Of a stretch of 64,000 nucleotides of DNA, positions 1 through 64,000 are shown one piece after another. The position numbers and the translations under genes are program-made. Position 1 is the stretch's first letter. Every line of letters begins with the position of its first letter. The DNA is taken from the NCBI RefSeq assembly GCF_016863015.1, contig NZ_BOOB01000026.1, positions 62,001 through 126,000 of the forward strand, given 5' to 3'. The notes under the pieces were generated by a model. The model was not told the DNA's origin. It saw only the letters and a program-made list of their open reading frames with translations, and did no database searches. Source of the stretch: Microbispora amethystogenes (GTDB taxonomy: Bacteria > Actinomycetota > Actinomycetes > Streptosporangiales > Streptosporangiaceae).

Positions 1-340
1 CGAGGTCGAACCGGGCGGGGCCGAGCCGCAGCGCGTACCCCCGGCCCACCGAGGTCAGCAGTTGCGGCGGCGTCCTGGGGGAGCGGCCGGGTTCGAGGAC
101 GGTGCGCAGGCGGGAGACGTAGGTGCGCAGCGCGCCCAGCGCACGCGGCGGCGCGTCCTCCCCCCACACGCCGTCGATCATCTCGGTCGGCGAGACCGCG
201 TGCCCCTCCCGCAGCAGCAACATCGCGAGAATGGAGCGTTGCAGGGGCGTGCCGAGGTCGAGTTCGACGCCGTCGCGCCACGCCAGGACGGGTCCCAGTA
301 CGGCGAAGCGCAGGTCGTCCGAGGTGGCGTGGTCAGGCAT
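1..340 (-). CDS. SARP/AfsR-family transcriptional regulator, N-terminal part (runs off the window)
   Basis: The reading frame opens at the ATG at 340 and is still open at base 1, giving about 113 residues. They form a typical OmpR-like winged-helix domain of Streptomyces antibiotic regulatory proteins: a first strand LRFAVLGPVLAWRDG, then LGTPLQRSILAMLLL, a recognition helix containing ALRTYVSRLR, and the wing GRGYALRL. In this family a bacterial transcriptional activation domain follows, and larger AfsR/BTAD members add an NB-ARC ATPase and TPRs; those would lie left of the window. It is divergent from the secreted-protein gene at 577. The DNA-binding family is clear; the size class and target genes cannot be judged. 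Confidence 0.85.
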   Translation of the reverse strand, partial: MPDHATSDDLRFAVLGPVLAWRDGVELDLGTPLQRSILAMLLLREGHAVSPTEMIDGVWGEDAPPRALGALRTYVSRLRTVLEPGRSPRTPPQLLTSVGRGYALRLGPARFDL

Positions 341-460
341 GTGGACCTGTCTCCTGAACGGCAAGATTCGTGAGCAAATGATAGATCGTGCGGAGAGGCG
401 CACGTATAACGCTCCCGCTGATTTACCAGGGTTCAGCGTGTGTTCAGGTGCTTGAAAGCG

Positions 461-502
461 GCCTGCAAACCACCATCTGGGCGGTGAAAGCGATTTGCAG
501 GC
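461..502 (+). promoter_or_regulatory. Inverted repeat upstream of the small secreted-protein gene
   Basis: A perfect 9-bp inverted repeat, GCCTGCAAA (461-469) and TTTGCAGGC (494-502), encloses a further CACC/GGTG pairing. It lies 75 bp before the ATG at 577, in the 341-576 interval between divergent genes. It could be an mRNA 5' leader hairpin or an operator. I saw no convincing -35/-10 pair in this interval. Confidence 0.35.
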
Positions 503-576
503 GGAGGGGCCTATCACTGAGACGCAACCCCGACAGCACCCGCCTCGGGGGATCGTCCTCGAACAGGAGAACCGAA

Positions 577-1110
577 ATGCGTCGCTCCATCACCCTCGGC
601 CTCGCCGCCGCGACCGCCGTCGCCGCCCTCGGGCTGCCGGCCCTCACGACCGCCGCCAGCGCCGCCCCGGCGTCCGCGGCCTCCGCCTCCCACCACGACG
701 ACTGGGACTACTCGGAGTGGTGGGGCACCTACTGGTCCTCCAACCACCTCGCCAAGGCCAAGGGCCACATCGACGTGAACTACGACGACGAGGAGTCGAA
801 CCGGGTCCACGTCACCGGCAAGCTGTACGACCTGGACAACCGCACCTACCGGCACGGCGGCAAGTGCGCCTACATCCGGTTCCGCGTCCAGGACTGGGAC
901 GACAGCGAGGACGACTGGTCCTCCAGCTTCAAGTCGTACAAGTACTGCGGCGCCGGCGGCTACAAGCAGATCAACTTCTGGCGCTACGACGTCGCGCAGG
1001 TCCAGGCGCAGGTCTGCCAGATCGGTCTGTACAGCCAGTTCCCGGTCAAGTGCGGCGGTTGGCACGAGATCTACAACGCCTACGATGACGAGTACGGCTA
1101 CGACGCCTGA
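577..1110 (+). CDS. Small secreted protein of unknown function
   Basis: The start is the ATG at 577, seven bases after AGGAGA. The 177-residue product begins with a signal peptide (MRRS, a hydrophobic Ala/Leu core, a likely cut after ASAAPASA or nearby). The mature part is strikingly acidic and aromatic, with HHDDWDYSEWWGTYW at its start, DDWSSSFKSYKYC in the middle and YDDEYGYDA at the end. There are four cysteines (in GKCAYI, KYCGAG, VCQIG, VKCGG), compatible with two disulfides outside the cell. The alternating polar/hydrophobic pattern suggests a small beta-sandwich. I recognise no family. A strong terminator follows directly, so it is probably monocistronic. Confidence 0.85.
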   Translation: MRRSITLGLAAATAVAALGLPALTTAASAAPASAASASHHDDWDYSEWWGTYWSSNHLAKAKGHIDVNYDDEESNRVHVTGKLYDLDNRTYRHGGKCAYIRFRVQDWDDSEDDWSSSFKSYKYCGAGGYKQINFWRYDVAQVQAQVCQIGLYSQFPVKCGGWHEIYNAYDDEYGYDA

Positions 1111-1127
1111 TCGTCCACCGGCGTCAC

Positions 1128-1165
1128 GCGGCCCGTCCCTTCCCGGGGACGGGCCGCTTTTCTTT
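1128..1165 (+). terminator. Rho-independent terminator after the secreted-protein gene
   Basis: A perfect 12-bp GC-rich stem (1128-1139 with 1146-1157), a 6-base loop and the run TTTTCTTT. It lies 17 bases past the stop at 1110. In the opposite orientation it could also serve the GNAT gene that ends at 1188. Confidence 0.9.
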
Positions 1166-1187
1166 GGGCTCTGTCTACAGGGGCTGG

Positions 1188-1844
1188 TCAGGCTGCTTCC
1201 GACGCCGGTTCCAGAAGGCCCAGCCTCGCGCGCAGACGCTCGCGTACGGCGGGCCACTCGGGACTCAGGATCGAGTAGTACGCGGTATCTCGGACCGTGT
1301 CGTCGGCGCCTCGGCTGTCCGCTCGCCGCACACCGTCCAGGTGCGCGCCGAGGGCCTCGATGGCGGCCCGGGATCGGGTGTTGCGTACGTCTGCCTTGAG
1401 GGTGATCCGGTGAACCTGCCAGGTCTCGAAGGCGAGGGAGAGCACCAGGTACTTGCTCTCCCGGTTGACACCGGTGCCCTGGGCCGACGCGGCGAGCCAG
1501 GTGTACCCGATGTCCGCGACGGACGGGACCTCGCCCACCGCGCCCTTGGTACCCGGCGGCCAGGGCATCGGGCCCTGCCAGTACTCCAGGTTCATCAGAC
1601 GGGTGGCACCGACCACGCGGTCGGTGTGCAGCCACCGGATGGCGAAGGGCATCGTGCGGCCCTCCGCCTGCTCAGCCAAGGCGGCCTCCACGTAGGAGGC
1701 CATCTCGTTCCGTCCAGCGGGAACGCGAGTGAAGGCGTACGTAGAACGGTCTTCACTCGCCGCGGCGACAAGATCGTCGAGCACCGCGAAGCTGAGCGGT
1801 TCCAGGCGCACGGAGCGCCCGGACAGGGTGACAAAAGCGGGCAT
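1188..1844 (-). CDS. GNAT-family N-acetyltransferase, RimJ/RimL type
   Basis: 218 residues from the ATG at 1844 (MPAFVTLSGRSVRLEPLSF). The opening is the usual first strand and helix of RimJ/RimL-like acetyltransferases. The centre has the conserved IGYTWLAAS strand followed by the acetyl-CoA pyrophosphate loop QGTGVN, and then a helix ending in HRITLKADVRNTRSRAAIEALGA, the canonical N-x-x-S-x-x-A-I-E-x-L-G-A of this subfamily. The C-terminus has the AYYSILSPEWPAVRERL element. It would transfer acetyl from acetyl-CoA to an amine: a protein N-terminus, antibiotic or polyamine. The sequence does not show which. Longer in-frame starts upstream (to 1892) look non-coding. Confidence 0.88.
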   Translation of the reverse strand: MPAFVTLSGRSVRLEPLSFAVLDDLVAAASEDRSTYAFTRVPAGRNEMASYVEAALAEQAEGRTMPFAIRWLHTDRVVGATRLMNLEYWQGPMPWPPGTKGAVGEVPSVADIGYTWLAASAQGTGVNRESKYLVLSLAFETWQVHRITLKADVRNTRSRAAIEALGAHLDGVRRADSRGADDTVRDTAYYSILSPEWPAVRERLRARLGLLEPASEAA

Positions 1845-2632
1845 GAGCACATGATGGGGGCTGCCGGGCACGCCTGATGCCAAATGGCACAAGACATCTT
1901 GGCGGGGTGCGGGTTAAGGACCGTGCCTGGTCGAGAATGCCCAGGTCAGATGGGTGATCGTCGCTCCCGGCCACAGGCGCTCAGGGTAAAGATTCAGTCA
2001 ATGATCCGCAGGCGCGCTGAGGACCGTTCAGCACGATCAGGCGGACGCCTTCGACGGTGCGTCGAACCACCTGGCGACGGCACTCGCGACGCCCTTTCCC
2101 GGCCCCCGCCACCCCGTCCCCACCCACCCGATTCCCGCCACCCGGTTCCCGTATCTACGAGTCCCGCCCCCGGGGCTCGCCAGTCCGGCCCCAGCGCCCG
2201 GACCGCCCGCCCGGCTCAACGTTCCGGGTCCTGCCGGTGGCGCGGAGGACCTGCCGGTCGTATCGGTCGTAGGGGGGAGTCCGTCCTCAGCCTTCCCTGG
2301 GTCAGCCTCCTACGTGCGCCTCCTACGCGCATGCTCCGGCGTGCTTCGGCCAATCGGTTTCCCAGTCGATGTCCCTCACCGATCCAATTGCGTTGCTCGA
2401 CCTGTCTGTCCGGAAGCGCTCGACGTCCTCGCGGCCTTCTGAGGATTGCTTTTCCGCTGAGCCGCGGTGGCGACAGGGCACGGTGCCTAAACGCGTCTGA
2501 TGAGTTTGACATCCGAGTTGTGTTGATATCGCCAGACTGATCCGTAGCTCCAACTATCGCATTCGCCTGGTTGCTGTCAGTGATGGGAGGTGAAATAATG
2601 CACACAGGAATTCGAATTGACTTGGGGGTGCG
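1845..2632. other. Intergenic stretch without a convincing gene
   Basis: Nearly 800 bases between the GNAT and the DUF222-HNH gene. All open frames are Pro/Arg-rich GC shadows without a recognisable domain. GC falls visibly over about 2330-2632. A TTGACA occurs near 2507 but has no well-spaced -10. A strong Shine-Dalgarno (GGGAGG, 2585-2590) stands before an ATG at 2598 that opens a 37-codon frame overlapping the next gene. Confidence 0.6.
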
Positions 2633-4657
2633 ATGGACCTGTTCGATGATGCTGGGTCTGACCACCTCCGTCGTTCGATTGGCGAGGAGTCCGACTGGTG
2701 GGAACGGCTGACGGCCGGCTCGCCGCTGTGGTCTTCCGAGGGTTCGGCCGCCCGTGAAAATGTCCCGATCGTCGGCCCCAGGCCGCGAGAGCGCGCGAGC
2801 CGTAGCGACCGCCAGGCGAAGGAGGCCGCTTTCGGTGGCGCTCCGGGTAGCGCTTGTGGCGATGTATTCGGTGACGCTCCCGACAGTGCGTCTGGTGGTG
2901 CTCCTGGTGGCGCCTCTGGCGCTGGCCTTGGTGAAGAGGGCCGGAATCGGCACACAGGCCGTGATCGGGATGCCGACAGCCCGTCCGGTGGTGCATCTTC
3001 TGGTGCTTCCGATGCTGCTTCTGGGGCTGCCTCTGGGGCTGCCTCTGGTGGTGCTTCCGAGGCGGGGTCGTCGTCGTGGGTGGCGGTGGCGGCGGTTGCT
3101 GAGGCGGCGCGGGCGGTGGCGCTGGTACCGGTGCCGGAGGACTCGGGCGTGTGCCTGGCTGAGGCCGAGGAGTTGCTTGCGGCTCGCGACCGGATTACCA
3201 GCGCGTTGGCTGCCCGGGTGGGCCGGGTGCATCGGGCCGGGGAGGCGAGGATCCATGGGCATGCGTCCACCAAGTTGTGGCTGCGTTCCGCCGGAGGGAT
3301 GACCCCTGCGGGAGCCGGCCGGTTGGTGACGATGAGCATGGAGCTGGTCCGCCTGCAGGACGTGCGCCGCCTGTTCGCCGAGGGTGGCCTGGCCGAGGGG
3401 ATCGTGGAGGCGATCTGCACGGCCACCTCCGGGCTGACCGACGACCAGGCGAAGACGGCTGAGGGGATCCTGCTGGAGCTGGCTAAATCGGTGGGCGCGG
3501 CAGAGGTGGCCAAGGCCGGGCGATATCTGCGGGCGGTGCTGGACCCCGACGGCCACGAGAAGGACGAACAAGCCGACTTCGACCGCCGGTTCTTCCGGGT
3601 GCGTCGGCGCAGGAACGGCGGTGTGGAGGGGGAGTTCTACCTGCCGGTGGAGGCCGCCGCGCGGTTGCAGCACCTGTTCGACGCCTACGCCAAGCCCAGG
3701 GCCGAGGGCGATGACCGCACGCTGAGCATGCGGAACGCCGATGCGTTGATCGCGTTCCTGGAAAACAAGATCGCCACCGAGCTTCTGGTACTGGTCAACG
3801 CCGAATCCCTCCCCGACGACCCCCCAGACACCGACGACACCGACGCCAAAACCGGTCGCGCAGCAACCGGTGGCTCGCCCATCGGCGACCCGGCTTCCGC
3901 TCCGCCGCTTTTGGATCCGACCGGTGGCGACGAGCACGGCGACCTGCGCGCGTGCGATGACGTCCAGCAGAGCCACGCCGACGACCCCGGCGCACACGAC
4001 CAGGAGAGCGAGCGGGGACACCGCAGCAATCGAGCGTGGCGGCCACAGCAGGCACGTCAGCAGCAGGCGCATGCCCCTGATCCCCCGGCCGAGCATGGCG
4101 CTCCGCCGGGTGAGGAACACGGCGGTCCGTCGTGGGCGAGCGGCGGCGCCTGGCCGGGAGGTACGACCTGGCCGGGAGGTGACGGCTGGCTGGGGGGTGG
4201 CCGGGCGGGGGTTGGAGGCAGTGTGCCGCCGGGGGTGTGGTTGCGGGGGTTGCCGGGGCTGATTCTGGCGACCGGGCATCTGCTGCCCGTTGTCAGCGTG
4301 CACCGGCTGGCGCGCACCAGCACTCTGGTGAGGATCGTCATGGATGCCGCGGGGCAGGTGCTGGACATGGGCCGTAAGGTCCGCTTGGCCACCCCGGCGC
4401 AGCGGCGGGCGGTCTTCGCCCGGTATGCCGCCTGCTGGGTGGACGGCTGCCCGCTGCCCGCCACTCTGTGCCAGATCGACCACGCCGAGGACTGGTGCAG
4501 CGGCGGGCTGACCGATCTCAAGCTGCTGGGACCGGCGTGCCAGTTCCACAACCGCGACCGCTACCGCCACCCGAGCCGGTACACCTGCCGCAAGGTGGGC
4601 GACGACCGTTGGGCCTTCACTTACCAGAACCCCCGCACCACCCGGCGGCGCACGTAG
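2633..4657 (+). CDS. DUF222 / HNH endonuclease domain protein (13E12-repeat-like)
   Basis: 674 residues from the ATG at 2633, preceded by GGGGG; an in-frame stop just upstream rules out earlier starts. Layout: an acidic N-terminus, a Gly/Ala/Ser low-complexity stretch around residues 80-145 made of short imperfect repeats, the alpha-helical DUF222 region around 170-395 (LAARDRITSALAARVGRVHR, then a KLWLRSAGG element), a second Asp/Gly/Pro-rich linker to about 540, and an HNH fold near 600-650 with CQIDHAEDW as the core His pair and CQFHN at the end. The family is abundant in actinobacteria, often multicopy, and presumed to be DNA nucleases; biological roles are poorly known. The two large low-complexity insertions are unusual. 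It is not a transposase and has no inverted-repeat ends. Confidence 0.88.
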   Translation: MDLFDDAGSDHLRRSIGEESDWWERLTAGSPLWSSEGSAARENVPIVGPRPRERASRSDRQAKEAAFGGAPGSACGDVFGDAPDSASGGAPGGASGAGLGEEGRNRHTGRDRDADSPSGGASSGASDAASGAASGAASGGASEAGSSSWVAVAAVAEAARAVALVPVPEDSGVCLAEAEELLAARDRITSALAARVGRVHRAGEARIHGHASTKLWLRSAGGMTPAGAGRLVTMSMELVRLQDVRRLFAEGGLAEGIVEAICTATSGLTDDQAKTAEGILLELAKSVGAAEVAKAGRYLRAVLDPDGHEKDEQADFDRRFFRVRRRRNGGVEGEFYLPVEAAARLQHLFDAYAKPRAEGDDRTLSMRNADALIAFLENKIATELLVLVNAESLPDDPPDTDDTDAKTGRAATGGSPIGDPASAPPLLDPTGGDEHGDLRACDDVQQSHADDPGAHDQESERGHRSNRAWRPQQARQQQAHAPDPPAEHGAPPGEEHGGPSWASGGAWPGGTTWPGGDGWLGGGRAGVGGSVPPGVWLRGLPGLILATGHLLPVVSVHRLARTSTLVRIVMDAAGQVLDMGRKVRLATPAQRRAVFARYAACWVDGCPLPATLCQIDHAEDWCSGGLTDLKLLGPACQFHNRDRYRHPSRYTCRKVGDDRWAFTYQNPRTTRRRT

Positions 4658-4816
4658 AGGCGGGCGGCGGACATGTGCCGGGGCTCCGAACACGGTCGGA
4701 GCATGCACGGAGCGCGGTTGAAGTGCGGACCGGGTACGGAGGCAATGGTGGACAACCGAGAGTGCACGACCGTCGGTGACGGCGATCCGGGTCGCCGTCA
4801 CCCGCTCGTCGGGATG

Positions 4817-6543
4817 TTACGCGGACGGCTGGAGGACCGTGACCACGTGGGTGGTGTTCGCCGGTGCGACGATCGAATTCCCGACCAGCCTGACGGTGTA
4901 CGTGTGTTCGCCGGCCGTGGTCGGCGTATCGGCGAAGCCGAACGAACCGTCGACGGCGGGGGCCACCTTTGCCAGGGCCTTCGAGGTGACGGTGCCATCC
5001 GGGCTGACGACTCTGCGTGTGACGGTGATCGTCGTTCGGGGGAAGGAGACGCCGTCGGCGCCGAAGGTTCCGCTGAATTCAAGTCGCTCGCCTACGACCC
5101 CTGTCGCCGGTCCGGTCACGGTGAGCGTCGGCTGATACGGGGTCACCGTGACGGTCGCCGAGGCGCTGCGACCCCCGAACCACGAGTTGCCCGGCCAGTA
5201 CACGAGGTAGTTGAACGTCCCGGTGGACGGGGGAGTGTCGGTGAATTGATAGGTCCCGTCCGCCGCCGTGGTGATCTCTTGGAAGGGCCGGGAGGTGCCG
5301 TCGGGGAGCCAGCGGTACAGTTCGAGCGTTTGTACGCCGGGCAGCGATCCGTTGCTCAGCGTGAGCCGTCCGCCGAGGGTGAACTGCTTGAGCGCGGTCG
5401 CCTCAGGGGGAGCTGTCAGGGTCAGTGTGGAGGAGTGGAAGGGCGAAGGCGGCAGCCGCCAGAGGTGCATCCGCCCGGTCTCCGGCTCCTTCAGCACTCC
5501 CCAGGTGAGTGTGCCGTAGAAGGCGATGCTGCCTGCCACCAACGCCTTGCCCTGGTAGTCGGCCTCGTAGATCACCTCCGCCGTGGCCGGGTCGTACACC
5601 ACGAGCTCCGCCGTGTCGCCCTGAGAGGAGTTCCAGCCGCCGACGACGTAGTCGCCGTCCGGACTGGCCGCGACAGCGGCGGGGAGACCGTGCTCGCTCA
5701 ATGCGCTGCTGTCGTAGGCGCGGGCCCGGGCCAGGGTTGTCGTGTCCCAGGCGTCGAACTGGCGGGTATCGGCCAGGGCCGACAGCGCCGCCGACCCGTC
5801 CGCGGTGAGAGCGAGGTCCCGCAGGGGCGGCAGCCCGTTCGCGTCTCCGCGGATCTCGCCGCGCGGAGTCGCCGGGGTGGTGCTGACGTCGTACACCCTG
5901 ACTACGGCGGGGCTGACTCCCGGCTCCCCGGCCACCAGCGTGTTCCCGGTGACGGCGACCAGCGGAGGCTGGGTCGTAGCCGGCCCGACCCGGACGGGCG
6001 TGGGTGTCGTCTCCGACAGAACGAGACCGACGACGCCTCCCTCTCCCGCCTCGCCGCACCCGTATCCGATCCACAGCCGGGTATGGGACTGTGCCAGATT
6101 CGACGGGCACGGGTACGAGGTGAGGTCGATACGCCTGGTGATGGTGACCGTGGCGGTGTCGATCTCGATCACCTCATGCGAGTCGCGGAGCGCCGCGTAC
6201 ACCCTCCTGCCGCCGTCTGGCGCGGTCAGGGCGACGGCCCCGGACAGGCCGCTCTGATCGTGTCGATGACTTGACCGTCGAGGGACGCGACCACGATCCG
6301 ATCGTCGGCGGCGACGAAGACCTTGCTGCCGCGCGCCACCACGTCTCCGCCCCTCCCGACGGCGACACCGAGGTCGGTGACGATCCCGGCGGCCGCGGCG
6401 GCGGGCGCCTGAGCGACGAGCAGGCCCATCATCAGGAGCAGGGGACCGGCAAGGGCGACTAATCGGCGAGACAGCGGACCACGGTCAGAGGTTGATGGAC
6501 GCACACGCACTCCAGTCCGGATGAGAAGGGGAGAAGCGAGCAT
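4817..6543 (-). pseudogene. Secreted beta-propeller / Ig-like repeat protein, interrupted by a frameshift
   Basis: Two adjacent minus-strand frames make one gene. The first (6543-6226, 105 aa) has a signal peptide (RRLVALAGPLLLMMGLLVAQ, then Ala-rich) and the first propeller strand, ending VVASLDGQVIDTI before going out of frame. The second (usable to 4817) resumes in another frame with GLSGAVALTAPDGGRRVYAA and runs through WD/YncE-like strands (VIEIDTATVTITRRIDL) into two C-terminal Ig-like domains (WLPDGTSRPFQEI; YTVRLVG). The frames join if one base is missing in GCTCT at 6251-6255. Repaired, the product would be an extracellular protein of about 570 residues. Either a real loss or a sequencing error; the rest of the frame is intact, so damage is recent or artefactual. 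Confidence 0.75.
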
Positions 6544-6759
6544 CCTGATGTAACCAGGGGATCCGTTCCCACTTATGATCTCTGTTCATCGAACGTATGT
6601 TCGCATGGCGGGTCACTGTCGTCCAGGGCACATTCGTGATGCGCAGGAGGGCCGGTCCTTCGCCCACGCGGGTGTGGGGGGCGTCTCTGTGGGGAGCGCC
6701 GAGTAAGTTGCTGTGATCGGGCACGGGTACGGGCGCGGGCTTGGGTGTGGAGGTTGGCG

Positions 6760-7518
6760 ATGGAGCGGTTCGTCGGGAAGTTCGCCGTGGTCACCGGTGC
6801 GGCGCGGGGGATCGGTGCGGCGACGGCCCGCCGGCTCGCGGCGGAGGGTGCGGTGGTGGCGTGCGTGGACCTCACCGCGGATCGCTGCGCCACGATCGTG
6901 GACGAGATCACGGTCACCGGAGGCAGGGCGGTCGCCTTCGGCGGCGACGTCTCCGACAGTGCCCAGGTGGAGACTCTCGTGTCGGGGGTGGTGGCCGAGT
7001 TCGGGCGTATCGATGTGCTGGTGAACAATGCCGGGCTGACGCGGGACAACCTGGTCTTCCGGATGTCGGAGGACGACTGGGACAAGGTGCTCGACGTGAA
7101 TCTGAAGGGCGCGTTCCTGATGAGCCGGGCGGTGCAGAAGCACATGGTGGACCAGAGGTCGGGGACCATCGTCAACCTGTCGAGCCGGTCGGCGCTGGGC
7201 AACCGCGGGCAGGCCAACTATTCGGCGGCCAAGGCGGGGATCCAGGGGCTGACCGCGACTTTGGCGATCGAGCTCGGCCAGTTCGGGGTCCGCGTCAACG
7301 CGGTCGCGCCCGGATATGTGGCGACGCCGATGACGGAGGCGACGGCGGTGCGCCTCGGCATGTCGCCCGAGGAGCACCAGGCCGTCGCCTCGCAGTTCGT
7401 GCCGTTGCGGCGGGTCGCCCAGCCGACCGAGATCGCGTCGGTGGTGGCGTTCTTCGCCTCCGACGACGCGTCGTACGTCACGGGACAGACCCTCTACGTC
7501 AACGGCGGCTCGCAGTAG
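6760..7518 (+). CDS. SDR-family oxidoreductase, FabG-like
   Basis: 252 residues from the ATG at 6760 with GGAGG seven bases upstream; an in-frame GTG at 6745 is less well placed. Classical short-chain dehydrogenase: cofactor loop TGAARGIG (residues 13-20), NNAG near 88, the catalytic serine in NLSSRSALG, and Y-x-x-x-K in YSAAKAG, plus the PGYVATPM loop and the C-terminal GQTLYVNGG. An acidic residue after the second strand (CVDLT) suggests NAD(H) rather than NADP(H), unlike true FabG. It probably oxidises or reduces a hydroxy/keto-acyl or alcohol substrate; the substrate is unknown. It stands alone, convergent with the next gene with only 7 bases between stops. Confidence 0.9.
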   Translation: MERFVGKFAVVTGAARGIGAATARRLAAEGAVVACVDLTADRCATIVDEITVTGGRAVAFGGDVSDSAQVETLVSGVVAEFGRIDVLVNNAGLTRDNLVFRMSEDDWDKVLDVNLKGAFLMSRAVQKHMVDQRSGTIVNLSSRSALGNRGQANYSAAKAGIQGLTATLAIELGQFGVRVNAVAPGYVATPMTEATAVRLGMSPEEHQAVASQFVPLRRVAQPTEIASVVAFFASDDASYVTGQTLYVNGGSQ

Positions 7519-7525
7519 CGGGTGG

Positions 7526-7912
7526 TCAGCAGTCGACCAGGTCGGGGCTCTGGTTCAGGATTTGCGCGCGGGGGGTGACGAACTCCCCGTAGGCCTCGGT
7601 CGCGGCCGGGTCGAAGACCGCGACCCGGTGGCAGTTCTGGAAGGCGAGCCGTACGCCGAAGTGCCTTTCGAGGGCACCGCGCATCGCGTCGCTGGCCAGG
7701 CAGCGCAGCAGTTGGCCGCGGGAGGCCTCGTCGGGCGGCGGCACCTGGTTGTCGGCGAAGTCGGCCCCCGATCGGTCGCGCCGTTCGATCAGCGCGGTGA
7801 TCGTCGTCCAGGCGTACGGCAGCGAGTCGCGGACGCAGGCGACGAAGGCCGCGTCGTCCACCTCACCGGTACGGGCCTGGGCGAGCAGGTTGTCGGGCAC
7901 GGACAGCGACAT
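7526..7912 (-). CDS. SCO5389-family conserved actinobacterial protein
   Basis: 128 residues from the ATG at 7912, preceded by AGGAG at good spacing; a longer frame to 7942 lacks one. The sequence matches my memory of a short actinobacterial family named after S. coelicolor SCO5389: the N-terminal MSLSVPDNLL, the strong block SLPYAW, then FADNQ and LRCLASDAMRGALERHFGV, and the ending LNQSP. No catalytic motif is obvious; it looks mainly helical and cytosolic. It follows the P-loop ATPase gene by 31 bases and is probably co-transcribed with it. That pairing appears to be conserved in other actinomycetes, so it may be the ATPase's partner. Function unknown. Confidence 0.8.
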   Translation of the reverse strand: MSLSVPDNLLAQARTGEVDDAAFVACVRDSLPYAWTTITALIERRDRSGADFADNQVPPPDEASRGQLLRCLASDAMRGALERHFGVRLAFQNCHRVAVFDPAATEAYGEFVTPRAQILNQSPDLVDC

Positions 7913-7943
7913 GGCTGTTCTCCTCTCTGTGTCTTTCGGCAAA

Positions 7944-8876
7944 TCAGGGGGTGGTGACGGCGGGGCCGTACACGAATTCGGGGTCGATCTGCGCGACCAG
8001 GTCGTCGCCGGTGGCGCGGTTCGCCCATGCGCGGGCGTTGCGGGTGTGGAACTCGGCCGCCTGCCTGCCGAACTTCGCCCAGTCCTTGGGCTGCGTGTCG
8101 AGCCGGTCGAGCATGGTGGCGAGGGCCTGGTGGGCAGTGGGCTCCAGGTCGCCGAGGGTGAACGGCCGGCCCTGCTCCATCGCGCGGACGGCGGGGGAGT
8201 GGCCGAACCAGGTCAGCAGGTCGTCGCCCACGTGCTCGCGGAGGAAGTCGGCGTCGTCCGGAGAGTGGATCTTGTTGCCGACGACGGCCAGCGGGACGTC
8301 GAATCCGGCGGCGTGGTCGCGGTACTGCCGGTAGACGCCGACGCCCTGCCGGGTGGGCTCGGCGACGAGGAAGGTGAGGTCGAACCGGGTGAAGAGCCCG
8401 GAGGCGAAGGAGTCGGCTCCGGCGGTCATGTCCACCACGACGTACTCGCCGGGACCGTCGACCAGATGGTTGAGGTAGAGCTCGACCGCTCCGACCTTGG
8501 AGTGGTAGCAGGCGACCCCGAGGTCGTCCTCGCCGAACGGGCCGGTGACCATGAGCGAGACACCGTCGATGTGGCTGGACGGGAAGAACGGGTCGTCCAG
8601 CTGGACCAGCCGGGAGCCGCGGCCGGGGGGAGTCGTCTTGACCATGGACGCCGTGTCGCGGATGCGGGGGTTGTCGCCCCGCAGGTAGTCCTTGATCTCG
8701 GTCAACATCCCGCCCAGCGGCCGAGGTTGCCCGGTCGCGCCGAGGGCCAGGCCGAGATGCTGGTTGATGTCCGCGTCGATCGCGACGACCGGTCCCCGCC
8801 GTGTCGCGTACCTCGCGAACAGCGACGACAGGGTCGTCTTTCCGCTTCCGCCCTTGCCGACGAACGCCACCCGCAT
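7944..8876 (-). CDS. MinD/CooC-like P-loop ATP-binding protein
   Basis: 310 residues from the ATG at 8876. The N-terminus MRVAFVGKGGSGKTTLSSLF is the deviant Walker A (KGGxGKT) of the ParA/MinD/CooC superfamily. VVAIDADINQHLG carries the switch I Asp, YVVVDMTAGADSF the Walker B, and VVGNKIHS the base-recognition element. CooC-type members are maturation ATPases for nickel enzymes, while MinD types position membrane complexes; there is no C-terminal amphipathic MinD helix here. The partner is likely the SCO5389-like protein encoded next. Two unrelated proteins in one small, widely kept actinobacterial operon suggest a housekeeping or developmental role not known to me. Confidence 0.85.
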   Translation of the reverse strand: MRVAFVGKGGSGKTTLSSLFARYATRRGPVVAIDADINQHLGLALGATGQPRPLGGMLTEIKDYLRGDNPRIRDTASMVKTTPPGRGSRLVQLDDPFFPSSHIDGVSLMVTGPFGEDDLGVACYHSKVGAVELYLNHLVDGPGEYVVVDMTAGADSFASGLFTRFDLTFLVAEPTRQGVGVYRQYRDHAAGFDVPLAVVGNKIHSPDDADFLREHVGDDLLTWFGHSPAVRAMEQGRPFTLGDLEPTAHQALATMLDRLDTQPKDWAKFGRQAAEFHTRNARAWANRATGDDLVAQIDPEFVYGPAVTTP

Positions 8877-8974
8877 GGCGAGCCCCCCAGCTGTATGACC
8901 ATCGGAAAATGAAAACCGTTGTCACTTTCGGTCGTGGCTCATCATGGCACATCCGCGAGGGCGGGGAGAGGGTT

Positions 8975-10525
8975 TCAGCTCGTGGCGGGCGGCTGGAAGA
9001 GCGAGAACACCTTGACCAGGGTGGGCCGCAGGGCGTCCCAGTCGGAGGCCCGGGCGGTCCAGGTCAGCACGCTGGTCGTCGTTCCCGTCGAGATCACCCG
9101 CCGGTACTGGTGATATCCGACCCCCTTGACCAGGTGGTCCCCTTCCGACGCCTTCCGCGGCTTCCAGGTGAACTCCCAGTCGGCGGAGGGTCCGTACGGG
9201 CTGGTCACGGGCTTGAGCCGGAGCTTGCGATAGCTCTTGGCGGTCGGCAGGAAGATGGCCTCGGCCTCGCCGAGCGCCGCGAGGGGATCGGTGCCGCTCT
9301 GCGCGGTCACCTCGACGACGAGTGCCGCCGCGTCGTCGGGGGCGCGCCAGGCGATGGTGTACGGCTGGTCCTCGCGGGTCCAGTCGCGGGGCACACCGGC
9401 CCGCCAGCCGGCGTCCGACCGGTACCACTTCAACTTCAGCCGCGGCGCGGGAGCGGCCGAGCCGGTGACGGGCACGGCGGCCGGCCCCGAGGGAGAAACA
9501 GCGGGAGACACAGGAGCAGACGCAGGGGCAGACGGGGACGCCATGGGCGTTGCGACCGGGGAGGCGGCCCGGCTTTCGGCGCCGGGGCGCAGCACCGCCC
9601 AGCCGCCTACGGCGCAGGCGACCACTACGGCCGCCGCGACGCCCGCGACCAGCCGGGTGCGGCCGAGGCTCCGCCGTACGGGGGGAGCGGGAGCGGGTGG
9701 TTCGGCCTCGGCGAGGAGCCGGTCGGCGGTCTCCGCGTCGATCCGCCGCCTCGGGTCCCGGGCGAGGAGCCCGGTCAGTACGGCGCGAAGCTCCTCGGGG
9801 ACCTCTCCGAGCGGCTGCGACGGCGGCCGGCAGGTGACCGCCAGATGAAGGGTGGCGCCCAGCGACCACAGGTCGGCGGCGATGGTGCGGGGGTCGTCCG
9901 CGGAACGTTCCGGAGCGAGGAAGTCCTCCGGGTCCCGCCGGACAGGAACAGCTGTGGGGGAAGCAGCTGTGGAGGAAGCAGCGGGGGGAACGGCGGCGGG
10001 GTCGCGGCGGGTGGGGGCGAAGGCCGGGTCGGCGGCGAGCACGGAGACGCCGAAGTCGGCGAGCAGCACCCGGCCGTCGTGCCCGACGAGGACGTTGGCC
10101 GGCCGGACGTCGCCGTGCCGTACGCCGGCGGCGTGGGCGTGGGCCAGCGCGGACAGGACCTTCCGGGCGATCGGCGCGGCCTGCGCGGGCGTGAGCGGGC
10201 CGTCGCCCGCGACCATCCCGTCCAGGGAGCGGGAACGGACCAGCTCCATCACGATGTACGGAGTGCCGTCCTCCTCGGCCACGTCGTGGACGGCGGCGAT
10301 GTGCGGGTGACGCAGGGCCTCCGCCTGCCGGGCCTCCCGGGCGATCCTGTGGACGAGCCGCAGCCGCGCGGTCTCGCCCAGGCCGGGGGGCAGCAGCACC
10401 TCCCGGACCGCCACGGGCCGGTCGAGCAGGGTGTCGTGCCCTTCCCAGACGACCCCGGTGCGGCCACGGCCGAGAGCGCGGACCAACCGGTATCGCTTGA
10501 CGATGAGCCGCCCAGCAGCACCCAT
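8975..10525 (-). CDS. Membrane-anchored serine/threonine protein kinase-like protein
   Basis: 516 residues from the ATG at 10525. A kinase domain (residues about 12-270), one membrane helix (about 287-307), a Ser/Pro/Ala linker and an extracellular domain of about 160 residues ending FSLFQPPATS. The glycine loop GRGRTGVV, DFG (157-159) and an APE-like FLAPER are present. Two usually invariant positions differ: the VAVK lysine is arginine (VAVREV, R41), and the catalytic loop reads HGDVRPAN instead of HRDLKPEN, keeping the Asp and Asn. A Pro/Ala-rich insertion (PAAVPPAASS) replaces part of the activation segment. It may be a low-activity kinase or a pseudokinase sensor. The outer domain has no PASTA repeats, so its ligand is unknown. 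Confidence 0.85.
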   Translation of the reverse strand: MGAAGRLIVKRYRLVRALGRGRTGVVWEGHDTLLDRPVAVREVLLPPGLGETARLRLVHRIAREARQAEALRHPHIAAVHDVAEEDGTPYIVMELVRSRSLDGMVAGDGPLTPAQAAPIARKVLSALAHAHAAGVRHGDVRPANVLVGHDGRVLLADFGVSVLAADPAFAPTRRDPAAVPPAASSTAASPTAVPVRRDPEDFLAPERSADDPRTIAADLWSLGATLHLAVTCRPPSQPLGEVPEELRAVLTGLLARDPRRRIDAETADRLLAEAEPPAPAPPVRRSLGRTRLVAGVAAAVVVACAVGGWAVLRPGAESRAASPVATPMASPSAPASAPVSPAVSPSGPAAVPVTGSAAPAPRLKLKWYRSDAGWRAGVPRDWTREDQPYTIAWRAPDDAAALVVEVTAQSGTDPLAALGEAEAIFLPTAKSYRKLRLKPVTSPYGPSADWEFTWKPRKASEGDHLVKGVGYHQYRRVISTGTTTSVLTWTARASDWDALRPTLVKVFSLFQPPATS

Positions 10526-10613
10526 CTCGCCCGCCCTCTACGCCTGGCACGTTTCGCCGTGAAATCACCTTGAATGCGGAGTCTTGCACAACCAACCGGG
10601 CGAATAGCGGTGA

Positions 10614-11006
10614 TTAGAGGGGCGGAAGTGAACCGGCCGCGATGTGGGCGAGGGTGACCTCCGTGAGCGTCGCCTGCTCGTGGTCGCGTAGTGCCGTCCA
10701 GACCTCGGCGAGCGGCCCGGCGACGCCGTGGAAATCCTCGTTGTCCTGCGGCGCTCCCTCGACGATGAGCACGACGTCGGCGAGGGTGATCTCCGTGGCG
10801 GGCCGGGCGAGCCAGTAACCGCCCTCCGGGCCCCGCTGGCTGTGGATGAGACCGGCCCGCCGCATCTGCAACAGGATGTTGTCGAGGAAACGCCGGGGAA
10901 TGCCCTGGGCCGACGCTATCCGCTCGGCCGGGACGGGCCCCGGCGCCGCCGCGGCCAGTTCGGCGGCGGCGCGCAGGGCGTATTGGGTCCTGACGGAGAG
11001 CCGCAT
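10614..11006 (-). CDS. Rrf2-family transcriptional regulator of the sulfate operon
   Basis: 130 residues. Rrf2 winged helix: MRLSVRTQYALRAAAELA, then the recognition region GIPRRFLDNILLQMRRAGLI and the wing SQRGPEGGYWLARP. It contains no cysteine at all, so it cannot hold the Fe-S cluster of IscR/NsrR. It groups functionally with CymR-type Rrf2 proteins, which repress sulfur uptake, in Bacillus via complex formation with CysK. It is the last gene of the sulfate importer operon, starting 3 bases after the ATPase stop. A CymR-like sequence lies at the operon promoter (14633-14657), consistent with autoregulation and sulfur control; that control is inference. Confidence 0.87.
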   Translation of the reverse strand: MRLSVRTQYALRAAAELAAAAPGPVPAERIASAQGIPRRFLDNILLQMRRAGLIHSQRGPEGGYWLARPATEITLADVVLIVEGAPQDNEDFHGVAGPLAEVWTALRDHEQATLTEVTLAHIAAGSLPPL

Positions 11007-11009
11007 CTC

Positions 11010-11975
11010 TCACACGGCACTGAGAACCAGGGACCGGGCCCCGGGGGAGGGCCTGAGGTGCACCGTGTCGCCGGGCTCCAGCGCGAGCCGGTCGGCCTGC
11101 TCACGTGTCACCTGGACCCATGCCTCCTCCGTGCCGATCTTCACCTCCACGCGGACCTCGAAGCCGAGCCGTACGACGCGGGAGACCACGGCGGGGGAGC
11201 CGCCCTCGACCGGGCCGGAGCTGATCTCGATGTCGTGCGGCCGGACCAGGCTGCCCCCGATCTCGGTGACCGGGCCGAGGAAGCGCATCACGAACGGGTT
11301 GGCGGGGTTGTCGTACACCTCGCCCGGGCTGCCGGCCTGCACGACCTCTCCGTTGGCCAGGACCACGATCGTGTCGGCGACCTCGATGGCCTCCTCCTGG
11401 TCGTGGGTGACGAAGACGGTGGTGACGTGCACCTCGTCGTGCAGCCGGCGCAGCCAGGCCCGCAACTCCTTGCGCACCTGCGCGTCGAGCGCGCCGAACG
11501 GCTCGTCGAGCAGCAGCACCTCCGGTTCCACCGCGAGCGCCCGGGCCAGGGCCATGCGCTGGCGCTGGCCGCCGGAGAGCTGCGACGGGTAACGGTCGGC
11601 CAGCTTCTCCAGGTGGACCAGCTCCAGCAGTTCCATGACCCGCTTGCGGATCTCGTCCTTGGGCCGCTTGCGGATCTCCAGGCCGAAGGCCACGTTGCGG
11701 AAGACCGACAGGTGCTTGAAGGCGGCGTAGTGCTGGAACACGAAGCCGACGTTGCGGCGCTGGGGCGACAGGCGGGTGGCGTCGACGCCGGAGATCCGGA
11801 CGGTGCCGGTGTCGGGCCGTTCGAGCCCGGCGATCACCCGCAGCAGCGTCGACTTGCCCCCGCCGCTCGGGCCGAGCAGGGCGGTGAGCGACCCCGACTC
11901 GACGTCCACGGACACGTCGCGCAGGACCGGCGTGGCCCCGAACGACTTGTTGACGTCGCGTACCTCAATTGCCAT
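11010..11975 (-). CDS. cysA: Sulfate/thiosulfate ABC transporter ATP-binding protein CysA
   Basis: 321 residues from the ATG at 11975. Walker [11 protein letters not shown]-loop FVFQHYA, signature LSGGQRQRM, Walker [13 protein letters not shown] and the switch His in VTHDQEEA, followed by a C-terminal TOBE-like regulatory domain. The sequence [15 protein letters not shown] belongs to that domain. It powers import by the two permeases encoded directly upstream. The start overlaps the end of the second permease gene by 11 bases, implying translational coupling. The setting (sulfate-type binding protein plus CysT/CysW) fixes the substrate class as sulfate/thiosulfate rather than molybdate. Confidence 0.92.
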
Positions 11976-12762
11976 CGGACAGATCCTTCGGGCGCAGGAG
12001 CTTGGTGAGCAGCAGGGTGACCACGGCGATCAGCGCGAGGGCCGTGGCGGCCGCGAACGCGGCCGGCTGGTCGAAGTTCTGGAACCGCTCCTCGACGAAC
12101 AGCGTGAGCGTCTGGGTCTGGTCCACGAGCCGTCCCGACACCACCGCGACCGCGCCGTACTCGCCGAGCGAGCGGGCCAGGCAGAGCACGACGCCGTAGC
12201 CGAGCGCCCAGCGGATGCCGGGCAGCGTGATGCGGGCGAACGTCTGGAGACGGTTCGCGCCCAGGGTGTGCGCGGCCTGCTCCTGCTCGTCGCCGAGCTC
12301 CTCCAGCACCGGCACGATGGCCCGTACGACCAGGGGCAGCGCGACGAACACCGTGGCCAGCACCATGCCGGGAGTGGAGAAGATCACCTGGACTCCCCAG
12401 CTCTCCAGCAGGCCGCCCACGGGGGAGAAACGGCCGTACACGAGGATGAGCGCGAGCCCGACGACGACCGGCGAGACGGCCATCGGCAGGTCGATGAACG
12501 CCCCGAGCAGCCGTTTGCCGGGGAACTCGTGCCGGACGAGCAGCAGTGCGGCGCCGACCCCGAAGACCGTGTTGGCCACGACCGCCCAGGCGGCGACCGT
12601 GATCGTCACCTTGAAGGCGTGTACGGCAGACGGCGAGGTCAGCGCCTCGACGAACGGGCCGAGCCCGTCTCCGAAGGTCCGCCAGATGATCAGCCCGACC
12701 GGCAGGACCAGCAGGAACAGGATGTAGGCGACGGCGGTCAGGCGCAGGACGTGCTTAGCCAC
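11965..12762 (-). CDS. cysW: Sulfate ABC transporter permease CysW
   Basis: 265 residues from a GTG at 12762, preceded by GGGAG and overlapping the end of cysT by 8 bases. Six membrane segments are visible, starting [17 protein letters not shown]. The cytoplasmic EAA loop reads [23 protein letters not shown], which docks onto CysA. The stretch [20 protein letters not shown] is typical of CysW rather than CysT. It forms the heterodimeric pore with CysT. Confidence 0.91.
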
Positions 12763-13576
12763 GGCGGCTCCCCCATCGCTGCAGGACGTCGAGTGCGATC
12801 AGCGCGACCAGGGCCACCACGAGCAGGACCGTCGCGATCGCGGCCGCTCCCGTCATGTTGTCGCCCTCGATCTGGCTGAAGAGGTTCACCGCCGCGACCT
12901 GCGTCTTGAACGGCAGGTTGCCGGAGATCAGCACGGTCGAGCCGAACTCCGCGATCGCCCGGGTGAAGGCGAGCGCGGTGCCCGACAGCATCGCGGGAAG
13001 CAGGTTCGGCAGGATGATCCGGCGGAAGGTCTGGAACGGCCGGGCGCCGAGGGACGCCGCGGCCTGTTCCATCTCCGCGTCCAGTTCCAGCAGGACCGGC
13101 TGCACCGTACGGACGACGAACGGCAGCGTGACGAACATCAGCGCCAGCACGACGCCGGCCCTGCTGTAGGCCAGGTTGATCCCGAGCGGGGACTGCGGGC
13201 CGTACAACGCGAGCAGGACGAGACCGGCCACGATCGTCGGCAGCGCGAACGGCAGGTCGATGATCGTGTCGAGGACCGCCCTGCCCGGGAAGCGGTCGCG
13301 GACCAGCACCCAGGCGATCAGCGTGCCCATGACCAGGTTGACCAGGGCCACCAGGGCGGACGCGCCGATCGTCAGGGTGAGCGCCGACCAGGCGTCGGGG
13401 GTGGTGACCGAGCGCCAGAAGTATCCGGGGCCCTCGTCTGCCGACCGCCAGACCACGGCGGCCAGCGGGATCAGCACGATCAGGCTCAGGTAGAGCACCG
13501 CGGTCCCGAGGCCGGCGGCGGTGCCGCCGGCCAGGCGCCGGGACGGCCGCACTCCCACTGCGGCGTCCACGCTCAT
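12755..13576 (-). CDS. cysT: Sulfate ABC transporter permease CysT
   Basis: 273 residues from the ATG at 13576. Inner-membrane permease with about six helices (GLGTAVLYLSLIVLIPLAAV opens the first). The EAA loop is MEQAASLGARPFQTFRRIILP-like, and the block ALAFTRAIAEFGSTVLISGN is the CysT hallmark. Pairs with CysW; the gene follows the binding-protein gene by 10 bases. Confidence 0.91.
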   Translation of the reverse strand: MSVDAAVGVRPSRRLAGGTAAGLGTAVLYLSLIVLIPLAAVVWRSADEGPGYFWRSVTTPDAWSALTLTIGASALVALVNLVMGTLIAWVLVRDRFPGRAVLDTIIDLPFALPTIVAGLVLLALYGPQSPLGINLAYSRAGVVLALMFVTLPFVVRTVQPVLLELDAEMEQAAASLGARPFQTFRRIILPNLLPAMLSGTALAFTRAIAEFGSTVLISGNLPFKTQVAAVNLFSQIEGDNMTGAAAIATVLLVVALVALIALDVLQRWGSRRG

Positions 13577-13586
13577 TTGACGACTC

Positions 13587-14621
13587 TCACTTCTCGGTGG
13601 CCACGCCGAGCTTGCGCTCGATGTCCGCGACCTTGCCGGTCTTGGAGTCGAAGAACTCGGTGGTGATCTTGTCCCAGCCGCCGAGGTCCTGGATGGTGAA
13701 CAGCTGCGGCGGGGCGGGCCAGTCGAAGCCGGTCACCCCGTCGGCGACCGGGCGGTAGCCGTTCTTCGCGAAGATCGTCTGCGCCTCGACCGAGTAGAGG
13801 TACTTGAGGAAGGCCGCGGCCTCCGCCGGGTGCGCGCTGTTCTTCGTCACGGCCACCGGGTTCTCGATGAGAAGCGTGGCGTCCGGAACCGTGTAGTCGA
13901 GCTCCTGGCCGTTCTGCCGGGCGAAGATCGCCTCGTTCTCGTACGTGAGGATCGCGTCGCCCTTGCCGCCGGTGAAGGTCTGCAGCGACTTGCGGCCGCT
14001 GTCGTCCTGGACCGGCACGTTCTTGAGCAGCGAGTCGAGATAGGTGAGCCCGGCGGCCTGGTCGGCGCCCTTGTCCGACTTCGCGCCGTAGCCCGCGAGC
14101 AGGTTCCAGCGGGCGCCGCCGGAGGTGAAGGGGTTCGGGGTGATGACCTCGACTCCCGGCTTGATCAGGTCGTCCCAGGTCTTGATGCCCTTCGGGTTGC
14201 CCTTGCGGGTGCCGATGACGACGACGGACCTGGTCAGAATCCCCTTGCTGGGCCCGGCGCCCGGGCCGGAGTTCCAGTCCGGCGCGACGATGCCGGCCTT
14301 CACGAGTCGGGTGATGTCGGTCTCCAGGGAGAACTCGACGATGTCCGCCTTGAGGCCGTTGGCCACCGCGCGGCTCTGGTCGCCGGACGCGCCGAACGAC
14401 TGGGTGAAGGTGATGTTCTTGCCCTCGGGCGTCTTCTGGAACGCCGCGATGATGTCCTTGAACGCCGCCTGGGGGGTGGAGTAGGCGACCAGCGCCAACT
14501 GGACCTTGCCGCCGCCCCCGCTGTCGCCCCCGCCGGCGCTGTCGCCTCCCCCGCAGGCGGTGACCAGGGTGGACGTCGCCACGACGGCGGCTGCGATGGC
14601 CCCGAGCCTGCGCACTCTCAT
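13587..14621 (-). CDS. Sulfate-binding lipoprotein of the ABC importer
   Basis: 344 residues from the ATG at 14621, with GAGGG upstream. A lipoprotein signal ends in the lipobox LVTACGGG, so the protein is tethered outside the membrane. The mature part follows the Sbp/CysP periplasmic-binding fold: LALVAYSTPQAAFKDIIAAF at the start, FTQSFGASGDQSRAVANGLKAD with the anion-contacting Ser/Gly, PNPFTSGGARWNLLAGYG, and the ENPVAVTKNSAHPAEAAAFL block near the end. First gene of the sulfate operon; its promoter and a possible regulator site lie directly upstream. Sbp versus CysP (sulfate versus thiosulfate preference) cannot be separated by eye. Confidence 0.92.
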   Translation of the reverse strand: MRVRRLGAIAAAVVATSTLVTACGGGDSAGGGDSGGGGKVQLALVAYSTPQAAFKDIIAAFQKTPEGKNITFTQSFGASGDQSRAVANGLKADIVEFSLETDITRLVKAGIVAPDWNSGPGAGPSKGILTRSVVVIGTRKGNPKGIKTWDDLIKPGVEVITPNPFTSGGARWNLLAGYGAKSDKGADQAAGLTYLDSLLKNVPVQDDSGRKSLQTFTGGKGDAILTYENEAIFARQNGQELDYTVPDATLLIENPVAVTKNSAHPAEAAAFLKYLYSVEAQTIFAKNGYRPVADGVTGFDWPAPPQLFTIQDLGGWDKITTEFFDSKTGKVADIERKLGVATEK

Positions 14622-14632
14622 GCCTTGCCCTC

Positions 14633-14657
14633 TATTCCTACCATGTCAGTCGGTTTA
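14633..14657 (-). promoter_or_regulatory. Candidate Rrf2/CymR-type operator at the sulfate operon
   Basis: Read on the minus strand, it starts TAAACCGACTGAC and ends TAGGAAT. The layout resembles the Bacillus CymR box as I remember it (TAA... then ATxGGAATT), though the spacing is one base shorter and some positions differ. It begins just downstream of the -10, where a bound repressor would block transcription. The regulator candidate is the Rrf2 protein at 10614-11006. Confidence 0.45.
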
Positions 14658-14661
14658 GTCG

Positions 14662-14692
14662 ATATTAAAGACCGTTCCAGAGATTCCGTCAA
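14662..14692 (-). promoter_or_regulatory. Promoter of the sulfate operon
   Basis: On the minus strand TTGACG (14692-14687) is followed after 17 bases by TTTAAT (14669-14664), which overlaps TAATAT (14667-14662). This is the strongest sigma-70-like match in the region and lies 40-70 bases before the ATG at 14621. Confidence 0.6.
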
Positions 14693-14888
14693 CTCCGATG
14701 GGTTTGCTGGGTTTGGGGCTGGAGTGGCGCACGGAGTGACATCTCAGTGACAGGATGGATTCCAGTGATTGCTGTGAAATTTCCGGACAAAGACTGTCGA
14801 GAGGTGCTAGGAACGTTCGGCGGGGGCGGGAGACGACCCCCGCTCAGCTCACCTGTGAAGTTCACCTAGGAAGTACGGAAGGACCCTC

Positions 14889-15794
14889 ATGCACGACCCG
14901 GCCGAGGGCGAGGAGGCCCACGAGCAGACCGGCCCGCTGGTACGGCCGTACATCGCGGGCGAGGCCCGGAACGACGCCGAGGGAGACCGGTTCTGGTCGG
15001 AGGAGCACGACGAGGCGGCCCTCGCCGCGACCCCGGGACAGCAGATTCAGGGGCAGGCACAGGACCGGACACAGGGCGAACAGGCCGATCACGGCGACGT
15101 GCTGGCGGAGGACTGGCGTCCTGATACCGAAAAGCCCGCGACCGTCGTCCTGGAGTCCTCCGGCGACAGCGAGCCCCGGGGCTTCCTGGGGTCGGGCTGG
15201 CGCAGCGCTCCCGATCCCGAGGACGACGAGGTGGACGCCTACGGAGACGAGGAGGACTCGCGGCGCGGCGGCATGCTGCTGCGGGCCGGCCTGATCGGTG
15301 TCGGCCTCGTCGCCGCGATCTGGGCCCTGGCCCTGTGGGTGGGCAGCCCCGCCGAACCGGCGTGCGGTCCGGGCAGTGCGAGTGGCGCGAGCGGCTGCGC
15401 GGCCGGCGCCCCGGCGACGTCCCTGACGCCGACTCCGGAGGCTGTGCCCAGCGACGACTCCGGTGACGACGCCGCGCTCGCCGATCCCGGGACGGGCGAC
15501 GACGACCCCTCGCCCGCCGCGCCGACCCCTGGGACAACCACCCGGGCGCCATCCCGTGACACGTCGGCCCGTACGCAGGACACCGGGCCGCGGGCCGGCG
15601 CGTCTCCGCGTCCGACCCGGTCGCGCGGCCCGGTGCGGTCACAGCCTCCGGTGACGGTGGACGAGCCGTCCGAGGCGCCGACGACCGTCGCACCGACGAA
15701 CGAGCCGACGTCCGAGCCCACCACGGCTCCCGCGCCCGCCCCCACCCAGGAGGCGCCGCGGCGCGGCGGAGGCATACTGGACCTGCTCTTCTAG
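14889..15794 (+). CDS. Single-pass membrane protein with Pro/Thr-rich outer domain, unknown function
   Basis: 301 residues from the ATG at 14889 (GGAAGGA upstream). The first 125 residues are acidic and Gln/Glu/Asp-rich and predicted cytosolic. One hydrophobic helix (LLRAGLIGVGLVAAIWALALW) follows, then about 150 residues of Pro/Thr/Ser/Ala-rich, probably disordered sequence outside, including PTNEPTSEPTTAPAPAPTQE. It ends in a basic-hydrophobic tail, RRGGGILDLLF. Two cysteines flank a short loop just after the helix (ACGPGSASGASGCA). The layout is common among actinobacterial wall-spanning proteins. No enzymatic motif is visible. It is convergent with the LCP gene with 33 bases between stops. 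Confidence 0.8.
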   Translation: MHDPAEGEEAHEQTGPLVRPYIAGEARNDAEGDRFWSEEHDEAALAATPGQQIQGQAQDRTQGEQADHGDVLAEDWRPDTEKPATVVLESSGDSEPRGFLGSGWRSAPDPEDDEVDAYGDEEDSRRGGMLLRAGLIGVGLVAAIWALALWVGSPAEPACGPGSASGASGCAAGAPATSLTPTPEAVPSDDSGDDAALADPGTGDDDPSPAAPTPGTTTRAPSRDTSARTQDTGPRAGASPRPTRSRGPVRSQPPVTVDEPSEAPTTVAPTNEPTSEPTTAPAPAPTQEAPRRGGGILDLLF

Positions 15795-15827
15795 ATCAGG
15801 AGCCGCCAGATCAGGAAGCAGTGCAGC

Positions 15828-17243
15828 TCAGGAGGCCGTGCAGCTGTCCTGGGTCGCGTCGAAGCCCTCCACGTCGTCGAGCGTCTTGGGGGGCTTCATC
15901 CCCTGCCAGTCGGCGCCGATCCCCAGCACGAGGGCCTGGGTGGTGGCCGTGCGGACCAGGTGGGACCGCGTCTTCCTGAGCTCGCGGTACAGCCGCGACG
16001 CCCGGCCCTCGCCGTTGGCGGAGTAGGCCACGGTGGTCTTCGCGTACGGCCTGGGCGCCTGCTCGACCTTCACGATGTGGTAGCCGCGCTGCTCCAGCTC
16101 GGCGGCCACCTCGGTGCCGAGGCCCTGCCTGCCGCTGCCGTTGCGCACCAGGATGTGGATCTGCGACTTGGGGATCTTCTGCTCACCGCTTCGCACGTTC
16201 TTGGCGATCTGGTCGGCGGCGACCATGGTGAACAGGCGCTTGGCCTGGGGCTGCACCCACTCGACGCGCCCGGGGTTGGTGACCGAGTAGCGCCAGGGGG
16301 TGGTGACGAAGCGGATCTGCCCGGCAGTCAGCCCCTTCGCGCTCATCGCGAGGTCCTTCATCACGCCGATCGTGAGGTCGGGGTCGGTGGTGATCGCCTT
16401 GGTCACCGCGTCGAGGAACCCGAACAGCGTCGCGGGGTCGGTCAGCGTCTCGCCGCTCATCGCCTTCTTCGCCATCGAGGCCAGGAACATCTGCTGCCGC
16501 TGGATCCGGCCGATGTCGGAGCCGTCGCCGAGCGAGTAGCGGGCGCGGACGTACCCGAGCGCCTGCTCGCCCTTGAGCACCTGCCTGCCGGCGGGCAGGG
16601 TGAGCAGAGCCTTCTTGTCGTTGACGGCCTGCGGCAGGCAGACCGGCACGCCGTCCAGCGCGTTCACCATCGCCTTGAAGCCGGTGAAGTCGACCTTCAC
16701 GAAGTGGTCGATGTGGATCTGGGTCAGTCGTTCGATCGTCCTCCAGGTGCAGCCGATGCCGCCGGAGTTGAACGACTCGTTGATCATCCCGACGTGTGGC
16801 CGCTGGCCCGGCAACCGGTCGCCCTTGGCGGAACACGCCGGTAACTGGACGAGCGAGTCGCGGGGGAAGCTGATCAGGACCGCGCCGTCCCGGTTCGGCG
16901 AGATGTGCGCCAGGATGATCGTGTCCGTGCGCTCGCCCGGGAACTTGCCGTATTTGGCGTTCGCGCCGTCACGCTGGTCGGAGCCGACGATCAGCACGTT
17001 GAGCGCTTTGCTGATCTTCTGGGGCCGCGCGTCGCCGAGGTCCTGCTTCGTCACCGCCTCGTGCCGGACGTTGCCGGTCAGCTTGACGTACTGACCGGCG
17101 GTGACCGTGACGGCGCCCGTCAGCACGCCCAGCATGCCCGACAGGCCCACCCACAGCCAGGCCCGCCACTTCGGCGGTGTCCGGGGAGGTGGCGCCGGGA
17201 GGTCCTCCGCCGGAGGGGCGGGACGCACGTCGACGTGACCCAC
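15828..17243 (-). CDS. LytR-CpsA-Psr (LCP) family cell-wall polymer transferase with LytR_C domain
   Basis: 471 residues from a GTG at 17243 with AGGAG seven bases upstream. One N-terminal membrane helix (LWVGLSGMLGVLTGAVTVTA, about 30-50) is preceded by a Pro-rich cytosolic tail. The LCP catalytic domain contains NVLIVGSDQRDG, the arginine motif GERTDTIILAHI, SFPRDSLVQ, and FVKVDFTGFKAMVNALDGV. A C-terminal LytR_C domain (HILVRNGSGRQGLG to about 440) follows. LCP proteins attach teichoic-acid-like or arabinogalactan-type polymers from lipid carriers to peptidoglycan on the outside of the membrane. Family assignment is firm; the polymer is not known. Confidence 0.92.
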   Translation of the reverse strand: MGHVDVRPAPPAEDLPAPPPRTPPKWRAWLWVGLSGMLGVLTGAVTVTAGQYVKLTGNVRHEAVTKQDLGDARPQKISKALNVLIVGSDQRDGANAKYGKFPGERTDTIILAHISPNRDGAVLISFPRDSLVQLPACSAKGDRLPGQRPHVGMINESFNSGGIGCTWRTIERLTQIHIDHFVKVDFTGFKAMVNALDGVPVCLPQAVNDKKALLTLPAGRQVLKGEQALGYVRARYSLGDGSDIGRIQRQQMFLASMAKKAMSGETLTDPATLFGFLDAVTKAITTDPDLTIGVMKDLAMSAKGLTAGQIRFVTTPWRYSVTNPGRVEWVQPQAKRLFTMVAADQIAKNVRSGEQKIPKSQIHILVRNGSGRQGLGTEVAAELEQRGYHIVKVEQAPRPYAKTTVAYSANGEGRASRLYRELRKTRSHLVRTATTQALVLGIGADWQGMKPPKTLDDVEGFDATQDSCTAS

Positions 17244-17355
17244 TGTCGTGCTCCTGAGGGTCGGACCAGGGCTTCCCGCCTGGTCGAGAGCCGGCTACGG
17301 CAAACGGGGTCAAGTGTAGCGATCTTCCCTGAACGTCACCTTCCAAACGCGTGAA

Positions 17356-17419
17356 CCGTCAGGCGGGAGAGACGGTCAGGCGGGAGAGGCGGTCAGGAGA
17401 GACGGTCAGGCGGGCGGGG
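17356..17419. repeat. Short tandem direct repeat at the 3' end of the lacI-type gene
   Basis: Four head-to-tail units of 17, 17, 13 and 17 bases based on CGGTCAGGCGGGAGAGA. The last copy contains the stop codon of the LacI-type gene (17406-17408). On the minus strand each unit brings its own TGACCG, so slippage here would still leave stops. Confidence 0.75.
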
Positions 17420-18419
17420 CCGTGCTGCCGCGGGTGGTGAGGCGCGGAGGCACGTCCTCCAGCGGCCTGGTGTCCGCGCCGTCGATCAGCGACAGCAGCC
17501 GCTGCGCCGCGTGCCCGCCGTACGCCGGGATGTCGCGGGCGACCACGGTCAGCGGCGGCCGGACGACCTGGCAGAGCGGGGAGTCGTCCCAGGCGACGAT
17601 GGACAGGTCGGCCGGCACGTCGAGCCGCATCTCCTGGGCGACGGACAGACCGGCCACGGCCATGATGTCGTTGTCGTACACGACCGCGGTGGGGCGGTCG
17701 GGCGAGCTGAGCAGCCGGCGGGTCGCCCGGGCTCCCTCCTCGCCGGTGTAGTCGGTGTGCACCGTGGGGCAGACGTCCAGGCCGAGGCCGGCGCAGACGT
17801 CGGTGAACGCGCGGTCGCGGATGACCGTGTGGACGAGCCGTGGCAGTCCGGCGACGCGGGCGATGCGCCGGTGCCCGAGCGCGGCGAGATACTCCACCGT
17901 CTCCCGTACGGCCGCGCCGTCGTCGGCCCAGACCGGCAGGAGCGATCCGGCGGCCGAGGGGTGCCCGATCACGACGACGGGCATGCCCATCTCCTCGATC
18001 TCCGGCACCCGGGGGTCGTCGAGGTGGAGGTCGACGAGGATCGCGCCGTCCACCCGGCCCTCTCCCCACCAGCGGCGGTAGACGCCCATCTCCGCCTCGT
18101 GGTCGCCGACCACCTGGAGGAGCAACGCGTACGAGCGGGCCGACAGTTCGGCCTCGATGCCGCTGATCAGCTCCATGAAGAACGGCTCGACGCCGAGGAA
18201 GCGGGCGGGCCGGCACAGGGCGAGGCCCACGGCGTGCGCGCGGGCGCCGTTGAGCGCGCGGGCGGCGATGTTCGGGCGCCAGCCGATCTCGTCGGCGATG
18301 GCCAGGATGCGCGCCCTGGTGGCCTCCGACACCCCCGGCTGGCCGTTCAGGGCGTACGAGACCGCCCCCTTGGAGACCCCCGCCTGGCGTGCGATGTCCG
18401 CGATGGTCGGTCTTCTCAC
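17406..18419 (-). CDS. LacI-family repressor of the manno-oligosaccharide locus
   Basis: 337 residues from the ATG at 18419. The N-terminal helix-turn-helix and hinge read TIADIARQAGVSKGAVSYAL, NGQPGVSEATRARIL, and RPNIAARALNGARAH, with the hinge-helix Ala-Ala-Arg-Ala-Leu. A periplasmic-binding-like effector domain follows (VGLAL, VDGAILVDLH, DFxDD-like SIVAWDDSPL and the C-terminal RLLSLIDG). It is divergent from the importer/beta-mannosidase operon, so it most likely represses that operon and is released by a mannose- or manno-oligosaccharide-type sugar. The sugar is inferred from the neighbouring GH2 and ManA genes. Confidence 0.9.
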   Translation of the reverse strand: MRRPTIADIARQAGVSKGAVSYALNGQPGVSEATRARILAIADEIGWRPNIAARALNGARAHAVGLALCRPARFLGVEPFFMELISGIEAELSARSYALLLQVVGDHEAEMGVYRRWWGEGRVDGAILVDLHLDDPRVPEIEEMGMPVVVIGHPSAAGSLLPVWADDGAAVRETVEYLAALGHRRIARVAGLPRLVHTVIRDRAFTDVCAGLGLDVCPTVHTDYTGEEGARATRRLLSSPDRPTAVVYDNDIMAVAGLSVAQEMRLDVPADLSIVAWDDSPLCQVVRPPLTVVARDIPAYGGHAAQRLLSLIDGADTRPLEDVPPRLTTRGSTAPPA

Positions 18420-18431
18420 GTGTCCCCTCGG

Positions 18432-18445
18432 GCTGAACCGGTCCA
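18432..18445. promoter_or_regulatory. Candidate LacI-type operator (near-palindrome)
   Basis: TGAACCGGTCCA (18434-18445) is a 12-bp palindrome with one mismatched pair. The 10-mer GCTGAACCGG (18432-18441) recurs exactly inverted as CCGGTTCAGC at 18534-18543, across the divergent promoter region. Two such sites flanking the promoter would suit a LacI-type repressor, including looping. Confidence 0.45.
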
Positions 18446-18491
18446 GTGGCTGTCAGCTTACTACCGTTACTTTGCCTCCATCTTCTTCCTA

Positions 18492-18521
18492 TTGACACCA
18501 CCGACATTCGGATTTTACGGT
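18492..18521 (+). promoter_or_regulatory. Promoter of the manno-oligosaccharide operon
   Basis: TTGACA (18492-18497), an 18-base spacer and TACGGT (18516-18521). The inverted operator half CCGGTTCAGC (18534-18543) lies just downstream of the expected transcription start. The rest of 18420-18617 contains no gene. Confidence 0.55.
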
Positions 18522-18533
18522 TTCGGCACTTAT

Positions 18534-18543
18534 CCGGTTCAGC
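18534..18543. promoter_or_regulatory. Second operator half-site (inverted copy)
   Basis: CCGGTTCAGC, the exact reverse complement of 18432-18441. It lies 13 bases downstream of the -10 hexamer, in a position where binding would block the importer operon. Confidence 0.4.
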
Positions 18544-18617
18544 AGTAGCGAGCCGAGCAACATCGGGGCCTGGAGTGCAGACCCCGCGCGGCGTCGCGTG
18601 GGGAAAGAGGAGACACC

Positions 18618-20387
18618 ATGCGAAACCGAGCGCGGTTTCTTGTACCGGTGCTGGTGACCGGCTTGTTAAGCGCGGCCTGCTCGGGCGGCGGCACGCCGGC
18701 CCCGGGCGGCGCGGCGGGAGGGGCCGCGGGAGGAGCGGCGGCCCCGGCGGCGGCCGGCAGCGGCGGAGCCTTCCCCCGCAACGAGACCCTCTACACCAGC
18801 GGCACCCAGTGGGGACCCCCGGCGAACTGGAACCCCCTGCGCGAGTGGGACTTCTCCACCGGCACCAAGGGCCTGGTCTACGAGACGCTGTTCATGTACG
18901 ACCCGAACACCGACAAGTTCTCGCCCTGGCTGGCCGAGAGCGGCGACTGGACCGGCGACCTGGAGTACACGCTCAAGCTGCGCAAGGGTGTCACCTGGTC
19001 GGACGGCAAGCCCTTCACCGCCGACGACGTCATCTTCACCTTCGAACTCGGCAAGTTCGAGACCGTCCCCTACCACCCGCTGTGGTCCTGGATGAAGTCC
19101 GCCGCCAAGGTCGACGACTACACGGTGAAGTTCACCTTCACCACGGCCAACCACCAGGAGTGGGCCAACCACCTCTACAGCCGGGCCATCGTCCCCAAGC
19201 ACCTGTGGGAGAGCAGGTCGGAGGACGAGGTGATGAACGGGATCAACGAGAAGCCGGTCGGCACCGGCCCGTACGCGTACCAGTCGCACGACCAGGACCG
19301 CATGGTCTGGGTCAAGCGCGACGGATGGTGGGCGACCAAGGCCCTGAACAAGGACGTCAAGCCGAAGTACATCGTCGACATCGTCAACTCCAGCAACGAG
19401 GTCGCGATGGGCCTGCTGCTGCAGAAGGGCCTCGACCTCAGCGTCAACTTCCTGCCGGGCATCGCGAACCTGGTCAAGGGCAACTTCGGCATCAAGACCT
19501 TCTACGACCAGCCGCCGTACATGCTGTCGGCGAACACGGCGTGGCTGTGGTTCAACACCACCAAGAAGCCGATGGACGACAAGGAGTTCCGCAGGGCGGT
19601 CGCCTACTCGATCGACACCAAGAAGATCGTCGAGGGCGTCTACGGCAACCTGGTCAAGGCCTCCGACCCGACCGGCCTGCTGCCGCAGTGGGACAAGTAC
19701 ATCGACAAGAACGTCACCTCCCAGGCGGGCTTCTCCTACGACCCCGACAAGGCCAAGCAGTTGCTCGCCGACGCCGGCTACAAGGACCGCAACGGCGACG
19801 GGCTGGTCGAGGCGCCGAACGGCGCCAAGGTCTCGCTGAAACTCATCGTGCCCGCCGGATGGACCGACTGGATGGAGGCCGCCCGGGTCATCAGCTCCAG
19901 CGCCAAGGCGGCCGGCATCGACATCGAGGCCGACTTCCCCGACTACAACGCGCTCGTCGACATTCGCAACACCGGCAAGTTCGACATGGTCATCAACAAC
20001 GACAAGCAGCTCGCGAACACCCCCTGGCTGTACTACGACTACCTGTTCCGTCTGCCGGTGCAGAAGCTGCAGACCACGACGAACTACGGCCGGTACGAGA
20101 ACAAGCGGGCGTGGGACCTCACCCAGCAGCTCGACCAGGTCAAGCCCGAGGACCTGGAGGGCATGAAGAAGATCACCTCGGAGCTGCAGAAGATCCAGCT
20201 GGACGACATGCCCGTCATCCCCCTCTGGTACAACGGCCTGTGGTCCCAGACCACCAACTCGGTCTGGAAGAACTGGCCGTCGAGTGCGCAGGGCACGCCG
20301 AAGTATCCGCCGACGGTGTGGCGCAACTGGCTGGAGATGGGCGGCACGCTCATGCTCACCGAACTCCAGCCGGCCTCCGGGGGCTGA
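18618..20387 (+). CDS. Oligosaccharide-binding lipoprotein of an Opp/Dpp-type ABC importer
   Basis: 589 residues from the ATG at 18618, with GAGGAG upstream. A lipoprotein signal ends LLSAACSGGG, so the protein is anchored outside. The mature protein is of the SBP_bac_5 (peptide/nickel/oligosaccharide) family: YTLKLRKGVTWSDGKPFTAD with the family signature, DVIFTFE, KPVGTGPY, FRRAVAYSID-like FRRAVAYSIDTKKI, and DPDKAKQLLADAGYKDRNGDG. Although named for peptides, this family also carries cello- and manno-oligosaccharide binders in thermophiles and actinobacteria. Here the operon adds a beta-mannosidase and ManA, so short beta-mannosides are the probable cargo (inference). A long Gly/Ala linker follows the lipid cysteine. 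Confidence 0.88.
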   Translation: MRNRARFLVPVLVTGLLSAACSGGGTPAPGGAAGGAAGGAAAPAAAGSGGAFPRNETLYTSGTQWGPPANWNPLREWDFSTGTKGLVYETLFMYDPNTDKFSPWLAESGDWTGDLEYTLKLRKGVTWSDGKPFTADDVIFTFELGKFETVPYHPLWSWMKSAAKVDDYTVKFTFTTANHQEWANHLYSRAIVPKHLWESRSEDEVMNGINEKPVGTGPYAYQSHDQDRMVWVKRDGWWATKALNKDVKPKYIVDIVNSSNEVAMGLLLQKGLDLSVNFLPGIANLVKGNFGIKTFYDQPPYMLSANTAWLWFNTTKKPMDDKEFRRAVAYSIDTKKIVEGVYGNLVKASDPTGLLPQWDKYIDKNVTSQAGFSYDPDKAKQLLADAGYKDRNGDGLVEAPNGAKVSLKLIVPAGWTDWMEAARVISSSAKAAGIDIEADFPDYNALVDIRNTGKFDMVINNDKQLANTPWLYYDYLFRLPVQKLQTTTNYGRYENKRAWDLTQQLDQVKPEDLEGMKKITSELQKIQLDDMPVIPLWYNGLWSQTTNSVWKNWPSSAQGTPKYPPTVWRNWLEMGGTLMLTELQPASGG

Positions 20388-20394
20388 TCTTTTC

Positions 20395-20424
20395 GCGCCC
20401 CCTTCCCCGCGGGGAGGGGGGCGC
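20395..20424 (+). terminator. Intercistronic hairpin between binding-protein and permease genes
   Basis: A 14-bp stem (20395-20408 with 20411-20424, one G-U pair) starting 8 bases after the stop of the binding-protein gene and lacking a following T run. Such hairpins after the first gene of importer operons typically stabilise the upstream message and lower downstream expression, giving an excess of binding protein. Confidence 0.6.
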
Positions 20425-20447
20425 CGTTCCGCGACCGGGAGGTCGAC

Positions 20448-21440
20448 GTGCGCCGCTACTTCGGCAGAAAGCTTCTCGTCTACGGCCTGACGTTCTTCGT
20501 GGCCGTGACCGTCAACTGGATGATCCCCCGGTTCATGCCGGGCGACCCCGTGCAGAGCATGCTCTCGCGGGCCAACGTCGCGCAGCCGGCGGCCGTCGAG
20601 GCCATGCGCGTCCACTACACCGCGATGTTCGGCTTCGACCTGCCGCTGTGGCGGCAGTACCTCAACTTCTGGGGCTCGCTGCTGCGGGGCGACCTCGGCA
20701 TCAGCATCTGGCTGTTCCCGACGCCGGTAACCGATGTGATCGTCCGGGCCGTGCCGTACACGCTGGGCCTGCTGATCCCGTCCATCCTGCTGAGCTGGGT
20801 CGCCGGCAACCGGTTCGGCGCGTTCGCGGCGCGGCGCAAGTGGCTGGACAACACCGTGCTCCCGCTCGGCTACGTCCTGACCGCGACGCCGTACATGTGG
20901 CTCGCGATCCTGCTGGCCTGGGCGCTGGGCATCATCGCGGGGATCTTCCCGGTCGCCGGGGCCTACGGCTTCGACCTCCAGCCGTCCTGGTCGTGGGAGT
21001 TCGTCGGCAGCCTCGCCCAGCACTGGTTCCTCCCGTTCGCCTCGCTGTTCCTGGTCGCGTTCGGCGGCTGGGCGATCGGCATGCGCAACATGATCATCTA
21101 TGAGCTGGAGGCGGACTACGTCAACTACCTGCGGGCGCTCGGCGCGCCGACGCGGCTGGTGCGGCGCTACGCCTTCAGGAACGCGATCCTGCCCCAGGTG
21201 ACCGGTCTCGCCCTGCAACTCGGCGTGCTCGTGGCCGGCGCGCTGGTGACGGAGATCGTCTTCAGCTATCCCGGGCTCGGGCACCTGATCCTCCAGGCGA
21301 TCCAGAACCAGGACTTCTTCCTGCTGCAGGGGACCTTCCTGTTCATCGTGATCGGCGTGCTGATCGCCAACTTCGTCATCGACATCGCGTACGTCCTGGT
21401 CGATCCGCGCACCCGCACGGGGATGGGAGAAGCGGCGTGA
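20448..21440 (+). CDS. ABC importer permease, DppB-like
   Basis: 330 residues from a GTG at 20448 with GGGAGG upstream. Six membrane helices with the long first periplasmic loop typical of DppB/OppB. The N-terminal motif FFVAVTVNWMIPRFMPGDPV is the family opener (normally LPGDP), and the EAA loop reads YVNYLRALGAPTRLVRRYAFRNA. The ending DIAYVLVDPRTR is canonical. Forms the transport pore with the next gene product. Confidence 0.9.
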   Translation: MRRYFGRKLLVYGLTFFVAVTVNWMIPRFMPGDPVQSMLSRANVAQPAAVEAMRVHYTAMFGFDLPLWRQYLNFWGSLLRGDLGISIWLFPTPVTDVIVRAVPYTLGLLIPSILLSWVAGNRFGAFAARRKWLDNTVLPLGYVLTATPYMWLAILLAWALGIIAGIFPVAGAYGFDLQPSWSWEFVGSLAQHWFLPFASLFLVAFGGWAIGMRNMIIYELEADYVNYLRALGAPTRLVRRYAFRNAILPQVTGLALQLGVLVAGALVTEIVFSYPGLGHLILQAIQNQDFFLLQGTFLFIVIGVLIANFVIDIAYVLVDPRTRTGMGEAA

Positions 21441-22279
21441 GAAGCGAGGCGCTGCACTTCGCGCTGCGCAACCGCAAGCTGGTCGTCGGCACGGTCGTCA
21501 TCACCGTCTTCCTCGTGGCCGGAGTGGTCGGGCCCATGACGATCGGCCACAAGCCGGCCGACTACGTCGGGCCGGCCATGGCGCCGCCGTCGGGGGAGTT
21601 CTGGTTCGGGACCACGACGTTCGGCCAGGACGTCTTCGCCCAGTTCCTGTACGGCCTGCGGTCGACGTTCCTGGTGGGCGTGCTCGGCGGCGTGCTGGCG
21701 TCGGTCGTCGGCATGGTCGTGGGTTTCGTCGCGGGCTACCGCGGCGGGTGGGTCGACGAGCTGCTCACCATGGTCACCAACATCGTGCTCGTGCTGCCCG
21801 CGCTGGTGGTGCTGCTGATCGTCAACGCATACCTCGGGGTGCGCAGCGTCGGCGTGCAGGCGCTGTTCATCGGGCTGACCTCCTGGCCGTGGGCGGCGCG
21901 GGCGATCAGGGCGCAGACGTTCTCGCTGCGCTCGCGCGACTTCGTGGACCTGGCCCGGCTGAGCGGGGTGCGCACACCGAAGATCATCCTCCGGGAGATC
22001 GCGCCGAACATGAGCTCGTACCTGTTCCTGACGTTCATCCTGCTGTTCGGCAGCGCGATCCTGATCGCGGCCTCGCTCGACTTCATCGGGCTCGGCCCGA
22101 CCGACTCGGTCTCCCTCGGGCTGATGCTCAACAACGCGGCCCGGTGGAGCGCCCTCCAGCTCGGCATGTGGTGGTGGTTCGTCCCGCCGGGGGCCGGCAT
22201 CACGGCGATCGTCGGCGCGCTCTACGTCATGAACGTCGGGCTGGACGAGGTGTTCAACCCGAAGCTGAGGGAGATGTGA
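21437..22279 (+). CDS. ABC importer permease, DppC-like
   Basis: 280 residues; the GTG start at 21437 overlaps the previous stop (GTGA), so the two permeases are translationally coupled. DppC/OppC features: APPSGEFWFGTTTFGQDVFA (matching the HxxGTDxxGRD-type block), RSTFLVGVLGGVLASVVG, an EAA loop DFVDLARLSGVRTPKIILREIAPN, and the closing VGLDEVFNPKLRE. It ends 2 bases before the first ATPase gene. Confidence 0.9.
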   Translation: MRSEALHFALRNRKLVVGTVVITVFLVAGVVGPMTIGHKPADYVGPAMAPPSGEFWFGTTTFGQDVFAQFLYGLRSTFLVGVLGGVLASVVGMVVGFVAGYRGGWVDELLTMVTNIVLVLPALVVLLIVNAYLGVRSVGVQALFIGLTSWPWAARAIRAQTFSLRSRDFVDLARLSGVRTPKIILREIAPNMSSYLFLTFILLFGSAILIAASLDFIGLGPTDSVSLGLMLNNAARWSALQLGMWWWFVPPGAGITAIVGALYVMNVGLDEVFNPKLREM

Positions 22280-22280
22280 C

Positions 22281-23225
22281 GTGGCGCTGAAGGTCACCGA
22301 CCTCCGGGTCTACTACCGGACGCTGCGCGGCGAGGTGAAGGCGCTCGACGGCGTCACGTTCTCCGTCGCGGACGGCGAGATCATGGGCCTCGCCGGGGAG
22401 TCGGGCTCGGGCAAGTCCACGCTCGCCAAGAGCCTGATCCGGCTGGACGGGCGCATGCGCCACGCCGGCGGCACGGTCGAGCTGGACGGCAGGGAGCTGC
22501 CGATCGCCGACGACCGGGCGATGGACGAGTTCCGCTTCCGCGAGGTGTCGCTCATCCCGCAGTACTCGATGAGCGCGCTCAACCCGACCAGGAAGATCGG
22601 GAAGATGGTCGGCGAGCTGCTGGCCGCGCGGGGCGTGCCCGACGGCACCGCCGAGCTGGAGCGCCGCCTGGAGCTGGTCGGCCTGTCGAAGGACGTGCTC
22701 GGACGCTACCCGATCGAGCTGTCCGGCGGCATGAAGCAGCGGGTGGTCATGGTGGTCTCCACGCTGCTGGACCCCTCGCTGCTGATCGCCGACGAGGTCA
22801 CCTCGGCGCTCGACGTGTCGAGCCAGAAGGCCGTGGCCACGACGCTGCTCGGGTTCCGCGACCACGGGCTGGTGACCAGCATGATGGTCGTCACCCACGA
22901 CATCTCGCTCGTGTACCAGATCGCCGACACGATCCTCGTGATGTACGCCGGGCGGCTGGCCGAGAAGGCCCCGGCCGAGGTGCTCGTCACCGCGCCGAGG
23001 CATCCGTACACCAGGCAGCTCGTGGCGGCGCTGCCGGAGGTGGGGGTGCGCTACGAGGACCGGCGGCTGACCGGGATCCCCGGCAACCCGCCGTCCCTGC
23101 TGGACCCGCCCGGTGGATGCCGGTTCCGGGACCGCTGCCCGCTGGCGTTCGAGCAGTGCGCCGAGCAGCCGCCGTTCGCGGAGGTGGCCCCCGGCCACCT
23201 CGTCGCCTGCTGGAAGGCCGAGTGA
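22281..23225 (+). CDS. ABC importer ATP-binding protein, DppD-like
   Basis: 314 residues from a GTG at 22281. Walker A GESGSGKSTLAKSLI, Q-loop SLIPQYSMSALNPT, signature LSGGMKQRVVM, Walker B LLIADEVTSALD, switch VVTHDISL. The Opp/Dpp-specific C-terminal oligopeptide domain has the cysteine pattern CRFRDRCPLAFEQC, which binds an Fe-S cluster or forms disulfides in related proteins, ending GHLVACWKAE. Works as a heterodimer with the next protein. Confidence 0.9.
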   Translation: MALKVTDLRVYYRTLRGEVKALDGVTFSVADGEIMGLAGESGSGKSTLAKSLIRLDGRMRHAGGTVELDGRELPIADDRAMDEFRFREVSLIPQYSMSALNPTRKIGKMVGELLAARGVPDGTAELERRLELVGLSKDVLGRYPIELSGGMKQRVVMVVSTLLDPSLLIADEVTSALDVSSQKAVATTLLGFRDHGLVTSMMVVTHDISLVYQIADTILVMYAGRLAEKAPAEVLVTAPRHPYTRQLVAALPEVGVRYEDRRLTGIPGNPPSLLDPPGGCRFRDRCPLAFEQCAEQPPFAEVAPGHLVACWKAE

Positions 23226-24203
23226 ATGCTGAAACTCGATGGCGTCTCCAAGGTCTACCGCGTCGGCGCGTTCGGCGGACGCGCGCTGACGGCCGTCTCC
23301 GGCGTCGGCTTCGAGGTCGGGGAGGGGGAGGTGGTCTCCCTCATCGGCGAGAGCGGCAGCGGCAAGAGCACGATCGGCCGGATGGTCCTGCGCCTCACCC
23401 GGGTCAGCGGCGGCACGATCACCCTGGACGGCAAGGACATCTCCTCGATCAGGGACCGCAAGGAGTACTACCGGCAGGTGCAGGGCGTCTTCCAGGACCC
23501 CTTCAGCTGCTTCAACCCGGTCTTCCGGGCCGACCGGGTCTTCGCCATGATCAAGGAGCAGTACTTCCCCGGGGCGGGCGCCCGCGAGTGGCGTAAGCGC
23601 GTGGAGGACGCGCTGGAGAGCGTGCGGCTCGACCCCGGCAACGTCCTCGGCAAGTATCCCCACCAGCTCAGCGGCGGCCAGCTCCAGCGCATGCTGATCG
23701 CCCGGGCCGTGCTGCTCGACATCCGGCTGCTGGTCGCCGACGAGATCATCAGCATGCTCGACGCGTCCACCCGGATCGACGTGCTCAACCTGCTCGCCGA
23801 CCTGCGGGCGCGCGGCCTCGGCATCCTGTTCGTCACGCACGACCTGTCGCTCGGCAACTACGTCAGCGACCGGACCGTGGTGCTGCGGGACGGGAAGATC
23901 GCCGAGATGGGCCCGACCCCTCTCGTCTTCGGCGACCCGAGGCATCCGTACACGCGCTCGCTGCTGGCCGCGGTCCCGCGCCTGCACACCAAGTGGACGG
24001 ACCTCCCAGCAGATGGCACGGCGGCGGATGCGGCGGAGGACCTGCCGTGCGCGTATCACGAGGCGGCGCAGGAGAGCCGGACCCGTCCCGGGCTGGCCGA
24101 GGTGGCGGACGGGCACTTCGTGGCCTGCTCCGGCGGGGGTAAGGCTGCGGGAGCCGCGCTCGCGAAGAAGACGCTCGCGAAGAACACCAAGGAGACAGCG
24201 TGA
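23226..24203 (+). CDS. ABC importer ATP-binding protein, DppF-like
   Basis: 325 residues; the ATG follows the previous stop without a gap. Walker A GESGSGKSTIGRMVL, Q-loop GVFQDPFSCFNPV, signature LSGGQLQRML, Walker B LLVADEIISMLD, switch FVTHDLSL. The C-terminal oligopeptide domain is divergent: instead of the usual CxFxxRC-type cluster only CAYHEA and VACSGGG remain. A Lys/Ala-rich tail (KKTLAKNTKETA) closes the protein. ATPase partner of the DppD-like subunit. Confidence 0.88.
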   Translation: MLKLDGVSKVYRVGAFGGRALTAVSGVGFEVGEGEVVSLIGESGSGKSTIGRMVLRLTRVSGGTITLDGKDISSIRDRKEYYRQVQGVFQDPFSCFNPVFRADRVFAMIKEQYFPGAGAREWRKRVEDALESVRLDPGNVLGKYPHQLSGGQLQRMLIARAVLLDIRLLVADEIISMLDASTRIDVLNLLADLRARGLGILFVTHDLSLGNYVSDRTVVLRDGKIAEMGPTPLVFGDPRHPYTRSLLAAVPRLHTKWTDLPADGTAADAAEDLPCAYHEAAQESRTRPGLAEVADGHFVACSGGGKAAGAALAKKTLAKNTKETA

Positions 24204-26632
24204 GCTCGTACCGTCCCCTGCACGACGGGTGGACCGTCACCGCCGTGTCGTCGACCGGGCAGCTCCGGCCGGTGGTCGCGGGGCTGCCCGCGTCCGTTCC
24301 CGGCTGCGTGCACACCGACCTCCTCGCCGCCGGGCTGATCGAGGATCCGTACCTGGACGACAACGAGGAGGGGCTCACCTGGATCGGCCGTACGGCGTGG
24401 GCCTACGAGACCACCTTCACCTGGGAGCCAGGAGGGGAGTCAGGGGGAGACGGCGCCGGCGACGACCGGGCCGACCTGGTCTGCGCCGGGCTCGACACGG
24501 TCGCCACGCTCGTGCTCAACGGCGTCGAGATCGGCCGGACGGCCAACATGCACCGGTCGTACCGCTTCCCGGTGCGGCACCTGCTGCAGGCGGGCGACAA
24601 CACGCTGCGGATCCTGTTCGACCCGCCGTACGGGTACGCGGAGGCGCAGAAGGCGGCCCTCGGCGACCGGCCCGGCGCGTACGACGAGCCGTACCAGTTC
24701 ATCCGGAAGATGGCCTGCAACTTCGGCTGGGACTGGGGGCCGACGCTCGTCACCGCCGGGATCTGGCGGCCCATCGGCATCGAGACCTGGAGCGCCGCCC
24801 GCCTGGCCGAGGTGCGTCCCCTGGTGTCCGGGGACGGGACCGTCGAGGTGCACGTGACGGTCGAGCGTGCCGCCGAGCGGCCGCTCACGCTAACGGCCGC
24901 GGCGGGAGGGGCCAGCGAGACCGTGACCGTCGCGGCCGGGGCGCGCCGGGCCGTCGTCACGCTGACCGTGCCGGACCCCGACCTGTGGTGGCCGCGCGGG
25001 TACGGCGAGCAGCCGTTGTACGACCTCACCGTCCGCCTCGAAGACGGCGAACGGGACGGTGGACGGGAGCAGGAGTGGAGCGGCAGGATCGGGTTCCGCT
25101 CGGTCGAGCTGGACCGGACCGGCGACGCCTTCACGATCGTGGTCAACGGCCGGCCGGTCTTCATGAAGGGCTTCAACTGGATCCCCGACGACTGCTTCCC
25201 CAGCCGGATGACCCGTGAGCGCCTGGCCGAGCGGTTCGCCCAGGCGGCCGGAGCGGGCGCCAACTGCCTGCGGGTGTGGGGCGGCGGGATGTACGAGAGC
25301 GACGACTTCTACGACCTCGCCGACGAGATGGGCCTGCTGGTCTGGCAGGACTTCCCGTTCGCCTGCGCGGCCTACCCCGAGGAGGGCCCGTTCGCGGCGG
25401 AGGTCGAGGCCGAGGCCCGCGAGAACGTCGCCCGTCTGACCCGCCATCCGAGCCTCGTGCTGTGGTGCGGCAACAACGAGAACATCGAGGGCCACGCCGA
25501 CTGGGGCTGGCAGGAGAAGCTGGAGGGCCGCGGCTGGGGTGGCGGTTTCTACTACGACCTGCTGCCACGGATCGTCGCGGAGCTCGACCCGGCCCGGCCG
25601 TACTGGCCGGGCAGCCCCTACTCCGGCTCGCCCGACCTGCCGCCGAACGACCCGTCCCGGGGCACCGTCCACATCTGGACCGTCTGGAACTCCCACGACT
25701 ACCGCCACTACGCGACCTACACGCCGAGGTTCGTGGCGGAGTTCGGCTTCCAGGGCCCGCCGACGTACGCCACGCTGCGCGCCGCGGTCTCCGACGACCC
25801 GCTGACGCCGTCGTCCCCGGGGGTCGTCCACCACCAGAAGGCCGTGGACGGCGACCTCAAGCTGCTGCGCGGCCTCGGCGATCACCTGCCCCGGCCGGAC
25901 GGCTTCGACGACTGGCACTACTTCACCCAGCTCAACCAGGCCAGGGCGATGGCGTTCGGGATCGAGCGGTTCCGGGCGCTCGCGCCGTACTGCATGGGCA
26001 CGATCGTCTGGCAGCTCAACGACTGCTGGCCGGTCACCTCCTGGGCCGCCGTGGACGGCGGCGGGCGGCGCAAGCCGTTGTGGCACGCGCTGCGCCGGGC
26101 CTTCGCCGCCCGGCTGCTCACCTTCCAGGGCGACGCGCTGGCGATGGTGAACGACACCGACGAGGCGTGGGCGGGCGAGCTCGCCGTCGAACGGCTCAGC
26201 CTGGCGGGCGAGATCCTGGCCAAGGAGCGCTTCGACGTGTCGGTCGCGGTGCGCGGCACGGCGTCCGCAGACCTGCCCGAGGCGGTGGCGCGGTCAGGGA
26301 ACCCGGCGGGGGAGGTGCTGGTGGCGACCCTCGGCGACGCCCGCGCGCTGTGGTTCCCGCGCGAGGACCCGGCGATGGACTATCCCCCGGCCGAGATGGA
26401 CACGGTGGTCGAGGAGATTGAGGACGGCCAGCGGGTGACCGTGACCGCGCGGACGCTGGTGCGCGAGCTCGCGATCTTCCCCGACCGGCTCGATCCCCGG
26501 GCGACGGTGGACGACCAGCTCGTCACGCTGCTGCCCGGCGAGACGGCGGTCTTCCACGTCAGCGGTGGCAGTCCCGACCCCGGCGCGCTGGTCCGACACC
26601 CGGTGCTCCGGTGTGTTAACGAATCCCGTTAG
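24200..26632 (+). CDS. Glycoside hydrolase family 2 beta-mannosidase
   Basis: 810 residues; GTG start overlapping the ATPase stop (GTGA). Layout is that of GH2 beta-mannosidases: sugar-binding jelly roll (PGCVHTDLLAAGLIEDPYLD, the family hallmark), a CNFGWDWGPTLVTAGIWRP block typical of mannosidases, an Ig-like domain, then the TIM barrel with GFNWIPDDCFP, the acid/base Glu in WCGNNENIEG (about residue 424) and the nucleophile Glu in VAEFGFQG (about 514). A C-terminal beta domain follows. No signal peptide, so it acts in the cytosol on imported beta-1,4-manno-oligosaccharides, releasing mannose. The next gene, ManA, would then channel mannose 6-phosphate to fructose 6-phosphate. Confidence 0.92.
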   Translation: MSSYRPLHDGWTVTAVSSTGQLRPVVAGLPASVPGCVHTDLLAAGLIEDPYLDDNEEGLTWIGRTAWAYETTFTWEPGGESGGDGAGDDRADLVCAGLDTVATLVLNGVEIGRTANMHRSYRFPVRHLLQAGDNTLRILFDPPYGYAEAQKAALGDRPGAYDEPYQFIRKMACNFGWDWGPTLVTAGIWRPIGIETWSAARLAEVRPLVSGDGTVEVHVTVERAAERPLTLTAAAGGASETVTVAAGARRAVVTLTVPDPDLWWPRGYGEQPLYDLTVRLEDGERDGGREQEWSGRIGFRSVELDRTGDAFTIVVNGRPVFMKGFNWIPDDCFPSRMTRERLAERFAQAAGAGANCLRVWGGGMYESDDFYDLADEMGLLVWQDFPFACAAYPEEGPFAAEVEAEARENVARLTRHPSLVLWCGNNENIEGHADWGWQEKLEGRGWGGGFYYDLLPRIVAELDPARPYWPGSPYSGSPDLPPNDPSRGTVHIWTVWNSHDYRHYATYTPRFVAEFGFQGPPTYATLRAAVSDDPLTPSSPGVVHHQKAVDGDLKLLRGLGDHLPRPDGFDDWHYFTQLNQARAMAFGIERFRALAPYCMGTIVWQLNDCWPVTSWAAVDGGGRRKPLWHALRRAFAARLLTFQGDALAMVNDTDEAWAGELAVERLSLAGEILAKERFDVSVAVRGTASADLPEAVARSGNPAGEVLVATLGDARALWFPREDPAMDYPPAEMDTVVEEIEDGQRVTVTARTLVRELAIFPDRLDPRATVDDQLVTLLPGETAVFHVSGGSPDPGALVRHPVLRCVNESR

Positions 26633-26679
26633 TCTCGGACCGCGCTCGCTCTTCCCCCGCCGCATGCGAGAGGACGCAC

Positions 26680-27807
26680 GTGGACCTGCTCACCAACCCC
26701 GTCAAGGACTACCCCTGGGGTTCCCGGACGGCCATCGCCGCCCTCACCGGCCGGACCGCCTCCGGACCCGAGGCCGAGCTGTGGCTCGGCGCCCACCCCG
26801 CCGCTCCCTCCCTGCTGACCAGGGACGGAGTCGAGACGACGCTCACCGACGTGATCGCCGCCGACCCGGCCGGCACGCTCGGCGAGGCGGTCGCGGAGCG
26901 GTTCGGCGGGCGGCTGCCGTACCTGATGAAGCTGATCGCGGTGGAGCGGCCGCTGTCGCTGCAGGTGCATCCGGACGCCGAGCAGGCCGCCGCGGGTCAC
27001 GCGCGGGGCGACGCGAACTACACCGACCCGTGGCACAAGCCCGAGCTGGTCTGCGCGCTCACGCCGTTCACCGGGCTGGCCGGGTTCCGGCCCGCCGAGC
27101 AGTCGGCGATGCTGGTCGACCGCCTGCGGGTGGAGCCGCTGCGGCCGGTGGTGCAGGCGCTGGGCGACGGCGACGTGCTCGGCGCGCTGCGGACGCTGCT
27201 GGAGTGGCCCGGATCCCGGCGGACGCTGGTCGAGTCGGTGGTGTGGGCGGCCTCGGCGGTCCACGCGCCCGACTACGCGCTGGTGACGCGGCTGGCCCGG
27301 CGCTATCCGGAGGACCCGGCCGTGCTGGCGCCGCTGCTGATGCGGCGTCACACGCTGGCCCCCGGGGAGGCGTTGTTCCTCGGGGCCGGGGTGCCGCACT
27401 GCTATCTCGACGGCTTCGCCGTGGAGATCATGGCGTGCTCCGACAACGTGCTGCGGGCGGGTCTCACCGGCAAGCACATCGACGTGGAGGAGCTGCTGCG
27501 GATCACCGACCCGGTGGCGCAGCCCGTGGTGGTGGAGCCGGACGACGGCTCGTATGTGCCGCCGGTGCCGGAGTTCCTGCTCCGCAGGATCGCGCCCGGC
27601 GCGGCCGGGGTGCTCGTCGAGGCGGCGCCCAGGATCGTGCTGTGCGTCGAAGGCGTCGTGAACGTGGGGACGAGTGGAGGTGCTGGGGGTTCCGAGGTCA
27701 AGCTGCGTCCCGGGGAGTCCGTCTTCGTCCCCGCCTCCGAGGGACGGGCGCACATCGGCGGGGACGGCGTGGCCTTCTGCGCCGAGCCGCACATGTCTCT
27801 CACTTAG
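26680..27807 (+). CDS. manA: Mannose-6-phosphate isomerase, class I
   Basis: 375 residues from a GTG at 26680 (GAGAGGAC upstream). Zinc-cupin isomerase: PVKDYPWGSRTAIA at the N-terminus, the metal/substrate block LSLQVHPDAEQAA, DPWHKPELVCALTPF, the second cupin strand GEALFLGAGVPHCYLDGFAVEIMACSD (His and Glu ligands) and NVLRAGLTGKHID. It converts mannose 6-phosphate to fructose 6-phosphate and back. Position at the end of the beta-mannoside operon points to catabolism of released mannose, although it may also feed GDP-mannose synthesis. No mannose kinase lies nearby, so phosphorylation must come from elsewhere. Confidence 0.93.
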   Translation: MDLLTNPVKDYPWGSRTAIAALTGRTASGPEAELWLGAHPAAPSLLTRDGVETTLTDVIAADPAGTLGEAVAERFGGRLPYLMKLIAVERPLSLQVHPDAEQAAAGHARGDANYTDPWHKPELVCALTPFTGLAGFRPAEQSAMLVDRLRVEPLRPVVQALGDGDVLGALRTLLEWPGSRRTLVESVVWAASAVHAPDYALVTRLARRYPEDPAVLAPLLMRRHTLAPGEALFLGAGVPHCYLDGFAVEIMACSDNVLRAGLTGKHIDVEELLRITDPVAQPVVVEPDDGSYVPPVPEFLLRRIAPGAAGVLVEAAPRIVLCVEGVVNVGTSGGAGGSEVKLRPGESVFVPASEGRAHIGGDGVAFCAEPHMSLT

Positions 27808-27895
27808 CGTGATGTTTGTCCTACGCGCCGTGAAGTGATCGCATCCGGCGGGTAGGAGCCCCTCATCGTCAAGCGCGGCCCGATGAGGGGGATCC

Positions 27896-28966
27896 ATGGG
27901 GCGCTTCAGGATTGCCGGCGTCGTCGCGGCGCTGGTGGGTGTGGCCGGGGCCTCCGCCACGCTCTCCGGCTGCGCGGCCGGCGGCGGCAAACACGCCACG
28001 CAGGCGGGCCAGGCCGGTCACCAGCGGAACAAGGTGGCCAACGAGGCGGCGTTGCGCAAGTCGGAGATGGCCGCCGCCGCCCAGGTGAAGGCCAACGAGC
28101 TGGGACAGATCCCGGTGATCATGTATCACCGGATCGTCCAGAACCCGCCGCCGGGCGACGACCGCAGCCCGAAGGACTTCCGGGACGAACTGGAGCGGCT
28201 GGCCGCCGAGGACTACGTGCCGATCACCGCGGCCGAGTACGTCACGGGCAAGATCGACATTCCGGCGGGCAAGCACCCGGTGGTGCTGACCTTCGACGAC
28301 TCCTCGCCCGCCCAGCTCACGCTCGACGGTATGGGCAATCCGACGCCGGACTGCGCGATCGGCATCCTCATGGACGTCGCGAAGAAGCACCCGGGCTTCC
28401 GGCCGGTGGCGACCATGTATGTGATCAAGGACCTGTTCGGCAAGGCCCGCCAGGAGGAGCAGATCCAGGTCCTGCAGTGGCTCAAGGACCACAACTTCGA
28501 CATCGGCAACCACACCCGCGATCACCTCAACCTGCTCGGCAAGCCGAAGGACGAGGTGGAGAAGCAGATCGTGGCGGGGCAGACGCTGATCACCTCGCTC
28601 ATCAAGACGCCGCCGGTCACGCTCGCCCTGCCGTACGGCAACCAGCCGCACGAGAAGAAGTGGGCGCTGCAGGGGGCGTCGGGCGGGGTGCGCTACGACT
28701 ACAAGGGCGTGTTCCTGGCCGGGTACACCCCCGCGCCGTCGCCGTTCACCAAGGACTTCGACCCCCTCAGCATCCCGCGGATCAGGTCGAAGGAGAACAA
28801 GGTCGGCGACTGCAAGAAGTTCTGCTCGATGGCCTGGCTCGACTGGCTGAAGGCCAACCCCACCGACCGGTACACCTCGGACGGCAACGCGAAGACCGTG
28901 GCCTTCCCGAAGTTCAAGGCGGCGTTCGTGGCACCGGCGTTCAAGACCAGTGTGCTGCCGTACTGA
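27896..28966 (+). CDS. Polysaccharide deacetylase family lipoprotein
   Basis: 356 residues from the ATG at 27896. Lipoprotein signal ending LSGCAAGGG. After a helical linker the NodB-type domain begins: IPVIMYHRIV (first strand), VLTFDDSSPAQL carrying the catalytic base/metal Asp pair, IGNHTRDHLN with the H-x3-H zinc ligands, and LALPYGNQP. Such enzymes remove acetyl groups from extracellular polysaccharides (peptidoglycan, chitin or exopolysaccharide) at the outer face of the membrane. A Lys-rich insertion and GDCKKFCSM near the C-terminus are not part of the core. Substrate unknown. Confidence 0.87.
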   Translation: MGRFRIAGVVAALVGVAGASATLSGCAAGGGKHATQAGQAGHQRNKVANEAALRKSEMAAAAQVKANELGQIPVIMYHRIVQNPPPGDDRSPKDFRDELERLAAEDYVPITAAEYVTGKIDIPAGKHPVVLTFDDSSPAQLTLDGMGNPTPDCAIGILMDVAKKHPGFRPVATMYVIKDLFGKARQEEQIQVLQWLKDHNFDIGNHTRDHLNLLGKPKDEVEKQIVAGQTLITSLIKTPPVTLALPYGNQPHEKKWALQGASGGVRYDYKGVFLAGYTPAPSPFTKDFDPLSIPRIRSKENKVGDCKKFCSMAWLDWLKANPTDRYTSDGNAKTVAFPKFKAAFVAPAFKTSVLPY

Positions 28967-29014
28967 GCGGGCTGAACGGGCTGTGCGGGCGGACGGCCGT
29001 GTCCCGGGGGCGGC

Positions 29015-29020
29015 TACCCT
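29015..29020 (+). promoter_or_regulatory. -10 hexamer of a leaderless transcript
   Basis: TACCCT ends 6 bases before the ATG at 29027, with no Shine-Dalgarno in between. This is the usual geometry of leaderless actinobacterial genes, in which transcription starts at the A of the start codon. Confidence 0.5.
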
Positions 29021-29026
29021 GCCACC

Positions 29027-29845
29027 ATGGAGGACGTTCCCGGACGGCCGGTCGCCGCCGTGTCCGATGAGCCAGACGAACCGGACGGCCTGCGGGGGCT
29101 CACCCCGCGGCTGATCGGCCCGGAGATCGTCGCGGTCTTCGCGGTCTCGCTCGGCGCCAGCGCGCTGCTGTCGCTCATCCGCCTGGTCGGCGCGCTGACC
29201 GCCCCGAAGGAACTGGGCGACCAGCACGCCGTGCTCGTCGGCTCGCTGGCCCCCGGCCGCCCGTGGCTGGACCTCACGCTGCACCTCGCGGGGATCGCGG
29301 TGAACGTGGCCCCGGTGGGGCTCGTCGCGTACCTGCTGGCGCGGTCGGGTGAGTCGATGCGGACGATCGGGGCCGACTGGCGGGAGCCGGGACGCGACAC
29401 GCTGCGCGGCGCCGCGCTGGCGGCCGTGATCGGCGGCACCGGGCTGGTGTTCTACCTGTTCGCCTTCAGGTCCGGGATCAACCTCAACGTCGTGCCGGAC
29501 AGCCTGCCGGACGCCTGGTGGCGGGTGCCCGTCCTGGTCGCGGAGGCCGCCCAGAACGGCGTGCTGGAGGAGGTGCTGGTCAGCGGATATCTGCTGCACC
29601 GGCTGCGGCAGCGCGGCTGGTCGCCGTGGCGGTCGGTGGGCGCGTCGGCCATCCTGCGCGGCTCCTACCACCTCTATCAGGGCTTCGGCGGCTTCGTCGG
29701 CAACATCGCGATGGGCGTGGTCTTCGGCCGGCTGTACCAGCGCTGGGGACGCACGATGCCGCTGATCGTCGCGCACACGGTGATCGACGTGGTCGCCTTC
29801 GTGGGATACGGCCTGCTGCGCGGCCGCGTCTCGTGGCTTCCCTGA
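29027..29845 (+). CDS. CPBP-family intramembrane metalloprotease
   Basis: 272 residues from the ATG at 29027, probably leaderless. Seven to eight hydrophobic segments. The Abi/CPBP motifs are present: EE followed by R-like spacing in VLEEVLVSGYLLHRLRQRGW, the His of GSYHLYQGFGGFVGN and the His/Asp of IVAHTVIDVVAFVGY. These zinc-dependent membrane proteases (relatives of Rce1) cleave prenylated or membrane substrates; in bacteria several confer self-immunity to peptides. The usual E-E-x-x-x-R arginine is replaced (EEVLVSG), so activity should be checked. It is monocistronic by position. Confidence 0.83.
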   Translation: MEDVPGRPVAAVSDEPDEPDGLRGLTPRLIGPEIVAVFAVSLGASALLSLIRLVGALTAPKELGDQHAVLVGSLAPGRPWLDLTLHLAGIAVNVAPVGLVAYLLARSGESMRTIGADWREPGRDTLRGAALAAVIGGTGLVFYLFAFRSGINLNVVPDSLPDAWWRVPVLVAEAAQNGVLEEVLVSGYLLHRLRQRGWSPWRSVGASAILRGSYHLYQGFGGFVGNIAMGVVFGRLYQRWGRTMPLIVAHTVIDVVAFVGYGLLRGRVSWLP

Positions 29846-30469
29846 TCTGCTGCCCTGACCTGCTCTCCTGTCCGCTGCCTGATCGGGCGCTAATCGGGCG
29901 CTAATCGGGCCGAATGCGTTCTGTATGGCGCGCCTGATTGCTTTGGGTTCGATCCCGGTGCATCGTTGACGCGCCGCCGCACGTCTGGATCCCCCCGGGC
30001 AAACCGGCCTGTCCTGGCCGCATCTTCTTTCGGGGACATTCGGGGATTTCGCAGTGAGACGTTCAACGGCTGACATCACATATCCGACATATACGGCGGC
30101 GCGGTCATGTCGCGCTACGCGTCGGCCGGGCGGCCTGCCCCGGCCGCCCGGCCGCGCACGTCCCGTCCACCCGCCGCGGCGGCCCCGGTTCCGCGCCCAC
30201 GCCGGTACGCCCGGCAGCGCAACCGGCAGGGTGCCCGACAGCGGGAGCGGCAGCCCAACCAGGCCCGCACCGGGCAGCGCCGGGTTTCCCGCCGCACGTC
30301 CTGCCCTTCGCCCCGCCGGCCACACAGCTGGCCGGCCTGCCGGGCGTCCGTGCCGGGAGACCCGGCGTACGGGACCGCGACCCGCGCGGACGCCGGCGCG
30401 GCGGACCACGCGGGTCTTATTACCACCGGTGCCGCGGGCGCGGTCGGACCCGTTACTCAGGCAGCACCG
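29846..30469. other. Intergenic stretch without a recognisable gene
   Basis: About 620 bases between the CPBP gene and the convergent MDMPI-like gene. Open frames on both strands are Arg/Pro/Ala-rich and match nothing I know. There is a small direct repeat at 29882-29910 (2.6 copies of ATCGGGCGCTA). Around 29946 GGGTTCGATCCC imitates a tRNA T-loop, but no cloverleaf can be built. Confidence 0.55.
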
Positions 30470-31186
30470 TCAGGCAAGACAACGCAGTGCGCCGCGGATG
30501 CGGGAGTCGAGAAGGTGGTCGGCCGGCAGGCGGCCGACCGTCGCCTCCACGAACTCCTCGGGGCCGAGATCGGCGGTGAGGCCGTCCACCTGCACCTCGA
30601 TCCGGCCGCAGACGGGGACGACCTGCGCCTTCGACCCGCGCTCCGCCAGCACGAAGAGGCCGACGGGGACCCGCCAGCCGAGGCGGTCCCCGGCCTCGTC
30701 CGGCGTCACCGGCGCCCCCACGTCGTCGGCGTGGGTGGCGTACTCCGAGTCGTAGTGGAAGGTCTGCAGGCCCACCGGGTAGGGCCCGGCCGACGTGTGC
30801 AGGGTGCCGTCGCGGCCCAGGGCCCGCATCCGCCGGCGCGTCTCCGCGTTCTTCGTCCGCCACTCGTCGAGCACCTGCTCCACCGGCAGCCCGCGGCGTC
30901 TGCGCACGCACCATTCGTTGAAACCGTCGAAGCCGCCGCGCACGCCCTCGTGTTCGAGCATCTCGAAGAACCCGTCGATGTCGTCGTCGAGACACGCGTG
31001 GTTGTACAGCTCCTCACCCGCCAGGTGGGCGAGCACGTCGCGGGTCGTCCAGCCCTCGCATCGGGACGGGTGGTTCCAGCCGTCGTCGTCGAGCGAGGAG
31101 AAGTAGCGGTCGAGCCGGGCGGCCTCGGTGTCGAAGATGTCGAAGGGGTCGAGCCCCGTCAGTTCGTCCCGTGCTGAGGTCGTCAT
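30470..31186 (-). CDS. Maleylpyruvate isomerase-like mycothiol-dependent enzyme (DinB fold)
   Basis: 238 residues from the ATG at 31186. N-terminal DinB/MDMPI four-helix domain: WNHPSRCEGWTTRDVLAHLAGEE with the first metal His in the second helix, VRRRRGLP, then the second block GLQTFHYDSEYATHADDVGAP, containing the H-x3-D/E-type ligand patch (the usual HADD). A C-terminal domain follows. Family members use mycothiol, the actinobacterial thiol, to isomerise or detoxify electrophiles, and many are uncharacterised. It is a single gene; substrate unknown. Confidence 0.82.
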   Translation of the reverse strand: MTTSARDELTGLDPFDIFDTEAARLDRYFSSLDDDGWNHPSRCEGWTTRDVLAHLAGEELYNHACLDDDIDGFFEMLEHEGVRGGFDGFNEWCVRRRRGLPVEQVLDEWRTKNAETRRRMRALGRDGTLHTSAGPYPVGLQTFHYDSEYATHADDVGAPVTPDEAGDRLGWRVPVGLFVLAERGSKAQVVPVCGRIEVQVDGLTADLGPEEFVEATVGRLPADHLLDSRIRGALRCLA

Positions 31187-31229
31187 GGGGGAGCCGTACC
31201 CGGCACCCGCCCGCCCTCACCTGCCCGCC

Positions 31230-32012
31230 TCACGCGTCCCTGCGGGTCAGCAGGACGGCGGCCACGCCGTACGGCACGGCCACCCAGGCGACCATGACCG
31301 CGAGCGCGGCGGCGGGAGAGAGCAGCGAGCCGCCGACCGAGCCGGGGTTGCCGGTGCCGGCCAGCTCGCCCGCCAGGGCGCCGGGGAGCACGGAGCCGAG
31401 GCGGTCGCCCCACGGAGCCGGGAGGTTGAAGGCCACGAGGGGGATGACGTACCAGAGGGCCACCAGCACGGCGATCGCGGCGACGGCGGACCGCGTGATC
31501 GCGGCCAGGCCCAGCCCGATCAGCGCGAACATCACGATGGCGAGGCTCATCGCCAGGAAGAGCGGGAACTGCCGGGCGAGCGGCTCGGCCGACTGCCCCC
31601 GGATGGCACGGTCACCGATGATCAGCCGCCCCAGCGCGTACGTCGCGAGGATGGCCGCGAGCCCGGCGCAGAACGCCACGACCGCGAGGACGGCCGCCTT
31701 GGCGGCCAGCACCCGCCCGCGCGACGGCATGACGGTGAACGTGCTCCTGATCATGCCGGTGGCGTACTCGCCGGAGACCGCGAGCACGCCCAGCACGGCC
31801 AGGCACAGCGAGCCGAGCATGCCGGTCAGCTCCGGCAGCGACGACACGGCGAGGTGGTCCCGCTGGTCGGGTGGCAGGCCGTCCCAGAGGCCCGCGGCGT
31901 ACCACGCCAGCAGGGCCATGAGGCCGACGACGACGACCACCACCCCGAGGACGACGGAGGTGGACCGGAGGGTGCGGAGCTTGAGCCATTCGGCGGCCAG
32001 CGCGTCGATCAT
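31230..32012 (-). CDS. ABC-2 type exporter permease
   Basis: 260 residues from the ATG at 32012, which overlaps the ATPase stop (ATGA). Six hydrophobic segments; opens with ALAAEWLKLRTLRSTSVVLG, the standard start of actinobacterial ABC-2 permeases, followed by SGEYATGMIRSTFTVMPSRG, the conserved cytoplasmic loop that contacts the ATPase. Forms a small exporter with the ATPase encoded upstream. A two-component system is transcribed divergently and probably controls it. Cargo (drug, lipid or peptide) is not evident. Confidence 0.87.
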   Translation of the reverse strand: MIDALAAEWLKLRTLRSTSVVLGVVVVVVGLMALLAWYAAGLWDGLPPDQRDHLAVSSLPELTGMLGSLCLAVLGVLAVSGEYATGMIRSTFTVMPSRGRVLAAKAAVLAVVAFCAGLAAILATYALGRLIIGDRAIRGQSAEPLARQFPLFLAMSLAIVMFALIGLGLAAITRSAVAAIAVLVALWYVIPLVAFNLPAPWGDRLGSVLPGALAGELAGTGNPGSVGGSLLSPAAALAVMVAWVAVPYGVAAVLLTRRDA

Positions 32013-32935
32013 CGGTCCGCCCTCCTGCTCGCGTGGTCCGTCACGTCCTCGGTGAGCCGCAGGTAGGTCTCTTCCAGCGAGGCGGCGCGCGGCGTGATCT
32101 CGTGCACCGGGATCGCGTGCCGGGCCGCGAGGTCGCCGATCTCGACCGGGTCGAGCCCGCGCACCGACAGGCCCTCACCCTCCGGGGTGACCGTCCCGCC
32201 CACGGCGGACAGCCCGGTAGACAGCGCGGTCGACAGCGCGGCGGCGAGATCCGCGGCGCGCGTGCTGCGGACGAACACGTCCCGTACGCCGGTCAGGTCG
32301 CGCATGGCGGTGTCGGCGAGGAGCCGCCCACGGCCGATGATCACCAGGTGGTCGGCGGTGAGCTCCATCTCGCTCATCAGGTGGCTCGACAGCAGCACCG
32401 TGCGCCCCTCGGCGGCGAGGCCGCGCATCAGCTCACGGATCCAGCGCACGCCGTCCGGGTCGAGGCCGTTGACCGGCTCGTCGAACAGCAGCACGCCGGG
32501 GTCGCCGAGCAGCGCGGCGGCGATGCCGAGGCGCTGCCGCATGCCGAGGGAGAAGCCGGCGATCCGCCTGCGCGCCACCCCCGCGAGGCCCACCTGCTCG
32601 ATCACGGACACCACCCGATCCCGGCCGACGCGGTTGCTGCGGGCGATCCAGCTCAGGTGGCCGAGCGGCGTGCGACCCCCCTGGACCGCCCCGGCGTCCA
32701 GGAGGGCGCCCACCTCCCGCATGGGGTGGCGGATGCGGTCATAGCGGCGACCTCCGACGAGCGCCTCACCGCTCGCCGGGTGGTCCAGGCCGAGGATCGC
32801 CCGCATGGTCGTCGACTTGCCGGCGCCGTTCGGCCCGAGGAACCCGGTGACCCGGCCTGGTTTCACGTGGAACGTCAGCCCGTCCACGGCGACCGTACGG
32901 CCGAACCGTTTGGTCAGCTCTCTGACTTCGATCAT
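32009..32935 (-). CDS. ABC exporter ATP-binding protein
   Basis: 308 residues; start ATG at 32935 chosen because MIEVRELTKRFGRTVAVDGL is the family start, although the frame stays open further upstream. Walker A GPNGAGKSTTMRA, Q-loop variant ALLDAGAV, signature FSLGMRQRL, Walker B VLLFDEPVNGLDPDG, switch His LLSSHLMSEME. The C-terminal extension (residues about 215-308) matches drug/bacitracin-exporter ATPases. Operonic with the permease gene by a 4-base overlap. The 132-base gap to the divergent histidine kinase gene presumably contains both promoters. Confidence 0.9.
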   Translation of the reverse strand: MIEVRELTKRFGRTVAVDGLTFHVKPGRVTGFLGPNGAGKSTTMRAILGLDHPASGEALVGGRRYDRIRHPMREVGALLDAGAVQGGRTPLGHLSWIARSNRVGRDRVVSVIEQVGLAGVARRRIAGFSLGMRQRLGIAAALLGDPGVLLFDEPVNGLDPDGVRWIRELMRGLAAEGRTVLLSSHLMSEMELTADHLVIIGRGRLLADTAMRDLTGVRDVFVRSTRAADLAAALSTALSTGLSAVGGTVTPEGEGLSVRGLDPVEIGDLAARHAIPVHEITPRAASLEETYLRLTEDVTDHASRRADR

Positions 32936-33055
32936 GCCTCGACGGTCCCGCGCGGCGGGCCGTCCCGGCGTCGGGCCGGGGGGCGATCTTCTCGCCGTCC
33001 CTCCGACCACGGGATGACAGACCCCGGCGGGAGGCGGCCGGGGCTCCGCGCGGTC

Positions 33056-33061
33056 TACCGT
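33056..33061 (+). promoter_or_regulatory. -10 hexamer for the histidine kinase gene (leaderless geometry)
   Basis: TACCGT, six bases before the GTG at 33068. No Shine-Dalgarno precedes that GTG, which supports a leaderless start. Confidence 0.45.
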
Positions 33062-33067
33062 GGGCGG

Positions 33068-34252
33068 GTGGACGATCCGGACGTACGGCCGCTCTTCCCC
33101 CGGCCGCTGCGCCGCGGTGAGCTGGTCGCGCTGGACTCCCTGGCCGGGCTGGGATACGCGTTCGTGCTGTCCCTCCAGGCGGGCGTCCCGGCCACGTGGA
33201 CCGCGCACGCCCTGATCGCGGCGATGACGCTGCCGGTCGCGGTCAGGCGGCGGTGGCCGCTGCCGGTCTTCGGCGTCGTGCTCGCCGCGTCCCTGGCCGC
33301 GGCGGTGCCCGGCGTCGTCCGCGAGCCGCTGGCCGCCGCGGCGTACGCGCTCTATCCGGTCGCGCTGACGACGCCGCGGCGCAGGTGGGAGCCGACGACG
33401 GCGATCGGGGTGCTGAGCCTGGGGGCGCTGCTTTTCGCCGCGGTCGGCGGGGTGTCGGCGGACCCGGCGTCCAGACGGGCCGTGACGAGCCTGGTGCTCG
33501 GCGCGCTCGCGCTGGGCGGCGCCTGGACGATCGGCCGGGCGGTGCGGGAGCGGCGGGCGTACGCCGCGCGCGGCGCCGAACTGGGGGCCGAACGGGCGGC
33601 CGAGCGCGCGGTCGCCGAGGAACGGCTGCGCATCGCCCGCGAGTTGCACGACGTGGTCTCCCACACGCTGAGCCTCATCGGGGTGAAGGCCGGGGTGGCG
33701 GCGCACGTGGCCGATCAGCGTCCGGAGGAGGCGAGGGAGGCGCTGCGGGTCATCGAGGACACCAGCAGACGCGCCCTCGCGGAGATGCGGCAGGCGCTTG
33801 GCGTGTTGCGGGACGACTCTCCCGGCCGGTCCCCGGTGCCCGGTCTCGCGGCGCTGCCGGAACTGGCGGAGCGGGCGGCCGCCGCGGGCGTGGAGGTCGA
33901 CCTGGACGTGCGCGTGACGGGCGCCCTGCCGGAGACGCTGGAGCTCGCCGTGCACCGCATCGCGCGGGAGGCCCTCACGAACGTCGTACGGCACGCGGCA
34001 CCCGCCCGGTGCCGGGTCCTCGTCGAACGGGACGCGGCCGAGGTGCGGATCGAGGTGACCGACGACGGCCCCGGCCGCCGGACGCTGCCCCCGGGCCCGC
34101 CTGGGCACGGCCTGATCGGCATGCGGGAGCGCGCCCTGCTGTTCGGCGGCGAGTTCACGGCCGGGCCACGCCCCGAGGGCGGCTTCCGGGTGCTCGCCCG
34201 CCTGCCCGTCCCCGACCCCGGGAACTCCGCCGGCGACGGGGAGGACCGGTGA
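33068..34252 (+). CDS. NarL-type sensor histidine kinase
   Basis: 394 residues from the GTG at 33068; an in-frame ATG at 33014 is an alternative. Four to five membrane helices fill residues about 20-170 with short loops, so it is likely an intramembrane sensor. A coiled linker rich in Ala/Glu/Arg is followed by the HisKA_3 phosphoacceptor helix RIARELHDVVSHTLSLIGVK, with the phospho-His in the first ELHDV, and a HATPase with REALTNVVRHA (N box) and VTDDGPG...GHGLIGMRERA (G boxes). It overlaps the response-regulator gene by 4 bases. Divergent ABC exporter genes suggest it senses a membrane-active compound. Confidence 0.9.
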   Translation: MDDPDVRPLFPRPLRRGELVALDSLAGLGYAFVLSLQAGVPATWTAHALIAAMTLPVAVRRRWPLPVFGVVLAASLAAAVPGVVREPLAAAAYALYPVALTTPRRRWEPTTAIGVLSLGALLFAAVGGVSADPASRRAVTSLVLGALALGGAWTIGRAVRERRAYAARGAELGAERAAERAVAEERLRIARELHDVVSHTLSLIGVKAGVAAHVADQRPEEAREALRVIEDTSRRALAEMRQALGVLRDDSPGRSPVPGLAALPELAERAAAAGVEVDLDVRVTGALPETLELAVHRIAREALTNVVRHAAPARCRVLVERDAAEVRIEVTDDGPGRRTLPPGPPGHGLIGMRERALLFGGEFTAGPRPEGGFRVLARLPVPDPGNSAGDGEDR

Positions 34253-34965
34253 CCGCGCCCGAACTGCCCGAGCCGCCCCAGACGCCTGGGCCGATCCGCG
34301 TCCTGCTCGCCGACGACCAGGACCTGCTGCGCGGCAGCCTGCGCCTGCTGGTCGACAGCACGCCCGGGCTGGTCGCGGTCGGCGAGGCAGGGACCGGGAC
34401 GGAGGCCGTCGAGCTGGCCCGGCGGAGGTGCCCCGACGTCGTGCTGATGGACGTGCGCATGCCCGGCCTGGACGGCATCGAGGCGACCCGGCGGATCTGC
34501 GCCGAGTCCGCCGCCGTGAAGGTGCTGATCCTCACCACCTTCGACCTGGACGAGTACGTCTACGCGGGGCTGCGCGCGGGGGCCGGCGGCTTCCTGCTGA
34601 AGAACACCCCGCCCGCCGACCTGCTGGCGGCGATCCGCGTCATCGCGGCGGGGGAGGGGCTGCTGGCGCCGAGCGTCACCCGGCGGCTGATCGCCGAGTT
34701 CGCCCGGACCACCCCGGCCACCCTCGCCGGCCCGCGACGGGACGCGTCGCTGGACGGCCTCACCGGGCGGGAACGCGAGGTGCTCACCCTCGTCGCGCGC
34801 GGCCTGTCCAACCAGGAGATCGCCGCCGCGCTGCACGTGAGCACGGCCACCGTGAAGACCCACATCGGCCACCTGATCGCCAAGCTGGGCGCCCGGGATC
34901 GGGCCCAGCTCGTCATCGCGGCCTACGAGGGCGGGCTCGTCTCCGTGACCTCGCGGCGCCCGTGA
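34249..34965 (+). CDS. NarL/FixJ-family response regulator
   Basis: 238 residues; GTG start overlaps the kinase stop (GTGA). Receiver domain: acidic pair in LLADDQDLL, phospho-Asp in VVLMDVRMPGLDG, Thr in LILTTFD and Lys in FLLKNTPP. LuxR-type helix-turn-helix at the C-terminus: LTGREREVLTLVARGLSNQE, then STATVKTHIGHLIAKLGARD. Cognate partner of the kinase just upstream and the likely regulator of the divergent ABC exporter operon. Confidence 0.93.
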   Translation: MTAPELPEPPQTPGPIRVLLADDQDLLRGSLRLLVDSTPGLVAVGEAGTGTEAVELARRRCPDVVLMDVRMPGLDGIEATRRICAESAAVKVLILTTFDLDEYVYAGLRAGAGGFLLKNTPPADLLAAIRVIAAGEGLLAPSVTRRLIAEFARTTPATLAGPRRDASLDGLTGREREVLTLVARGLSNQEIAAALHVSTATVKTHIGHLIAKLGARDRAQLVIAAYEGGLVSVTSRRP

Positions 34966-34999
34966 CAGGGTGGACCACGGTACGAGAGGAAGGGTGACC

Positions 35000-36415
35000 A
35001 TGCCGGAAGTCTTCGATGTGATCGTGGTGGGTGCGGGACCGGCGGGGGAGGTCGTCGCGGGGCGGGTGGCGGCGGCCGGGCTGAGCACCGTCATCGTCGA
35101 GCGTGAACTGGCCGGTGGGGAGTGCTCCTACTGGGCCTGCATGCCGAGCAAGGCGCTGCTGCGGCCGGTCGACCTCGCGGGCGAGGTGAGCCGGGTCCCG
35201 GGGATGCGGCTCGACGGCCCGATCGACGCCGTCGCCGTGCTGGCCCACCGTGACACCGTGGTCTCGAACTACGACGACAGCGGGCAGGCGAGGTGGCTCG
35301 ACTCCGCGAAGGTGACGCTCGTACGCGGCACCGGGCGGCTGACCGGCGCCCGGAGCGTCGAGGTCGCGACGGCCGACGGTGGCACGCGCACGCTCACGGC
35401 GAACCACGCCGTCGTGCTGGCCACCGGCAGCGGCGCGGTCATCCCCCCGGTCGCCGGGCTGGCCGCCGCGCGGCCGTGGACGAACCGTGAGGTGACCGCC
35501 GCGCGCGCCGTACCGGACCGGCTCGTGGTGATCGGCGGCGGCGTGGTCGCGTGCGAGATGGCGCAGGCCATGCGCGGGCTCGGGTCGCGGGAGGTGACCA
35601 TGCTGGTCCGGGGTGACGGGCTGCTCGACCGGGTCGAGCCCTTCGCCGGGGAGGCGGTGGCGCGGTCGCTGACCGAGCAGGGCGTCGACGTCCGCCTGCG
35701 CGAGAGCGCCGAGAAGGTCGAGCGGCCGGAGCCGGGAGGCGTGGTGACGGTGCGGTTGAAGGGCGGAGACACGATCACGGCCGACGAGATCCTGGTCGCG
35801 ACCGGGCGCCGCCCCGCCACCGGCGATCTCGGCCTGGCGTCGGTGGGCCTGCCGGAGTCGGGTCCGGTGAGCGTGGACGACAGCATGCGGGCGACGGGCG
35901 TGGCCGACGGCTGGCTCTACGCGGTGGGAGACGTCAACGGGCAGGCCCTGCTCACGCACATGGGCAAGTATCAGGCGCGGATCGCCTCGGATGTGATCGT
36001 CGCCCGGGTCCGGGGCGAGGCGGACGACCGGCCCTCGATGCGCGACCGCGCGGACGGGTTCGGCGCCCCCCAGGTGATCTTCACCGATCCCCAGGTGTGC
36101 GCGGTGGGCCGCACGGAGGCGCAGGCCCGGGCCGAGGGCTTCGACGTACGGGTCGTCGAGTACGAGATGGGTCAGGTGGCCGGCGGTTACCTGCTCGGCG
36201 ACGGTTACGGAGGCAGGGCCAAGGCGGTGGTCGACGAGCGCCGCCGGGTGCTGCTCGGCGTGACCTTCGTGGCTCCCGGCGCGGCCGAGTTGCTGCACGC
36301 CGCGACGATCGCGGTCACCGCCGGGGTCACCTTGGACGACCTGTGGCACGCCGTGCCCTCCTACCCGACCGTGAGCGAGGTGTGGCTGCGCCTCCTGGAG
36401 GAGTACGGCCTGTGA
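35000..36415 (+). CDS. FAD-dependent pyridine nucleotide-disulfide oxidoreductase
   Basis: 471 residues from the ATG at 35000, preceded by GAGGAAGG; the ten earlier in-frame codons lack support. FAD Rossmann motif VIVVGAGPAGEVVAGRVAAAG (GxGxxG), the redox-active disulfide in GGECSYWACMPSKALLRP (C-x4-C as in lipoamide dehydrogenase and mercuric reductase), NAD(P) motif VVIGGGVVACEMAQAM, the second FAD contact LYAVGDVNG and a dimerisation domain from about 345 (APQVIFTDPQVCAVG). The usual His-Glu base pair near the C-terminus is altered: WHAVPSYPTVSEVW retains H but the E lies elsewhere. Probably a quinone or disulfide reductase in stress defence; not demonstrably Lpd, as no dehydrogenase subunits are near. 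Confidence 0.88.
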   Translation: MPEVFDVIVVGAGPAGEVVAGRVAAAGLSTVIVERELAGGECSYWACMPSKALLRPVDLAGEVSRVPGMRLDGPIDAVAVLAHRDTVVSNYDDSGQARWLDSAKVTLVRGTGRLTGARSVEVATADGGTRTLTANHAVVLATGSGAVIPPVAGLAAARPWTNREVTAARAVPDRLVVIGGGVVACEMAQAMRGLGSREVTMLVRGDGLLDRVEPFAGEAVARSLTEQGVDVRLRESAEKVERPEPGGVVTVRLKGGDTITADEILVATGRRPATGDLGLASVGLPESGPVSVDDSMRATGVADGWLYAVGDVNGQALLTHMGKYQARIASDVIVARVRGEADDRPSMRDRADGFGAPQVIFTDPQVCAVGRTEAQARAEGFDVRVVEYEMGQVAGGYLLGDGYGGRAKAVVDERRRVLLGVTFVAPGAAELLHAATIAVTAGVTLDDLWHAVPSYPTVSEVWLRLLEEYGL

Positions 36416-36431
36416 GAGAGGCGGGTTGAGT

Positions 36432-36457
36432 GGCCGGGGCGTGTCCCCGGCCTTTTT
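36432..36457 (+). terminator. Rho-independent terminator after the disulfide oxidoreductase gene
   Basis: Perfect 8-bp stem GGCCGGGG / CCCCGGCC with a 5-base loop and five T's, 17 bases after the stop. Confidence 0.88.
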
Positions 36458-36632
36458 CATGTCGGCCCGCCGGTGATTGATTTGGGTTTTATGTCGGGTA
36501 TCGAATAAGCGGCCTGATGTGACAGCGGCGACTAATTCGGACTCCCTCATTCTGAGAGCGGCAAACACCTGGGAAAACATGGGGGCAGTCGTTTGTGTCG
36601 GCAGAACCGGGGAGATTTACGGGCTGGCAGGA

Positions 36633-36647
36633 TGTCACCCGGTGACA
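36633..36647. promoter_or_regulatory. Palindrome upstream of the secreted-protein gene
   Basis: TGTCACC-C-GGTGACA, two perfect 7-base arms around a single base, about 70 bases before the ATG at 36717. Size and symmetry suit a dimeric regulator. GTCAC/GTGAC half-sites recur before another small gene (42874-43179). The interval 36458-36716 otherwise holds no gene. Confidence 0.4.
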
Positions 36648-36716
36648 CCGGGGAGGAGCGTCCTCGCCGAGCTGCAATCTCGATTTATCGAGCATCGCTG
36701 TTTGAAAGGTACGGAA

Positions 36717-37058
36717 ATGCGTAAGCGCACGAATCTCGTCAAGGGACTGCTGGCCGGCGCGGTGCTGGCCGGAGGCGCGGCCATGGCCGCGCCGGCGACG
36801 GCCGCGGTGGCCGCTCCGCAGGCTCAGCCGGCGTGTAACACGATCACAATCACGATCACGGCCACCGTCTGCCCGCCGAGCGCGACGCCGACGCCGACAG
36901 TGACGACCTTGGAGGCGCCGGCGCCGACGTCGCCCAGCCCGGACCCGACCTGCACGCCGACCTGCGCCACCTGCGGCGACCCGTCGACCGGAATCCGCTG
37001 GAGAAGGCACCTCCTCGACCTGGGACTCCTCATCGGCCTGGGTGTCCGCGTCGGCTGA
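36717..37058 (+). CDS. Small secreted Thr/Pro-rich protein with Cys motif
   Basis: 113 residues from the ATG at 36717 with GAAAGG upstream. Signal peptide MRKRTNLVKGLLAGAVLAGG, cleaved near ATAAVA or VAAPQA. The mature part begins CNTITITITATVCPPSATP (an alternating Thr/Ile strand), has a Thr/Pro linker, then CTPTCATCGDP, and a Leu/Gly-rich end RRHLLDLGLLIGLGVRVG. It resembles the next protein in plan: signal peptide, proline-rich linker, a short cluster of cysteines and a hydrophobic Leu/Gly tail. That tail could hold it in the membrane or wall. Unknown family. Confidence 0.65.
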   Translation: MRKRTNLVKGLLAGAVLAGGAAMAAPATAAVAAPQAQPACNTITITITATVCPPSATPTPTVTTLEAPAPTSPSPDPTCTPTCATCGDPSTGIRWRRHLLDLGLLIGLGVRVG

Positions 37059-37266
37059 GTGAGAAACCGGGATCGGCGTTTGCGCGGCATGGCCCGTCGC
37101 GGCGTCGGTCCCGGTATCGGCCGCCGGAAAAACCCGGCCGGCCACGCCGCCATTCCGGCCACGCGTATCGGAGAAGCGGCGAGTGCGTGCGGTTGACCAG
37201 ATCGCACCCGATGTCACCTGACCGGCCAGGAAATGGCTCGGACATCGTCACTGCGAGGAAGAAGAG

Positions 37267-38079
37267 TTGAAGAACTGCATGGGCATACGTGTGGCGGTCA
37301 GAGTGGGCGCCGTATTCACCGGAGGGTTCGTGGTTCTGGGCGCCGTTGTCGCCGCTCCGGCACAGGCGGTGCCGGGAGACGGGGTGCCCATCACGGTGCG
37401 GCGACCCGCCGTCAGCGCCCACCCGGCCGCCCGTCACCCCCGCCACCCCCGGCACGCCAAGCGTGTGCACAAGCAGCGGCCGCCGGAGCGGCAGCGCCCC
37501 CACCAGCGGGAGTCGCAGCCCCAGCGGCCGCGACCGAACCTTCCCCCGGCCGTCACGCCGGGCGCTCCCGGCACGACGGGGCCGAACGCTCCGGCAACTC
37601 CGCCCTACAACCAGTCGGGCCCCGGCGGACCGGGCTACGGCCCCGGGTGGACCCTGCCGCCCGTGCAGAACCTGCCGGAGGCCGAGGAGACACCGATCTT
37701 CACGACGCCGGAGCTGCTTCCGGCGCCCGACGTCCCGGAGATCGTCGTGCCCCCGGAGAAGAACGTCGTGGACGTTCCCCGCAACCCGAACGGCTCGGTG
37801 ACACCGCACGAGACACCGCACGAGACGCCGCCGGGGACACCGCACAAGACACCGCCGGGCACGCCGCACAAGACACCGCCCGGCACTCCGGTCGACCCGC
37901 CGCCGGGCACGCTGGTCGGCGCGCCGCCCGGCCACTCCTGCACCTGCACCACCTGCTGCGTCGCGGACTCCGAGGACGACACGCCCTTGCTGGGGATCTC
38001 GCTCGGCCTGGACGCCGAACTGGATGCCGGGCTGGGCGCCGGGCTGGGACTCCCCCTGAGCCTGGGCGGCCTGCTGTAA
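37267..38079 (+). CDS. Secreted Pro-rich repeat protein with Cys cluster and Leu/Gly tail
   Basis: 270 residues from a TTG at 37267 after GAGGAA; an ATG at 37279 is the alternative start. The signal peptide region is GAVFTGGFVVLGAVVAAPAQA. The mature part is basic and Pro/His/Arg/Gln-rich to about residue 95, then Pro/Gly-rich, then carries short repeats TPHETPHETPPGTPHKTPPG at about 178-205, the cysteine cluster SCTCTTCCVADSEDD (five Cys) and the tail LGISLGLDAELDAGLGAGLG. This looks like a wall-spanning, surface-exposed protein whose proline linker crosses the cell wall. The hydrophobic tail lacks the usual LPXTG or charged anchor. Probably related in plan to the preceding gene; no known family. 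Confidence 0.65.
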   Translation: MKNCMGIRVAVRVGAVFTGGFVVLGAVVAAPAQAVPGDGVPITVRRPAVSAHPAARHPRHPRHAKRVHKQRPPERQRPHQRESQPQRPRPNLPPAVTPGAPGTTGPNAPATPPYNQSGPGGPGYGPGWTLPPVQNLPEAEETPIFTTPELLPAPDVPEIVVPPEKNVVDVPRNPNGSVTPHETPHETPPGTPHKTPPGTPHKTPPGTPVDPPPGTLVGAPPGHSCTCTTCCVADSEDDTPLLGISLGLDAELDAGLGAGLGLPLSLGGLL

Positions 38080-38110
38080 CGAGGCAGGCGTCCATCTCAG
38101 GGCACGACCT

Positions 38111-38147
38111 CACCCGGCCGCGGCCACCGGTTCAGCCCGGCCGGGTG
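38111..38147 (+). terminator. Possible terminator hairpin overlapping the next gene's 3' end
   Basis: Perfect 10-bp inverted repeat CACCCGGCCG (38111-38120) / CGGCCGGGTG (38138-38147) with a 17-base loop, 31 bases after the stop at 38079. One arm lies in the last codons of the convergent gene. No T run. Confidence 0.35.
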
Positions 38148-38791
38148 ACCACGGCGGGCCGGCGCGGGTCCTCGACGCGGACCACCACGTCGGCGGCCCG
38201 CGCCGGGCCCGTCTCGCGTTCGTACCGTTCGTAGGCGGGCAGCGTCCAGTGCTCCTCGGGCGGCGTGCGGCGCGCCAGCGCGGCCGGCGACAGGGACAGG
38301 TGGACGGCCAGGTCGAACGGCAGGCCGCGGCCGAGCAGCAGCGCGCCGTCCACCAGCGCCACCCCGCCCGGCGGCAGCGTCACGTAGCCGGCCCGGGTGG
38401 CCCGGTCCCGCGCGCTGTCCCACAACGAGGGCAGCACCCGGCCCGTGCCGCCCGGCTCCAGCGGTCCCAGCACCTCGCGGACGAGGCCGGCCACGTCCAG
38501 CCACTCGTCGTAGAACACGTCGGGGTCGGTCCGGCCGAACTCCAGCCGCAGCGACGCGGGGCGCAGGAAGCCCGACGCGGGCGCCCGCAGCACCTCCCGG
38601 CCGCGCAGGCGCAGCGGGCCGGCCAGGGCGTCGGCCAGCCGTCCCGGCCCGGCGGCCGGGGCGCCGTCCACCGCGACGCGCACCCACGCGTCGCGCGGGC
38701 GCGCGGCGATCAGGTCGGCCAGTTCCTCCACGAGCAGGGACGGGGACACAGGACGGGCACGCACCCGTCCATCATCCGCCACCTCCGTCAC
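38132..38791 (-). CDS. Uridine-kinase-like protein lacking the Walker A lysine
   Basis: 219 residues from a GTG at 38791. The fold resembles bacterial uridine/panthothenate-type kinases: WVRVAVDGAPAAGPGRLADAL occupies the P-loop position (normally DGxxGAGKTT), followed by FLRPASLRLEFGRTDPDVFY, then a GRVLPSLWDSARDRATRAGY segment and the strand PPGGVALVDGALLLGRGLPFD. The P-loop has no Lys or following Thr/Ser, so ATP binding in the classical way is doubtful. Similar lysine-less relatives occur in other actinomycetes, I believe, which would make it a family trait rather than damage. Its start overlaps the end of a decayed WYL-regulator frame. Confidence 0.75.
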   Translation of the reverse strand: MTEVADDGRVRARPVSPSLLVEELADLIAARPRDAWVRVAVDGAPAAGPGRLADALAGPLRLRGREVLRAPASGFLRPASLRLEFGRTDPDVFYDEWLDVAGLVREVLGPLEPGGTGRVLPSLWDSARDRATRAGYVTLPPGGVALVDGALLLGRGLPFDLAVHLSLSPAALARRTPPEEHWTLPAYERYERETGPARAADVVVRVEDPRRPAVVTRPG

Positions 38792-39270
38792 CTCCGGCGG
38801 CGCGCAGGTAACGGCGGCCCAGCGCCGCCACCGCCTCCGACAGCTCGGGCGGGTCCAGCACCTCGAAGTCCACGCCGAGCAGGCCCAGGTGCAGGGCGAG
38901 CATCTCGCCGCCGCAGGTGCACGACGCGGTGCGGCTCGACGAGACGCCGCGACCGCTCGCCCGCGTGGTCGAGATAGTCGAAACGGAGCCGTTCGGCGTC
39001 CCGGCAGGCTCCGGCGAGCAGGGCGAGGACCTCGGCGTCGACCGTCGGGCCGGAGCCGCCGACGTCGAGGGTGAAGGACTGGATGGCGTTGACCCGCCGG
39101 CGCAGCCGCGCGGGCAGGAGCCGTCCGAGTTTGGCGAACGCGCGCAGGGCGCTCTCCTCGATGCCGGTGACGCCGCCTCCGGCGGCGGTCCGCAGGCCGA
39201 CCGCGACGGCCACCGCCTCCTCGTCGTCGAGCAGCAGCGGCGGCAGGGCGGCGCCGACCCCGAGCCGTCG
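38772..39270 (-). pseudogene. Remnant of a WYL-domain (YafY-type) regulator
   Basis: Starting mid-protein, the minus strand reads RRLGVGAALPPLLLDDEEAV, then GLRTAAGG, LPARLRRRVNAIQSF, and RLRFDYLDHAGE...RRLVEPHRVVH, an exact fit to YafY-type regulators from behind the N-terminal helix-turn-helix to the start of the WYL core. At about 38917 the frame breaks: a different frame carries GGEMLALHLGLLGVDFEVLD and PPELSEAVAALGRRYLRAAG, the normal C-terminus of the same family, ending at 38772. The DNA-binding domain and most of WYL/WCX (roughly 150 residues) are missing. An in-frame ATG at 39291 would make a 167-aa product with a nonsense tail, surely non-functional. Confidence 0.75.
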
Positions 39271-39273
39271 CAG

Positions 39274-39378
39274 TTCGACGAGGGCGGTCACTTCCCGGCG
39301 ATGGAGACGCCCGGGCTGCTCGTCGCGGACCTGCGCGCCTTCTACCGCGGCCTGCGCGGTGCGACGGTCAGCGGTTGA
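39274..39378 (+). pseudogene. C-terminal fragment of an epoxide hydrolase (alpha/beta hydrolase)
   Basis: The plus strand reads FDEGGHFPAMETPGLLVADL followed by RAFYRGLRGATVSG and a stop at 39378. GGHF-A-x-E-x-P-x-LLVxDLRAFFR is the C-terminal signature of actinobacterial epoxide hydrolases, with the catalytic His in GGHF. Everything before residue F of FDEGG is missing. The fragment abuts the WYL-regulator remnant within about 6 bases, as if a deletion had removed the 5' halves of two divergent genes. Confidence 0.7.
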
Positions 39379-39775
39379 GCCTGCGGCCGGAGATCTGCTC
39401 GGGGGCCATCACGATGAAGTGGTCGCGGGTCCCGGGCACCCACGGCGACAGCGGCAGCGTGGACAGGCGGTCGATCTCCTCGGGTTCCGACACCGCGCGG
39501 GCGTGCCCCACCGCGGTCACCGACCAGCCCGTACGGAACGTCGCGTCGAACTCGTCGGCCTCGAAGGCGACGACGGCGTTCCGCGCCGCCGCGGCGAGCT
39601 TGGAGCCCGCGGCGGTGCGGATGACGATGTTCCCGTCGAGCAGGCAGAAGTTGACGGGCTGGACGGCGGGGAGGGCCCGGTCGGTGAAGACGATCCTGCC
39701 GATGGGGGTGGAGGCCAGCAGGTCCAGACATTCCCCTCCGGTGAGAATCTCAAGGCCGGCCGAGTCGAGCTTCAT
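39368..39775 (-). CDS. Pyridoxamine 5'-phosphate oxidase-like (split-barrel flavin) protein
   Basis: 135 residues from the ATG at 39775 (MKLDSAGLEILTGGECLDLL). Small split-barrel fold: ASTPIGRIVFTDRALPAVQP, then VNFCLLDGNIVIRTAAGSKL (FMN phosphate-binding Arg-Thr and Gly-Ser-Lys), VAFEADEFD, and WSVTAVGHARAVSEPEEID. The family (Pyridox_ox_2) includes F420- or FMN-dependent reductases and haem-related proteins; most members are uncharacterised. It overlaps the hydrolase fragment by 11 bases, tail to tail. Confidence 0.85.
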   Translation of the reverse strand: MKLDSAGLEILTGGECLDLLASTPIGRIVFTDRALPAVQPVNFCLLDGNIVIRTAAGSKLAAAARNAVVAFEADEFDATFRTGWSVTAVGHARAVSEPEEIDRLSTLPLSPWVPGTRDHFIVMAPEQISGRRLNR

Positions 39776-39878
39776 GTCTGCAAGCCTGCGTGATCGGCCC
39801 GCCGGCGGGTTAGGGACGAAGGTCCCGTAATCGCCGTCGATCGGCCTCCCGCCCCGCTCCCGTGGAGCCCGGGGGTTG

Positions 39879-41285
39879 TCAGCCCCGGGGGTGCAGGCGG
39901 CGGAGGGCGTCGCGGATCCTGCCGCCGAGCGGCGCTCGCCGCCGGGGCTGCGCCTCCCGGGCGTCACGCAGTTCGGCGAGGGCCGTCACCGCGTCCGGAC
40001 GCTTGGCGGGCGTGGGGTCGCGCATCCGCCGTACGAGGTCCATGACCTCGGGGGCGACGCCCGCGGCGGCCGGCTCGGCGTCCATGCCGGGCATGGGGAG
40101 CTCGCCGGTCAGCAGCTGGAAGGCGATGACCCCCGCCGAGTAGACGTCCGAGGCGGGGGTCATCCGTTCGGGCCGCGCCCGGCATTCGGGGGCGACGTAG
40201 TGGACGTCGAGGATGTTGGGGAGCTCGTTGGCGACGGTGTGCTTGCGCGGGCCGGGCTTGGCGTAGTCGAAGCCGGTCAGCATGGCGTTTCCGTCGTCCG
40301 CCACGAGCACGCAGGCGGGGGTGAGCGCCCGGTGGATGACCTTGTTGGCGTGGACGTGGGCGAGGCCGTCCAGCATGTCCTCCAGCACGGCGAGCTTGGC
40401 GCCGACGTCCAGCCCGCGCCCGGTCAGATGCAGGTGCAGGGCCTGCCCGTGGACGTCGTCGAGCACGAGCACGAACCGGCTCTCGTCGTCGATGGCGAAG
40501 AAGTCCCGCGAGCGTACGACGCAGGGATGCGGCGGGATCTTGGCGAGCGCCTGGTAGGCGTTGGCGATGCGGCGCTGTTCGGCGACCCGCCGCTGCTGCT
40601 CGGCCATCGGGTCGGCGCGGTAGACGCGCAGCAGCACGGTCCCGCTGGTCGGCGCGGTCGCGTTGACGGCGCGATACTCGGTGACGCGGCTGTCGCCGCC
40701 GAGCTGCTCCTCGACCTCCCAGTTGCCGAACCGCGGCGGGGCGGTGGGCCGGCGCACGGTCCCGTTCAGCGCCTCGATGATCGCGGTCCGGTACGGCGCG
40801 GCGTCCCGGCTGCACCCGTGCCTGACCCGGCCCACGTCGCTGAGCATGGGGACGAGCCCGGCGATCGTCGTGACGTGCCGGGCGTCGCGCCCGCTGGGGT
40901 CGACGAGGACGGCTCCCGGGGCGGTCAGCACCACGACGTTGTCGACGTACAACCGTTCGAGCTCGCGGTGCTCGTCGATCAGCAGGCCCTTCAGCGCCCG
41001 CGCGGTGCCGCGCAGCTTGGCCACCGGCGAGCCGAACGCCTCGCGGTGCTGGGGGAACCACCGGTTGCCCGACACCTCGAACCGGCCCCGGGCGCCCTTC
41101 ACGTCGATCACGACGAGCGAGTGGCCGGTCAGCACGACCACGTCCACCTCGAACAGGTCGGCGCCGCGCGGCACCTCGATGTTGTGCAGCAGCAGCCAGT
41201 CGTCAGGGGCGTTGTCCCGCAGGTGGGCGATGACCCGTCGCTCGGCGTCATTGACGGGGCGTCCGCCACCGACGATCTGAGCCAT
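39879..41285 (-). CDS. NERD nuclease-related domain fused to a protein pseudokinase
   Basis: 468 residues; start ATG at 41285 (MAQIVGGGRPVNDAERRVIA). NERD domain at residues about 12-130: AHLRDNAPDDWLLLHNI, DLFEVDVVVL and VVIDVKGARGRF. The Asp48 and D61-x-K63 fit the nuclease-like core, with Asp in place of the usual Glu. A kinase-like domain occupies about 190-430, but key residues are gone: the HRD motif reads HRAL (Ala about 320), DFG reads GFDYAK, and the nucleotide lysine strand is VLLRVYRAD. APE survives as YVAPECR. So it probably binds rather than phosphorylates. NERD-kinase fusions occur in PglW of phage-defence BREX type 2, but that protein is much longer and no other BREX gene is here. 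Confidence 0.85.
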   Translation of the reverse strand: MAQIVGGGRPVNDAERRVIAHLRDNAPDDWLLLHNIEVPRGADLFEVDVVVLTGHSLVVIDVKGARGRFEVSGNRWFPQHREAFGSPVAKLRGTARALKGLLIDEHRELERLYVDNVVVLTAPGAVLVDPSGRDARHVTTIAGLVPMLSDVGRVRHGCSRDAAPYRTAIIEALNGTVRRPTAPPRFGNWEVEEQLGGDSRVTEYRAVNATAPTSGTVLLRVYRADPMAEQQRRVAEQRRIANAYQALAKIPPHPCVVRSRDFFAIDDESRFVLVLDDVHGQALHLHLTGRGLDVGAKLAVLEDMLDGLAHVHANKVIHRALTPACVLVADDGNAMLTGFDYAKPGPRKHTVANELPNILDVHYVAPECRARPERMTPASDVYSAGVIAFQLLTGELPMPGMDAEPAAAGVAPEVMDLVRRMRDPTPAKRPDAVTALAELRDAREAQPRRRAPLGGRIRDALRRLHPRG

Positions 41286-41503
41286 CTCCGCTGTTCCGCC
41301 TCTCTGACCACTATGAGAACTTAATCCTCCTAGGTAGCGGTATTCCCGCGCCACCACTGATTCCCCCGCATTGTCCCAGGGGAAATCTGGAGCTCCCACA
41401 TCCCCGAGGTGGACGCGCGCATGATCGCGACCCTGCCGGGGATGGGGCTATCGCGACCTTTGGGGCGGTTTGTCGCGAAGGGTGTCAGGAAACGGAGAGC
41501 CTC

Positions 41504-42550
41504 ATGCGAGTTGTCGTGGTTGGCGCGAGCGGGAACGTCGGGACCAGCGTGCTCACCGCCCTGGAGTCCGAGCCGAGCGTGACCTCGATCGTCGGAGTGG
41601 CCCGGCGGATGCCGGACTGGCGCCCGGCGAAGACCGAGTGGCGCACGGCCGACGTCTTCCGGGACGACCTCGGCCCGATCTTCACCGGGGCCGATGCCGT
41701 GGTCCACCTCGCCTGGCTGTTCCAGCCCACCCACGATCCCGTCACCACCTGGAACTCCAATGTGATCGGCAGCATGCGCGTCTTCGCCGCGGCGGCCCGG
41801 GCCGGGGTGTCGGTCCTCGTCCACTCGTCGTCCGTGGGGGCGTACTCGCCGGGGCCGAAGGACCCGCCCGTCGACGAGTCGTGGCCGACCCACGGCTGGC
41901 CGAACGCCGCCTACGCCCGCGAGAAGGCGTACGTCGAGCGGATCCTCGACATCTTCGAGCGCGACCATCCGGACATCCGGGTGGTGCGGATGCGCCCCGG
42001 CTTCATCTTCAAGGAGGAGGCGGCGACCGAGCAGCGGCGGCTGTTCGCCGGGCCGTTCCTGCCGCAGCGGCTGGTGCGGCCGGGGACGATCCCGTTCGTG
42101 CCGGACATGCCCCGCCTGCGGTTCCAGGCGCTGCACTCGCTGGACGCCGGCGAGGCGTTCCGCCTGGCGCTCACCCGCGACGTGCGGGGCGCGTTCAACC
42201 TCGCCGCCGACCCGGTCGTCGACCCCGCCGTTCTCGCGGACCTCCTCGGCGCGCGGCGGGTGCCGGTGCCGGCCACGCTCGTGCGTACGGCGGTGGCGGC
42301 GGGCTGGCACCTGCGGCTGATCCCGGCCTCGCCCGGCCTGGTGGAGATGGCCCTGCAGATCCCGATCATGGACATCACCCGCGCTCGCGAGGAGCTGGGC
42401 TGGCAGCCGCGCCACAGCGCGGTGGACGCGCTGCGCGCCGTGCTGGAGGGCATGCGGCGCGGCGCGGGCATGGGCACCCCGCCGCTCGCGCCCGACTCGG
42501 GCCGGGAACGGATCAAGGAAGTGACGACGGGCGTGGGCATCCGGCCCTGA
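41504..42550 (+). CDS. NAD-dependent epimerase/dehydratase family protein
   Basis: 348 residues from the ATG at 41504, with GGAGAG upstream. Extended SDR: MRVVVVGASGNVGTSVL (GxxGxxG), AVVHLAWLFQ, the Ser/Tyr/Lys set in LVHSSSVGAYSPG and YAREKAYVERILD (Y-x-x-x-K replaced by Y-A-R-E-K, same spacing), and VVRMRPGFIFK. C-terminal substrate domain with LHSLDAGEAFRLAL and ARVPVPATLVR-like blocks. Similar actinobacterial proteins are annotated as sugar epimerases or NAD-binding oxidoreductases without known substrate. A small gene follows 23 bases later, so they may be co-transcribed. Confidence 0.88.
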   Translation: MRVVVVGASGNVGTSVLTALESEPSVTSIVGVARRMPDWRPAKTEWRTADVFRDDLGPIFTGADAVVHLAWLFQPTHDPVTTWNSNVIGSMRVFAAAARAGVSVLVHSSSVGAYSPGPKDPPVDESWPTHGWPNAAYAREKAYVERILDIFERDHPDIRVVRMRPGFIFKEEAATEQRRLFAGPFLPQRLVRPGTIPFVPDMPRLRFQALHSLDAGEAFRLALTRDVRGAFNLAADPVVDPAVLADLLGARRVPVPATLVRTAVAAGWHLRLIPASPGLVEMALQIPIMDITRAREELGWQPRHSAVDALRAVLEGMRRGAGMGTPPLAPDSGRERIKEVTTGVGIRP

Positions 42551-42573
42551 ACCCGTGTCCGGGAGGAGTCGCG

Positions 42574-42822
42574 ATGGCGCTGCTCGACCCCGACTGCGTA
42601 CGACGGCTGCTGGAGTCGGCCGACCCGGACGTCGCGCTGGTCTTCGTCCGGGGCGAGTGCCTGGTGCTGCCGCTCGACCAGATCGACGAGCGGCACCGGC
42701 CGCTGGTGATCGCGCGCCGCGCGGACCTGCCCGAGGCCGCCGGCGACCGGCCCGTCACCGAGGAGCGGGTCGAGACGCTGACCCGGTGCCTGGAGAACGT
42801 CGCCCGCGACCTCGGCGGGTGA
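42574..42822 (+). CDS. Small conserved-looking protein, unknown function
   Basis: 82 residues from the ATG at 42574 with a strong GGGAGGAG nine bases upstream. Sequence MALLDPDCVRRLLESADPD, then ALVFVRGECLVLPLDQIDER and RCLENVARDLGG. Acidic, soluble, alpha/beta, no membrane segment. Likely co-transcribed with the epimerase gene. The frame has typical high third-position GC. Not recognised. Confidence 0.75.
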   Translation: MALLDPDCVRRLLESADPDVALVFVRGECLVLPLDQIDERHRPLVIARRADLPEAAGDRPVTEERVETLTRCLENVARDLGG

Positions 42823-43237
42823 GGTGTGGCGGCTGACGGCCGTACTCGGCCCGCCAGGGGCGCCGGGGTGTGCGTGACCACCCCGTCACATTCGGTAACA
42901 TCGTCTCTGGAGCCTCCGTGCGCTTCCGGGGAGAACTCCGCGGCCGCTGTGTGCCGCCCCGGACTGCCGCCTGCCGCCGTCCTCGGAGACAAATGACGGC
43001 GTGTCGCGAGCTGGTCCAAATTTCCGGAAAGAGCCGCGGACAAATCAGACAGCGAAGCACGCTTTCCGGGACTTATCGGCGCGAATACACCTCGCAAACT
43101 GTGACACGATCGTCACCCTTCGTATGGAACCCCAATTGCCCTGCGTGAGCATTGCGTGCACGCTGGGTCACCTGTGACCATCGGGGAAAGGTCCGGGGGT
43201 CGCTTCCCGGACAGCGCATATGGGGGAGGGTGCCCCG
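42823..43237 (+). promoter_or_regulatory. Regulatory interval with three GTGAC/GTCAC palindromes
   Basis: No gene. Two copies of GTGAC-N6-GTCAC (42874-42889 and 43101-43116) and one GGTCAC-CT-GTGACC (43166-43179) lie ahead of the small membrane-protein gene. The spacing is two bases wider than a canonical CRP site (GTGA-N6-TCAC), so CRP is not a clean match. Confidence 0.4.
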
Positions 43238-43426
43238 ATGAGTGCTATTAGACCCCGCGAGAGCGGGGAAAGCCGTCAGGAAGTCCGGTTCCACGACCCG
43301 GAGATCGGCTCGTGGGTCGGCGAGGTGGCCAGAGCGGTCCGGGACGTCGTCGACAGCACGCCCCGGACCATCCGCCTCTGCGTCCTGATCGCGGTCGCCG
43401 CCGCGTCATGGGCGTTCCTCAGGTAG
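43238..43426 (+). CDS. Small single-pass membrane protein
   Basis: 62 residues from the ATG at 43238, preceded by GGGGGAGGG; an upstream ATG at 43220 lacks a ribosome site. Polar N-terminal half (MSAIRPRESGESRQEVRFHD), an amphipathic segment EVARAVRDVVDS, then one membrane helix IRLCVLIAVAAASWAFLR at the very C-terminus (tail-anchored). A 415-base upstream interval with palindromes suggests it is regulated on its own. Unknown function. Confidence 0.7.
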   Translation: MSAIRPRESGESRQEVRFHDPEIGSWVGEVARAVRDVVDSTPRTIRLCVLIAVAAASWAFLR

Positions 43427-43559
43427 CCGTCCAGCGTCCCTGGAGGAGGTGGTGGCGGGACCCAGGTTATGGCGCTCGGTCCGTAGCGTCGGCCCGGTTT
43501 ACGGGATCGAGAGGATAACCAGGGTCAACGCGGGACCGGCCGAAGGCCCGGCCGCCGGT

Positions 43560-44018
43560 TCAGATCGGGCGGACGTTCCCTCGTACGGGAGCGACCCCCG
43601 CTCCGGCGGCCGGGCCGCCGGTGCCGAGATGCCCGGTGTCGAGATACATGGACAGCCGGATCGTCGACCGGCCGGGCACCTGCTCGATCGTCACCGAGTC
43701 GCACAACTCGCCCATGAGCCACAGGCCGAAGCCCCGGACGCTCCGGCCGGTGGGCCGCCGTCCGGGCACGGCCGCGGGGGACAGGGTGCCCACCTCGTCG
43801 GCCACCTCGACGGCGAGCACGGCGCCGTCGGTGGACATCGCCAGCGTGCCCGCTCCGCCGCCGTGTTCGAGCACGTTGATCGCGGCCTCGTTGGCGGCGA
43901 TGACGAGATCGTCCAGCCGGGCGCCGGTGAGTCCCGCCTGACCGGCGAACCGCTGGATGTCGTCGCGTAACGTCGCGAGGTCATCCGTTATCGGCCACTG
44001 CCGATGGTGGTCCACCAC
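43560..44018 (-). CDS. RsbW-like anti-sigma factor / ATP-binding regulator
   Basis: 152 residues from a GTG at 44018, with GGAGGACAG directly upstream; the longer frame to 44045 is less likely. HATPase_c_2 fold: DDLVIAANEAAINVLEHG is the N-box helix (E-A-x-x-N), AVEVADEVG contains the ATP-contacting Asp, and RGFGLWLMGELCDSV is the G2 box. RsbW/SpoIIAB-type proteins bind a sigma factor or a STAS antagonist and phosphorylate the latter. A STAS protein is encoded upstream (44504-44130) in the same direction. No sigma factor gene is in the window. Confidence 0.85.
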   Translation of the reverse strand: MVDHHRQWPITDDLATLRDDIQRFAGQAGLTGARLDDLVIAANEAAINVLEHGGGAGTLAMSTDGAVLAVEVADEVGTLSPAAVPGRRPTGRSVRGFGLWLMGELCDSVTIEQVPGRSTIRLSMYLDTGHLGTGGPAAGAGVAPVRGNVRPI

Positions 44019-44129
44019 CTGTCCTCCTCGACGCCGCCCTGCCACGCCCTCAACGGGCTCTGCCGCTCGGTCTCACCTCGGCGTCACCGAGGCTACCTCT
44101 TTGTGACCCCTTCGATGCCCCTACCTGCC

Positions 44130-44504
44130 CTACTCGGACCCCGGCCGGGAGTTCAGCGCGCCGACGGCCTCCGCGAGATCCGGCTCGACGGTGAACGCGT
44201 GGATCAGCCCGGTCGTCCGGAAGATGCGCGCCAGCCGGGAGTTCAGGCCCGCCAGCGTCACGCCGCCGTCCCGCTCCTGCAGAAGCCTGCGTACGGACAG
44301 CAGGATCCGGATCCCGGTGGAGTCGCAGAAGTCCAGCGGGCTGAGGTCGAGGAGCAACTCGCGGTGGCCCTCGCCGACGGCCGCCGTGAGCTCCTCACGC
44401 AGCCGGTCGGCGTTGGTGTAGTCCAACGCGCCGTGGAGCGCCATGACCAGGACGTGGTCGGGGACGTGCGCGGGCACGGGGGTCACTACGACGGCGGCGG
44501 TCAC
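44130..44504 (-). CDS. STAS-domain anti-sigma factor antagonist
   Basis: 124 residues from the GTG at 44504 with GAGG upstream; longer in-frame starts exist. STAS fold: VMALHGALDYTNADRLREEL, then ELLLDLSPLDFCDSTGIRIL, where the Ser of DSTG is the phosphorylation site, and GVTLAGLNSRLARIF. It would relieve inhibition of a sigma factor by binding the unphosphorylated form to an RsbW-like kinase, presumably the one encoded 111 bases downstream. Confidence 0.87.
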   Translation of the reverse strand: MTAAVVVTPVPAHVPDHVLVMALHGALDYTNADRLREELTAAVGEGHRELLLDLSPLDFCDSTGIRILLSVRRLLQERDGGVTLAGLNSRLARIFRTTGLIHAFTVEPDLAEAVGALNSRPGSE

Positions 44505-44761
44505 TGGCACACCTCGGCGGGCTGCTGGCCTCAAACGTGGGCATCGGTTGCGGGCGTTGGACGTGAGCATCGGGTACGGATACGGGTACGGCCGGGCGGC
44601 CTCGGTCAGGCGGTCAGTCTAGTGGCGCGGCACGCTCGGGCAGGGCCGTACGCACACGCGTCAAGAAACGGCATTTGTGGTTTTTCGCGGCATCGTCGGG
44701 GGGAATGGGGGACTGATTCACTGGACCCTCCTCCGAGAAAGACCACCGAGAAAGACCACTG

Positions 44762-45943
44762 ATGCCAGACGTGACAAGGGAGGGCCAGTTCGACACCGTT
44801 CACGGCTCTTCCCCCGTCACCCGGGCACCCGTGGACCCGGCGGCGCTCACACTCGGCGTCGAGGAGGAGTTCCTTCTCCTGGACCCCGGCACCGGACGGG
44901 TCGTCCCGGCGGCCGAGGAGGTGCACGCACGGCTGGCCGGGCCCGCGGCGGACCGGCTGGTGTTCGAACTGACGCGGTTCCAACTGGAGAGCAACAGCGC
45001 CGTGCACACCGAACTGCGTGCTCTGCACGGCGACCTGGTGGAGTCGCGACGCGCCGCCGCCCGCGCCGCCACGGACGCGGGCCTGGGGCTGGCCGCGTGC
45101 GGCACGGCCCTGGACGGCAACCTCGGCGTGCCGCCCCTTTCGTCGTGCCCCCGCTACCATGCGATGCTCCGCGAGTTCGGGGCCGTGATGGAGGGCCAGG
45201 GGGTCTGCGGCTGCCACGTCCACGTCGGGCTCGCCGACCGCGAGGAGGCGCTCCGGGTCAGCAACCACCTGCGGCCCTGGCTTCCCGTCCTGCAGGCCCT
45301 GACGGCCAACTCGCCGATCGCGGACGGCAGGGACACCGGCCACGCGAGCTGGCGGGCGATGGTCATGGGCCGGTGGCCGAGCGCGGAGCCGCCGCCGTAC
45401 TTCCGCTCGCGCCGGCACTACGAGAGCCTCGTCGCCGGGATGCTCACCGGGGGCACCATCCTCGACCGGGGGATGATCTACTGGCTGGCCCGCCTCTCCG
45501 ACCATGTGCCGACGCTGGAGATCCGCGCGGCGGACGTGTGCCCGACCGCCGCCGAGACCGCGATGCTGGCCGGGCTCGTGCGGGGCCTCGTCGCCACCGC
45601 GCTCCGCGACGTACGGGCCGGTGTGCCCGCCCCCGATGTGGAGGACACCCTCCTGCGCGCGGCCTTCTGGCGCGCGGCGCACGACGGAGTGGAGGGCGAG
45701 GCGTACGACCTGCTCGCCGGTGCCCGCGTGCCCGGCTGGCACCTGGTGGACCGCATGCTGGAGCACGTGCGGCCGATGCTGGAGGAGAACGGCGACTGGG
45801 CGCCGCTCACCGTCCAGCTCGACCACCTGCGGCGGTACGGATCGGGGGCCGCGCGCCAGCGGGCCGCCTTCGGGCGTGGCGGCCGTCCGCGCGAGGTCGC
45901 CGAGATGCTCCTGGCGGAGACCGTCAGCTCCCGCTGGGCCTAG
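44762..45943 (+). CDS. YbdK-type carboxylate-amine ligase (glutamate-cysteine ligase family 2)
   Basis: 393 residues from the ATG at 44762. GCS2 family: TLGVEEEFLLLDPGTGRVVP with the ATP/metal Glu cluster, FELTRFQLESNSAVHTEL, CGTALDGNLGVPP, CGCHVHVGLADREEALRVSN with a metal His, and TLEIRAADVCPTAAETAML. Members ligate glutamate to an amine; E. coli YbdK has weak gamma-glutamylcysteine synthetase activity. Actinomycetes make mycothiol rather than glutathione, and several YbdK relatives in them act in other pathways, so no gene name is given. It is monocistronic, convergent with the decarboxylase-family gene. Confidence 0.9.
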   Translation: MPDVTREGQFDTVHGSSPVTRAPVDPAALTLGVEEEFLLLDPGTGRVVPAAEEVHARLAGPAADRLVFELTRFQLESNSAVHTELRALHGDLVESRRAAARAATDAGLGLAACGTALDGNLGVPPLSSCPRYHAMLREFGAVMEGQGVCGCHVHVGLADREEALRVSNHLRPWLPVLQALTANSPIADGRDTGHASWRAMVMGRWPSAEPPPYFRSRRHYESLVAGMLTGGTILDRGMIYWLARLSDHVPTLEIRAADVCPTAAETAMLAGLVRGLVATALRDVRAGVPAPDVEDTLLRAAFWRAAHDGVEGEAYDLLAGARVPGWHLVDRMLEHVRPMLEENGDWAPLTVQLDHLRRYGSGAARQRAAFGRGGRPREVAEMLLAETVSSRWA

Positions 45944-45958
45944 CTTTGGTCAGGGTCG

Positions 45959-47407
45959 TCACTCCGCGACCACCCGGAGCGTCTTCAGGGTGGGGTCGCT
46001 CGCGTCCGGGATGTCCATGCCGCCGTCGAGCCCGGTGGTCAGGTAGCTCAGCACCGGCTCGGTGATGATCTCGCCGGGGCACAGGGCGGGCGCTCCCGGC
46101 GGGTACGGCGTGACCAGTTCGGCCGCGATCCGCCCTGCCGCCTGACCGGTGGGCACGATCTCGACCCGGCCGAAGAACGCGTCCCTGGGCAGCATCGCGA
46201 CCTCAAGCTCGAGCTCACCCGGCTCGGGCACGTCGATCCTGGCGGCGGGCCGCAGGTCGCGGGCCGACGACAGGGCGCGCAGCGCGTCGAGCAGCGCGCC
46301 GACCGTCTCGTCGCCGTCGGCGACGGTGATCTCGGCGCTGACCCTGCGGTGGTCGCTCAGCGAGAAGTTGACGTGGCAGTGCTCGCGCAGCCAGTCGGAG
46401 GCGTGGTAGCCGTCGACGCCGAGGCCCGACACGTCGATCACGAGCTTCAGCGGGTCGACGTCGAACGCGCCGGTGTTCTCCTTGTCGAGTACCCAGAGCC
46501 CGTGCGTCTTGCCGATCTCGGCGCGGGCCGACGCCGCGAGCTCCAGCGCGCGGTCGAGCAGGTCCTTGCCGTGTTCCACCATCTGCCGGCGCCAGCCGTC
46601 GAGCGCCGCGTAGATCAGGGTGGAGGGGCTGGTCGTGCCGAGCAGGTCCTCGCGGGCCTTGAGAACGGCCGGGTCCACACGGTCGCCCTGCAGGTGGAAC
46701 ACCGAGCTCTGCTCCAGCCCGTTGCCCATCTTGTGGACGCTCGTCACGCACAGGTCCGCCCCGATGTTCACCCCCCACTCGGGCAGATCGTCATGGAACG
46801 GCAGGTGGGCGCCCCAGGCCTCGTCCACGATGAACGTGCGGCCGAACCTGCGGCACACCTCGTTGATCCCGGCCAGGTCGGCGCAGGTGCCGTAGTCGAC
46901 CGGGCTGGCGACGAGCAGGCCCTTGGCGTCGGGGGCGGCCCGGAACGCCTCCTCCACCGCCTCGGGGGTGGGCGGGTACGACATGTGGAGGTCGCCGTCC
47001 CAGTCTCCGTGGACCCACACCGGCTCGACGCCGCTCAGGATGAGCGCCGAGATGACCGACTTGTGGGCGTTGCGCGCGACCAGCAGGCGCTCGCCCGGAC
47101 CGGCCACGGAGAGCATGGCGCTCTTGATCGACAGGGAGCTTCCGCAGGTGGAGAAGAACGCCTGCTCGGCGCCGACCGCCTCCGCCATGAGCTGCTGGGC
47201 CTCTTCGAGCACCCCGTTGGACTGCAGCCGGTCGTCCAGGCCGTTCATGACCATCACGTCGTCGCGGAAGACGTCGCCGCCCATGATCTCCAGGACCCGC
47301 GGATCCACCCCACGGCCCTGCTTGTGACCCGGAGGAGTGAAGCTGAGGTCTCCTCGCCTGCGGTAGGCGGCCAACGCCTCCAGCACGGGCACACGGGACT
47401 GGTCCAT
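45959..47407 (-). CDS. Orn/Lys/Arg decarboxylase family PLP enzyme
   Basis: 482 residues from the ATG at 47407 with GGGGGAGG upstream. Fold type I: LAAYRRRGDLSFTPPGHKQG opens it, AFFSTCGSSLSIKSAMLSV binds the phosphate, TFIVDEAWGAHLPFH provides the Asp for the ring nitrogen, and SVHKMGNGLEQSS contains the Schiff-base Lys (about 223). The C-terminal decarboxylase domain ends GEIITEPVLSYLTTGL. It lacks the N-terminal wing domain of E. coli SpeC/CadA, so it belongs to the shorter type found in Bacillus (SpeA/YaaO) and actinobacteria. It would decarboxylate arginine, lysine or ornithine to the matching amine; the substrate is not resolvable by eye. Confidence 0.88.
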   Translation of the reverse strand: MDQSRVPVLEALAAYRRRGDLSFTPPGHKQGRGVDPRVLEIMGGDVFRDDVMVMNGLDDRLQSNGVLEEAQQLMAEAVGAEQAFFSTCGSSLSIKSAMLSVAGPGERLLVARNAHKSVISALILSGVEPVWVHGDWDGDLHMSYPPTPEAVEEAFRAAPDAKGLLVASPVDYGTCADLAGINEVCRRFGRTFIVDEAWGAHLPFHDDLPEWGVNIGADLCVTSVHKMGNGLEQSSVFHLQGDRVDPAVLKAREDLLGTTSPSTLIYAALDGWRRQMVEHGKDLLDRALELAASARAEIGKTHGLWVLDKENTGAFDVDPLKLVIDVSGLGVDGYHASDWLREHCHVNFSLSDHRRVSAEITVADGDETVGALLDALRALSSARDLRPAARIDVPEPGELELEVAMLPRDAFFGRVEIVPTGQAAGRIAAELVTPYPPGAPALCPGEIITEPVLSYLTTGLDGGMDIPDASDPTLKTLRVVAE

Positions 47408-47513
47408 GGTGCCTCCCCCTGCACGGTCCGGTCGTTCCCTCGTCCGCGCGTACCCGGGCCCGACCGGCGCAAACGGCCGGCGGCGCGCGGTGGCAGGGGG
47501 CTTGCGTACGAGA

Positions 47514-47542
47514 GCCCCCGCCCTCGGCGTGAGGGCGGGGGC
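47514..47542 (-). terminator. Hairpin terminator after the STAS gene
   Basis: Perfect 12-bp stem (GCCCCCGCCCTC / GAGGGCGGGGGC) with a 5-base loop, 44 bases past the stop of the STAS gene on the minus strand. No T run follows, as is common in actinobacteria. It separates that gene from the downstream decarboxylase-family gene. Confidence 0.7.
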
Positions 47543-47585
47543 CAGGCGATCAGTCAACAGACTCCGGTGATCAGGGCTCGGTTGG

Positions 47586-47966
47586 TCAGACCATGGACAC
47601 GTCGTGCGAGTCCGTCACCACCATGGCGGCGACGGCCTCGACGGGCGTGCCGTCGATCGAGAACGTGCCGCGCAGCCGGGTCGCCTCAAGGACGATCCTC
47701 AAGACGCCGTGAACTCCGGTGAGCCGCAGGCAACCGGCGGCCTTCTCGATGTCGTCCCGGGCGTCCAGCAGCGCTTCCAGGCCGCAGGAGTCGCAGAACC
47801 GCAGATCGGACGCGTCCACCACGATCTTCGCGCGACCCTGGTGGACGAGCTTCCTGATCACGCTCCGGAGGCTGTCTCCGGTGGCGATGTCGAGTTCACC
47901 CCGCAGCACGACCACGACGGCCGGCTGGTGATCGCTCACAGTGATCTCAAGCTGCTGCGTTGTCAT
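47586..47966 (-). CDS. STAS-domain anti-sigma factor antagonist
   Basis: 126 residues from the ATG at 47966 with GAAGG upstream (an ATG at 47984 is possible). STAS fold: VVVVLRGELDIATGDSLRSV, RAKIVVDASDLRFCDSCGLEALL with the DS-x-G phosphosite (here Ser-Cys), and CLRLTGVHGVLRIVLEATRL. Acts in a sigma-factor partner switch. No kinase or sigma gene is directly adjacent. Confidence 0.87.
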   Translation of the reverse strand: MTTQQLEITVSDHQPAVVVVLRGELDIATGDSLRSVIRKLVHQGRAKIVVDASDLRFCDSCGLEALLDARDDIEKAAGCLRLTGVHGVLRIVLEATRLRGTFSIDGTPVEAVAAMVVTDSHDVSMV

Positions 47967-48522
47967 ATACGCGCCTTCATCCATATTTTTCGGGCGTACT
48001 GTCTTGAACGACGCTACCCGGAGGAGTGTCAGGTCCCAGTAATGTCCGGCAGTCGATGGCCTGCGAGTCCGTCTGGCAACCCCACTTGTGTGCCATATAG
48101 GGGCAAATAAGTAAAGAACAGGGGACTTATCCTGGTTGCCTCGGGGGGTCTCCCGTGCTTCGGGGATCATGCAAAACCCCTGTTCCGTAAGGGTTTCCGT
48201 GACGTGAGCCGGTCGTCCGAGCCGGTGGCGCGGCGCAGCTTGGGGTCGGCGGGCCGATGCCTCGCCGCCGCCCGCTCCTACCGGGGACTTGAGTCATTCA
48301 ACATACCAGCTAGCTGGATAAGCGGGCTATCCCTTATATCCCCCCTTAACGGATATTACGTTCAGGAGCTGCCCTTGGTGTGACCATTACCGAATGACTA
48401 CCGGGAGCCGTGTTCCCGGCGTCACACCTCGCACGATCGTGCTTGGCTCGCGCGTAGCCGGGTAGAGGGGCGGTTCCCGGAGACGGGGGGCACCCGGAGA
48501 CACGGCGAGCGGGAGGATCGGC
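47967..48522. promoter_or_regulatory. Intergenic interval with a perfect 12-bp palindrome
   Basis: Between divergent genes. CCAGCTAGCTGG at 48306-48317 is a perfect palindrome within an AT-rich patch (48295-48360), about 205 bases before the ATG at 48523. A weak hairpin AAACCC...GGGTTT lies at 48174-48196. No further gene seen. Confidence 0.4.
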
Positions 48523-48906
48523 ATGACGAACGAGATGACCGCGGGCAGGGGCGCGGCGCGGACCCTGGCGGCGAAGACGCCCGGCTGGATGGTCTGGTAC
48601 GGCGAGCGCACCGGCAGCTTCTGGGCCGTCCCCCGGGTGACGACGCGGGTCGTGGCCCGTCTGCTGGAGGCGCCCACGGCGGGCGACCTCGAAGAGGAGA
48701 TCAGGAAGGCCGAGGGCCGGTCGCCCCGTCAGGCCACCACCCCCGAACAGCCGGCACGCGAGCAGCCGGCACGTGAACAGGCCGGGTCCGAGCAGCCGGC
48801 GCCGGGCGGCCGGGTGCCGGATGACCGAGGCTCCAGTGATGACGCGCCGCGCCACCGGAGGCCCGCCGCCGATCCCCAGGCTCCCCGAGTCCCCGTCACC
48901 CACTGA
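48523..48906 (+). CDS. Small actinobacterial protein with PGWMVWYGE motif
   Basis: 127 residues from the ATG at 48523 with GGGAGGA upstream. The first 70 residues (AARTLAAKTPGWMVWYGERT, FWAVPRV, LEAPTAGDLEEEIRKAEG) look like short actinobacterial proteins in which a PGWxVxYGxYxRxFWA block precedes a helix; function unknown. The remaining 55 residues are Pro/Ala/Gln-rich with a small repeat, EQPAREQPAREQAGSEQPA, and probably disordered. Confidence 0.65.
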   Translation: MTNEMTAGRGAARTLAAKTPGWMVWYGERTGSFWAVPRVTTRVVARLLEAPTAGDLEEEIRKAEGRSPRQATTPEQPAREQPAREQAGSEQPAPGGRVPDDRGSSDDAPRHRRPAADPQAPRVPVTH

Positions 48907-49076
48907 CCCGCGCCGGGTACACGCGACCGGGGCGCCATGTCTCTGCTGTGCGGCCCCCGTCCGCAGCAGGTCCAGGGCGTCCATCACCGGCCGGTACGCG
49001 TTCTGATGAACGGGCTTCGCCATACCGGATGGGGGACCTGGATGAACCCTCCAGGCCGGTGACGCGTCCCCTGGAT

Positions 49077-49904
49077 GTGAAGAGATCGCGTCTGGCCGTC
49101 ATCGCGCTGCTCGCGTCGTTGTGCGCCTGCGGCCAGTCTGATGCCGGTCAGGTATCCACTGTGGCCGGGACCGAGACGATCGTGTTGCCGCGGGCCGATC
49201 AGCCCACAGCGCACCGGCCCACCCTGGAGCGGCTCAAGCGAGAGGCGGCGTCGTCGGGTCGGCCCTTGGAGGAGGTCGTCAAGCGGTACGCGAGCCGGGT
49301 GGCGGCCACCTCGTCGCCCAAGCCGACGGACTTCGAGGGTTACGACCCCGCGGTGACCGACCCGGACGTGGTGATCGACGACATTCCCTACGCCGAGCTG
49401 GTCGACCTCGGGACCATCGCCAAATCGGAGGGCATCTCCTACGAGGAGGCCATCGACCGCTTCGGCTCACAGTCGTCCAACAGCCGGGTGATCGACCAAC
49501 TGAATGCGGAGTTCCCCGACGAGATCTCCGGCGTCAGCTACGTCGACGACCACCGGGGGCTGCGTGTCGGCTTCAAGGGTCCCATCCCGGCTCGCGCGAT
49601 CGAGCTGGCTCGGACCCTCCCCATGGAGGTCACCCTGATCGGCGGCAAGGGATTCTCGGCCGCGGAGCTCCGGCGGGCCCAGGACGCGGTCGTCTCCTGG
49701 CTCCGATCCCGTCCTGAGGTGGCCACGATGACGGCGCACCCAGATGACGAGACCGGCCAGGTCAAAGTCATACTGCAGCCGAAGGTGATGCCGGGCGACG
49801 CGGAGGAGTTCACGCGTGGGCTTCGGCTCCCCCAGCTGGACAATCCGTACATCACCGTTGAGGTCACACTCTCCGCCGAATCGGTCGCCGTTCGCCCGCT
49901 GTGA
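49077..49904 (+). CDS. Lipoprotein of unknown function
   Basis: 275 residues from the GTG at 49077, chosen because VKRSRLAVIALLASLCACG is a compact lipoprotein signal (lipobox SLCAC); an ATG at 49029 would add 16 residues and neither has a clear ribosome site. Mature protein: acidic, with the helix TLERLKREAASSGRPLEEV, a VVIDDIPYAELVDLGTIAKS segment and a RFGSQSSNSRVIDQLNAEFP helix, then a C-terminal alpha/beta part (GLRVGFKGPIPARAIELART; VEVTLSAESV). The later half recalls protease-associated inhibitory modules, but I cannot assign a family. Anchored outside the membrane. Confidence 0.7.
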   Translation: MKRSRLAVIALLASLCACGQSDAGQVSTVAGTETIVLPRADQPTAHRPTLERLKREAASSGRPLEEVVKRYASRVAATSSPKPTDFEGYDPAVTDPDVVIDDIPYAELVDLGTIAKSEGISYEEAIDRFGSQSSNSRVIDQLNAEFPDEISGVSYVDDHRGLRVGFKGPIPARAIELARTLPMEVTLIGGKGFSAAELRRAQDAVVSWLRSRPEVATMTAHPDDETGQVKVILQPKVMPGDAEEFTRGLRLPQLDNPYITVEVTLSAESVAVRPL

Positions 49905-50277
49905 GGGCCACCGGCGCCACGCGGCGCGCCGCGGAATTGTGTCCGGGCGGATGGCCGTCCCAGGGGATTAGGACCGGTCCAAAATTGACATGCGTCCGCA
50001 AACACGGTTGACATTGTCCGTAATGCTAGGGAATGGCGGCCGGTGGCGCAACATTCAACTACTCGCCGGTACCACTTCTTCATCATGGCCCCGTCTGACC
50101 TGCGGAGATGCTGAAAATATCTAGATCTGCCGCCCAATACGCACCATTGTGGACGCATTTCCGGATGAGAATGACATAATGCGTGGGAGCGCTCCCGCGC
50201 TCGCGGCTGCATTCTTCGCAGCGCCCATACGGCACGCCTGCCCCAGGGGCATGGTGGAAGGAAGGTGCCGCGTCTCC
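49905..50277. other. Upstream region of the glycan operon
   Basis: No gene. GC drops markedly over about 49960-50180. Two TTGACA hexamers (near 49986 and 50010) do not pair with well-spaced -10s; the CATAAT at 50175 with the operator at 50184 is the better promoter candidate. Confidence 0.5.
50175..50197 (+). promoter_or_regulatory. -10 element and CebR/CelR-type operator of the glycan operon
   Basis: CATAAT (50175-50180) followed by TGGGAGCGCTCCCG (50184-50197). That is the CebR/CelR cellobiose-repressor operator TGGGAGCGCTCCCA with one change at the last base. Transcription would start inside the palindrome, so a bound LacI-family repressor would block it. Confidence 0.7.
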
Positions 50278-50988
50278 ATGACGGCATTCGGCGAAAGTCC
50301 TCCGTCCCGGCCGCGTCTCGACGGAAATCTTCCGGCGGACGTCGTCCGCGCCGGCTCCCGCCCCTGGGCGCCCCACGTGTGGTGGATGGCCCTGGTCGTC
50401 GGTGCCGCCGGCACCGGTTTCGTGTGGCTGGCCACGCCGCACACCAGGGAGATCCAGTCGCCCTGGCAGATGGTGGCCAAGCTCCTCGCGTTCGCCTGCC
50501 TGTGTGTGGCGATAGCGGTCTTCCCCTGGGTGTCGCCACGGTTGAACTGGCTGCTCTACGTCCCGTTCGTTCTCTTCACGGGTTATCTGATCCCGAGGAT
50601 CAGCTGGTTCTACTACGGAGACGGCGCGCGGGCCCAGGGCGACAGCTTCTACACGCATCTGTATCTGCTGCTCTATCCGGGCATCGTGCTCACGGTCGCC
50701 GCCGCGTACCGGATCGGCGGGGGCACGCCGGGCCGCTGCCTGAAGATCATGGCGACCGGTGTCCTCATCGTGTTCTCCGGCTTCCTCGACATCATGTGGT
50801 TCGTCGCCAATCCCGTCGAGATTCCCGAGGTCATCGACGCGCCGCACATCAACCTGTTCACCGGGGGGCCGATCTCGTTCGGCGCGACGATCGTGTTCGC
50901 GCTCGTGCACGTCCCGGTCATCGTCGGGATCAACCTGCTTCCCCTGGACCGCTGGATCGGCCGTCTGCTCGGCGCGGACGACCGCTGA
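50278..50988 (+). CDS. Polytopic membrane protein of the glycan locus
   Basis: 236 residues from the ATG at 50278 (MTAFGESPPSRPRLDG); an in-frame ATG at 50149 would lie upstream of the operator and promoter, so the shorter start fits better. Six membrane helices, e.g. WWMALVVGAAGTGFVWLA, LLAFACLCVAIAVFPWV, YLLLYPGIVLTVAAAYRI, VLIVFSGFLDIMWFVAN and ATIVFALVHVPVIVGINLL. Polar loops carry ISWFYYGDGARAQGD and DAPHINLFTGGP. No known family. First gene behind the CebR-type operator; it may help export or assembly of the polymer made by the following glycosyltransferases. Confidence 0.72.
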   Translation: MTAFGESPPSRPRLDGNLPADVVRAGSRPWAPHVWWMALVVGAAGTGFVWLATPHTREIQSPWQMVAKLLAFACLCVAIAVFPWVSPRLNWLLYVPFVLFTGYLIPRISWFYYGDGARAQGDSFYTHLYLLLYPGIVLTVAAAYRIGGGTPGRCLKIMATGVLIVFSGFLDIMWFVANPVEIPEVIDAPHINLFTGGPISFGATIVFALVHVPVIVGINLLPLDRWIGRLLGADDR

Positions 50989-51039
50989 TCCGCTCCCTCG
51001 TCTCCCCGCAATCCGATATATCCCGAGGAGGCCAGTGCT

Positions 51040-51810
51040 GTGGACATCTCCGTGGCCGCGCCCGCGTACAACGAGGCGGAGACCATCGCGGCCTCGGTCG
51101 GCGAGTGGCAGGAGTATCTGGAGAACAACCCCGCCGTCGGCGACTGGGAGATCGTCGTCTGCGACGACGGCAGCGGTGACGCGACCGGCGAGATCCTCGC
51201 CGGTCTGCGGGCCCGGTGCCCGCGCCTCGTCGTCGTCACGCATCGGCCCAACCAGGGCGCGGGCGCGGCGATCGCCACCGCCATCGCCCACACCCGGCTC
51301 GACTGGGTCGTGCTGCTCGACTCCGACGGCCAGTTCCCGATCGCCAACCTCGACCGGGTCATCCCGCGGATCGAGGCCGGGGAGGCCCTGGCGTTCTCCG
51401 GCGCCCGGATCAGGAAGGCCGACGGCGCGGCGTACCGCTGGGGGTCGGCGGCCAGCGGCGCGGTCAGCAACCTGCTGCACGGCACCCGTTACCGCGACTT
51501 CAACTCGATCTTCAAGGTGGTGTACGGCCCGCTGTTCCGGGCCCTGCCCCTGGAGTCGGGCGGCATGAACTGCTCGACCGAGATCACCGCCCGGGTCGCC
51601 GAGATCGGCCACGAGTGGGTGGAGGTCCCCATCGAGCACCGCGAGCGCGGCGGGGGACGGCGCGGCTGGCGGTTCTGGCGCGGTGCGCGCGACCGTGCCC
51701 TGTTCGTCGCCTATCTCGGGTTCCGCCACTGGCTGCTGCGCCGGGGGGTCCTGCGGCCGCCTGCGACCGGAGCCGTCGCGCCCGCGCCGGTCGCCGAGGA
51801 GGCCCGATGA
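51040..51810 (+). CDS. Family 2 glycosyltransferase (dolichol-phosphate-mannose synthase-like)
   Basis: 256 residues from a GTG at 51040 preceded by GAGGAGG. GT-A fold: ISVAAPAYNEAETIAASVGE, IVVCDDGSGDATGEIL with the nucleotide Asp pair, VVVTHRPNQGAGAAIATAI, the DxD motif in VLLDSDGQFPIANLD, and the acceptor region STEITARVAEIGHEWVEVPI. This pattern (PAYNE...DDGS...NxGxGAA) is that of prenyl-phosphate sugar synthases, which load a sugar onto a lipid carrier at the inner membrane face. It overlaps the CofD-like gene by 4 bases (ATGA). Confidence 0.9.
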   Translation: MDISVAAPAYNEAETIAASVGEWQEYLENNPAVGDWEIVVCDDGSGDATGEILAGLRARCPRLVVVTHRPNQGAGAAIATAIAHTRLDWVVLLDSDGQFPIANLDRVIPRIEAGEALAFSGARIRKADGAAYRWGSAASGAVSNLLHGTRYRDFNSIFKVVYGPLFRALPLESGGMNCSTEITARVAEIGHEWVEVPIEHRERGGGRRGWRFWRGARDRALFVAYLGFRHWLLRRGVLRPPATGAVAPAPVAEEAR

Positions 51811-53021
51811 GCGTCGCGGTCACCATGTTCAACGGCGGACGCGGAGCGGCCAGCATCGCGAGGGGCATGCTGAGCACTCCCGGCGTCGGTCTGTCGCTGG
51901 TGGTGAACGGCTACGACAACGGCCAGTCCACCGGCGCGCTGCGGCGCTACCTGCCCGGGATGCTCGGGCCGTCGGACTTCCGCAAGAACCTGCTGCTCCA
52001 CCTCGATCCCGCCGATCCGGCGCAGGCCGCGCTGACGACGGTGCTCGAACACCGCCTGCCGGCCGGGACCACGCCCGCCGGGCTGACCGAGGTCATCGAC
52101 GCCGTCGCGGCGCGGCGCGGCCGGTTCGCCGCGCTGCCGGAGGAGGCGTCCGCGCTCGTCGCGGGGCACCTGCGCGCCTTCGCCCGGCGGCTCGCCGCCG
52201 CCCCGCACGGGTTCGACCTCGCCGACTGCGCGCTCGGCAACCTCGTGTTCGCCGGGGCGTACCTGCGGCTCGGCCGCGACTTCAACGCCGCCGTCGACGC
52301 CTGCGCCCGGGCGTTCGGCTCGCCCGTACGGCTGCTCAACGTGACCAACGGGGAGAACGCGTTCCTCGTCGCGCTGCGGCGGGACGGCACGCTGCTGGCC
52401 GACGAGGCCGACATCGTCGCGCCCCGGGACCAGCGGCGGCCGCAGGCGGCGATCACCGACCTGTTCCTGCTGCCCGAGCCGGTCGGCGGGCGGCGGCGGG
52501 CCCAACTGGAGGCGTCACCTCCCGAATGGGCGAGGGACGATCTGCTCCGGGAGCGCGCCGAGGTCACGCCGAACCCGCGGGCGCTGGAGGCGATCATGAC
52601 CGCCGACCTCATCGTGTACGGCCCGGGAACGCCGCACTCCTCGCTGCTGCCCAGCTATCTCACCCCCGGCGTGGCGGACGCCGTGGCGCGGAGCCGGGCC
52701 GCGGCGAAGGTCTTCGTCGTCAACACCCGCGACGACCACGACAGCCGGGGGCTGAGCGCGCCCGACCTCGTGGACCGCACGCTGACGTACCTCGGCGACC
52801 CCGGCAACCGGCGGCGCCTGGTGACCCACGTCCTCAGCCACCACGGTCCGGACGTTCCGGCGGTGCCCCGCGGGGTGCTCGGGCGGGGCGAGTGGGCGGG
52901 GGCCCGCTGGCTCACCGCCGACCTGGAGGACCCCGGCCGCCCCGGCGCGCACCACGCGAGGCGTACGGCCGGCGCGCTGCTCGCCATCAGGGACGAGGCG
53001 GCGCTGGCGAGGGCCCGGTGA
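51807..53021 (+). CDS. CofD/YvcK-like (2-phospho-L-lactate transferase fold) protein
   Basis: 404 residues; ATG overlaps the GT2 stop. Rossmann-like CofD superfamily: VTMFNGGRGAASIARGMLST resembles the GGGxG nucleotide loop (here NGGRGAA), LSLVVNGYDNGQSTGALRRY matches the D-D/N-G-x-S-T-G motif of YvcK, and DLIVYGPGTPHSSLLPSYLT is the C-terminal GPGSLYTSxxPxL-type motif. CofD makes F420 precursors; YvcK/GlmR binds UDP-GlcNAc and controls wall-precursor flux. No F420 genes are near, and this protein is embedded in a glycan operon, so a YvcK-like nucleotide-sugar role seems likelier. It is longer than both models. Confidence 0.8.
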   Translation: MSVAVTMFNGGRGAASIARGMLSTPGVGLSLVVNGYDNGQSTGALRRYLPGMLGPSDFRKNLLLHLDPADPAQAALTTVLEHRLPAGTTPAGLTEVIDAVAARRGRFAALPEEASALVAGHLRAFARRLAAAPHGFDLADCALGNLVFAGAYLRLGRDFNAAVDACARAFGSPVRLLNVTNGENAFLVALRRDGTLLADEADIVAPRDQRRPQAAITDLFLLPEPVGGRRRAQLEASPPEWARDDLLRERAEVTPNPRALEAIMTADLIVYGPGTPHSSLLPSYLTPGVADAVARSRAAAKVFVVNTRDDHDSRGLSAPDLVDRTLTYLGDPGNRRRLVTHVLSHHGPDVPAVPRGVLGRGEWAGARWLTADLEDPGRPGAHHARRTAGALLAIRDEAALARAR

Positions 53022-53710
53022 CCGATCTCCTGGCGGACGCCTGTGCCCGCCGCGTGTGGCTCTTCGACCTCGACGGCACTCTCGTCGACTCCTGCCCGGC
53101 CCACGAGGCGGCCTTCCGGCAGGCCATCGCCGAGGTCGCGCCCGGCCTGCTCGGCTCCTTCCGGTACGCCGACCACACCGGCGCGAGCACCCGTGAGGTG
53201 GCGCTGCGCCTGCTGGGCGACACCGAGGAGGCGGCCCGGCTGGCCCGGCTCAAGCAGCGGCTCTACCGCGAGAACCTCGACACGGTGGCCGTGTTCCCCG
53301 GCGCGCGGCGGCTGCTCGCCCGCCTGACCGCCGCCGGCCGGGCGACGTACGTGGTCACCGGCGGCAGCCGGGCCTCGGTCGAGCGGACGCTCGCGGCGCG
53401 GTCCCTCGACGCGTACTTCATCGACGTGCTCACTGGCGACGACCTCCCGGCGAGCAAGCCCGACCCGGCCTGCTACGCGTACGCCTGCGAGCACTGGGGG
53501 CTCGACCCCGGCGCGGTGGTGGTGCTGGAGGACTCGGCGCACGGCGTCGCGTCGGCGGTCGGCGCGGGCCTCGCGACCCTTCACGTCCACGTCGCCGAGC
53601 CGGCCCCCGGGGCGGTCGCGGCCCGAGACCTGGAGGAGATCGCCGCCCGGCTGGAGCGGGACGCGGAGAGGGACAGCGACACGGACCTGGAGGTGAGCGG
53701 TGCGGGCTGA
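53018..53710 (+). CDS. HAD-superfamily phosphatase (beta-phosphoglucomutase-like)
   Basis: 230 residues; GTG start overlapping the previous stop. HAD motif I LFDLDGTLVDSCPAHEAAF (nucleophile first Asp), motif II TYVVTGGSRASV, motif III Lys in LPASKPDPACYAYA, and motif IV VVLEDSAHGVASAV. The helical cap between I and II (FRQAIAEVAPGLLG...REVALRLLGD) is of the PGM/phosphoglycolate type. Likely dephosphorylates a sugar phosphate for the locus, paired with the nucleotidyltransferase encoded next. Confidence 0.88.
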   Translation: MTDLLADACARRVWLFDLDGTLVDSCPAHEAAFRQAIAEVAPGLLGSFRYADHTGASTREVALRLLGDTEEAARLARLKQRLYRENLDTVAVFPGARRLLARLTAAGRATYVVTGGSRASVERTLAARSLDAYFIDVLTGDDLPASKPDPACYAYACEHWGLDPGAVVVLEDSAHGVASAVGAGLATLHVHVAEPAPGAVAARDLEEIAARLERDAERDSDTDLEVSGAG

Positions 53711-54467
53711 GCGGATCTGCGCGGTGATCCCGGCCGCCGGGCGGGGCACCCGCCTGGGGCTCGGCATCCCGAAGATCATGGTGGAGGTCGCCGAAGGCGT
53801 CACCGTGTGGCACGTGCTCCACCAGCGGCTCCGGCCGCACGTGGAGCACGTCCACGTCGTGATGTCCCCCGAGGGGGAGGGGCCGTTCCGCGCGCTCGCG
53901 GCGGCGGAGATCGCCGCCGGCGCGGTCTCGGTGAGCGTGCAGGAGGAGCCCACCGGCATGGGCGGGGCGATCTTCGGCGCGGCCCCGCACTGGAGCGGCC
54001 ACGACGTGGTCCTCGTGGTCTGGGGCGACCAGGCGAACCTGTCGCCGTCGACGGTCCGCCGGGTCGCCGAGACCCACGAGAAGGGCCTCACGCTGCCGCT
54101 CGTGCCGATGCCGGACCCGTACGTGGAGTACGAGCTGGACGATCAGGGCGTGCTGACGCGGGTGCGGCAGTCCAGGGAGGGCGACGAGTGCCGTCCCGGC
54201 GGGCTCGGTGACGTGGGCGTGTTCTGCCTCGACGTCGCCGGGCTGCACGAGGAGTGGACGCGCCACCTGGGACAGGCGGCAGTGGGGGCGACGCTGGGGG
54301 CGCGCACCGGGGAGGTCAACTTCCTGCCGTTCCTGCCGCACCTGTCGCGGGAGCGGGGCTGGCCGCTGACCGTGGTGCCGGTCGCCGATCCCGGCGAGGC
54401 GCGTGGTGTCAACACGGCCGACGACCTCGAGTTCGCCCGGAGGGCCTACCTGCGGTGGGCGCGCTGA
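53700..54467 (+). CDS. Sugar-phosphate nucleotidyltransferase-like protein
   Basis: 255 residues from a GTG at 53700, overlapping the HAD gene by 11 bases. NTP_transferase fold: ICAVIPAAGRGTRLGLGIPK with the GxGTRL nucleotide loop and Pro-Lys, GVTVWHVLHQRLRPH, VQEEPTGMGGAIFGA, the metal-binding VVLVVWGDQANLS (GD), YVEYELDDQGVLTRVRQSRE, and a closing DPGEARGVNTADDL, typical of GlmU/KdsB-like N-terminal domains. Produces an NDP- or CMP-sugar for the glycosyltransferases of the operon; the sugar is not determined. Confidence 0.87.
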   Translation: MRAERICAVIPAAGRGTRLGLGIPKIMVEVAEGVTVWHVLHQRLRPHVEHVHVVMSPEGEGPFRALAAAEIAAGAVSVSVQEEPTGMGGAIFGAAPHWSGHDVVLVVWGDQANLSPSTVRRVAETHEKGLTLPLVPMPDPYVEYELDDQGVLTRVRQSREGDECRPGGLGDVGVFCLDVAGLHEEWTRHLGQAAVGATLGARTGEVNFLPFLPHLSRERGWPLTVVPVADPGEARGVNTADDLEFARRAYLRWAR

Positions 54468-55744
54468 CGGAGCGGGCGGCCGCGCTGCTGGCCGCCCACC
54501 GCTGGGCCGCCGGGCCCACGCTGGTCAGCACCGTGGCCAGCGGCACGGCCGCCGCGACCACGCTCGTCATCGCCCGGGGCGCCGGCGCCGCGGCGTTCGG
54601 CCACTTCACCGTCGTCCTGTCGATCGCGCTGATCGTCACGGTCGGCATGCTGATGAGCGTCAACCTCGTCATGTTCCAGGAGCTGCCGCGGGCCGAGCCC
54701 GGCGAGCGGCCGGCCCTGGTGACCACGGCGCTGCTGTCGACGCTCGTGCTGGGCGCGGCCGTGTTCGCCGCCGGGCTGCTGGCCGCCGCGCCGCTGACCG
54801 CCGCGCTCGGCGTGGACGCCCGCACGCTGGCCTTCGCGCTCGCGCTGGCGTTGTCGATGACGCTCAACCAGCTCACCGAGAGCTTCCTGCGGGGGTTGAA
54901 GCGGTTCCGCCTCGTCGCGTGGCTCAAGCTCGCCGTGGCGGTCGCCTACCTGGGCACCGCCGTGTTCTGCCTGCTCGTCCTGGACGTGCGCGACGCGGAG
55001 CCGTACCTCGTCGCGCTGATCGGCACGAACCTCGTGTTCGCCGCGCTCTCCTTCGCCGGGTTCGAGGTCAGGCCGAGGCTCTGGTCGCGGGCGCTGGCCC
55101 GCTCGATGTACCGGCACGGCGCGTACGTCACCGCCATCGGCGCGCTCACCGCCGTGGCGTTCGGGGTCGACGTGATCTTCCTGAACCACTGGGCGCCCCG
55201 GGCCGACGTGGGCGTCTACTCCGTCTACAACGGCTTCCCCAAGCGGCTGCTGGGCGTGGTCTTCACCGACGGCGTCGGCCTGGTGCTGCTGCCCACGCTG
55301 GCGACCCTGGACAAGCCCGCGGTGATGCGGCGGATCGCCCGGCTCGGCCCGGCCGTCTTCGGGGCCACCGCGGTGTTCTCGTTCGCGGCGAGCACGGTCT
55401 TCTTCCTGCTGATGGGCGGGGAGTATCCGTACTCGCTCGGCCTGATGGCCCTGTCGGCGCTGGGGATCGGCGCGCACACGGTCTTCAACCTCTACCAGGT
55501 CGCGTTGACGATGGACGGGGTGCGGGGGGCCCGGGTGCTCATCGGCTGCCTGCTGGCCGGCACGCCGCTCGCGCTCGGCTGCCAGGCGGCGTTCATCGCC
55601 TGGCAGGGCCTGACCGGCGGGCTGGTGGCCTTCGCCCTGACCAATCTCATCCTCGTGGCCGTCGTGGTGGCCGCCTGCGCCCGGTTGTACCGGCCCGGCG
55701 GCACACCGGCGGCCGTGACCGGCGCACGGGAGGCACGGCGATGA
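54455..55744 (+). CDS. Wzx-type lipid-linked oligosaccharide flippase
   Basis: 429 residues from a GTG at 54455, overlapping the previous gene by 13 bases. Twelve or so membrane helices, including TVASGTAAATTLVIARGAGA, FTVVLSIALIVTVGMLMSVN and VVFTDGVGLVLLPTLATLDK. Typical polysaccharide-biosynthesis (MATE/MVF-like) layout with an intracellular loop SFLRGLKRFRLVAWLK. Carries lipid-linked repeat units to the outer face. No Wzy-type polymerase is recognisable in the operon. Confidence 0.87.
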   Translation: MGALTERAAALLAAHRWAAGPTLVSTVASGTAAATTLVIARGAGAAAFGHFTVVLSIALIVTVGMLMSVNLVMFQELPRAEPGERPALVTTALLSTLVLGAAVFAAGLLAAAPLTAALGVDARTLAFALALALSMTLNQLTESFLRGLKRFRLVAWLKLAVAVAYLGTAVFCLLVLDVRDAEPYLVALIGTNLVFAALSFAGFEVRPRLWSRALARSMYRHGAYVTAIGALTAVAFGVDVIFLNHWAPRADVGVYSVYNGFPKRLLGVVFTDGVGLVLLPTLATLDKPAVMRRIARLGPAVFGATAVFSFAASTVFFLLMGGEYPYSLGLMALSALGIGAHTVFNLYQVALTMDGVRGARVLIGCLLAGTPLALGCQAAFIAWQGLTGGLVAFALTNLILVAVVVAACARLYRPGGTPAAVTGAREARR

Positions 55745-57006
55745 GGATCGCCTTCGTCATCAACCAGTTTCCGCCCAACATCACGGCGGGGCTCGGCCGG
55801 TACGCCGAGATGATCGCGCCGCACCTGTCGGGCGGCCACGACCTCGCCGTCCTCACCCTGAACGACGGCGGGCTGCCGGTGTGGGACCGGGCGGACGGCG
55901 TCACGGTGTACCGCCCGCGCGGGCGGGTGCTCGCGTGGGTGCTCGGCGCGGTCGCCCGTGGGCGGCGGCTCAACCGCACCCGCGGCGCGGAGTTCCTCCT
56001 GCTCGCCCTGAGCGTCGTGGTGAGCAACTGGCGTTACTTCCTGCTGCTGCGGCGGCTGCCGCCCGCCCGGCGGCCGGACGTCGTCGCCGTCCACGACTCG
56101 ACGAACTTCCTGTGCGGCCTGCTGAGCCACTATGTGCTGCGGCTCCCGGTGGTGTTCCACGTCCACACGACCGAGTACGGCGTGGCGCGGCAGCGCAGCA
56201 TCACCGACCCGCTCGGCCTGTTCGCCGCGCTGGAGCGGTGGCTGGCGCGGATCTCCCGCCGGGTCGTGGTGGCCACCCCCGAGGTCCGCGAGCAACTGCT
56301 CGCGGCGGGATGGGACCGGACGCCGATCGACGTCGTCCGGCTGGGCGGCACGTACGAACGGGTGGTCGCCGCCCCCGGCTTCGACCGGGAGAGGCTGCGG
56401 CTGGGGGCGGCGGATCTCCGCGCCCGGCTCGGCATCGGCGCGCAGGACCCGGTGCTGCTGTTCGTCGGCCGGATCGAACGGCAGAAGGGCGTCTACGAAC
56501 TGCTGGAGGCGATGCCCGCGATCGCCGCGGCCGTGCCCGGCCTGCGCCTGGTGATCGTGGGGGAGGGCGACGAGGACGGCGTGCGGCGCATCGCCGCCGG
56601 GTTGGGGCTCGGCGACCGGGTGCTGACCAGCGGCGGTTTCGTGGACGGCGAGGCCCTGCTGGAGCACTACGCGATGGCCGACGCCTGCGTCTTCCCCTCG
56701 CTGTTCGAGCCGTTCGGGCTGGTGGCGACCGAGGCGATGGCCCTCGCCCGCCCGGTGATCCTGGGCGACGGCTTCTCCCGGATCTTCCTCGGCGACCCCG
56801 CCGAGCCCGCCGTGCGGTTCGTACGGGCCGACGACCCCGGTGACATCGCCGAGGGGGTCGCCGAGGTCATGGGCGACGCGGACCTGCGCCGGACGCTCGC
56901 CGAGCGGGGGGAGCGGCTGGTGCGCGAGACGCTGAGCTGGCGCCGCGCCGCCGACGAGACGCTCGCGGTGTACGCCGAATCGGCGGGGAAGGACGGCGGC
57001 CGGTGA
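55741..57006 (+). CDS. Family 4 glycosyltransferase
   Basis: 421 residues; ATG overlaps the flippase stop (ATGA). GT-B fold: MRIAFVINQFPPNITAGLGR with the glycine loop, HVHTTEYGVARQ, VVATPEVREQLLAAGWDRTP, VLLFVGRIERQKGVYELLEA, LRLVIVGEGDEDGVRRIAAG, and the E-x7-E donor motif in FPSLFEPFGLVATEAMALAR. Retaining enzyme adding a sugar to the growing lipid-linked chain. Typical of capsule and exopolysaccharide operons. Confidence 0.9.
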   Translation: MRIAFVINQFPPNITAGLGRYAEMIAPHLSGGHDLAVLTLNDGGLPVWDRADGVTVYRPRGRVLAWVLGAVARGRRLNRTRGAEFLLLALSVVVSNWRYFLLLRRLPPARRPDVVAVHDSTNFLCGLLSHYVLRLPVVFHVHTTEYGVARQRSITDPLGLFAALERWLARISRRVVVATPEVREQLLAAGWDRTPIDVVRLGGTYERVVAAPGFDRERLRLGAADLRARLGIGAQDPVLLFVGRIERQKGVYELLEAMPAIAAAVPGLRLVIVGEGDEDGVRRIAAGLGLGDRVLTSGGFVDGEALLEHYAMADACVFPSLFEPFGLVATEAMALARPVILGDGFSRIFLGDPAEPAVRFVRADDPGDIAEGVAEVMGDADLRRTLAERGERLVRETLSWRRAADETLAVYAESAGKDGGR

Positions 57007-58046
57007 TCTCCCTGGTGGTGCCCTGCTACAACGGCGCCAAGACCCTGCGGCTGTGCCTGGAGTCGGTGCTCGCGCAGACGCGGCGGCCCGGCGAGGTCGT
57101 CGTGGTGGACGACGCCTCCACCGACGGCTCGGCGGAGATCGCCGAGGAGCTCGGCTGCCGGGTCGTGCGCCTGCCGGAGAACCGGGGCGTCTCGGCCGCC
57201 CGGAACGCCGGGATCGACGCCACAACCGGCGATGTGATCTTCTTCCTCGACGCGGACGTGGCGCTGCGGCCCGACGCCGTCGCGGGCGCGATGGAGATCC
57301 TGGAGCGCGACCCGGAGGTCGGCTGTGTGCACGGCGTCTACGACGTCGAGCCGCTGATCGACGACGGCCCGGCCGAGTGGTACCGCATCCTGCACGCGGT
57401 CCACTGGCGGCGCCGCCACCTCGGAGAGGTCAACAGCGTCGTCTTCGCCCTCGCCGCGATCCGCCGCGACGTGCTGCTCGCCGCCGGCCGGTTCGACGAG
57501 CGGCTGCGCGACTGCGAGGACGTCGAATACAGCAGCAGGCTCGCCGTACGCAGCCGCATCGTGCTGACCGACACGGTCGTGGGCCGGCACGACGACGGCA
57601 GCCGCCTGCTGCCGATCCTCACCGAGCAGTGGCGGCGGGCCCTGCCGCTGATCCCGCTCGCCCTGGCCACCGCCCGGCGCGGCGCGGCCAAGCCCGAGCA
57701 CGCCAACAGCCCGGCCGGCATCCTCTCCTGCGCGCTCGCGCTCGCGTGCCTCGCGCTGGTGCTGCTGAGCGTGCCGTTCGGGCTGTTCCACCCGCTCGCG
57801 TCCGCGCTGCCCGTGGCGTTCGTCGCCGGGTTCGCGATCGCCGATCCCGTGCTGGTCGGGTTCGTCCGCCGGCAGCGCGGGGTGGCGTTCACGGCCTACT
57901 TCATGGCCGTCCACCTCGCCGTACACGTCGTGCTGGTGACCGGCCTCGCGGCCGGCTCCCTGCGCCTGCTGTGCTGGCCGCGCGGGAGCCGGACCGAGGC
58001 AGCGTGGCAGATCAGGCGCAGCCGACGCGGCCGGTGCTCAGCGTGA
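57003..58046 (+). CDS. Family 2 glycosyltransferase with C-terminal membrane segments
   Basis: 347 residues; GTG overlaps the GT4 stop. GT-A: ISLVVPCYNGAKTLRLCLES, VVVVDDASTDGSAEIAEEL, the NRGVSAARNAGIDATTGD block, DxD as FFLDADVALRPDAVAG, and RFDERLRDCEDVEYSSRLAV for the acceptor. Three or four membrane helices end the protein (e.g. ILSCALALACLALVLLSVPF), so it works at the membrane, perhaps in chain extension. The last 35 bases overlap the 3' end of the convergent Cip1-like gene. Confidence 0.9.
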   Translation: MISLVVPCYNGAKTLRLCLESVLAQTRRPGEVVVVDDASTDGSAEIAEELGCRVVRLPENRGVSAARNAGIDATTGDVIFFLDADVALRPDAVAGAMEILERDPEVGCVHGVYDVEPLIDDGPAEWYRILHAVHWRRRHLGEVNSVVFALAAIRRDVLLAAGRFDERLRDCEDVEYSSRLAVRSRIVLTDTVVGRHDDGSRLLPILTEQWRRALPLIPLALATARRGAAKPEHANSPAGILSCALALACLALVLLSVPFGLFHPLASALPVAFVAGFAIADPVLVGFVRRQRGVAFTAYFMAVHLAVHVVLVTGLAAGSLRLLCWPRGSRTEAAWQIRRSRRGRCSA

Positions 58047-58812
58047 TGTCGTCCATCCAGAGGTCGTACGCCGAGGGGGTGGGGTTCGGCTGGTAGAGCT
58101 GCCAGCCGAGCTTCACCGTGTCGAACCTGGGGAAGACGAAGTCGACGTCGTTGCCGCCGTGCGAGCGGGTGGAGACGGTCAGGTCGGGCTGGGGGACGCC
58201 GTCGAACCAGACCGAGATCTTGTTGTCGGAGGGGTCCATCCGCCACTCGACGCACTGCCAGACCCCCGCCCGGGAGGGCGCGGACTCGCGCCAGTTGGTC
58301 CAGTCGCCGGTGGGCCCGCCGTCCGCGCCGACGCCCCACAGCTGCTTGCGCAGCGTGGGGACGTACTGCCCGCCGAGCGGCCGGACGATCTCCGGCCCGG
58401 CGCCGGTGGTCTCGATCAGCGTGTAGTGCGCCCAGTCGGGCGCGGTGGGGAACGCCTTCACCCGCAGCCGGACCCGGCCGTAGAAGCCGTTGCCGGGCGG
58501 GGCGAAGTCGTCCACCCTGAGGAAGGCCCGGCCGTTGCCCTCGGTGTGGACGTGCAGCACCTTCTGGCCGCCGCCGGCGGGTTCGACGGTCAGCGTGCCG
58601 TGCTTGGTGTCGACGCCCCACTTGAGGCTGGCCGCGCCGCCGACGGGCAGCGACTGGAAGTCCTCGCAGAACAGCGCGGCCTTCTTCGCGCAGGTCCCCG
58701 GTCCGTGCCCACCCGGTCCACCCCCGTCGTGTCCACCTGAGGCGGAGGCGACCGAGGTCGCCGTCAGCGGCAGCAGCAGGGCCAGACCGGCGGCGGATAA
58801 CAGACGTCTCAC
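58012..58812 (-). CDS. Secreted Cip1-like / polysaccharide-lyase-fold protein
   Basis: 266 residues from a GTG at 58812 with GGGAG 9 bases upstream. Signal peptide RRLLSAAGLALLLPLTATSV, a His/Gly-rich linker, then a beta-jelly-roll starting CAKKAALFCEDFQSLPVGGA with the disulfide pair, YGRVRLRVKAFPTAPDWAHY, then WQCVEWRMDPSDNKISVWFD and the closing SAYDLWMDDITLSTGRVGC. This resembles the Cip1 (cellulose-induced protein) group, related to glucuronan/alginate lyases (PL20/PL7-like folds); the assignment is by pattern memory. A CebR-type operator lies at its promoter, fitting a cellulose- or beta-glucan-responsive exoprotein. It might instead be a lectin-like binder. Confidence 0.65.
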   Translation of the reverse strand: MRRLLSAAGLALLLPLTATSVASASGGHDGGGPGGHGPGTCAKKAALFCEDFQSLPVGGAASLKWGVDTKHGTLTVEPAGGGQKVLHVHTEGNGRAFLRVDDFAPPGNGFYGRVRLRVKAFPTAPDWAHYTLIETTGAGPEIVRPLGGQYVPTLRKQLWGVGADGGPTGDWTNWRESAPSRAGVWQCVEWRMDPSDNKISVWFDGVPQPDLTVSTRSHGGNDVDFVFPRFDTVKLGWQLYQPNPTPSAYDLWMDDITLSTGRVGCA

Positions 58813-58860
58813 AACACGCTCCCTTTCCCGGTGACAACGGCAGAAGTAAGGTACGTCACT

Positions 58861-58874
58861 TGGGAGCGCTCCCA
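58861..58874. promoter_or_regulatory. CebR/CelR-type operator, perfect palindrome
   Basis: TGGGAGCGCTCCCA, an exact match to the CelR/CebR consensus. On the minus strand it falls between the -10 TACCTT (58853-58848) and the -35 position of the Cip1-like gene. On the plus strand it lies about 55-65 bases ahead of the lyase start. One repressor could control both divergent genes. Confidence 0.8.
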
Positions 58875-58915
58875 TAGGTGTCTGCCGAAGATCGAGGAAA
58901 GCGGCGGATCGCGCG

Positions 58916-58921
58916 GATAAT
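58916..58921 (+). promoter_or_regulatory. -10 hexamer of the lyase gene (leaderless geometry)
   Basis: GATAAT, six bases before the GTG at 58928. No Shine-Dalgarno lies between them, so a leaderless transcript is likely. Confidence 0.5.
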
Positions 58922-58927
58922 CTACGT

Positions 58928-61183
58928 GTGAAGGGACCTTCCCGGCGATTATTTCTCCAGTTCAGCGGGCTCGCCGTTCTCCTCACGGCCTGCGCTCCCC
59001 GCACCGGGACCGGAGCCGGTGTCGAGGAACTGACCGCGCTGGGCCGCCGCTGGCGGGAGGTCACCCTCGGCGCGGGGCTGTTCGATCCGGCGCGGGAGCC
59101 GTACCGGGCCCGGCTGGCCCGGCTGGGTGCGGCGGCCCGCCTGCACCGCGACGCCATGACCCTCACCGGCCGGTCGCTCTGGCCGGACCTGCCCTTCCCG
59201 TCCCTCGGCGCCACCCCGTCGCGGCTGCGGGCCATGGCCCGCGCGTACGCGCTGCCCGGCACCGGGCTGACGGCCGAGCCGGGCCTCGGCTCGGCCGTGG
59301 CCACCGGGATCGAGCACTACGTGCGGCACGTGTACGCCGCGGACGCCCGCCAGACCGGCAACTGGTGGGACTGGCAGATCGGCGCGCCGAGGGCGCTCCT
59401 CGACGCGGCCGTGCTGGCCGGTCCGCACCTCACGGGCGGTCGGAACGCGGCGCTGTGCGAGGCTGTGGACAACTTCGTCCCCCCGGACCGCCTCGACGAC
59501 TACGCGGGCAACAGCACCGGGGCCAACCGGGTGGACCTGTGCACGGTCACGCTGCTGCGGGCGATCGCCGGAGCGGACCCCGGCCGGGCCGCGCTCGCCG
59601 TCTCCGCGCTCTCGCCGGTCTTCCGGTACGTCACCGAGGGCGACGGGTTCTACCGCGATGGCTCGTTCATCCAGCACGGCTCGGTCCCCTACCAGGGCGG
59701 GTACGGCGCGGTGGCGCTGACCGGCCTCGCGACGCTGGCCGCGGTGCTGCGCGGCACGCCGTGGGAGATCGCCGACCCGGCCTTCCACAACGTTCTCGAC
59801 GCGGTCGACAGGTCGTTCGCGCCGTTCGTCCACGACGGCGCGTGCCTGGACCTCGTACGGGGACGCGGAGTCGCCAGACGGCCGTACGGCGACCACGCGC
59901 GCGGCAGGGAGATCGCCGCCGCGATCCTGCTGCTGGCGGAGACGGCCCCGGCCGCCGACCGGGCCCGCTGGCGGGGCATGGTCAAGGGCTGGGCGGCGCG
60001 CGACACCGCGAAGCCCATGCTCCGGGCCGCCGAGGGCGATCCGGCGTTCCACGCGCGGCTCGCGGCCGTGCTGCGCGACGAGACGACACCGGCGGCGCCC
60101 GAGCCCTCCGGGCACCGCCTGTTCCCCATGAGCGCCCGCGCCGTACACCGCCGGCCGGGCTGGTGCGCGGCGCTCAGCATGGCCTCCTCGCGGGTGGCGC
60201 GCTACGAGCACGGCAACGGCGAGAACCCGCGCGGCTGGCACACGGGCGCCGGGATGCTCTACTGGTGGGGCGGGGGCGACCAGTACTCCGACTCCTTCTG
60301 GCCCACCGTGGACCCCTACCGGCTGCCGGGCACCACCGTCTCCACCCTGCGCCTGCCGGACGGGGCGGGCGGCGCGTGGGGCGACACCCGCCCGCCGGCC
60401 GACTGGGTGGGCGGCGTCACCGACGGCGCGTACGCGGCCGTGGGCCAGCACCTGTACGGCCTGGAAAGCGCCCTCGAGGCCTTCAAGTCGTGGTTCTTCC
60501 TCGACGACGCGGTCGTCTGCCTCGGCGCCGGGATCACGAGCCGGGACGGCGTGCCGGTCGAGACCGTGGTGGACAACCGCAGGACCGGCGCCGCCCTTAC
60601 GGTGGACGCCGTGGCGGGGCGGGCCCATCTGGACGGCCACGGCGGCTACGTCCTGCCCCCGGGCCAGCCGCTGCGGACGCTGCGCGAGACCCGTACGGCG
60701 GGCGGGGCGAGCCGGTCGTACGCCACGATCTGGCTGGACCACGGCGTGGACCCGGACGCGGCCGGCTACGTCTACCACCTCATGCCGGGGGCGAACCTGG
60801 CCGCGACGCGGGCCCGCGCCGCCGACCCCGGCTGGGCCCGCGTGCTCGCCAACACCTCCGCCCAGCAGGGGATCGCGGTGACGTCGCTCGGGATCACCGC
60901 GGCCTGCTTCTGGGCCGGGGGACGGGCGGGCGACCTGGCCGCCTCCGATCCGTGCGCGGTCCTCGTACGGGACCTGGGTGACGGCACGGCGACGGTGACG
61001 GTGGCCGATCCCCGGTGTGTCCTTGACGGGCTGACCGTGACGTGGGACCACCCGGTGGCCGGGATCGTGAACCCGCATCCGCTCCTGGCCAGTGCCCGGA
61101 CGGGGGCGCGGCTCACGCTCGTCTTCGGCCGACTGGCGGATCGGGCCGGCGCCTCCCACACGGTCACCGTACGGCTCGCGTGA
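58928..61183 (+). CDS. Family 8 polysaccharide lyase (hyaluronate/chondroitin/xanthan lyase type), lipoprotein or Tat-exported
   Basis: 751 residues from a GTG at 58928. The N-terminus KGPSRRLFLQFSGLAVLLTA then CAPRTG has a twin-Arg followed by a hydrophobic stretch and a lipobox Cys. An (alpha/alpha) toroid domain bears the catalytic set: Asn in NSTGANRVDLC (about 198), His and Tyr in GSFIQHGSVPYQGGYG (about 248 and 257), and Arg in LDLVRGRGVARR (about 312). The spacing closely follows xanthan and hyaluronate lyases. Beta-sandwich domains follow (WHTGAGMLYWWGGGDQYSDS; LPDGAGGAWGDTRPP). It beta-eliminates uronic-acid-containing polysaccharides. Substrate could be xanthan-like or glycosaminoglycan, or the polymer of the adjacent operon. 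The neighbouring operator suggests CebR-type control. Confidence 0.9.
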   Translation: MKGPSRRLFLQFSGLAVLLTACAPRTGTGAGVEELTALGRRWREVTLGAGLFDPAREPYRARLARLGAAARLHRDAMTLTGRSLWPDLPFPSLGATPSRLRAMARAYALPGTGLTAEPGLGSAVATGIEHYVRHVYAADARQTGNWWDWQIGAPRALLDAAVLAGPHLTGGRNAALCEAVDNFVPPDRLDDYAGNSTGANRVDLCTVTLLRAIAGADPGRAALAVSALSPVFRYVTEGDGFYRDGSFIQHGSVPYQGGYGAVALTGLATLAAVLRGTPWEIADPAFHNVLDAVDRSFAPFVHDGACLDLVRGRGVARRPYGDHARGREIAAAILLLAETAPAADRARWRGMVKGWAARDTAKPMLRAAEGDPAFHARLAAVLRDETTPAAPEPSGHRLFPMSARAVHRRPGWCAALSMASSRVARYEHGNGENPRGWHTGAGMLYWWGGGDQYSDSFWPTVDPYRLPGTTVSTLRLPDGAGGAWGDTRPPADWVGGVTDGAYAAVGQHLYGLESALEAFKSWFFLDDAVVCLGAGITSRDGVPVETVVDNRRTGAALTVDAVAGRAHLDGHGGYVLPPGQPLRTLRETRTAGGASRSYATIWLDHGVDPDAAGYVYHLMPGANLAATRARAADPGWARVLANTSAQQGIAVTSLGITAACFWAGGRAGDLAASDPCAVLVRDLGDGTATVTVADPRCVLDGLTVTWDHPVAGIVNPHPLLASARTGARLTLVFGRLADRAGASHTVTVRLA

Positions 61184-61220
61184 GGCGCCGTTTCGACAGG
61201 CTGAGCAGGGGCGGGGCATC

Positions 61221-62228
61221 ATGAGCGGTGTGTCCGTCCTCCCCGATGCCCTCGAAGACGCGCTGGAAGAGTCGCTCGGGCGCTTTCCCGTGCCGGAGCT
61301 GACGCGGAACGTCCAGACGCTCATCCGGCAGTACCGGGAGGGCTTCGACCGGAGCGTCCCCGCGCTGGGCTCCGAGGCCGCCGTCGCCGCGTACGCCGGC
61401 TACCGCATGCCGGCGACCTACAGCGCCGTGGCCGCGGCGCTGCGCCAGGTCGCCCTGCTCGCGCCCGGCTTCGCGCCGATGACGCACGCCGACGTGGGGG
61501 GCGGGACGGGCAGCGCGGTGTGGGCCGCGAACGCGGTCTGGCCCGGCCTGACGGACGTCACCGTCCTCGAACAGTCCGCCTCCGCGATCGCCTTCGGCCG
61601 GCGGCTGGCCGCCCGCGCGTCCGCGGCGGCCGTACGGGAGGCCCGCTGGCGGCAGACGGTGCTCGACCGGGGGACGGCCGCGCCCGCGGCCGACCTGGTC
61701 ACCATGTCGTACGTGCTCGGGGAGCTGTCACCCGGGGTCCGGGACGACGTGGTGCGGTCGCTGGCGCTGGAGTCGGCGCGGCACGCGGGCATGCTGGTGA
61801 TCATCGAACCCGGCACGCCCGCCGGCTACGCCGGGATCGCCGCGGCCCGGCGGCTGCTGGCGGAGGCGGGCCTGCACATCGTCGCGCCCTGCCCGCACGA
61901 CGGCGAGTGCCCGATCGTGGAGGGCCGGGACTGGTGCCACTTCGCGGTCCGGCTCAACCGCAGCGCCCTGCACCGCCGCGTCAAGGACGGCACGCTGAGC
62001 TTCGAGGACGAGAAGTTCTCCTACGTCGCGGCGTCGGCCCGGCCGTGGCCGCGCGCCGAGAGCCGGGTCGTGCGCCACCCGCTGAAGCGCAAGGGGCTGG
62101 TGACGCTGCGCCTGTGCACGAACGGCGACGGGCTCGCCGACCACCCCGTCTCGAAGCGGCAGGGGGAGGCCTACCGCGAGGCGCGTGACGTCGCCTGGGG
62201 CGACGCCTGGCCCCCGCCCGCCGTCTAG
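61221..62228 (+). CDS. Rsm22/METTL17-family methyltransferase-like protein
   Basis: 335 residues from the ATG at 61221. SAM-binding Rossmann core: MTHADVGGGTGSAVWAANAV with the DVGGGTGS motif I, VTVLEQSASAIAFGRRLA motif II, and LVTMSYVLGELSPGVRDD motif IV. The Rsm22 hallmark follows: VAPCPHDGECPIVEGRDWCH with the Cys cluster, then FEDEKFSYVAASA. Rsm22/METTL17 proteins assist small-subunit ribosome assembly, and human METTL17 binds an Fe-S cluster through such cysteines. Bacterial members likely act on the 30S subunit; the target base is unknown. It ends tail to tail with the STAS gene: both stops share the palindrome CTAG at 62225-62228. Confidence 0.85.
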   Translation: MSGVSVLPDALEDALEESLGRFPVPELTRNVQTLIRQYREGFDRSVPALGSEAAVAAYAGYRMPATYSAVAAALRQVALLAPGFAPMTHADVGGGTGSAVWAANAVWPGLTDVTVLEQSASAIAFGRRLAARASAAAVREARWRQTVLDRGTAAPAADLVTMSYVLGELSPGVRDDVVRSLALESARHAGMLVIIEPGTPAGYAGIAAARRLLAEAGLHIVAPCPHDGECPIVEGRDWCHFAVRLNRSALHRRVKDGTLSFEDEKFSYVAASARPWPRAESRVVRHPLKRKGLVTLRLCTNGDGLADHPVSKRQGEAYREARDVAWGDAWPPPAV

Positions 62229-62539
62229 GACCCCATTCCGTGGACGGTGGTGACCTGCACGAGGCCGGAGATGGTGAGCACCGGGGCGAGCAGGTCGTTG
62301 GCGACGAGCTCGATGCGGGGGGCGTGCGCGAACAGCACGGTCAGCCCGGCGCTGTCGAGGTACTCGACCGCGCTGAGGTCGACCAGCAGGGCGTGGCCGT
62401 CCACGGAGGCGCCGGACAGCGCACCGGACAGCGCGGCGTCGAGCTCGCCCGCGTTGCTCATGTCGATCTCGCCGCTGACGGTGAGGACCGGGGTGCCGTC
62501 GGAACGGCGAGACGGAGCCATGGTCAGGGGAGTCGTCAT
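62225..62539 (-). CDS. STAS-domain anti-sigma factor antagonist paired with a SpoIIE-type phosphatase
   Basis: 104 residues from the ATG at 62539, overlapping the phosphatase stop by 4 bases. STAS fold: PVLTVSGEIDMSNAGELDAA, LLVDLSAVEYLDSAGLTVLF with the phosphorylatable Ser in DSAG, and LAPVLTISGLVQVTTVHGMG. Translational coupling suggests it is the substrate of the phosphatase upstream, whose HATPase domain may be its kinase. Confidence 0.9.
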   Translation of the reverse strand: MTTPLTMAPSRRSDGTPVLTVSGEIDMSNAGELDAALSGALSGASVDGHALLVDLSAVEYLDSAGLTVLFAHAPRIELVANDLLAPVLTISGLVQVTTVHGMGS

Positions 62540-64000
62540 CGGGGGATCCTCGCGTGCATGTCGACGGTGGTGCCGGCGGCACCGGGATGGATGGTGACGC
62601 GCTGCATCAGGGCGCGCATCAGGGCGACCCCGCGGCCGCGGTGCGTGTTGGCCTCCGGTCTCGGCGATTTCCAGTTGCCGCTGTCGGCCACGGTCAGGTA
62701 GAGATCGCCCGCGGTGGCGACCGCCCGTAGTCGCACGGTGCGCCCGGGGGCGTCGCGGTGGCCGTGCTCGATCGCGTTGGCGCAGGCCTCGCCCGCCGCG
62801 ACCAGGATGTTCTGGATCATCGCGGGGTTCAGCTCGCACCGGTTCAGCCAGTCGCGCAGGGCCGTACGGACCGGGGCGAGCTGGCTCGACTCGGCGGGGA
62901 AGGCAACCTCCAGCGGCGCGGGCTGGCGGTACAGCAACAGCGCGACGTCGTCGCTGTATCCGGTGTCCGGCGCCATCCGGCGCATGACCTGTGTCGCGAG
63001 GTCCTCGATCGGGGCCGAGCGGCCGTCCTGCACGGCGGCGCTCGCCTGGTCGATGCCGGTGGTCAGCGCCCTCCGGCGGCGTTCGACGAGGCCGTCGGTG
63101 TAGAGCAGCAGCGTCGACCGCGCCGGCATCGTGCGCACGTCCTCGGGCCGGGGACGGCCGGGCCAGACCGCGAGCGGCGTGGAGCGCCCGCCCTCCAGCA
63201 GTTCGGTCCTGCCGTCGGGATGGGCCAGGATGCCCGGCAGGTGACCGGCGCTGGAATAGACGAGACGGCCGGTCGTGGTGTCGAGGACGCCGCAGAAGAC
63301 GGTCGTGCACCGGGCGCCGGGCACCAGGGCGGCGAACTTGTCGAGGGCGGTCAGCACCTGGGCCGGCCCCGCCTCCTGCAGCAGCAGGGCCCGGCAGGCG
63401 CTGCGGAGCTGGCCCATGACGGCGGCGGCCTCCAGGCCGCGCCCCACGCAGTCGCCCACCACGATGCCGATGCGCTCGTCCGGCAGCGGCACGATGTCGT
63501 ACCAGTCGCCGCCCACCTCCAGCGGGCGGGTGGCCGGCTCGTACCGTACGGCGAAGCCGGCGGGCAGGTGGGAGGGGCCGAGGATGGCCCGCTGCAGGGC
63601 GACCGCGGCCTCACGCTGCTGGTCGAGCTGGTGCACCCGGTGCAGGCCCTGGCCCAGATGACCGGTCAGCAGCGCGAGCAGCGTCTGGTCCTCGGCCGTG
63701 AAGGGCCGGTTCTGGCCGAGATCTATCCACAGGGTGAGGATTCCGGCGGGATGCTCCAGGCTGACGCCCGCGCCGTCCGCCTCGCTCGCGAGCGGGCGCA
63801 ACGGCGGGTAGCCGCGCAGCTCGGCGAGCCGGTCCCGCAGCTCCGCGGGCAGGTCGAGCCAGCCGGTCCCCTTCCCGGTCCCAGTCGCGTGCCCGGCCTC
63901 GGTCCCTGTCTCGGTCCCGGCCTCGCTTACGGGACCGGCGCGGAAGAGCGTGGGCTCCACCTCGTCGTGCCACAGCGCGGCCGTCACGTGCCGGGCCCGC
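62536..64000 (-). CDS. GAF-SpoIIE phosphatase-HATPase regulator (N-terminus outside the window)
   Basis: The frame is open at base 64000; about 487 residues are visible. Order: part of a GAF-like sensor domain (to about 120 in the visible part), a linker LHRVHQLDQQREAAVALQRA, a PP2C/SpoIIE phosphatase (VGGDWYDIVPLPDERIGIVV, GDCVGRGLEAAAVMGQL; metal Asps in GDWYD and GDCVG; and GYSDDVALLL at its end) and a HATPase_c_2 module (VAAGEACANAIEHGH, LTVADSGNW, RGRGVALMRALMQRV). It would dephosphorylate the STAS protein of the next gene and possibly phosphorylate it via the HATPase domain. A Thr/Gly/Glu repeat (TETGTEAGHATGTGKGTG) interrupts the GAF part. Confidence 0.88.
   Translation of the reverse strand, partial: RARHVTAALWHDEVEPTLFRAGPVSEAGTETGTEAGHATGTGKGTGWLDLPAELRDRLAELRGYPPLRPLASEADGAGVSLEHPAGILTLWIDLGQNRPFTAEDQTLLALLTGHLGQGLHRVHQLDQQREAAVALQRAILGPSHLPAGFAVRYEPATRPLEVGGDWYDIVPLPDERIGIVVGDCVGRGLEAAAVMGQLRSACRALLLQEAGPAQVLTALDKFAALVPGARCTTVFCGVLDTTTGRLVYSSAGHLPGILAHPDGRTELLEGGRSTPLAVWPGRPRPEDVRTMPARSTLLLYTDGLVERRRRALTTGIDQASAAVQDGRSAPIEDLATQVMRRMAPDTGYSDDVALLLYRQPAPLEVAFPAESSQLAPVRTALRDWLNRCELNPAMIQNILVAAGEACANAIEHGHRDAPGRTVRLRAVATAGDLYLTVADSGNWKSPRPEANTHRGRGVALMRALMQRVTIHPGAAGTTVDMHARIPR

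Follow-up and report, generated by a model that had tools for sequence, protein, structure and literature searches.

A glycan-synthesis operon of Microbispora appears to be wired into the CebR/CelR regulon

Flippase-type exopolysaccharide operons bring together glycosyltransferases, a nucleotidyltransferase and a Wzx-type flippase, with a lyase nearby. The CelR of the bacterial-cellulose literature on Proteobacteria is a different protein from the repressor discussed here. In excerpts of PMC4898821 and PMC3377646, the members described for the CebR/CelR regulons of Streptomyces and Thermobifida are degradative, transport, carbohydrate-metabolism or signalling genes. CebR is described as a gate for cellulose catabolism and, in Streptomyces scabies, also for a phytotoxin, the thaxtomin genes of this species carrying imperfect CebR sites (PMC5332605, in part). 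Induction of Cip1 homologues on plant biomass is already known in Streptomyces (PMC4898821, in part). No literature report of CebR/CelR control of glycan synthesis was found, and one such site may yet appear in the supplementary tables to PMC3377646 and PMC4898821.

We analysed a window of 64,000 nucleotides from Microbispora amethystogenes. The initial annotation had proposed that two CebR/CelR-type operators bracket a glycan locus here, placing synthesis, export and cutting of a surface polysaccharide under the control of cello-oligosaccharides. Both palindromes are present where it had put them, one following a CATAAT and the other between a Cip1-like and a PL8 gene, and all eight ORFs of its operon were found (50278-58046). 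The features are as follows.

50175..50180, +, CATAAT, probable -10 of the glycan operon promoter, within an invariant 23-bp run
50184..50197, +, candidate CebR/CelR-type operator, one mismatch (consensus match and conservation)
50198..50277, +, conserved 5' leader, invariant blocks 50230-50243 and 50257-50274
50278..50988, +, gene 1, probable membrane protein, 236 aa, no Pfam or NCBIfam match
51040..51810, +, GT2 glycosyltransferase (PF00535, E 2.9e-23)
51804..53021, +, CofD-like protein (PF01933, E 6e-29; under NCBIfam cut-offs; related to UPF0052 structures)
53021..53710, +, HAD phosphatase-like protein (PF13419, E 1.7e-28)
53700..54467, +, MobA/IspD/GlmU-like nucleotidyltransferase (PF12804, E 4.4e-14; GlmU 54.9 bits, under cut-off)
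54482..55744, +, Wzx-type flippase (PF01943, 34.8 bits, cut-off 28.2)
55744..57006, +, GT4 glycosyltransferase (PF00534, E 8.3e-28)
57003..58046, +, GT2 glycosyltransferase with hydrophobic C-terminus by eye (PF00535, E 6.6e-36)
58012..58812, -, secreted Cip1-like protein, signal-like N-terminus by eye (PF21340, 27.7 bits, cut-off 27)
58861..58874, no strand assigned, candidate CebR/CelR-type operator, exact, 7 bases 5' of TACCTT, the probable -10 of the Cip1-like gene
58916..58921, +, GATAAT, probable -10 of a leaderless PL8 transcript (conservation)
58928..61183, +, PL8 polysaccharide lyase (PF08124, PF02278 and PF02884 above cut-off)

As a CebR/CelR operator we counted the 14-bp palindrome TGGGAGCGCTCCCA with at most one mismatch. 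The exact consensus occurs at 58861-58874, in the gap that separates the Cip1-like gene (58012-58812, -) from the PL8 gene (58928-61183, +). The candidate at 50184-50197 (+), TGGGAGCGCTCCCG, differs from the consensus at one position and begins three bases past CATAAT (50175-50180), just 3' of this -10. These two sites are the sole matches within the window when up to two mismatches are allowed, while three mismatches gave 8 matches versus 7.6 expected. The genome (8.13 Mb) holds 15 exact and three one-mismatch places, where base composition predicts 0.11 and 4.8, respectively; a single genome thus shows a strong excess over chance for the exact site but none for the one-mismatch site. With up to two mismatches, 51 places were found versus 66 for a reversed control pattern. 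Motif counts in the window or in a single genome cannot validate the 50184 site, which is instead supported by its conservation across related operons.

The host genome encodes a CebR/CelR orthologue (G000:C49:93432-94448, equivalent to L062 6430-7449), which scores 415 bits to 5ysz, a structure we take to be T. fusca CelR, versus 160 for the next PDB sequence. The homologue that the initial annotation had proposed to look for was located beside GH1 and transporter-type genes: its in-line neighbours encode a GH1 enzyme, what looks by eye like a permease, and a transporter solute-binding protein, the gene of this last having two exact sites upstream. CebR is present in 15 of 15 genomes of the genus at 94-100% identity. 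Exact sites were also found upstream of four cellulase genes (two GH6, one GH48 and one GH9), of an aldose epimerase gene adjoining GH1, of an E1 dehydrogenase gene and of a LacI/kinase pair. These genes are close to the CelR target classes listed for S. roseum and T. bispora in an excerpt of PMC3377646. An LPMO10 gene was rejected as a target because the site lies 176 bp beyond its 3' end, not upstream. Some exact sites in the genome stand off cellulose genes, at genes for an NRPS, a LuxR-type regulator and an HATPase protein. With a CebR orthologue in the host and the same motif at cellulase and transporter genes, the assignment of the two window sites to the CebR/CelR type was upheld.

Comparison of related operons revealed that CATAATGCGTGGGAGCGCTCCCG is invariant 5' of all ten orthologous Microbispora operons. 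The invariant 23-bp run at 50175-50197 is the longest in the 500 bp 5' of gene 1, and the site has the one-mismatch form in each of the ten. Across the Streptosporangiaceae, where gene 1 occurs at 29 loci, sites with at most one mismatch were found at the operon in 19, at differing positions. When a fixed region was compared, 18 of the 29 loci had such a site, versus one of 29 for the best of 209 control palindromes. Ten loci had no site within two mismatches in the sequence examined; of these, L155 alone fell short of upstream sequence (256 bp), and L146 and L150 were truncated downstream. Exact consensus sites stand at other positions of the operon in eight loci (L141, L144, L145, L148, L153, L156, L157 and L158). 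In the last four, from Planobispora/Planomonospora, the site lies within gene 1, in the codons GGA GCG CTC CCA, and changes residues that are elsewhere conserved (N/G/A-L-L-P in the other 25 loci). Two of these four loci carry extra copies, 95 bp apart (two copies in L157, three in L158), in which the 14-mer is intact and the flanks are just 50-79% identical. In the tree, the four are nested in a clade otherwise without sites. Seven of the eight operon genes are gone from the locus in one genome (G013), which keeps the -10, operator and leader before the remaining gene, CofD. A second, divergent gene-1 copy in another genome (G005, L077) has no site. Because the site is invariant in Microbispora, re-sited in other loci of the family and inside gene 1 in four of them, the eight-gene operon appears to be wired into the CebR regulon and, most simply, more than once. 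The proposal of the initial annotation is supported in that the operon has such sites in several genera, but it is not clear that a single unit is bracketed by the two sites.

The operon combines glycosyltransferases with a Wzx-type flippase, and its product may be a surface polysaccharide. We did not assign the cluster to the flippase-type exopolysaccharide operons because no Wzy polymerase or chain-length protein was recognized among the eight genes by Pfam or NCBIfam and the family of gene 1 is unassigned. The structure model of gene 1 is helical and of low confidence (pLDDT 63), with no PDB match at E <0.001. A phospholactate-like modification by the CofD-like protein and the nucleotidyltransferase was considered. 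The leader 3' of the 50184 site is also conserved; therefore, part of the conservation could serve an RNA. A known RNA was rejected, as the leader matched no Rfam family at its cut-off and its fold was no better than that of shuffled sequences (z-score -0.76). An upstream ORF starting within the operator was likewise rejected since the distance from site to ATG differs by 1-2 bp among orthologues, breaking the frame.

Alternatively, only 58861 could be a genuine CebR operator, serving no gene but the Cip1-like one, with 50184 being either a palindrome that arose by chance or an RNA hairpin in a conserved 5' leader. The single-genome count of one-mismatch sites, below the chance expectation, would fit a chance palindrome, and the 50184 site can fold as an 8-bp hairpin near the inferred transcript 5' end, at the conserved leader. 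However, a 5' hairpin cannot account for exact sites at other positions of the operon, in coding sequence and in repeats, and the low score of the control palindromes argues against chance, which makes this explanation very unlikely. It is also improbable, if not to the same degree, that the operon sites serve a CebR paralogue or some other member of the LacI family that responds to a different ligand. The host has a CebR paralogue (C39:110499-111488), 54% identical to CebR and with a similar recognition helix (helix regions GRGTVSRVING and SRATVSRVVNG), which could be the actual binder; 14 of the 15 genus genomes carry a paralogue at 53-56%, and Peripla_BP_3 gave 31 matches in the genome, some being fragments of one and the same gene. 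Yet the host carries the same motif next to its transporter and cellulase genes, and partly different palindromes precede the second cellobiose-type operons in S. roseum and T. bispora (PMC3377646, in part).

The initial annotation also implied that the 58861 site governs the lyase along with the Cip1-like gene, so that synthesis and cutting of one glycan would be co-induced. The site does lie in the divergent region that both genes share, and in Nonomuraea roseoviolacea (L148) the operon, there with two exact sites, is immediately succeeded by a PL8 gene. The lyase itself fits family PL8: its nearest solved relative is 2wco (706 bits), with which it shares a tyrosine at a position reading alanine in 2x03. 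Within Microbispora, however, all 13 genomes that have a close Cip1-like gene carry the exact site, and GGATAATCT is conserved in the 13 Cip1 upstream regions. One of these genomes (G012, a 92% complete draft) keeps Cip1 and the site and yielded no PL8 match, whereas G003, which has PL8 and no Cip1, has no site within three mismatches in the 5.3 kb examined; GATAAT is present also 5' of its PL8 gene. Moreover, the site stands ~54-67 bp 5' of where a leaderless PL8 transcript would start, far for direct repression. Since the site goes with Cip1 and not with PL8, control of the lyase by it is doubtful in Microbispora; regulation of PL8 through 58861 is uncertain, and we consider co-induction of synthesis and cutting possible at less than even chances.

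We favour, as probable, the reading that both sites are operators of the host CebR/CelR and that the derepressed operon is expressed alongside the cellulases to produce a glycan. When cello-oligosaccharide is absent, CebR would cover the beginning of the glycan operon, where its site closely follows the -10, and the promoter of the Cip1-like gene, where the site closely precedes the -10, blocking transcription of both. Cellobiose entering by a CebE-type transporter would release CebR, and the nucleotidyltransferase, three glycosyltransferases, flippase, CofD-like protein, HAD phosphatase and membrane protein would then be co-expressed with the cellulases. The resulting lipid-linked or exported glycan would perhaps hold the cell on cellulose. 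The sequence itself shows the sites, the CebR orthologue, the sites beside cellulase and transporter genes, and how operators at the operon are conserved and re-sited; from it we infer CebR binding and the cellobiose response of both sites, as well as what the glycan is and does. This arrangement is suggestive of coat-building that begins when these bacteria sense cellulose breakdown. For the Streptosporangiaceae, we lean slightly towards the cellobiose repressor switching on, together with the cellulases, the building of a surface glycan as a coat or holdfast for life on cellulose, this wiring having arisen more than once, including by recoding of the end of gene 1 into an operator in coding sequence that was then duplicated to an array. 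If CebR also gates glycan synthesis, cellobiose would be a cue for cell-surface change on plant matter. The operon is also a clear candidate for an operator selected within coding sequence at the expense of conserved residues, and draws attention to a so far unstudied glycan whose synthesis would involve a CofD-like step.

Like the flippase-type exopolysaccharide operons, the operon has glycosyltransferases, a nucleotidyltransferase and a Wzx-type flippase with a lyase close by; unlike them, it has a CofD-like protein and the gene-1 membrane protein at its core. As with the Streptomyces Cip1 homologues, in the excerpt of PMC4898821, a secreted Cip1-like gene stands here in a cellulose-linked regulon. 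The protein is distant from T. reesei Cip1, with similarity in the C-terminal third alone (the PF21340 match covers only the C-terminal part; PDB 3zyp CIP1, E 2.4e-5, residues 180-265); it has no cellulose-binding domain by Pfam, and its structure model, with a pLDDT of 39, is too poor for use. The thaxtomin genes of S. scabies, from what the excerpt of PMC5332605 describes, offer a parallel as a non-cellulase cluster with imperfect CebR sites, although the target here is a glycan operon and not a phytotoxin cluster. With the CebR/CelR regulons of Streptomyces and Thermobifida, as far as the excerpts of PMC4898821 and PMC3377646 portray them, the host shares the 14-bp palindrome, the LacI-family type of repressor and the cellulase, transporter, pyruvate dehydrogenase-type and kinase targets; it differs in that a glycan-synthesis operon appears to be included and that sites lie partly inside coding sequence.

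A scan of the window located both palindromes described in the initial annotation. They lie among the following features.

Features of the window
50184-50197, operon site, TGGGAGCGCTCCCG, one mismatch
50278-50988 (+), gene 1, probable membrane protein
50278-58046, eight-gene operon starting with gene 1
58012-58812 (-), Cip1-like gene
58861-58874, exact site, TGGGAGCGCTCCCA
58928-61183 (+), PL8 gene

The exact 14-mer occurs at 15 places in the 8.13 Mb genome, where base composition predicts 0.11, so the exact site is real on counts alone. One-mismatch forms occur at three places against 4.8 expected, and genome counts alone therefore give no support to the operon site at 50184. With up to two mismatches, 51 places were found, compared with 66 for a reversed control pattern.

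The host also carries a CebR/CelR orthologue (locus L062, 6430-7449), in line with genes for a GH1 enzyme, a permease-like protein (by eye) and a solute-binding protein. It scores 415 bits against PDB 5ysz, which we take to be T. fusca CelR; the next PDB sequence scores 160 bits. The exact sites are distributed as follows.

Exact sites in the host genome (G000; C, contig; L, locus)
Four sites, upstream of two GH6-CBM2 genes, one GH48-CBM2 gene and one GH9-CBM2 gene
Two sites, upstream of the solute-binding protein gene in line with the CebR/CelR orthologue
One site, upstream of an aldose epimerase gene adjoining GH1
One site, upstream of an E1 dehydrogenase gene
Two sites, one upstream of a LacI gene, one behind the neighbouring kinase gene
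58861-58874, between the Cip1-like and PL8 genes
L017:5039 (G000:C9:97538), close to where an NRPS gene with condensation and AMP-binding domains starts
L020:4979, adjoining a LuxR-family AAA regulator gene
L016:5015, adjoining a HATPase_c_2 protein gene
L019:4974 (G000:C17:189873), 176 bp downstream of an LPMO10-CBM2 gene (counted from its 3' end), no adjoining gene start being obvious

The exact site at L022:4995 (G000:C29:43894) separates a GH6-CBM2 gene from a divergently oriented GGDEF-EAL gene and might couple cellobiose to cyclic di-GMP. The cellulase, epimerase, E1 dehydrogenase and LacI/kinase targets resemble the gene classes that PMC3377646 assigns to CelR in S. roseum and T. bispora.

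We compared the operon site across the host and 14 other genomes of the genus. The closest named relatives of the operon are in Microbispora (best M. triticiradicis, 99% for gene 1). Gene 1 was found in 10 of the 15 genomes, and TGGGAGCGCTCCCG precedes its main copy in all ten, beginning 92-94 bp 5' of the ATG; a divergent second copy in one genome (L077 in G005, the eleventh in the genus) lacks the site. Across the ten orthologues, CATAATGCGTGGGAGCGCTCCCG is the longest run without variation in the 500 bp upstream of gene 1, with invariance of 24% in the preceding stretch and 74% in the downstream leader. Two TTGACA-containing elements at 49985-50030, upstream of the operon promoter and well conserved when the Microbispora sequences are aligned, are perhaps a second promoter or a site for another regulator.

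A gene 1 scan of genome contigs from the family detected 29 loci, seven from Microbispora and 22 from Nonomuraea, Sphaerisporangium, Sphaerimonospora, Planomonospora, Planobispora, Acrocarpospora, Microtetraspora and another member of the Streptosporangiaceae. The order gene 1, GT2, CofD, HAD, nucleotidyltransferase is common to all but L146, where the DNA examined stops right past gene 1, and flippase and GT4 genes come next except in L146 and L150, both incomplete. An additional GT4 gene separates the nucleotidyltransferase and flippase genes in L158 (14421-15734), and a similarly sized gap occupies that position in many of the other loci outside Microbispora. Operon sites with at most one mismatch were present in 19 of the 29 loci, which are related and do not represent 19 independent events; this count excludes the sites at Cip1 in the seven Microbispora loci, as well as two L160 sites adjoining a LacI/kinase pair. 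The site lies near the gene 1 start in 12 loci (start codons unproven; in one of the 12, L142, it touches the aligned N-terminus of gene 1), forms an exact tandem pair in L148 (Nonomuraea roseoviolacea), is farther upstream in L145 and L144, the latter with a GT2 gene ahead of gene 1, and falls at the gene 1 end in L153, L156, L157 and L158. Within a fixed 1.8-kb region, which the L144 site lies beyond, 18 of 29 loci carry it (11 of 22 outside Microbispora); among 209 control palindromes of the same half-site composition, three reach one locus and the remainder none. Ten loci showed no site with up to two mismatches in the DNA examined, upstream DNA being missing for L155 only. In a separate family sample, gene 1 was present in 30 of 200 genomes, and the site in 7 of 18 close loci (L109-L126; upstream DNA only).

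In the four loci with the site at the gene 1 end, the codons GTG or TTG, GGA, GCG, CTC and CCA spell the operator, giving G-A-L-P; the other 25 encode L-L-P preceded by N in 21 loci, G in two and A in two. Among the 29, CCA encodes this proline in these four alone. Operator copies recur 95 bp apart, two in L157 and three in L158, the additional ones past the gene 1 stop codon; the 14-mer is identical throughout, and the flanks are 50-79% identical. A tree of 28 loci, midpoint-rooted and built without L146, groups the four with support of 0.99, nested within a clade whose remaining members lack the site (next three outward nodes 1.0, 0.88 and 0.94, then 0.12). Most simply, their site would have been gained separately from that on the Microbispora side, and the in-gene position argues that the DNA motif itself is selected at the operon.

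The operon encodes three glycosyltransferases, a nucleotidyltransferase, a flippase, HAD phosphatase-like and CofD-like proteins and a membrane protein of no recognised family; no polymerase was recognised among the eight genes. A surface polysaccharide is a reasonable guess for its product. In a reduced locus of another genus genome (L168, G013:C1:2776000-2788000), a full-length CofD gene is the only one of the eight in the 12 kb examined, with -10, operator and leader 110 bp upstream, which suggests that the CofD-like protein has its own role.

In 13 genus genomes there is a close Cip1-like gene (83-100% identity; two weak matches of 27-28%, L091 and L092, are left aside), preceded in every case by the exact site. 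G012 (92% complete, 810 contigs) has Cip1 and the exact site without a PL8 match, while G003, with PL8 and no Cip1, has no site with up to three mismatches in the 5.3 kb examined. The 58861 site lies seven bases 5' of TACCTT, a plausible -10 of the Cip1-like gene, and PL8 has its own GATAAT immediately 5' of its start codon. On these grounds, the predicted 58861 operator serves the Cip1-like gene; it might serve PL8 too. The window PL8 scores 706 bits against the secreted lyase 2wco, presumably S. coelicolor hyaluronan lyase, 460 against chondroitin AC lyase and 341 against xanthan lyase. PL8 is present in 8 of the 29 loci (DNA examined), the seven Microbispora and Nonomuraea roseoviolacea, where it lies directly 3' of the operon (39% identity) and scores 422, 405 and 398 bits, respectively. 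This points to a second pairing of lyase with operon but does not prove one. Induction of Cip1 on plant biomass is already known in Streptomyces, according to PMC4898821.

Most likely, CebR would occupy the transcription start and repress the operon, and cellobiose would release CebR and derepress it. A rival explanation is that a paralogous repressor uses the operon sites instead; such a CebR paralogue is 54% identical in the host genome and is present in 14 of the 15 genus genomes. Another gives the leader after the site an RNA role. The leader (50198-50277) is conserved, with invariant blocks near the ribosome-binding region, and pairing is conceivable between CGGCAC near 50230 and GTGCCG near 50267.

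Under CebR repression, the invariant mismatched base of the operon site could make a weaker lock. The literature matches listed, supplementary tables aside, hold no report of CebR/CelR control of glycan synthesis. The site adjoining the NRPS gene recalls CebR control of the thaxtomin genes. For those genes, a weaker lock through an imperfect CebR site is argued in PMC5332605; by analogy, the likewise imperfect operon site could act in this way.
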